Shown: positions 1 to 64,000 of the stretch, piece by piece
Layout of the letters: each line of letters starts with the position of its first letter
Numbering within the stretch: the first letter of the stretch is position 1
Assembly (NCBI GenBank): GCA_960531495.1
Contig: OY482866.1
Location: 17,761,346-17,825,345, forward strand
Length of the DNA: 64,000 nt
Source of the DNA: Zeus faber
Taxonomy: Eukaryota; Chordata; Actinopteri; Zeiformes; Zeidae
Direction: 5' to 3'
The notes under the pieces: generated by a model
Told to the model about the DNA's origin: nothing
Seen by the model: only the letters and a program-made list of their open reading frames with translations
Database searches by the model: none
Made by a program: the position numbers and the translations under genes

Positions 1-40
1 GGTATAAAACACCGGCGGAGTCGAGGCGCCGAGCATCACC
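1..40 (+). promoter_or_regulatory. TATA box of the EGR-family gene
   Basis: TATAAAA lies at positions 3-9, inside ggTATAAAAc. It is about 240 bases upstream of the start codon at 250, so transcription would begin near position 33-36. EGR genes are immediate-early genes with TATA promoters. Their SRE and CRE elements would lie upstream of the window and cannot be seen. The leader then runs through a C-rich stretch and a CAA-repeat tract (about 214-238) just before the ATG. Confidence 0.8.
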
Positions 41-249
41 GCAGCACGGCACCGGAGCGGCTCCAACGGGAACGCACGCAGGGAAACACCGACTGCAGGG
101 GCCACCGCGATCCTTCTCGACGCGGGGAATTCCACGTACACTGCGCTCGGATCGATTTGTTTGGAACCTTATCACACAGACACACAGACACACCCCCCCC
201 CCCACCCCCCAAAAACAACAACAACAACAACAACAACAAGGTGTGCGCC

Positions 250-1830
<1,581 letters not shown>

Positions 1831-1842
1831 TCCGCTCGTCGA

Positions 1843-1896
1843 TCGGTGGAATCGGTGGAATCGGCGGAATCGGCGGAATCAGCGGAATCAGTGGCT
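1843..1896 (+). repeat. 9-bp tandem repeat just after the EGR stop codon
   Basis: About six copies of a 9-base unit of the type ATCGGTGGA / ATCGGCGGA / ATCAGCGGA begin 13 bases after the TGA. They lie in the 3' UTR. Read through in one frame they would give Ile-Gly-Gly repeats. Confidence 0.8.
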
Positions 1897-2109
1897 GCTG
1901 CGCTTTGGAGAACGTCAAGAAGAGACGTTTTGCTGCTGCGCCGAAAAGACCCGGAGGAGCTCGGTGGGTTCCGGAGGCTTCCGTTTTTTTGGGGGGGGGG
2001 GGTCTAACGGCTCGGTGACGCCCGGAGCACCGGACACCGGGCGGACTTTTTTATACCGGGCGGTCCGGTGTGGCGGAGGACAGGGCGTGCGTTTCAGCAC
2101 CGGACAGCT

Positions 2110-2110
<1 letters not shown>

Positions 2111-2169
<59 letters not shown>
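2111..2169 (+). repeat. (AC)n microsatellite in the EGR 3' UTR
   Basis: A nearly perfect CA dinucleotide run, inside the predicted 3' UTR of the EGR gene. Confidence 0.95.
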
Positions 2170-2177
<8 letters not shown>

Positions 2178-2860
2178 GGTCGACAGGAGGGTTTCTCACG
2201 GCGTCTGATTGTGAAATAGAATTGTATTCGTGGTTTAACTTTTAACTGCATGACCGTGAACAGCGGGGGGGGGGGCCCGGGTTTTTGTGACCGGATCCAC
2301 GGGTCCGGTACCGTACACGTGGATGTTGACGTCGGAATGTCGTACAGTGTGATTTTCTTTGCTCGGAAATGTAAAGTACCTATGTTATTTTATTTTGGTA
2401 TTATCATGTCAAATCACTTGGCAGCACTTGAGGAGTTCATGTCTCAAAGTCTCTATTTTTCTAGACCTTTCTCTACCTCTTCAAGTCAGATTGTTTCATA
2501 ATGAGAGTGTATATTTCTACAAAATATTCCAGATTTATATTGAGTAAAGATGTACAATGATGTCATTTTCTAAGAACTACAGTCATTGTAAACAGCGCGG
2601 AAATGGTTCTTGTATTTCATTTAAATGATTAAAAAAAGATATTATTGGTTGCCCAAGTCCTGGTGCAGGGACGCAAATTCCGTCCAGACGGAGAACACAC
2701 AGTCCAGCGTGGGAGCCGAACTCTGACGTAACACACGTCGATGTGCGTCTTATCGCTCCGATCCCAGTAGCCATCCTTCTTGCATGGAGAAGTATATTGA
2801 TGTTGTCAAGTTTATTTTCTGGCCTTGCTGTGGTCCTTTTAAACACAAATACTGAAGAGA

Positions 2861-2866
2861 AATAAA
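2861..2866 (+). terminator. Poly(A) signal of the EGR gene
   Basis: AATAAA about 1.03 kb downstream of the EGR stop, the first good signal in the AT-rich 3' UTR. The transcript would end near 2,880. Confidence 0.6.
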
Positions 2867-2902
2867 TCTGAATTATTATATCGAGAATCTAAGTCTATTC
2901 GT

Positions 2903-2904
<2 letters not shown>

Positions 2905-2951
<47 letters not shown>
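2905..2951 (+). repeat. (CT)n microsatellite
   Basis: A perfect CT run directly downstream of the EGR poly(A) signal. The stretch from 2,952 to 3,430 is AT-rich and I see no gene or recognisable element in it. Confidence 0.95.
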
Positions 2952-2954
<3 letters not shown>

Positions 2955-3431
2955 ATTTTCGCACACAACACATATTTGAGAAGCAATCACTGATCATGTG
3001 GAAATTATAGATATCTAGATTTTTTTTTTCCAATACCTCACAGGTTGGTTCAGTCATTAGAACAGTCTATGATGGTCATAAGATTACATTTATTTACTTC
3101 GATGCAGACTTAAAGACAACATTTATCTATATCACAATATTATGACACAATCCCAGGCAATATGTTAATATATTGGCAATATAATATGGGGTGCCAAATG
3201 TAAAAATGCTGTTACAATTTTCTAGGTGCTATATTTTGAATATTTAGGTCACTTTCCTCACATTTGCGACAGAAATTCATGTTAAACAACATTTTATAAG
3301 TGTTATTGAATGGAATGGAATTTTTACATTCGGCACCAGATAATATATTGCCAAACAACCATTAACATGAACCATAAACTATTCCAAATATTCAATACAA
3401 TCCAAACAAATGTTAAATCTCAATATAAATT

Positions 3432-3776
3432 GTGAAAATAAATTATTTGAGGTCCTTTGATAAAGTAGAATTTTTTAAATTTATTTTTAATTCACTGGAC
3501 ACCCTTTTGTTGCCCCTCGCTCTCCTGTGGGTGATCGACATAGACAGAGACATAGAGAGAGAGAGAAAAACCGGACCTGGCAACCCTGGTGGAGTCTTGT
3601 TATCAGAAGTGTCTATTTTCCTCTCTCTCTCTATGTCTCTGTCTATGTCGATCACCCACAGGAAAGCGAGGGGCAAAACAGCTTGCAGTGTGTTAAAAAT
3701 CTGCCAAAAACTGGTTGAAATGTTTCCTCCTGAAGCCAAATGTGCCAAACATGATCTCAAATGATTTAATTTCAAT
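3432..3776. repeat. Long palindrome, copy 1
   Basis: Two inverted arms of about 130-150 bases face each other. The left arm runs through GCTCTCCTGTGGGTGATCGA and a GACATAGAGAGAGAG motif. The right arm is its reverse complement, CTCTCTATGTCTCTGTC and then GATCACCCACAGG. This copy has a short centre of about 45 bases, against 105-130 bases in most other copies. It codes for nothing; the open frames across it on both strands are products of the symmetry. Confidence 0.85.
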
Positions 3777-4042
3777 GTTTATATTCAAACTTGATTATGT
3801 TGCCGATGTTTTGATTAAAAAACATTTTGAATTAGACACTGAATATTAATAACATTAGTAATTATTGTAGTTTATCTTTCATGTGAGTGACACAGACTGT
3901 TATGAAAAAACAGCTGTATGACGACTCAGTGTAAAAAGTACACATTCGATTTGATTTTTTACAATATGTGTCGGAAGCTTTCTGGGCATTTTTAAATGTG
4001 CCCTCAGCTTCCAGAAGTTCACTCAGTACAATAACACTCTCT

Positions 4043-4215
4043 GTGTGGCACTAGCTCAGGTGGTAGAGGGGTTTGTTTAGTAATCTGAAGGTTGCTGGTT
4101 TGATACCTGGCTCCTCCTGGTACTGTGTCCTTGAGCAAGGTGCTCTGTTCTTGATGGCTGCATCCATGCAAGTTGCTTTTTACAAAAGTCTCTGCTAAAT
4201 TGCAATTTGTCAGTA
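4043..4215 (+). mobile_element. tRNA-derived SINE
   Basis: It starts GTGTGGCACTAGCTCAGGTGG, a tRNA-like A box, followed by a degenerate B box (GGTTTGATACC). The tail contains CCTTGAGCAAGG and CTGCTAAATTGC, typical of fish SINEs. The same element sits on the opposite strand in each unit of the 10.9-15 kb array. Confidence 0.8.
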
Positions 4216-4639
4216 AGTTTATATTCTTAAAGTTTTGATTTTAAATGGGGATATGATATGTGGGTAGAGACATGCAGTAAATGACTGCACGATGGTTTCA
4301 AACCTACACCACTACAGGCTTCATGTTTATATGGTAGGTGCTGAGCTGGGTGAGCCACTAGTACACAGGTTCTCAAGTGGGTTGTACCCACAGTGGTACT
4401 GCAGGGGGTTACTCCGATAATTAAGAGAAATGTGTAAAAAAATATTGGTTATATTAAATGTTTAAAAAAACACATACATTGCACATACAGTACATAATTT
4501 ATTTACATTTTTGTTATTTTTCTCCTAATGCCAGTGAAGATGTACTCAGCTGGAAAAATATCTTAGAAGGGGTGCACTACCACATATAGTTTTAAAACCA
4601 CTGCTCTAAAGAACATCCCAAAACAACTATTTTCAATAT

Positions 4640-5066
4640 AAATATTGAAAATAAATCATTTGAGATCATGTTTGGCACATTTGGCTTCAGGAGGAAACAT
4701 TTCAACCAGTTTTTGGCTGATTTTTAACGCAGTACAAGCTTTTTTGCCCCTCGCTTTCCTGTGGGTGATCGACATAGACAGAGACATAGAGAGAGAGAGG
4801 AAACAAGACTTGTGACAATGAAGCAGACACAGAGTTTTTGGAGGAATTATGCTGGTTTTTGCACCCAGACCTGGCAACCCAGGTGGAGTCTTCTTGTCAG
4901 AAGTGTCTCTTTTCCTCTCTCTCTCTATGTCTCTGTCTATGTCGATCACCCACAGGAAAGCGAGGGGCAAAACAGCTTGCAGTGTGTTAAAAACCAGCCA
5001 AAAACTGGTTGAAATGTTTCCTCCTGAAGCCAAATGTGCCAAACATGATCTCAAATGATTTGTTTT
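4640..5066. repeat. Long palindrome, copy 2
   Basis: Same arms as copy 1, with a central spacer of about 110 bases (4,800-4,910) containing a CCAGACCTGGCAACCCAGG segment. The sequence after it (5,090-5,200) matches that after the array palindromes near 12,480 in the same orientation. The 3.8-4.6 kb flank matches the array in reverse orientation. An inversion or a head-to-head junction therefore lies at this palindrome. Confidence 0.8.
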
Positions 5067-5935
5067 CAATATTTATATTGATAATAGTTGTTTTGGAAGT
5101 TATATAGTGCAGTGGTTTTAAGACTTTATTCAGTAGTGCACCCATCTCAGATATTTTTTCAGTTGAGTACATCTTCACTGGCATTGGGAGAAAAATAAAG
5201 AACATTTTAATAAATGATGCACTGTATGTGCATCGTATGTGTTGTTTTAAACTTCATATATATATCCAATTTTTTTTAACACATTCTTTCAAATTTTCAG
5301 AGTACCCCCTGCAGTACCCCTGTGGGTACAAGAACCCCCATTTGAGCACCAATGTGCTAGTGGCTCAACCAGCTAAGCGCATACTGAATAAGCACCACGC
5401 CTGTAGTGATGCAGGTTTGAATCCATCCTGCGGTCATTTACTACATGTCTCCTCCTGCATGTCATACCCTGCTTTAAAATTGAACCTTTAGGAAATAGAC
5501 TTAATGTCCTGAAAATACACCTCCTACATAAACATTTAGCAGATTTTTTTTTTTGCAAAGAGGAACTTGCAGCTACTTATATAGCGACATCAGGAGCAAA
5601 GCATCTGGCTCAAGGACACTCCAGCACAACATTAGTAGCCACCGGGCATCAACCCAGCAACCTTCGGATCACTAGACGAGCCACTCTACCTCCTGAGCTA
5701 CAGCCACACACACAAACTGCTGTACTAAGTGACCTCCTGGAAGCTGAGGGCACATTTAAAACTGCCCAGAAACAAATATGTATTTTTGACACTCAGTCGT
5801 CATACAGCTGTTTTTTCACAACAGTCTGTCACTCACATGAAAGATAAACTACAATATTATTAATGTTATTAATATACAGAGTCTAATTCAAAATGTTCTA
5901 AGATCAAAACATCGGAAACATAAGCAAGTTGGAAT
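5067..5935. repeat. Diverged copy of the array unit, with SINE pieces
   Basis: This stretch repeats the order seen in the 10.9-15 kb array: the 'agtgcaccc...' segment, a SINE-like piece with a tRNA B-box-like GGTTTGAATCC (about 5,410-5,425), then a SINE on the - strand. That last SINE (about 5,560-5,712) has the reversed head CTGAGCTACAGCC near 5,695. No gene is seen. Confidence 0.6.
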
Positions 5936-6190
5936 ACAAATATTGAAAATAAATCATTTGAGATCATGTTTGGCACATTTGGCTTCGGGAGGAAACATTT
6001 CAACCAGTTTTTGGCTGATTTTTAACACACTGCAAGCTGTTTTGCCCCTCGCTCTCCTGTGGGTGATCGACATAGACAGAGACAGAGAGAGAGAGAGGAA
6101 AAGAGACACTTCTGACAAGAAGACTCCACCTGGGTTGCCAGGTCTGGGTGCAAAAACCAGCATAATTCCTCCAAAAACTTTGTCTGGTTC
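5936..6190. repeat. Half palindrome, truncated copy 3
   Basis: The left arm and central spacer of the palindrome are present. The right arm is replaced after about 6,190 by unrelated sequence, so the unit is broken. Confidence 0.75.
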
Positions 6191-6215
6191 AATGTCAGAA
6201 GTCTCTTTTTTCTGA

Positions 6216-7182
6216 CGACGCAGGTATATTCCCCGACCCAATGAACCCCTAGTAACACACGCATGTTGTTTTATCCCATAAATTAATTTCATTGTAAGGT
6301 TATAATAATATAACTACCTTAACCATGAGGCCATTGCATCAAGACGCATAACAAAACGGCGCGGAATTGTCGTTTTTTAGGGTTGGGTGAAGACATTTTA
6401 ATGTCACCGTTTTGACAACACGTCACCGATTCAGTCCTGCGGGTCAACAACGGAGGATGAGACTGCCGCTCAAGGTCTTGGAACCGGGAAAAGACGCTCA
6501 GACGCCAGAAGAGCCCTGGAGCCCCGTCCGCCTGCTGGCTCGCTGTTCGCTGCTCATTCAAAGCTCATTTACGCGTGACGCGTGTCCAAAGTGCACCCAA
6601 CTCGACACCGTCGCGGCTTGATTCAACACAAGAAAGTGGAGGCGGCGGTAAGAAGAGGAAAGAGGAGGAAGGTGGAGGAAACAGTGTGAGAAGGAGGGAA
6701 TGTCATGGAAGATGGAGGAGATACAAGGGAATGGAATTCATCATCATGGGTGGGTGACTGATGAGGGATAAAAAAAAAGAAAAACTGCTCGAGGTGAAAT
6801 ATTTTGTCAACGCGCAACGGAAGAAGGATAGAATAACTTTTTTTAAACTTTTTTTAAACTTTTATCGTAAGTGTAATTTGCTCGATTCACCACCTCATCC
6901 AATGGAAGCAACGACAACAGAATGTAGTCATGATGTAGAATATAGAGAAAATTCTAAATGGAAAGTCGTTATGTACAGGGGGGGGGGTTTAGAGCAGGAT
7001 GAGCGCGTTTTAATGACATGTTGTTGTTTTAAAATGATTGTAGGAGGTGCACGAGTCAATGGCGCCACCTGCCGGTCAGATCAGGAACACCGTGCATGTA
7101 AGTGCGCTGCTCGCCGCCAGGTGGCAGCAATCCACATCATGGCCGAATAACATGGAGGTGTGTGTGTGTGTGTGTGTGTGTG

Positions 7183-7227
<45 letters not shown>

Positions 7228-7229
7228 GC

Positions 7230-7264
<35 letters not shown>

Positions 7265-7521
7265 CGAACAGGAAGTCACATTGATGCATCGACGAGCTGC
7301 TTGTTTGGCTCTCGGCCAAAAGTTAGAAGGTGAGTCGTAAACGAGCGGAGAGGAAAATATGTTTTCCATGCTTTTCGGCAACTCGGGCATTCGCACCGGA
7401 ATATGCGTTGCGGTTCGGCCCGATCGTAAAGGAAGAAGTGCGGTACCGGGTTTCCCGATCCAACCTTAAAAAAAATCCTGCGCATGATTCAGAGCGCGCG
7501 GGGAGAGGAGGGGCTGCGGGT

Positions 7522-7601
<80 letters not shown>

Positions 7602-7727
7602 AGTGCATCAATGCGTCATGCGCAGCTCTACAGTGAAACACCACTATTCCCATTTTGAATATTAAACATCGTAAATTAATATGTGGCGGTCAATGTTGAT
7701 ATTGTGGCGGATCACCACAAATAAATC

Positions 7728-7765
<38 letters not shown>

Positions 7766-7849
7766 CATGCACTGCATATATAAAAAGTGATTTCACTGAT
7801 TTTGTCCGTTTAGAGTTTGCGACCCATCGATTGTTTATCCGTTGTAGCT
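6216..7849. other. Intergenic stretch with GT microsatellites, no gene seen
   Basis: I see no gene here. Long (GT)n runs lie at about 7,156-7,258 (interrupted), 7,526-7,597 and 7,731-7,763. A purine-rich stretch lies near 6,640-6,740. The short open frames are not supported by any recognisable domain. Confidence 0.6.
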
Positions 7850-10640
<2,791 letters not shown>

Positions 10641-10904
10641 CTGGCCAGTGAACTTTTGAAAGCCGTGGGCACGTTTAAAAGCACCTGGAGAACTTCTGAC
10701 ATACAGTATATGAACCACACACCCGTCACACATCATAACACAGTTTTAAAGAATAAAAACAAATGTGTACTTTTTCCACTGAGTTGTCATACAGCTGTTT
10801 TTTCATTAGTCTGTGTCACTCACATGAAAGATGAACTACAATATTATTAATGTATAGAGTCTAATTCAAAATCTTTTTAAATCAAAACATCAGGAACATT
10901 TTGA

Positions 10905-11160
10905 ATATAAATATTGAAATTAAATCATTTGAGATCATGTTTGGCACATTTGGCTTCAGGAGGAAACATTTCAACCAGTTTTTGGCAGATTTTTAACACA
11001 CTGCAACCTCTTTGTCTCTGTCTATGTCGATCACCCACAGGAGAGCGAGGGGTAAAAAAGCTTGTACTGCGTTAAAAATCAGCCAAAAACTGGTTGAAAT
11101 GTTTCCTCCTGAAGCCAAATGTGCCAAACATGATCTCAAATGATTTATTTTCAATATTTA
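10905..11160. repeat. Palindrome of array unit 1, centre deleted
   Basis: Both arms are present, but the GA-rich inner part of the left arm and the spacer are missing. The arms join at TTTGTCTCTGTCTATGTCGA near 11,012. Confidence 0.8.
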
Positions 11161-12015
11161 TATTGAAAATAGTTGTTTTGGGATGTTCTTTAGAGCAGTG
11201 GTTTTAAAACTATATGTGGTAGTGCACCCCTTCTGAGATATTTTTCCAGCTGAGTACATCTTCACTGGCATTAGGAGAAAAATAACAAAAATGTAAATAA
11301 ATTATGTACTGTATGTGCAATGTATGTGTTTTTTTAAACATTAAATATAACCAATATTTTTTTACACATTTCTCTTAATTATCGGAGTAACCCCCTGCAG
11401 TACCACTGTGGGTACAACCCACTTGAGAACCTGTGTACTAGTGGCTCACCCAGCTCAGCACCTACCATATAAACATGAAGCCTGTAGTGGTGTAGGTTTG
11501 AAACCATCGTGCAGTCATTTACTGCATGTCTCTACCCACATATCATATCCCCATTTAAAATCAAAACTTTAAGAATATAAACTTACAGACACATTGCAAT
11601 TTAGCAGAGACTTTTTTAAGAAGCAACTTGCATGGATGCAGCCGTCAAGAACAGAGTACCTTGCTCAAGGACACAGTATCAGGAGGAGCCAGGTATCAAA
11701 CTAGCAACCTTCAGATTACTAAACAAACCCCTCTACCACCTGAGCTAGTGCCACACAGAGAGTGTTATTGTACTGAGTGAACTTCTGGAAGCTGAGGGCA
11801 CATTTAAAAATGCCCAGAAAGCTTCTGACACATATTGTAATGAATAAAAACAAAATGTGTATTTTTTACACTGAGTCGTCATACAGCTGTTTTTTCATAA
11901 CAGTCTGTGTCACTCACATGAAAGATAAACTACAACAATTACTAATGTTATTAATATTCAGTGTCTAATTCAAAATGTTTTTTAATCAAAACATCGGCAA
12001 CATAAGCAAGTTTGA

Positions 12016-12441
12016 ATATAAACATTGAAATTAAATCATTTGAGATCATGTTTGGCACATTTGGCTTCAGGAGGAAACATTTCAACCAGTTTTTGGCTGA
12101 TTTTTAACACACTGCAAGCTGTTTTGCCCCTCGCTTTCCTGTGGGTGATCGACATAGACAGAGACATAGAGAGAGAGAGGAAAAGAGACACTTCTGATAA
12201 CAAGACTCCACCTGGGTTGCCAGGTCTGGGTGCAAAAACCAGCATAATTCCTCCAAAAACTTTGTGTCTGCTTCATTGTCACAAGTCTCTTTTCCTCTCT
12301 CTCTCTATGTCTCCGTCTATGTCGATCACCCACTGGAAAGCGAGGGGCAAAAAAGCTTGTACTGCGTTAAAAATCAGCCAAAAACTGGTTGAAATGTTTT
12401 CTCCTGAAGCCAAATGTTCCATACATGATCTCAAATGATTT
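12016..12441. repeat. Palindrome of array unit 2
   Basis: The left arm is about 12,031-12,182 and the right arm about 12,288-12,441. The spacer of about 105 bases contains TGGGTTGCCAGGTCTGGGTG. Arms of about 150 bases could form a cruciform or a long RNA hairpin. Confidence 0.85.
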
Positions 12442-12894
12442 ATTTTCAATATTTATATTGAACATAGTTGTTTTGGGATGTTCTTTAGAGCAGTGGTTTT
12501 AAAACTATATGTGGTAGTGCACCCCTTCTGAGATATTTTTCCAGCTGAGTACATCTTCACTGGCATTAGGAGAAAAATAACAAAAATGTATATAAATTAT
12601 GTACTGTATGTGCAATGTATGTGTTTTTTTAAACATTTAATATAACCAATATTTTTTTTACACATTTCTCTTAATTATCGGGGAAACCCCCTGAAGTACC
12701 ACTGTGGGTACAACCCACTTGAGAACCTATGTACTAGTGGCTCACCCAGCTCAGCACCTACCATATAAACACAAGTCCTGTAGTGGTGTAGGTTTGAAAC
12801 CATCGTGCAGTCATTTACTGCATGTCTCTACCCACGTATCATATCCCCATTTAAAATCAAAACTTTAAGAGTATAAACTTACTGACACATAGCA

Positions 12895-13058
12895 ATTTAG
12901 CGGAGAATTTTGTAAAAAGCAACTTGCATGGATGCAGCCATCAAGAACAGAGCACCTTGCTCAAGGACACAGTACCAGGAGGAGCCAGGTATCAAACCAG
13001 CAACCTTCAGATTACTAAACAAACCCCTCTACCACCTGAGCTAGTGCCACACAGAGAG
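12895..13058 (-). mobile_element. tRNA-derived SINE inside the array unit (unit 2)
   Basis: On the - strand it reads GTGTGGCACTAGCTCAGGTGG (A box), then a GGTTTGATACC B box, then CCTTGAGCAAGGTGC and the tail. Equivalent copies lie at about 11,620-11,762 and 14,205-14,350. It is the same SINE as at 4,043-4,215. Confidence 0.8.
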
Positions 13059-13309
13059 TGTAATTGTACTGAGTGAACTTCTGGAAGCTGAGGGCACATT
13101 TAAAAATGCCCAGAAAGCTTCTGACACATATTGTAAAAAATCAAATCGAATGTGTACTTTTTACACTGAGTCGTCATACAGCTGTTTTTTCATAACAGTC
13201 TGTGTCACTCACATGAAAGATAAACTACAATAATTACTAATGTTATTAATATTCAGTGTCTAATTCAAAATGTTTTTTAATCAAAACATCGGAAACATAA
13301 GCAAGTTTG

Positions 13310-13736
13310 AATATAAATATTGAAATTAAATCATTTGAGATCATAACCAGCACATTTGGCTTCAGGAGGAAACATTTCAACCAGTTTTTGGCTGATTTTT
13401 AACACACTGCAAGCTGTTTTGCCCCTCGCTTTCCTGTGGGTGATCGACATAGACAGAGACATAGAGAGAGAGAGGAAAAGAGACACTTCTGACAAGAAGA
13501 CTCCACCTGGGTTGCCAGGTCTGGGTGCAAAAACCAGCATAATTCCTCCAAAAACTTTGTGTCTGCTTCATTGTCACAAGTCGCTTTTCCTCTCTCTCTC
13601 TATGTCTCTGTCTATGTCGATCACCCACAGGAGAGTGAGGGGCAAAAAAGCTTGTACTGCGTTAAAAATCAGCCAAAAACTGGTTGAAATGTTTCCTCCT
13701 GAAGCCAAATGTGCCAAACATGATCTCAAATGATTT
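13310..13736. repeat. Palindrome of array unit 3
   Basis: Same arms and spacer as unit 2, with single-base differences (for example ATCATAACCAGCAC near 13,341 in place of ATCATGTTTGGCAC). Confidence 0.85.
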
Positions 13737-14603
13737 ATTTTCAATATTTATATTGAAAATAGTTGTTTTGGGATGTTCTTTAGAGCAGTGGTTTTAAAAC
13801 TATATGTGGTAGTGCACCCCTTCTGAGATATTTTTCCAGCTGAGAACATCTTTACTGGCATTAGGAGAAAAATAACAAAAATGTATATAAATTATGTACT
13901 GTATGTGCAATGTATGTGTTTTTTTAAACATTAAATATAACCAATATTTTTTTACACATTTCTCTTAATTATCAGAGTAACCCCCTGCAGTACCACTGTG
14001 GGTACAACCCACTTGAGAATCCGTGTACTAGTGGCTCACCCAGCTCAGCACCTACCATATAAACATGAAGCCTGTAGTGGTGTAGGTTTGAAACCATCGT
14101 GCAGTCATTTACTGCATGTGTCTACCCACATATCATATCCCCATTTAAAATCAGAACTTTACAAATATAAACTTACTGACACATTGCAATTTAGCAGAGA
14201 CTTTTGTAAAAAGCAACTTGCATGGATGCAGCCATAAAGAACAGAGCACCTTGCTCAAGGGCACAGTACCAGGAGGAGCCAGGTATCAAACCAGCAACCT
14301 TCAGATTACTAAACAAACCCCTCTACCACCTGAGCTAGTGCCACACAGAGAGTGTAATTGTACTGAGTGAACTTCTGGAAGCTGAGGGCACATTTAAAAA
14401 TGCCCAGAAAGCTTCCGACACATATTGTAATGAATAAAAACAAAATGTGTATTTTTTTACACTGAGTCGTCATACAGCTGTTTTTTCATAACAGTCTGTG
14501 TCACTCACATGAAAGATAAACTACAATAATAACTAATGTTATTAATATACAGAGTCTAATTCAAAATGTTCTTAATCAAAACATCGGCAACATAAGCAAG
14601 TTT

Positions 14604-15031
14604 GAATATAAATATTGAAATTAAATCATTTGAGATCATAACCAGCACATTTAGCTTCAGGAGGAAACATTTCAACCAGTTTTTGGCTGATTTTTAACAC
14701 ACTGCAAGCTGTTTTGCCCCTCGCTTTCCTGTGGGTGATCGACATAGACAGAGACATAGAGAGAGAGAGGAAAAGAGACACTTCTGACAAGAAGACTCCA
14801 CCTGGGTTGCCAGGTCTGGGTGCAAAAACCAGCATAATTCCTCCAAAAACTTTGTGTCTGGTTCATTGTCACACGTCTCGTTTCCTCTCTCTCTCTATGT
14901 CTCTGTCTATGTCGATCACCCACAGGAGAGCGAGGGGCAAAAAAGCTTGTACTGCGTTAAAAATCAGCCAAAAACTGGTTGAAATGTTTCCTCCTGAAGC
15001 CAAATGTGCCAAACATGATCTCAAATGATTT
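14604..15031. repeat. Palindrome of array unit 4, end of the array
   Basis: It shares the ATCATAACCAGCAC variant with unit 3, so the two units arose from one recent duplication. After the right arm the sequence (15,040-15,180) switches to the reverse orientation of the unit flank, as it does at 3.78-3.95 kb. The array therefore ends in an inverted junction. Confidence 0.82.
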
Positions 15032-15195
15032 ATTTTCAATATTTATATTCAAACTTGCTTATGTTTCCGATGTTTTGATTTAAAAACATTTTGAATTAGA
15101 CTCTGTATATTAATAACATTAGTAATTATTGTAGTTTACCTTTCATGTGACACAGACTGTTTTGAAAAACCTCTGTATGACAACTCAGTGTAGCT

Positions 15196-15375
15196 CTGTG
15201 TGTGGCAGTAGCTCAGCAGGTAGAGCGGCTCATCTAGTAATCTGACGGTTGCAGGTTTGACGACTGGTTCCTCCTGGTATCGTGCGGAAGCGTTATTGAG
15301 CCGGACACTGTATATCCTGATGGCAGCGCGTGAATAACTGCAAGCTGCTTCTCACGAAAGCATCTGCTAAATGGT
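15196..15375 (+). mobile_element. tRNA-derived SINE, diverged
   Basis: The head is GTGTGGCAGTAGCTCAGCAGG with a B box GGTTTGACGAC, and the tail is GCATCTGCTAAATGG. It is related to the array SINE but more diverged. From 15,380 to 16,180 I see only a second tRNA-like fragment (about 15,435-15,525) and no gene. Confidence 0.7.
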
Positions 15376-16181
15376 GATCTGAGTGTATTTTCTTCAAGTT
15401 GATTTTAAAGCAGGATGGGATATGGGGGTGGAGACATGCAGTAAATGACCACAGGACGGATTCAAACCTACGTCACTACAGGCGTTGTGCTTATACGGCA
15501 TGTACGTAGCTGTTTGAGCCACAGACTTGGATAAACCTACAACCAATCAGAGCATTGGATAGGCAAAATCGTTCTCGAGCAAATAAATGTCTAGTTTGTT
15601 AAATACCAACGTGATAGCGGATTAAACAGACTGTTCCATGTCAGTGGCAGCCGTCTTGGTAAGGTGCCTCAACGGCGCCCCTCTGCGCCGTCATCGTATT
15701 AAACCCGCCCCATATGACATAAACGGTTCTGAATGGGAGGGTGGCCAGACGTATCCTGCAGATTCGTCTGGTTCCCGCGCTACAGATTCAATCAATCAAT
15801 TAAGTCAACTGAAGCCATGGCACAAAATGCAGTACTTCAGTATCCGATAATGAAAGATAAAGAATTCAAAGGGCATTTTACAATATTTCCCCTCCCAATT
15901 TCATCAACTTGTAATAATAAAACAGGAATACATGACATTTAATGACAGGAATAGGTGCCATTTATTTATGATGCAGCGTAATAACTGTTATCCAACCTCA
16001 TACAGCTTGAGCAATAGATAGAGATGAAGAATGCTTTGGTTTAGCATCACAGGCTGTGTCAGTAACACAAAGAGAGGAAAACATAATATTTCGAATCTGC
16101 AATAAATCCATTTCGTTGACAGGCCAAGTGGCGCAGCATCATTTCGTCACGAGATGGACAGATATTGAGATCGACAGATAC

Positions 16182-16989
16182 TCAGATATTCTTGGCACAA
16201 ACGAATGGCAACTGTTTCTCGCATGGGTACGGCTTCCAAACCATTTGAACTGCAGGAACAAACAAAGGAAAATAGTTATTGTCCGTCTGTGCATCTGTTT
16301 GTCTGCCTGCCTGTATGTCTGTCTGCCCCCCTGCCTGTCTGTCTGTCTGTCCATCTATCTGTCTGTATTTCTTTCTGTCCGTCGATCCGTCTGCCTGACC
16401 GTCTATCTGTCTGTCTGTCGGTCCGCCTATTGGTCGGTCGGTCTGTCTGTCTGTCCATCTGTCCGCCTGTCAAGCTATCTCTCTGTCGGTCTGTCTGCCT
16501 GTCGGTCCATCTGTCTGTCTGTCTGTCTGCCCGTCCATCTATCTGTCTGTCTGTCTGTCTGCCTGTCTGTCTGTCTGTCCGTCTATCTGTCTGTCTGTCT
16601 GTTTGTCTGACTGTCTGCCTGACCGTCTGTCTGTCTGTCTACCCTCCTGTCTGTCCATCTGTCCATACCTCCACTGTTCATCCCCAGACAGGAGCTGTTT
16701 GCGTGGATGTCGATCCTTAGGAAAAAGTCAAAACTGGAGCCGTCGGCCCACAACCAGATCCCGACCTGGAGGCACGACCACGATCAGACAGAGACACATG
16801 ACAGGGAGTGATCAGCTGCAGGAATCGGTTCTGGAAGCATCTCCATTGATCGCCTCCCAAACAGCGGTTTGAAATTCACGAGGAGCGGCAGCTTTGCTCA
16901 ATGTATTAGTTAGTTAGATGCAATCATGTCTCGCCTTTGTCGACAAGGTTGATCAAAAAACAAGAACAGCAACACCAGACGGAAATGTA

Positions 16990-17054
<65 letters not shown>

Positions 17055-18399
17055 GCTCTTTTACTGATAATAAAACGCTTTGCCAAAAATGCTTGCGTGG
17101 CACTGTTGTTATTAAAGTGGCTGTGATGCTGATCGTGGCGCTGCTCTTGTAAAGGGGTCTGTGTCACCGATTTTTAAAAAGCCGGACAGCTTCAGGACGT
17201 GTGCCGTTCCTTTTTTAAAAACCCAAACATGGAACCAGTTACAAAAAAAAAAAACCTCCAACCTGGATGGAATCGTGAGCTCCAATCCAAGTGGGGGGGA
17301 AGGTGTGGCCATCGCCCCGGGTCAACTCCTGCACAAAACGGTTCTCCTCCCGGCTGTGGATGGACACGAGCGTTGCACCTTCAAACATACAGTAGAACTG
17401 AGAGAGAAAGAGCGAGACACAGGCAGCAATTAGATTAAAATAAAATAAAATTTAGATAATTTAAATTAAATTAAATTAAATTGTATTTAATTTCATTTAA
17501 TTTCATGAGTGGGCAGGAAATCAGGCAGACATGGAAAGAGACATCTTTTTTTTTTTTTTTAACCAAACTCAGTGCAGGACGGAGGCCAAAAGTCGTTGCG
17601 AGACTACATCCAACTATGACATTCTAAAGTTCAGACAAATGTTGGATTTGACCGGAAAAAAAGAAATACAAATTTTAACTTTCAAATTGCAAGAGTGACT
17701 TTTCCTGATCTCAGTTGATTTGGAGCGGATTGCAACTTTCTCTGAGGCGGAAATGTTTTCGGGAGCCCCACTGACCTCGGCCTCGATCCAGGTTTTTGAT
17801 GTATTGATAAAGATCATGCAGCGCATCCCGTGTCTCATCCAACCGTCGGGACAGTAGTCACCGTGCATGTTGCTCTCAGGAGACCCTCCATCTGAAAGCA
17901 GCCACTTTAAATCACTCCAACAACGAATTTTACGAACGACTACAGTGTTGATTCTTTTTTTTTTAACCTACACATTTAATTCAGGCAGTGCAGTGACAGC
18001 ACCGGCATGTCTGAAACCTAACGCGCCATGTGATCACGTTTGCCCACATTGGACCATATTTAAGCAACGAATCTCTCCTTTAAGGCGCGCGCTCATGTGA
18101 CCACGTGCACACTCACAGCAGTCGACCGGCAGCGTTCCGGGCGGCGTTCTAGTTCCAGGAATCTCTTCTCCGGTCAGGACGTTGACGCACCAGCAGTACC
18201 CGGTGGAACCCCAGCACTGCTGCGGCAGGAAGTTCCCGTTGGCGTCACACTGCGGGACGTACGGGCCGATGATGGGCATCACTCTGCTTCTGTCATGCTC
18301 ACATTTGGTCCAGGGCACCGGGGCAGAGATGTTGATGGAATGGGCATGGCCGACAGCCAGGAGAGCGGCGAGCGGCAGGGAGACGTAGAGGAGCGCCAT
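16182..18399 (-). CDS. Secreted thyroglobulin type-1 / C-type lectin fusion protein
   Basis: Five coding exons, read on the - strand: 18117-18399, 17776-17891, 17263-17397, 16669-16765 and 16182-16249. All have GT..AG borders with matching phases and give 232 aa. Residues 1-20 form a signal peptide ([19 protein letters not shown]). Residues about 30-94 form a thyroglobulin type-1 domain with six Cys, including QQC and CWCV. Residues about 107-232 form a C-type lectin domain with six Cys: YCPDGW, RCM, FYC, SSC, PYPC and PFVCAK. It also has LVSIHS and WIGAHDS. The EPN/QPD and WND calcium-sugar motifs are absent, so classical sugar binding is doubtful. Type-1 domains often inhibit cysteine cathepsins, so an extracellular inhibitor or binding role is possible (inference). 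The intron between exons 4 and 5 is mostly a CTGT repeat. I do not recognise a named gene. Confidence 0.82.
16285..16665 (+). repeat. Degenerate (CTGT)n repeat filling the last intron of the lectin-fusion gene
   Basis: About 380 bases of CTGT with CCGT, CTAT and CCAT variants, between coding exons 4 and 5 of the - strand gene. Confidence 0.95.
16989..17054 (+). repeat. (CAA)n microsatellite
   Basis: About 22 ACA/CAA trinucleotides in an intron of the lectin-fusion gene. Confidence 0.95.
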
Positions 18400-18422
18400 G
18401 GCAATGCTCAGGGACGTCCGAA

Positions 18423-19408
<986 letters not shown>

Positions 19409-19481
19409 CTCGTTGTGCTGCAAGTCCGTCTCAATCGGCGGCGTTCCCTCTGCACCGGCCGGTCACCTTCCCCTTTATATC
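19409..19481 (-). promoter_or_regulatory. Predicted TATA promoter and non-coding first exon of the lectin-fusion gene
   Basis: On the - strand, GGGATATAAAGG (TATAAA at 19,479-19,474) is followed about 30 bases later by a likely start near 19,447. A short leader exon ends at 19,409 with donor GAG|GTGAGTCGC. This would join the acceptor before 18,423. The promoter and exon are inferred from signals only. Confidence 0.5.
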
Positions 19482-21430
<1,949 letters not shown>

Positions 21431-21433
21431 CTG

Positions 21434-24382
21434 TCATGACGTGTCCATATGCTCTGGAGCTTGTTTTATCAAGCCCCCCTCTCCAAAATAAACCTGGATG
21501 GATCCGGCAATCCAGTCGCCTGGATTAAGGTCATGTAGGGGACCTTCCAGGGGTCTGGGCAGGGGGTCTTTAACCTGTGTGTTGATTTGACGAAATGTAC
21601 ATTTAATGACCTGGGGAGGTAAGGATTGTCGGAGGGGCCATACCAAATGCAGTCTTTCTGGCAACCATCCCGTTTCCAAATGGCACGTTCAGGTGCCGGG
21701 GCATGGATCTGGAATTGTAAGTGATCGTTAAAAGAGAGGGAGGGTCCTAAAGGGACCACTGTGCCCCCTGGGTTTTACGCAGTGAGGTCAGCGGAGCTGT
21801 CGGCTGCAGCATTACCATTTGAAACAGTCATGGTCAACTCGTCACGGTTAGTGTGAGCGGTGCATTTACATACAGCTATTTGAGATAAGAGGGTTATGGC
21901 ATCGTAACATTCAATGGATATTCCTTATATCCTATTAGTCAGATCACATTAGCCCATAACTTTTCCTGCTATGAAAATAAGGTTACAACAAATACAGACA
22001 GAAAGCACAAAACAATGATGCATGACGAACAAACAGACGAAACGTACACCCTCTAATAGTTGTACTAATTACACCGCGTTCCAAATTATTATGCAAATGA
22101 TATTTATCTCTGATTTTCCTAAATAGTCGATGCAAATGACAGCCAGTATAATTTTCAAGTCATCAACCGTACGGGTATAATTCGAATGTTATGAAACAAA
22201 CCCATGATAACCAATGAAAACAGTATTTTTTTCAAAAATAAAAAACTCAAAATGCACAGATCCAAATTATTATGCACAACAGAGTTTCAAAACATGTTAA
22301 AGGTTGTATGAACTGAAATGGTCATTTGTTGAATTTGCAGCATTAGGAGAAATCATTTCTGAAATCAAAAGATATTTCAATCAAAAACGTGAACATAGGA
22401 GGCTTCTTTGACATCACCTTCACTATTCTTGCCTCCATTGAACTTGTGAGTTTTTGGAGAGTTTCTGCTTGAATTTCTTTGCAGGATGTCAGAACAGCCT
22501 CCCAGAGCTGCTGGTTTGATGCCAACTGCCTCCACCCTCATAGATCTTTTGCTTGAGGATGCTCCAAAGGTTCTCAATAGGGTGGAGGTCAGGGGAGGAT
22601 GGGGGCCACGCCATGAATTTCTCTCCTTTGATGCCCATAGCAGCCAATGACACAGAGGTATTCTTTGCAGCATGAGATGGTGCGTTGTGAGGCATGAAGA
22701 TGATTTTACTACGGAAGGCACGGTTCTTCTTTTTGTACCATGGAAGAAAGTGCTCAGTCACAAACTCTAAAGGGGGCCTACCAGCTCTCTCCCCATGATT
22801 CCGGCCCAAAACATGACTCCGCCACCTCCTTGCTGACGTGGCAGCTAGTTGGGACATGGTGGCCATCCACCAACCATCCACTACTCCATCCATCTGCACC
22901 ATCCAGGGTTGCACGGCACTCATCAGTAAACAAGACTGTTTGAAAATGAGTCTTCATGTATTTCTGGGCCCCCTGCAACCGTTTCTGCTTGTGAGCATTG
23001 CTTAGGGGGGGCCCAATAGTAGGTTTATGCACAACTGCAGCCTCTGGAGGATCCTACACCTTGAGGTTCACAAGACTCCAGAGGTACCAGCAGCTTCAAA
23101 TACCTGTTTGCTGCTTTGTAACGGCATTTCAGCAGCTGCTCTCTTAATCCCATGAATCTGTCTGGCAGAAACCTTCCTCATTCTGCCTTTATCTGCAATG
23201 ACCCGTCTGTGCTCTGAATCAGCCACAAATCTCTTCACAGTACGATGATCATGATTAAGTTTTCATGAAATATCTAATGTTTTCATACCTTGACCAAGGC
23301 ATTACACTATTCGAGGCTTTTTGGCAGCAGAGAGATCCTTGTGGAGAACCTGTGGCTGCTTAATAATGTGGAACGTCCTTCTGAAGTAGTTTTCCTTGAA
23401 TTGGGCTCACCTGGCAAACTAATTATCACAGGTGTCTGAGATTGATTTCAGTGATCCAAAGAGCCCTGAGACCTAATAACATCCATGAGTGTAACTGAAA
23501 AACTAAAAATAAAATGTGTATGAGACTAAAATCCAATTTGCATAATAATTTGGAACGCGGTGTAAATTAAAATGTTGATTTCCAATTTCCCTGAATTCCT
23601 ATGAATTCCTGTTGACAGTGAAGCCTCTGGATTACTGTGTGGAGATGCCTGAGAAGTTTGCCCTCCGGTTGCTAATTTAATAAATGAACCTTTCGGTGAG
23701 AATGCGAGCGTGGATCAACACAAACAATTCAGAAACCCGGGCGGAGGGGTGCCCAGGGAGTCTGGCAGATTCCAGAGTCTCAAAAGGAGTCACAACCGAG
23801 TATATGTCACGAGCAGGTGACCAGGGTGGGTGACCTTTGTGCAGACCCATCCACAAAAAGCTCCATCTCGTGATTCACAAGAGCTTCAGTAACGAGATCT
23901 GGGTGAGGCGAAGCCTCCATCGCCGGAAGGGCAGAAGAGTGAGCTGGATTCGGAACGGCGCAGCGCTGCAAAGTGATGCAAGGAAGTGAAAACAGCACAT
24001 GTTGATGACGGAGAGCCGTCGCTGGAGAGAAAGGGAGCCGTTTAGCCCTGTAGCAAGATGGAGGCTACGGGATGTGGCTCTGAAACAATGAACAACAGGA
24101 CGCAATTCATCTCCGCGAGGCTTGCGACAACGCGGCTGGCATGAAGCCATCTTTGTCATCCACGGTTTCAAAGTAAAAAGAGCGCAAACGCCAAACACGG
24201 AGCAGATGCAAGAGCTTGTGCAATTGCAAAAAACTTTCCTCTGCCTCAGGCGCCCAAGCAACTATGTGACGACAAGAAGCCCTTCCCATGAGCCGTTGCT
24301 GATAATGGCTCACGGGATAATAAAGTATCACATAATCAACACTCCGAGAGTGACAGTAACCACAGCAGCCCAAAAAGGCCAT
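21434..24382 (-). mobile_element. Endogenous retrovirus pol fragments, split by a Tc1 element
   Basis: On the - strand three pol pieces lie in the expected order. Near 24,382-24,107 is a reverse-transcriptase connection segment (FLGCCGYC, PEAEESF motifs). Near 23,900-23,810 is the start of an RNase H domain (LFVDGSA). Near 21,630-21,430 is the C-terminal part of an integrase (PLHDLNPGDW). The RNase H core, most of integrase, and recognisable gag, env or LTRs are missing, and the frame breaks within the integrase piece. It is a degraded copy without coding capacity, of the gammaretrovirus-like type by motif style (inference). The Tc1 element at 22,072-23,562 sits inside it. Confidence 0.65.
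22072..23562 (-). mobile_element. Inactivated Tc1-family DNA transposon
   Basis: Perfect 27-bp terminal inverted repeats start CACCGCGTTCCAAATTATTA at 22,072 and end with its complement at 23,562, flanked by TA target duplications (22,070-71 and 23,563-64). The transposase remnant is on the - strand from about 23,230 to 22,350, in several frames. It keeps LFTDE (first catalytic Asp), HNAPSH and SPDLHPIENLW (third catalytic Glu). In the HNAPSH motif the usual second catalytic Asp (DNAPSH) has become His, and frameshifts divide the gene, so the element cannot move itself. Its clean ends and TA duplication show that it inserted into the retroviral remnant. Confidence 0.92.
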
Positions 24383-24523
24383 TACTTGTTATTTTACGTG
24401 TTTATTTTTTTGTCTGTGGTTTTTGCGATATCCAAAATGGCAGCAACAGTACTGCTGCCAAGGGCGCGACCCGTTGATGTCAAGACACAAATAATGAAGG
24501 TTCTTTTGTACCAGCTGGGGTTT

Positions 24524-24547
24524 CCCTAACCCTAACCCTAACCCTAA
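24524..24547 (+). repeat. Interstitial telomere-type repeat (CCCTAA)4
   Basis: Four perfect CCCTAA units in non-coding sequence next to the retroviral remnant. Confidence 0.9.
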
Positions 24548-25450
24548 GACCCACCTTAGAAACCCCCCTCCTATCGGCGCAAAACAATTTGACTTTAGAT
24601 CCTATTCCGTTCTATTCTATTCCATACATGCGTACCAAATATCGCCAATGTAACAAATGCACAACGCCTGAGGATAGACCTTTTGATTTGTGTCAAATTT
24701 AAGAGGAAGTGAACTTACAAAGGTCATTATACATATCAATATGTTCATACAGATAAAATAGGAAAGAGCATTGGCGTATTTGAGAATACATATCAAGTGG
24801 TATTAGGATGTAGAAAAGAACAATGAATGGAAGAATCCTCTTTCCAAAATTGAGGAAGATCCAAAAACCACAAACAACAATAATGAAGCTGCGTGCATTC
24901 ATAACAATGAAAATGCAGATTTAAGTTCAGAAGATGAATACATTGATGAAACATTAAGCGATAAACACCAACATGGAATGTTTATGGAGCATGTTTCCAA
25001 AAAAAAAAAAGATAAAAGACGTTAAGTTGACATTAAGTAGTTATTTCAATGCACAGATTCTAAATGTGGATGGTAGATTTGCCAAATATTTCGATTGTAT
25101 TTCCTATAGACAATATTGAGCAAAGGTGATGACAAAGACAAAAATGACTTGTGATTACTGTGTAAAAAATGTATTCGCACCGATCTACATTTGTATCAAG
25201 AAATTGTGATAAACCTTTACAAACTCATCAAAAACAAACATCGGGGCTACATTGAGAAGGCAGTCACTTTGTGACATCATAAACCGACGTTATATCAATC
25301 CACGATTCGTCTCTGAGCAGTCGTAAAAATCTAAAAATTGTAACTCGTGTGTGCACAGAATCCAGAGAACTGTAATACCTATCTAACACAACTAAACTGG
25401 ACCCCATGTATTTCTGCCTGCGTCTATATTTATTATTATTATTGTTGTTG

Positions 25451-25485
<35 letters not shown>

Positions 25486-25782
25486 TGAAAAGTCGTGGGA
25501 AATAAAGTTATAGATGATTCAGTACAGTTTTAATCTTTAAGTTAAAAAGCACAACTCAAACACAACCTGAGACTGTTACCATAATTTAACACCTGTTAAT
25601 TAACGTTATGTGTATGTGTGAGTGAGAGCTCAGCTCTTTGTAAATAGCACTGATACTGTATGATAGTTGAAACGAAAGCCAAGGGGAAGCAATGCGTTTC
25701 TCGCTCTGTAGAACAAACTTGAAATCAACTTCCTCTTCTGACAAATATCACTTCCTTTATCGACTTCATCAGCTGGGTGCTA

Positions 25783-25818
<36 letters not shown>

Positions 25819-25841
25819 AATCTCCCTACCCCTCTCTCCAG
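24548..25841. other. Intergenic stretch upstream of tlr2
   Basis: AT-rich. It contains an ATT/GTT trinucleotide run (25,430-25,482) and a CT run (25,785-25,815) that serves as the polypyrimidine tract of the first tlr2 coding exon. A non-coding first tlr2 exon is expected here, but I cannot place it with confidence. Nothing else recognisable. Confidence 0.5.
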
Positions 25842-25842
25842 G

Positions 25843-31457
<5,615 letters not shown>

Positions 31458-33713
31458 AGAGGTTCAGAGGTTTCACTCCTGGTCACTCTCAACCACATTA
31501 ATGTGCACAAGCAATCGATGTGATGATATAAGGATCATCGGTTTGTGGGAAGTTGGGAGTCCCACCAATCTGCCAGAGTGAAAAAAAAGTTCTCGTAAAT
31601 ATCTTTCATATCTATAATAGTTGTTTCATCTCTGGTAAATTATGTACAAAACATTTCAACCCAGTGTGAATCACAGAGGTTTTCTTTCTTTCTTATTTTG
31701 GCTCGTTTACATTGCCTATCTAGGGGGGGGGGGGGGGGGCGTGTTCTTGCCGTCAGGGAACATCGCGGCTCCACTCTCGGCCGCAGGGGAAAAGCCGTCA
31801 GAGCCGCTCGGCACCATGAGCCAAACACGAACAGACCGCAAGGAAAAAGGGGCGGAGGAGGGGACGTGTTATGAAGTCAATGGCAGGCATCGATATGTAA
31901 CAGGTGGACAGTCAGTCAAAACTGTTTCGGAGTTCAAAACGGAAGTGAACAGGCTGGGGACGCATCCCCGACAACGATAAGCCCTGCACGCACGGGTATA
32001 GTCAGGGCCACGAGAAAGTCTATTTCATACCATTATTGATATTTGACATTTTTCCATCATAACATCAAGGTCCAGGCTACATTTTACAGAAACATGACTG
32101 CAACAAGTTGACTTTTATTTCTCATAGTTCCTGTAAAAAGTTGCGGACGTACCGTGGAAACCTTCTCATAACATAGTCCAGATTAAACATTTAAGACACA
32201 TTCAACAGTTTAGTTATTTAGCATGAGTTGTCGTCATGCACGTGGAGTGACAAGTGACATCGCTTCAAAGTTGAGCCTTTATTCTCTCGGCCTTGTGTCT
32301 CTGTTCTGCCGGCTGCTTTTTTTTTTTTTGTTTCAAATCACTGTAAAACGTTTCAATTTCACACTGTTTTAATTTGCAATAATTCATTAAAATGGAATTT
32401 AGAGCTTGTTTTCTTCTGGTTGTCCGGCGGTGAGAACCGGCAGCTCGTTGGCCTACCGTGCGCAACATCGGTTCCAATGTCCAAACGCCAACGATGCTAA
32501 CAAGAGGGCTTGAGCAAAGCGCTTTGATCACTTTGTGGTATAAGCTCACCGCCTTTTAAAACGCTGAGCGCGTCGAGCGAATAACTGTCTGTCACTCATA
32601 CGTGTTTTAATAGCACATTTCTAAAGCCTGTCAGTGAAGTTAAAGTGTGGCTAGCTTGTGTACGTGATCGGAGCCAAGGCTGCCACATAGAAATAAATAT
32701 CAGTGTTCCATTTACTTCAGTGTGGTTTTGAGTTTATCTTAACACTGTTTTAAAAAAGCTAATTTAATAAACAACACTGATATATCTTGTGTTTGGCTTT
32801 GATCTCTCTCTACTTAGTCTGTACCGCCATGGTATCTGCATGGTTGTTGGTTATCAACAATTATCACCAGTAATGAGAAAGTAATAACCGCTATATCAAC
32901 CGAAACATACCTTACTCAAGTCTTACACACTGTAAACGCCTACGTTCCTGTGGAGGAAATACACCAACTTCCTCCAGGGGGCGGTAGAGGACACATCTGA
33001 TCCAGCTGTTCCAGCAGAATTACATAACATGACAACTGTTGAGGAATGTGTCACCTTGAACCTATTTTACCGGAGGGAAAGAAAATAAATAAATACCGCG
33101 AATCGCTCTCGGAGCAAAGACGGGGGAGACTCCAAAGATGATGGGCGGAAGACATTTGGGAGGCTCAGTTCGTCGTCGTTGCTCGCTGCAGCCCGCTCGC
33201 TCTGACGTGTGGGACTACGACTCGGGGCTTGCCGTGAAGAACTTTCCCCGGCGAAAGATTCCCTCAGATCGCAGCGACGCGTGAAAAGCGGCGTTTGTGT
33301 CACTCGAATCGTCCGCGCGCTTAAGTAAGATATGTTTCGGGCCTGTGCTTGAGCGTTGCCGGTTCACGCCCGGTGGCGCCCGACTGTCACCCGGCCGTAG
33401 TGTAGAAACGTCAACCTGCCTCAGGTGTGAAGCAGTCCAGGTGCACAAACCATGAGTTGGAGGGGGAGAAACACCGGTCCTAACATCTCCATCCTGTGTG
33501 AAAAATCCTCACATCGAAGCACGCGGGTTCCAATCCGTCGACCGCTTTGGCTCTGCTCTGCGGGACCACAGCGCCGCCCGTGGCTGTGGCTCTGCGCCAC
33601 ATCCCAGCGGTCAAAGTGTTTGTTGGGGGGGGGGGGATAAAAGAAAAACAAAAAAAAAAAAAAACGTGTAAAACCAGCAAAAGGCAGCGCCGATTCCCGA
33701 CGTGCACGCCCGT
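31458..33713. other. tlr2 3' UTR and the tail-to-tail gap to rnf175
   Basis: Non-coding. It has a run of about 17 G (31,723-31,739) and AT-rich sequence. Because rnf175 is on the - strand, its 3' UTR also lies here; TTTATT at about 32,277 could be its poly(A) signal. Exact ends cannot be set by eye. Confidence 0.5.
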
Positions 33714-39174
<5,461 letters not shown>

Positions 39175-39893
39175 ACCTGCCACCCCGCAGCTAGCCGGCC
39201 AACCGCTAGCAGGGCTAGCTTCCTGGTGATGTCATAACTACGGATGCCGCCGAGGCTCAAAAATGAAATCCAGTTGAGGACGCGCGGATCTGAAACTTCG
39301 ACTGGAGAGTCTTACACAACTATGAAGTTTTGTATTTCGGCTTTTATACAAATTGAAAACAACTCGTGATGCCGTCATGTTATACAGCAAACATTGGGTT
39401 AAATGGTTTAACGCGAAGTGACCCGACCGTCCAACAATGTTATGCATTTATCTATAATTGAGTGAACCATAAAACAAGATTGGAGACAAGTCAGGTTTGA
39501 AGTCTTTATTAGACAAGTCGCATTTCAATTGCAGTCATACAAAATGTCTTGCTCAGTCAGTCAAAGCAGTTAACTCAAAAAACAGACAATTCCTTGCCCT
39601 GGAATTTATTCTCTCCTGGAAAAAACAGGCTCAGCACTGGTTGTTTGTGCCAAGAGGGGACCAGGTATTAGTACAAACTCCTGGAGCATTCTCTTGTTCC
39701 AACTTCCCAATGTTTATTGTGAAGTCTCCCCACTGGAACCTGTGGAAAAGTAAAACAATCAGGAACCTAAACATTTACCATAAACGCATGACTATTTCAG
39801 TCAGCTATCCTGCAGTCTGTGCTGCCACTCAAGAATGAAAGTTGATTGACAGGTCAGTTTTTTTTTTTTGTTTGTTTTTTTTTTAATTTGGGG

Positions 39894-39990
39894 TTTCGCT
39901 CAGACATCCAAGGAAGGTTTGGGCCGTCTCAGGTCTGCAGACCTCAGGTGTAAACTGCGAATGTTAGGAAGTTACGTCATCACAGCGAAA
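39894..39990 (-). ncRNA. snord14: Box C/D snoRNA U14 (SNORD14), copy 1
   Basis: On the - strand, a terminal stem (TTTCGC/GCGAAA) encloses box C TGATGA and box D CTGA. CATTCGCAGTTTA can pair with the conserved 18S rRNA segment around AAACTGCGAATG. CCTTCCTTGGATGT next to box D is complementary to 18S ACATCCAAGGAAGG. These two guides define U14, which is needed for early 18S processing and guides 2'-O-methylation in 18S. Confidence 0.9.
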
Positions 39991-40244
39991 CATGGCAGAT
40001 GCCTTGGAACAAGTGGGATTCAGAACTAAGAGTTCCCCTGACATTTACAATCTCAAACTGCATTTTAATAAGGTACGATAAAACAAATCCTCACCAACTC
40101 TAAAATGAAGCCATGATTACGGCTGCGCCTGCTAACCGCCTTTGGAGCCAACAGTTCTCAGCCAACACAAGCCCTGAAAACAACGAGAACGCGTCAGAAA
40201 CCAAAAAAAGCACAAAAAAGAAACTACAGTTTGACCCGTACGCA

Positions 40245-40341
40245 TTTCGCTCAGACATCCAAGGAAGGTTTGGGCCGTCTCTGGTCCGGAGACCTCAGGT
40301 GCAAACTGCGAATGTTAGGAGTTTACGTCATCACAGCGAAA
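40245..40341 (-). ncRNA. snord14: U14 snoRNA (SNORD14), copy 2
   Basis: Terminal stem, box C, box D and both 18S guides are intact (CATTCGCAGTTTG, CCTTCCTTGGATGT). It lies about 72 bases upstream of the acceptor of exon 40095-40173. Confidence 0.9.
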
Positions 40342-40736
40342 CGTGGGAGAGCGAGCAGCAAATTCTGGTCACCCAGAACGAAATCCACGTCATTAACACA
40401 GCTAGGCTCTGAGGCCGATGCACTGCCAGCTTCTTTACAGTATTGTTTGACTTGCGAGTTAGTGTCGAAAAATAAATTAATCACTATTTGCAGCATTCGC
40501 GACTTGCAGAATGTTAAAGTCGATTAAAAAAAATTCCAACGGGCAGTTTCAACTGCCTATGTACCCACCAGCTCTTTACGCAGCACTTGGCAGGACGCCA
40601 ACTTCCCGCCGGAGAGCATCAGAGGCTAGAGTACACCAGAAGCTCCAACCTGGAAAGCGTATATAGAGGGAAGGTTAACGCAAACAGTGGCCTGGGTCTT
40701 CGCTACTTGAAACTGCTTGACCGGTTCGTTTAAGGC

Positions 40737-40831
40737 TTCGCTCAGACATCCAAGGAAGGTTTGGGCCGTCTCTGGTCGGCAGACCTCAGGTGTCAACTGC
40801 GAATGTTAGGAAGTTACATCATCACAGCGAA
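40737..40831 (-). ncRNA. snord14: U14 snoRNA (SNORD14), copy 3
   Basis: Boxes C and D and the box-D guide are intact. The first guide reads CATTCGCAGTTGA, one base pair shorter with 18S. The terminal stem is TTCGC/GCGAA, pairing with one wobble or mismatch beyond it. Confidence 0.88.
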
Positions 40832-41073
40832 ACATGGCGGACGCCTTGGGAGAAAAAAAATCTTTGCGTCCAGATTACCGCTGACTGCATTTGTTATTAT
40901 ACGACCCATACTCACAATATCCAAAATGAAGCGCCAAACATGGCCGCGTTCAAGCCCACTTCCTTTAGACGCCGGTCTCAATCAAATCCAACCTGAAAAT
41001 GACATTTAAGGAAAGTCACTTCTCAGTAGAGGATCAAGTGCACAAGATGGCGGACAGTCACTTTCTACAGTTG

Positions 41074-41170
41074 TTTCGCTCAGACATCCAAGGAAGGTTT
41101 GGGCCGTCTCTGGTCGGCAGACCTCAGGTGTCAACTGCGAATGTTAGGAAGTTACATCATCACAGCGAAA
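41074..41170 (-). ncRNA. snord14: U14 snoRNA (SNORD14), copy 4
   Basis: Full TTTCGC/GCGAAA stem and intact boxes. The first guide has the CATTCGCAGTTGA variant shared with copies 3 and 6. Confidence 0.9.
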
Positions 41171-41425
41171 CATGGCAGATGCCTTGGAACAAGTGGGATT
41201 CAGAACTAAGAGTTCCCCTGACATTTACAATCTCAAACTGAATTTTAATAAGGTACGATAAAACAAATACTCACCAACTCTCAAATGAAGCCATGATTAC
41301 GGCTGCGCCTGCTAACCGCCTTCGGAGCCCACAGTTCTCAGCCAACACAAGCCCTGAAAACAACGAGAACGCGTCAGAAACAAAAAAGACGCACAAAAAA
41401 GGAATGACAGTTTGACCCGTACGCA

Positions 41426-41522
41426 TTTCGCTCAGACATCCAAGGAAGGTTTGGGCCGTCTCTGGTCGGCAGACCTCAGGTGCAAACTGCGAATGTTAGG
41501 AAGTTACATCATCACAGCGAAA
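41426..41522 (-). ncRNA. snord14: U14 snoRNA (SNORD14), copy 5
   Basis: Full stem, intact boxes, and first guide CATTCGCAGTTTG as in copies 2 and 7. Confidence 0.9.
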
Positions 41523-41762
41523 CATGGCAGACGCCTTGGGAGAAAAAAAATCTTTGCGTCCAGATTACCGCTGACGGCATTTGTTGTTATACGACCCATA
41601 CTCACAATCTCCAAAATGAAGCGCCAAACATGCCGCGTTCAAGCCCACTTCCTTTAGACGCCCGTCTCAGTCAAATCCAACCTGAAAATGACATTTAAGG
41701 AAAGTCACTTCTCAGTGGAGGATCAAGTGCACAAGATGGCGGACAGTCACTTTCTACAGTTG

Positions 41763-41858
41763 TTTCGCTCAGACATCCAAGGAAGGTTTGGGCCGTCTCT
41801 GGTCGGCAGACCTCAGGTGTCAACTGCGAATGTTAGGAAGTTACATCATCACAGCGAA
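41763..41858 (-). ncRNA. snord14: U14 snoRNA (SNORD14), copy 6
   Basis: Intact boxes and box-D guide, with the CATTCGCAGTTGA variant. The stem is one pair shorter because the sequence after GCGAA changes to CAACAG. Confidence 0.88.
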
Positions 41859-42086
41859 CAACAGCCCCAAGCGGCTTCAATAACAACCCCAACAAAGTGG
41901 GGAGAAGCAGAGACAAAATATGTCCAACTCTGGGTCGACGTACCATGTCTCTCCCGCTTGCCGAACACCCAAGGATCAGCAAGGCTCAGCTACATCGTTC
42001 CAGCCTGAAATGAAGTCAACTGATCTAAGTTACTCGGGAAAAGGTTTAAACAAGTCGCGGGCAAAAGACTGTAGAGACTAATCCGA

Positions 42087-42180
42087 GCGCTCAGACATCC
42101 AAGGAAGGTTTGGGCCGTCACTGGTCCGCAGACCTCAGGTGCAAACTGCGAATGTTAGGAAGTTACGTCATCACAGCGCG
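42087..42180 (-). ncRNA. snord14: U14 snoRNA (SNORD14), copy 7, promoter-proximal
   Basis: Boxes and both guides are intact. The stem differs from the other copies (GCGC/GCGC instead of TTTCGC/GCGAAA) but still pairs, so the change looks compensatory. Confidence 0.88.
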
Positions 42181-42857
42181 CAGACACGGCACAACACGCG
42201 TGGCGTGGCTCACCTTTCGGGAGAGAGGGCAGGTGACCACGTGGGCCGCGGTTGGCTGGAGGGGGCATTGTCCCGCGGTTCAGCACGAACTGACGACGTC
42301 CAGATCCGCAAACTGAAAAGAAACCAGCGTGTTAGGGCGGAATAAGCAGCGGCGAGACGCTGTCGAGGCCGGGTGGGATTTAACCGGGCAGCGAGGTCCA
42401 CACACGCCTGGAAATATTAACCTCAAAATGAGAAACTTTATTTTTGTTTTGTTATACGCATCTTATTTCCCTGTGTCGCACTGAGCTTAGCTGCCAGGTC
42501 TGCAACAGATAGTAGCTTGAATAACCGGAATGCACAACACTAGCAAAACATAGTAAACAAACTACGGCTAAGTTGGGTAATTATATAACTCTACTCTAAT
42601 TTAACGATAACTAATAACGTAATGAATCAGCTCCATGCGCGACGTCTACATTTAAGACACGCTTAAACAACGCACCGGCAGCGACGCGCGTTTTGAAGCG
42701 ATGGACGCTCAACGGCGCGAGCGAGGCTCGAACGGGAAAACCGGGGCGGGCGGTCGCCACGCGCGAATCCGACAACATCCACGCGCTGCCAAGTCACCCC
42801 GCGACGCCGCGCGACAGCAAGGGACGTGCGCATTGCACGCAGCGCGGACGACGCGGC

Positions 42858-42933
42858 ATTCGAGCGTCGCACCAACATTCGAGCATCGCACCAACATTCG
42901 AGCGTCGCACCAACATTCGAGCGTCGCACCGAC
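42858..42933 (+). repeat. 19-bp tandem repeat, four copies
   Basis: Four copies of ATTCGAGCGTCGCACCAAC (one with CATC, the last with GAC) directly inside the first intron of the U14 host gene. Confidence 0.92.
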
Positions 42934-42984
42934 TTTCCGCGCCGCGGCTCCTCACCCTCGCACGCGGCTCTCGCACAGACGCAA

Positions 42985-43019
42985 ACGGAACGGGGGCCGG
43001 GAAACTTCCGGGATTTATA
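42985..43019 (-). promoter_or_regulatory. TATA box and start region of the U14 host gene
   Basis: On the - strand, CTATAAATCCCGGAAG (TATAAAT at 43,019-43,013) puts transcription start near 42,985-42,990. An ETS-type CCGGAAG follows at once. The first donor is GAGG|GTGAGG just below 42,956. A 19-bp tandem repeat follows in the intron. Confidence 0.5.
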
Positions 43020-43464
43020 GTCGGCGCTTTCAAAATAAAAGCCCTCGCTCCTGACTTCCGGTGCACCGGAAACGACGCGACACTTCTGGTTTCACGAACG
43101 CAGCTGCGTTTTATTCTAAAGGCTTATGACGAAATGACCGAATAAACGACGTTACTTTCGTCCACTGTTCACAAGACACAAAGAAGTCACTGGTTTCGCC
43201 GGAGCTTACCGACCGTCCTTCCCACATGAGGGTTAAACAGGGATAGACTTGGAAAAAATCAATCAATCAATAAAGTAATAATAATAATAATAATATTAAT
43301 AACTATTCCTTTCACATTATAATTTGAATTCATGAGCACATATTGTGTTATATATAATTGGTGTAAAATTCCGTTATTAGTCAAAGAGTCTATAACTGTA
43401 GTAACTGTCGGAAAATACCAGCAAAAAAATAATTATATATATATATATACACACTGTATATATT

Positions 43465-43757
<293 letters not shown>

Positions 43758-43937
43758 GACATGGAGAAGGAGAGCGAGAGAGAGAGAAGGAGTGAAGGGG
43801 AAAGAGAGTCCTACACCCACATAGAGATGGATTTGTCCTCCTCGTCACTCTCTTCTCCTATTGGTGGATGCTGAAGCGAGGCCCAGCCCTCTCATTACTC
43901 CAGACTGCTGCAGGATGCTGGTGTTACCGTGACGATG

Positions 43938-43969
<32 letters not shown>

Positions 43970-44287
43970 ACAGAATGCATGGAGGATGAACAGGCAAGAG
44001 ACTGAACGACAGGAAGAGAGAATCATGGTGAGTATATTCCTGTAGCAAAGGAGGGATGGAGAGACAGACGGAGGGATGGAGAGACGGATGGCGAGATGGA
44101 TGGGTGGGGGGGGGGGTCGAGCACTGAGAGCAGCATCTGTGACACAGTCTGTTTTTCAGGGATGGAGGGATGAGAGGAGGAGAGGAGTCGAGGGGAAGGG
44201 GTGTGGATGGACAGATAGAAGGATGGAAGGATGGATGGAAGGATGGGTGGATGGAAACACAACTTACACTTGTTTATAGCAGATATT

Positions 44288-44348
<61 letters not shown>

Positions 44349-44675
44349 ACGCGTTTGGGATAGCATCTCTGGGCTAAGCCGAGGCTTGGGCTCCATGTAC
44401 AATAGAAAGGAACAGAAGAGAACAGCGTTAGACTGAGTGTGTTTGGTTTTGTGTCCGGCTGGCCGTGGTGTTGAGCGATGTCTGCAACTATGAGTCACAC
44501 TGGAGCTTTGTGGACATTTTGCTTTTGTTTTGGTTTTGACTCTTCAAAATAGTATTTTTTTTTAAATTTATATCTGGAAATTATTAAATATTTACAGACT
44601 GCAAACAACACCCTGTGAAAAGGGCAATCCAAGACGAAGGCAGTAGAGTCATAATCTTTAAATCTGGACTTGTCA

Positions 44676-44708
<33 letters not shown>

Positions 44709-45056
44709 ATGTCTGTCTGTCGGTCCCAACTTCATACCACCAACAAATCATCCTCGGAAGAAATGTATCTTTTTTTTAAGTGGCCATTTCAGAGGCGCCG
44801 TAATTATTAGAATCTTCAGACAGGATGCTCTAAGACGTATTACCTCATCACTGTACTGTATATCTAGAAATACACGTCTGTACCGACCGCTACTCCACCA
44901 CGTCATCACGTCATGACTGATAAAAGTGCCGTCGTTTTCAATCAGCTCCCCGTCGCAGAATTTTTTTCTTTGAAATAATCGTTTCCCTAAGTGGGTCTAT
45001 TCTGACCATAACTCACCTCCAGATACGAGCCTTAAGCACACTTCACACCGAATGCG

Positions 45057-45110
45057 TCGGCCACTAGGGGGAGGGTCCAACGGTCGGATCCTCCCCCCCC
45101 TAGTGGCCGT
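45057..45110. repeat. Short inverted repeat (hairpin)
   Basis: CGGCCACTAGGGGGAGG is mirrored by CCTCCCCCCCCTAGTGGCCG with a loop of about 17 bases. Confidence 0.75.
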
Positions 45111-45932
45111 CGGAAGAACTGTGTCTGCGTTTCGCGTCAAAAATACGTCAGGGAAAACGGGAGAGCTCGATTGTTTTTGTTCGCTCGGCTGGACATTCAT
45201 CATGTTTCATGAATGAGAGTTGGTAACTCCCATTATATCGTATTGAGAAAGTGTGAGGCAAAAAAATAATACACGTTTATATAATAAAAAGCGTCTTATT
45301 GAACGTGAATATGCTGACACCCAGTGTTAACATTAATAATGGGATTACTTGATATACGTGACTTATTTACTTCCTTTTAAGCCCAGTTCCAATAAAAAGA
45401 AAAAACTTGACCGAGGTCACTCGTGCGTGACTTCGTTCATCTTGTCGTTTATCGTATGAGGTGTGAACCAAGCTTTGAAGGAAAAATCATTTTCCCATCA
45501 CGGCGATTTCCCCTGGACCCAAATATAAAAGCCTCGAGTCAGCCCCAAACCACCGCCCCCTTCCCCCTTCCCCAAACACCGAGTCAGGCTCTCAGGGGAC
45601 GCCGACCAATGCATTACACGTGCACTTTCAGAGAAGAGAGAATTCGATGCAGGGATTCTGGGATTTTTTTCTCCTCTCATCACATAATCAAGTAAATGAT
45701 CCAAAGTCCAGTGTCCTTCATGTGAGAACACCACGCAGTGACTTTGGGTCTGATCCGCACACCAGTGTAGAACTTTACTATTTCATACCAGGAAATTCAG
45801 GGAAGCTACAAACATGCATTTTAGCGCACAAGAGAGAGAGAGAGAGAGGGAGAGAGAGAGAAAAAAAGACTCCTACACCCACACAGAGATGGAGAACAAT
45901 ATCGATATATGAAGAGAACAATATCAGATTAC

Positions 45933-45972
<40 letters not shown>

Positions 45973-46176
45973 AGGGAGAGGTGAAGGCCCACATATTTGT
46001 CTCCAAAAACATTGGGCTGAGCTACTTGACACCTTGAGAACTGGTTTGTTGCAAATAAACAAAATATGATTTTATTTTGATAGATAGACAGACAGACAGA
46101 CGGACGGACAGATAGAAAGAGTTTGATTATCCTCAGACATGTGACTGTCACAGCCAGTTACGGCAAAGACAAGACA

Positions 46177-46213
<37 letters not shown>

Positions 46214-46401
46214 GCGCACGCACACATACACATGCACACGCACACACAAATCCCTTCTTTGTTGTATTCTGCAGCAGTAAATGGTGCAAAGGATTATGTT
46301 TTAGCAACGCATGTGTGTAATGGAGGAGTTACAGTAAATATATATATATATATATACAGAGATACTTCAGAGGGATTCCTAGACGGAAATAGCAGTGTAG
46401 C

Positions 46402-46442
<41 letters not shown>

Positions 46443-46499
46443 CAACAATAATAATAATGATACCAATAGTAAATCAACCAAAAATAGTAAAAATTACCA

Positions 46500-46720
46500 C
46501 GTTCAAGTTCAACTTCAAGTTCAAGTTCAAGAGATTATTTGTCACATACATGTACAATAGTCATGAAAATGATCAGCAGAAAATGGCAATACACAATAAA
46601 CCTAAACAACTAATACTATACAATAAACCTCTGTATTCAATTGTGGAAATGTACATATCACATATATATGAATGGAATCTGTACAGTGTGAGTAGCTACT
46701 CATCTACATAACTCCTCCCC
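46500..46720 (-). mobile_element. Retroposon 3' end with (TTGAAC)n tail
   Basis: On the - strand it ends TATGTGACAAATAATCTC followed by TTGAACTTGAACTTGAAG, the same tail as at the last tlr2 exon. Confidence 0.7.
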
Positions 46721-48190
46721 CTCATGAATTATTCATCAGGACCATCAAAGACTAAATATAATGACATGTTTATATATGCTGTTTGATTGAATACATTCCA
46801 TCTCATTTGCTGGCTTGCTGCTACGCACAGGCAGACAGGCAGACAGACGGTCAGGCAGACAGACAGACAGACAGACAGGTAGAGTGTTTGTCATGTCCCC
46901 GGGTCATGATCATTTCAGGCTTTCAGGCAGGATTATAGTGCCGGCTAGCTCTCTAGCTAGCTTCCCTGTATTTAATCCATTTACCATTACCGTTCACCCC
47001 CCCTGTCCCGCCCCCGCCCCTGCCCCACCGCCCCCGCCCCACCCTCACACTCACCCTTTCTATTCGTTACCATGGAAACCTGTGCTCTCCATCGCTCTCT
47101 CTCTCTTTCCGGTGTTTCCGTGACCTACATTGCACTAAGTTTCTTCCCTCTCAGACCGACGGGTTGTTATCACGGCTCAGACGGTCGGCGGGATGCACCC
47201 CACCTGTGAAATAAAACCTCCACTGGGGAAGTATGAGGACTAATAATCATAATCATAATCATAAAACGTAAGCTACTACTGACAGAGAACTGCACGCAGT
47301 TTGATGTTAAATCCCTTGTGCTGATCGTTTGAGTGCTGCACCAGCTCTACACCACGTTTTGCCCCGGTGCCTTTCACACCAAACCAGGCGGTTCAGTGTG
47401 TGAGCTCGCTGCTTCTGGGGCGAGAGGCGCTAGAAGACGGCAAACTAAATATAACGCTTCCCCGCTGTCCGCCCCCCCGACTCCCTCCCTTTGGTTCATT
47501 TTGACACCACCATCCAGGTCTGAATTGGTCCGGCGCGAGGCCTCTGGCTCTTCAGTCCTTTCGACCAAACGCCGCGTTCCCCTTTTCCGGCGGTTGAACC
47601 CTCTCTCCCCTACGCCCGGATCGTAGGAAAACAGAAGCTTCCCCTTTCGAAAACAGTAAAAAAAAAAAATACTAATTAAAAGTTTCCTCTCTGTTCTTCT
47701 CCCCGCAGGTCACAGCTGCCGCGGCGTCCGCAGCGATCCTGCAGTGAAGGGATCTAACGCGAGGGGCGGGGCGCCACCCGGTGCTCTCCGTCTGCGTGGG
47801 CCCGGCTCCGAAGCCGGCCGCGCCGCGTGGGCTTTTGGGCCGGGTGTTTTTGAAACCCTCTGCGACGCCGGCGCTTCCATGTGAGAAAACCCCCGACCCC
47901 GGACCGCCTTGACCACCCCCCCCCCCCGCGGGGCCGGGAACGCGGACCCCCCCGCGCCGCCGGCTGAAACCGAGGGCCGGGGCCGGATGTTCCCCGAAGC
48001 ACCCTCTGACAGGAGAAGAGGACACGAGCGCCGGGACCGCAGCGAGGAACCCCGAGAGGAGACGGTCGCCCGGGTCGGGGACAGCCGGATGCGCTGACGC
48101 ATTTGGCTCCTCCCCTTTGGCTGCGGCGTGAGATCGGGGGGGACGCAAATGGAGCTCTAGCACACCCCCTCCCCCGGCGGCGTTTGGCAG

Positions 48191-55055
<6,865 letters not shown>

Positions 55056-55289
55056 CGGAGGGGCGGGGCGGCAGGGCGGCGGGGCGGCGGGGCGGCAGGC
55101 GGCGGGAGACGCCTGGATAAATGTCTTTTCGGGAGAGACGGATGAGTGGATGGATGGGTACATTTAAGAGCATTTAACAGCTAAGCGTGCGGTCGAGATT
55201 CGTTTGATTCATTGAGACACAATCCTCGTCAGTGTGTTTCATAGCGGTCATTATGGGAGGGACGTGCAGCCCGCCCGGCCATCATGGCA

Positions 55290-55412
55290 AAAGAACTGGA
55301 GGAGGTGTTATTTTTGCGATAATTGCCGCCTGGCTGCACGTTGTCCTGCTTATTACGCGGCTACTTACTAAACAAATGAAAACACTGAGACGGAATACTG
55401 ATTTGAAGTGGT
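55290..55412 (+). mobile_element. Dispersed repeat, second copy
   Basis: TTATTTTTGCGATAATTGCC is followed by CTGGCTGCACGTTGTCCTGC and then GGCTACTTACTAAACAAATG. It matches the - strand copy at 37,500-37,650. Confidence 0.75.
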
Positions 55413-58400
55413 AGGTCTAGTGTAAGAGCTTCTCACCAAGAAATACAGTCCACAACAACTTGACTGACACCGGAACGTGAATCCTGGAAGGCGGAGAAGG
55501 CGTTGCCCGCGACAGTGGTGTTTTATCAGAAGATAGCGGTCATGGTTAGAAATAACTGGCTGTTGACCATCCAGAATTGTGCATTCCACAGAGCCGTGGG
55601 AAAAGGAAAACGAACATAGCCTTGACAATTAAACACAGTACATTCTGCATGGGTTTGGTGAATGGCTTTCGGTGTGTCGGGTAACATTGTGCTCTGCGAC
55701 AGCAATAGATCTAATCTAGACCATAACTCCAGGAGAACTCCCTGGAAATAAGTCATTTGAAGTCGTTGCCTGTTTTATGTAACTTAGGATTGTATGAATA
55801 AGGAATGTTTCTTTTTTTCTGCTTCGAGGGTGTGATCATGGCATATTCCGATAGCCATTGCAAGTTCTAGGCAATAGATGAATTAAAAAACGATTGCTCG
55901 ACGATGATTGAATGGAATGACGGAATGATGTATTCGTTCAAACAACTGAGGATGAACGGCATTACGTGTTTATGCTTCTTTTAAGTATTCATCTATTTTT
56001 CCTGCAAGATCTGTTGCAAGACAAATATAGAAATCTATATACATATATATTTGTGAAAAATATCTTTATTAATAATAATACCGTGCCCGCCAACCAATAC
56101 CTGCGTATCGAAAAAGTCATCATCGGAATCATCGACAGTTCTGGAGCGTCCGTCTTCCGATGCCGACGGTTCTGGAGTTCTGCCTCGAGAACCGTCTCTC
56201 GGTGCCATGGGACGACCAATCGCCTCGTTCCCCCGTTTCATGTGTTTTCTGCCCGCCAACAGAGCGACTCTTCACGGAGGCACCTTTTAAATTAAAAAAA
56301 AACCAGTGTGTGAAGTTACCAAGCATTTAAACGTCAAAACGAGGAAAGCGCTAAACCACTGCTATTATTATTGTTGTTATTATTCTTTGATTGTATGGCA
56401 TTTCCATTGCACACTTAATCAATGCTAAAGAGACAAAAAAACAAAAAACTGAACACTTTCAAGACGCACTCAATTGGAATTTGTGGTTCGACGACTTCCG
56501 ATATCGTCGTTATAATTCTCTTTAGTGTTACAGCTGAACTACCGGTACAGCAAAACAAAAAAATAATTATTCCCAGAAAATAATAATAATTTCAAGAGGC
56601 TTGACTTAGAATATCCTGGTAGTGCTGTTTACTTATGTCAACTGATAATGTCATACATTTTCATTTTAGTGTTCATCATTTTAGCATTTATTTATCTCGC
56701 CATTCGATTGTTTTCCATCATGTGCATTGAAATTCTTAAGTGCCCATTATTTTTTATATATTTAATGACATTATATTCCTTTATGTCCTTTCAAGACATG
56801 ATTGTTTGCATTTGATTGTTTGGCCTTTTTTGCAGTGATTGTTGAAAAATTATGTGTTTTATCAAATATTGTCTTTTTTTTTTCCTTGAAGGGAAACCTG
56901 TCATGTTGTAGAGAAATGATTGTGTGGCGTAACTTTGGTAGCCGGAGCGTTTCGATTATTTTAAGTATAATTTCATATACATTTTTTGTTGATTTAATGC
57001 TGAAATTAAGACGGCGATGGGATTTTTACCGAGACGAATATTATCAGTGGAGTTCACGTAACACAATAATGCACCGTTATTCAGCTTCTGGAATTTTTTT
57101 TTTTTTTTTTTTTGTGGTAACAGAGCCTCGTTAGCGGAAGAATCTGCCTTACAGCGAATCAATCACATGAATGTTTGACCGTCATTTTAACGCTGATTTA
57201 AAAAAAAAAAACAACAACAAAAAAAAAGGCCTCTTCTCTTACCTTAGCCTTTGAACTGCTAGATTGACCCTATTTCAAACAATAGGAGGAAAACTCCCAT
57301 CACCTGACCACGTGTGGTTTGGTTCCATTATTTGGCATCCTGTAACAGAACTAACACATTATTCCCCCAAATGTAACTGGAAAACTTTAGCATTGTCACT
57401 TGCCTGCTTTCACTCTTTGTATGTACTTGTTGATATCTGTTCACTCTTGGATTGTCTTCTGATATTCACCAACTCAGAAATAAAGCATTGGTTTGTAAAT
57501 AGCCGCCATCTGTGTGGGCGTGACTGTGTTTTGTTACGTTGGAATATGGACGCGTCTGTGTCCAGCCCCTGCAACAGCCCAATCGAGTGGAGAAGAAAGA
57601 TGAAAGCAGATTATTTATAATAATTGCAAAACGCCCGGCGAGCGAGGGAGGAGGAAGTCCTGTGGACGAAGAGTCGGTTTGGCCCCGAGTCGTGAATTGA
57701 ATTCTTACGAGTATCACTCAATTATGTCAAACTTATTTATTTCCAAACACCTTGGACTCTGTTACCTTGGTCCTGAATTGAGTCAGTTATTGTTTTGTGG
57801 CTGCAGACTCCTGAGTCATTTAAAATATGTATTCGCTTGCTTCACTATATAATTAGGACATAATAATAATAATAATAATAATGATAAATACAGTTCTACA
57901 TGTTGTGATATTTTGAGTGTTTAACAGGACAATGTTGTTCCGTGGGGTTGTTTCACTGTAATAAAGTGTGCCATGGCAGAAAAAGGTTATGAAACAATGG
58001 CCTAATATTATATATAATACATTGTGATCTTTGGCCCATAACACCTGTCGGTTCCTATCAGTAAATCATTCTGTCCTCTAGCTTCTCATATAAAATCTGG
58101 TCATTTTTTTTACGCCCTTTTCAAAACATTTTTAAACGGCAACTGAAAACATACCCAATTTTTTTTTATATTTCGAAAATGAAATGTATTTATTGTTATT
58201 GTTATGAAAAGTCATTACAAAAGTCCAAGTACTCAAGGTCAGTCACAATATTTTAAAAAAAGTACTCAAGAAAAATATGATGACAAAAATCCACAAATGT
58301 AAAAAAAACTCTTAACGGTGTTAAGAGGCTGATTTCACCAGGAGGTTGACAATTTGGAGACGCCATAAATAAACAATGTGCAGCTATGAGTTTAACAGCA

Positions 58401-59934
58401 GTTCTTTAAAACAAGATTCAGAAGGTATCTTTCCTTTTTTTCTACGTTTCAGGGGTGTTGGAATTGATATCATCGAATGGTATTTTTTGATTAAAAAAAA
58501 ACAAAAAAAAAACAAAAAAAAACATTTCGATGTGTTTTGCAAATATGACCACAATTTTCTGAATTATTATTTACGCACAACATAACATGATATTTAACAC
58601 ATTACGATTTTTAACACATGTAATGACTTCGTACTTACATTAATTGATACTTTTTCAGTGAATTCCTGTCTCTACGTGAAATTGCGGCTTTGATGTACAA
58701 TATTTTGACCAATTGTTATGACCATTATGTGAAAATATGTACACCTAGTACATCTGCTGCTGCTTGTATTTTAACTTCAGTCGCCCAAATTCCAACGTAT
58801 ATCATTCGTGATGGTTGTAAATAGTTTCTAGCAGATGACACGACACTTATGTCACATTACAACTTAAAATCAATGGTCGACGTCTGGTTGAAATGGAAAC
58901 GCTTCAAGACGTAATGCCATGAAAGTTGGATTTGTGGAATGACATGGACGTACTGTAACTGTTATGTTTATAAGTTCAGTGCATTTCGATGCATTACACG
59001 AAAAACAAAAAAAATGCGACACATGCCTAAAATGGGAAAAAAAAACTGGACCACGCGTATTGCTGCCCGCAGCTATATTTATTATTTCAATTAATTCATT
59101 GTTTCCCCTGTTTACGTGACTCTGCATTGCAGCGCCTGCCAGCGGTGAAACTGGTGCGGACGCTCCTTCAACGTGCAGCCCCTGCAAGGCGAGCGTGTCG
59201 ACGCTCGACGAGAGAAAATCCTGTCAAATGACCTGGAACTGTCGTGGGTGCGTCTGTTGTGCTTGTAATGCAATTCACCTGCGTCCATCTCCGGAGGTCC
59301 GCCTGTGTTGCCTCCGGATGAGTTTTATTTTCCAAACGTGGCGCTGTCTTCCCCCGGTCAAACCTCCGAGGGGAGCGCGCCGGAATGCGAAGAATGCGCG
59401 CGTCCGGGGTCAGCTGTCACGCACCCCGATGCTCCTGGGGATTTTTTTTTTTTTTTTTATATATAAATTTGTGACACTGTCATGTGAATATTGTTATTTT
59501 TATTTTTATTTCATTTCCTCAATTTACATGTTGATATTTTTGTTCAACGCGACCGGTCGGGCCGTCCCCACCCGCCTTTCTCGATATATCCGCCGCTCTG
59601 GCTGTTTCTTTGGACACGGAGAACAGCAAACGTACACTCTTTATTATTTGTTATTATTATTTCTGTTATTTAGGTGACAACACACAAAAGTAGAGGACAA
59701 TAACATACCGTTTTTTGCACCAGATTTCGGTTTTTTGTTTTTCGTTTTCTTTTTTTTTTTTTTACCGTTTTGCACACTATGCTGTGTGTCACCGTTGTTT
59801 TGGCATCACTGTGTTTTATTATGTTCAAACGCAATTAATTAATAAACAGTAATAGATTCATAAATAAATAAAATTGAATGCAACGTTTTATTTTCTTTTG
59901 TCTCTGCGTCTCGTTCTCCGTCCTCCTGTCTGCC

Positions 59935-60191
59935 CTCTCGGTCTATCGTTCTGTCTGTCGCTCTCTCGGTCTATCGTTCTGTCTGTCGCTCTCTCCCTCT
60001 CTCTCTCTCTCTCTGTGTATCGTTCTGTCTGTCGCTCTCCCTCTCCGTCTATCGTTCTGCCTGTCCCTCCCTCTGTCTGTCTGTCTATCGTTCTGTCTCT
60101 CGGTCTGTCTATCGTTCTGCCTGTCTGTCTGTCCGTCCGCCTCGCTCTCTGTCTATCGTTCTGTCCGTCTGTCGCTCTGTCTGTCGTTCTG

Positions 60192-60235
<44 letters not shown>

Positions 60236-60236
60236 C
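59935..60236 (+). repeat. Degenerate CTGT/CTCT low-complexity repeat
   Basis: Repeated TCTATCGTTCTGTCTGTCGC blocks mixed with CT runs, just upstream of the plod3 promoter. Confidence 0.92.
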
Positions 60237-60304
60237 CTGTCTTCCTTCCCACCCTCGGGCTAAGGATTTTTCACAGACGTGGCAGCGGATTCACTTTCAC
60301 GTCT

Positions 60305-60550
60305 TTCGCGAACTTTCCGCAGCCCCCACGGGGGACAAGAAAACCCCGGGACTTCCTGCTTTCCATTTGTCCGACGGTGATTGGCCAACGCGCCCCCCCC
60401 CCCCCTCCGGCGGTCCGATTGGCGGGTGTCCCGTCGATCTGCATTTGCGCGGCGTCCATTGGCCGGCGAATCGAGAGTGGGCGGGTCGCGAGCGTCTTGT
60501 TGACAAATCTTCACGGTGGGGAAAGCTCGTGGAAAGTTCGCGAGAGTTCA
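60305..60550 (+). promoter_or_regulatory. Predicted plod3 promoter with three CCAAT boxes and heat-shock-like elements
   Basis: Inverted CCAAT boxes (ATTGG) lie at 60,380, 60,418 and 60,458, spaced 38 and 40 bases. A GC box GGGCGGG is at 60,479-60,485. TTCGCGAACTTTC at 60,305-60,317 matches a three-unit heat-shock element. GAAAGTTCGCGAGAGTTC at 60,532-60,549 is a four-unit one with one changed base. There is no TATA box. NF-Y binds CCAAT arrays and HSF1 binds such elements. Use of these sites is inferred. Confidence 0.55.
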
Positions 60551-60674
60551 GGACGTGGAGACGTGCACCGGATGGCGTGGAAGCCGTGAAAGAGCAAAGA
60601 ACCCAGAAGGCAGCGGCGCACAAACTCTGATTTTCATTTTTATTTCTCCCCCCCACCGCCCCACCGACTCCACC

Positions 60675-64000
<3,326 letters not shown>

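Follow-up and report, generated by a model that had tools for sequence, protein, structure and literature searches.

The box C/D snoRNA U14 (SNORD14) is hosted by RPS13, among other genes. Many snoRNA families are represented in GAS5 and in UHG, and the SNORD115/SNORD116 arrays of SNHG14 are imprinted, brain-expressed mammalian arrays with no standard rRNA target. In the chicken, U14 resides in introns 5, 6 and 8 of HSPA8 (PMC2653536), and three copies occupy hsc70 introns in human, mouse and rat (PMC7277114). The latter source describes U14 as required for 18S maturation besides guiding methylation, and Cm462 is the target listed for human U14 (PMC3511168). Drosophila Uhg4 hosts seven snoRNAs (PMC9710044), and SNHGs have been called neutrally evolving (PMC11405852). 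A downward trend in C/D snoRNA gene copies has been described for placental mammals, with SNORD87 present four times in zebrafish and once in human (PMC3349704, whose supplementary gene lists cover zebrafish, fugu, tetraodon, stickleback and medaka); several U14 copies in a fish are therefore not odd in themselves. Here we describe a U14 array in a window of apparently teleost DNA (the whole 64-kb stretch that was analysed), which very probably belongs to a Pol II-transcribed, spliced and polyadenylated non-coding snoRNA host gene of the SNHG/GAS5 type, its array having grown by unequal crossing-over.

Rfam covariance models were run on both strands of the 64-kb window. All seven units matched RF00016 (SNORD14) above its gathering score of 64 (66.4-71.6 bits; whole-window E from 1.8e-13 to 4.6e-12), each match being 93 nt long, covering the full model (1-111) and lying on the - strand, and together they span 39896-42179. 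Chance similarity to U14 was ruled out by these E-values. At the gathering score no family other than SNORD14 was found on either strand of the 64 kb. A more lenient scan of 39000-43500 returned 14 matches up to E 1, namely seven SNORD14 and seven SNORD53_SNORD92; the presence of other known snoRNAs in the introns was rejected, as the SNORD53_SNORD92 matches sit on the same U14 copies and reach 27.2-31.1 bits, below the family cut-off of 46. The first-pass annotation had described seven 95-bp units on the - strand with box C, box D, a closing stem and both guides, had taken U14 to be the only snoRNA carried, and had proposed an Infernal search with the Rfam U14 model. That search confirmed the identity of all seven units, showed U14 as the only Rfam family here, and corrected the unit length to 93 nt. 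Searches with a 20-base U14 pattern in a viral contig collection and a genome contig collection, neither intended for fish, gave 0 matches.

Box C (TGATGA), box D (CTGA), CCTTCCTTGGATGT and CATTCGCAGTT stand at identical offsets in all seven copies, so that the D guide and the 11-nt domain A core are kept at constant positions throughout; the D guide CCTTCCTTGGATGT and CATTCGCAGTT agree with the Rfam consensus in every copy, and CATTCGCAGTT and CCTTCCTTGGATGTCTGA are absent from the rest of the window. None of the variable columns of the seven-copy alignment touches box C, box D or the D guide. In a comparison by eye with the human 18S sequence, the part of domain A that would pair is 12 nt long in copies 1, 3, 6 and 7 and 11 nt long in copies 2, 4 and 5, where a variable column beside the 11-nt core would alter the twelfth pairing base. 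In a closing stem of six pairs, defined from these same seven sequences, 95.2% of the cells are paired and two pairs are changed on both sides. Because 18 of 500 shuffles equalled this count of double changes, the compensatory signal is suggestive only. Folded on their own, the copies ranged from no more stable than shuffles to mildly more stable (z from -0.19 to -2.44); for copy 1, the closing stem was missing from the fold of minimum energy.

Table 1. Positions in the window of the modelled host gene and its U14 copies
Feature	Positions	Strand	Length (nt)	Details
Promoter elements	43004..43061	-		Two CCGGAAGT (minus-strand starts 43061, 43011) and TATAAA from 43019; CpG-rich stretch
Exon 1	42956..42985	-		Donor AGG|GTGAGG; 5' end inferred from TATA position
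Exon 2	42214..42312	-	99	Contains ATG opening 27-aa ORF; sites picked from scored list
U14 copy 1	42087..42179	-	93	Intron 2; RF00016 68.8 bits; closing pair G-C (others U-A)
Exon 3	41944..42004	-	61	
U14 copy 2	41765..41857	-	93	Intron 3; RF00016 70.5 bits
Exon 4	41606..41681	-	76	Type A; weak acceptor (5.5 bits); 95% like exon 6
U14 copy 3	41428..41520	-	93	Intron 4; RF00016 70.3 bits
Exon 5	41275..41353	-	79	Type B; 96% like exon 8
U14 copy 4	41076..41168	-	93	Intron 5; RF00016 70.5 bits
Exon 6	40916..40992	-	77	Type A copy; weak acceptor (5.5 bits)
U14 copy 5	40738..40830	-	93	Intron 6; RF00016 70.5 bits
Exon 7	40569..40649	-	81	
U14 copy 6	40247..40339	-	93	Intron 7; RF00016 66.4 bits
Exon 8	40095..40173	-	79	Type B copy
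U14 copy 7	39896..39988	-	93	Intron 8; RF00016 71.6 bits; A-rich stretch soon after
Last exon	39495..39739	-		Acceptor 12.3 bits; AATAAA at 39718, 39610, 39510; 3' end inferred

Each gap between copies was searched for an exon of 40-200 nt whose acceptor lay at least 50 nt after the U14, using splice-site weights, and in all six gaps the modelled exon (exons 3 to 8) was the best-scoring one. The resulting nine-exon model places one U14 alone in each of introns 2-8, and each of its eight introns begins with GT and ends with AG. Release of box C/D snoRNAs favours a distance of about 65-85 nt to the acceptor. In introns 2-7 this distance is 82, 83, 74, 83, 88 and 73 nt; in intron 8 it is 156 nt, and copy 7 may be released poorly from so distant an acceptor.

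When each gap was subjected to 300 dinucleotide shuffles, a splice pair at least as good arose in fractions of 0.033, 0.183, 0.017, 0.147, 0.177 and 0.017, so that the modelled pairs exceeded the shuffles (0.05) in three of the six gaps, the other three giving 0.147-0.183. Gaps 2 and 4 are duplicates, as are gaps 3 and 6, and only four gaps are therefore independent; Fisher combination by hand of gaps 1, 2, 3 and 5 gave about 0.005. Duplicated units are not independent evidence for the host model. Two AG sites that the model leaves unused, at 41534 and 40844, score 10.8 bits each, more than the 5.5-bit acceptors of exons 4 and 6, and an AG inside each U14 (6.0 bits) exceeds these acceptors as well. 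Exons of 61-99 bases had been annotated at the outset and were recovered (99 nt before copy 1, 61-81 nt between copies). The splice signals had been called good; GT...AG is present at every modelled intron, and taken singly the splice pairs are modest.

The gaps within shuffle range and the two weak acceptors would also suit U14s that are transcribed singly or from an unspliced polycistron instead of being released from introns. We give this reading hardly any credence, given that the U14-acceptor spacing is regular (73-88 nt in six of seven introns) and that U14 of vertebrates is described as an intronic snoRNA (PMC7277114). The sequence lends support to a layout of one U14 per predicted intron, in a host that seems to lack coding capacity.

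The spliced form of the model, itself predicted, is 827 nt long, and its longest ATG ORF encodes 30 aa, compared with a shuffle mean of 63; an ORF of at least 30 aa was present in 95.5% of 1000 shuffles of this sequence. A protein product of the modelled exons was rejected, there being no ORF above 30 aa in the 827-nt model, and the host looks as non-coding as had first been proposed. The 27-aa ORF starts in exon 2 and its stop lies in exon 3, upstream of further exon junctions; such a layout invites NMD. Among snoRNA hosts, NMD has been reported for UHG and GAS5, with U17HG, U87HG and rpS16 named as exceptions (PMC6954239).

A TATA promoter and a poly(A) signal had likewise been annotated, and both were located (Table 1). 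From the position of TATAAA at 43019, transcription would be expected to begin near 42989, within CCCCCGTTCCG, where by eye short pyrimidine runs are interrupted by G and form no clear 5'TOP tract. CCGGAAGT, presumably an ETS-type motif, occurs three times in the whole 64 kb (both strands), and two of the three are in the promoter region. The interval 42650-43150 has a GC content of 0.61 and a CpG observed/expected ratio of 1.70, compared with 0.47 and 0.76 for the window. Pyrimidine and canonical starts are both in use among zebrafish snoRNA hosts (PMC6954239). Within the CpG-rich stretch, intron 1 carries a 19-bp tandem repeat of 3.9 copies (CATTCGAGCGTCGCACCAA, 42857-42930) just after exon 1.

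At the other end of the locus, a second TATAAA at 39348 stands ahead of the next same-strand gene, whose - strand ORFs (35.0-38.0 kb) look like RNF175/RNF121. The modelled exons could thus be alternative 5' non-coding exons of this downstream RNF175-like gene, in which case the host would be coding. Its RNF175-like ORFs run on the same strand from about 38.0 kb down, AATAAA at 39510 precedes the second TATAAA by only about 160 nt, and exons without a long ORF would also suit a 5' UTR. However, the last exon holds three AATAAA and is followed by a separate TATA-like element, which suggests two transcription units, and we regard the shared-gene reading as unlikely.

Elsewhere in the window, + strand ORFs at 48.6-55.1 kb contain B-box, filamin and NHL domains (Pfam) and are taken by us to be TRIM2-like; a 43-bp minisatellite (52989-53380, about 9 copies, 93% match) lies between two of the NHL-repeat ORFs of this gene. 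A second group of + strand ORFs, at 25.7-31.4 kb, looks like TLR2. Four ORFs submitted to Pfam, one TLR2-like and three RNF175-like, gave no match. The order of these putative genes suggests that the window comes from a teleost. Mammalian TLR2 has a single coding exon; the TLR2-like ORFs (25700-31400, +) appear to be divided among several exons, and microsatellites lie in between. A - strand ORF at 22492-22953 encodes a DDE_3 transposase-type domain (Pfam, E 2.9e-08) and is presumably a Tc1/mariner-type remnant.

The history of the array was read from comparisons of its segments. The U14 copies are 92-100% identical to one another, and their flanks and exons are far more diverged outside two recently duplicated blocks. 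Segment 2-3 (named by the U14 copies at its ends) is 96.7% identical to segment 4-5, and segment 3-4 is 95.8% identical to segment 6-7. Set against each other, the two segment types share 62.5-63.6% and their exons 64-71% (upstream-flank and exon identities being computed on segments one base off at the donor). These segment values slightly exceed a background of mean 58% and maximum 61%, taken from 50 shuffles of one segment pair, and the two types may therefore be older relatives. Comparisons that include segment 1-2 or segment 5-6 fall within or below this background.

Flanks are shared by copies 2 and 4 on the 3' side and not on the 5' side, by copies 3 and 5 on the 5' side only, by copies 3 and 6 on the 3' side only and by copies 4 and 7 on the 5' side only. 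The flank classes thus switch partner at U14, and the blocks end at the U14s themselves, as unequal crossing-over between copies would leave them. Copy 5 has copy 3 as its positional partner (98%), yet it is identical to copies 2 and 4, which suggests gene conversion. Besides selection, conversion could explain the high identity of the U14s; selection is also favoured, since most functional elements are spared by the changes.

The unit of copy 7 is 97% identical to that of copy 4 over 300 nt, the preceding exon included. An A-rich stretch within 39850-39890 (- strand) starts about 10 nt past copy 7, within a few nt of 39893, where this homology stops. The array is multi-copy, and an A-rich stretch soon after copy 7 is what a retroposed copy would show; the array might accordingly be a decaying, unexpressed cluster of U14 pseudogenes produced by tandem duplication or retroposition. 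This is very improbable in our view: box C, box D and the guides are kept in all seven copies, the closing stem has its two compensatory changes, and identity that includes the preceding exon indicates that copy 7 came by DNA duplication.

From these features we infer transcription, splicing and processing of the non-coding host, possible NMD of its RNA, and function of host and U14s, as follows. The host exons would serve only to define the introns, and introns 2-8 would each release one U14 box C/D snoRNA after splicing and debranching, an exonuclease trimming the released intron down to the stem-protected snoRNP. The mature U14 would pair with 18S rRNA, through domain A for pre-18S processing and through the D guide to direct 2'-O-methylation at the counterpart of human C462. 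After splicing, the host RNA would be a by-product and possibly an NMD substrate, given that its short ORF stops in exon 3, upstream of further junctions. The array itself would have expanded at the U14 repeats, through gene conversion and unequal crossing-over.

The locus had been proposed as a new type of U14 locus. This was too strong, as non-coding hosts of multiple snoRNAs are an established class, and the locus is filed there; its single-family U14 content is a new detail that distinguishes it within the class. Among the matches listed from a literature collection with few subscription papers, there was no non-coding host carrying U14 only, and the same literature search found no paper combining rnf175 with snoRNA, or SNORD14 with host gene and teleost; automatic SNORD14 calls in genome-annotation databases may already mark these copies. 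If the model is true, a host making only U14 would uncouple the U14 dose from transcription of a chaperone or ribosomal-protein gene. The array also illustrates repeat expansion in which the block ends lie at the snoRNA itself. Only a few bases separate most of the copies, 2, 4 and 5 being identical, so groups of copies could be distinguished in reads, and their diagnostic bases could show which U14 loci supply the mature RNA. A more ambitious scenario, which we consider rather unlikely, is that a fish lineage shifted its U14 supply from the housekeeping coding hosts hspa8/rps13 to a dedicated, recombination-expanded non-coding gene and so freed U14 levels from the expression of chaperones and ribosomal proteins, perhaps to serve the oocyte ribosome burst, with sub-types beside domain A (GTTTG, GTTTA, GTTGA) tuned to 18S variants.

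Compared with the described systems, the locus shares with the HSPA8/HSC70 genes the snoRNA family, the (here predicted) single copy per intron and the presence of several copies per gene; those hosts encode a chaperone and hold three copies, whereas here there are seven copies and the model has no ORF above 30 aa. With GAS5, UHG/SNHG1, U17HG and Drosophila Uhg4 it would share intron-encoded snoRNAs in a host without coding capacity, and it differs from GAS5 and UHG, with their many families, in that only U14 is found. The SNORD115/SNORD116 arrays would resemble it in running a single snoRNA family through the introns of a non-coding host whose exons are repeated, but U14 is a widespread rRNA-processing snoRNA, unlike these families without a standard rRNA target.
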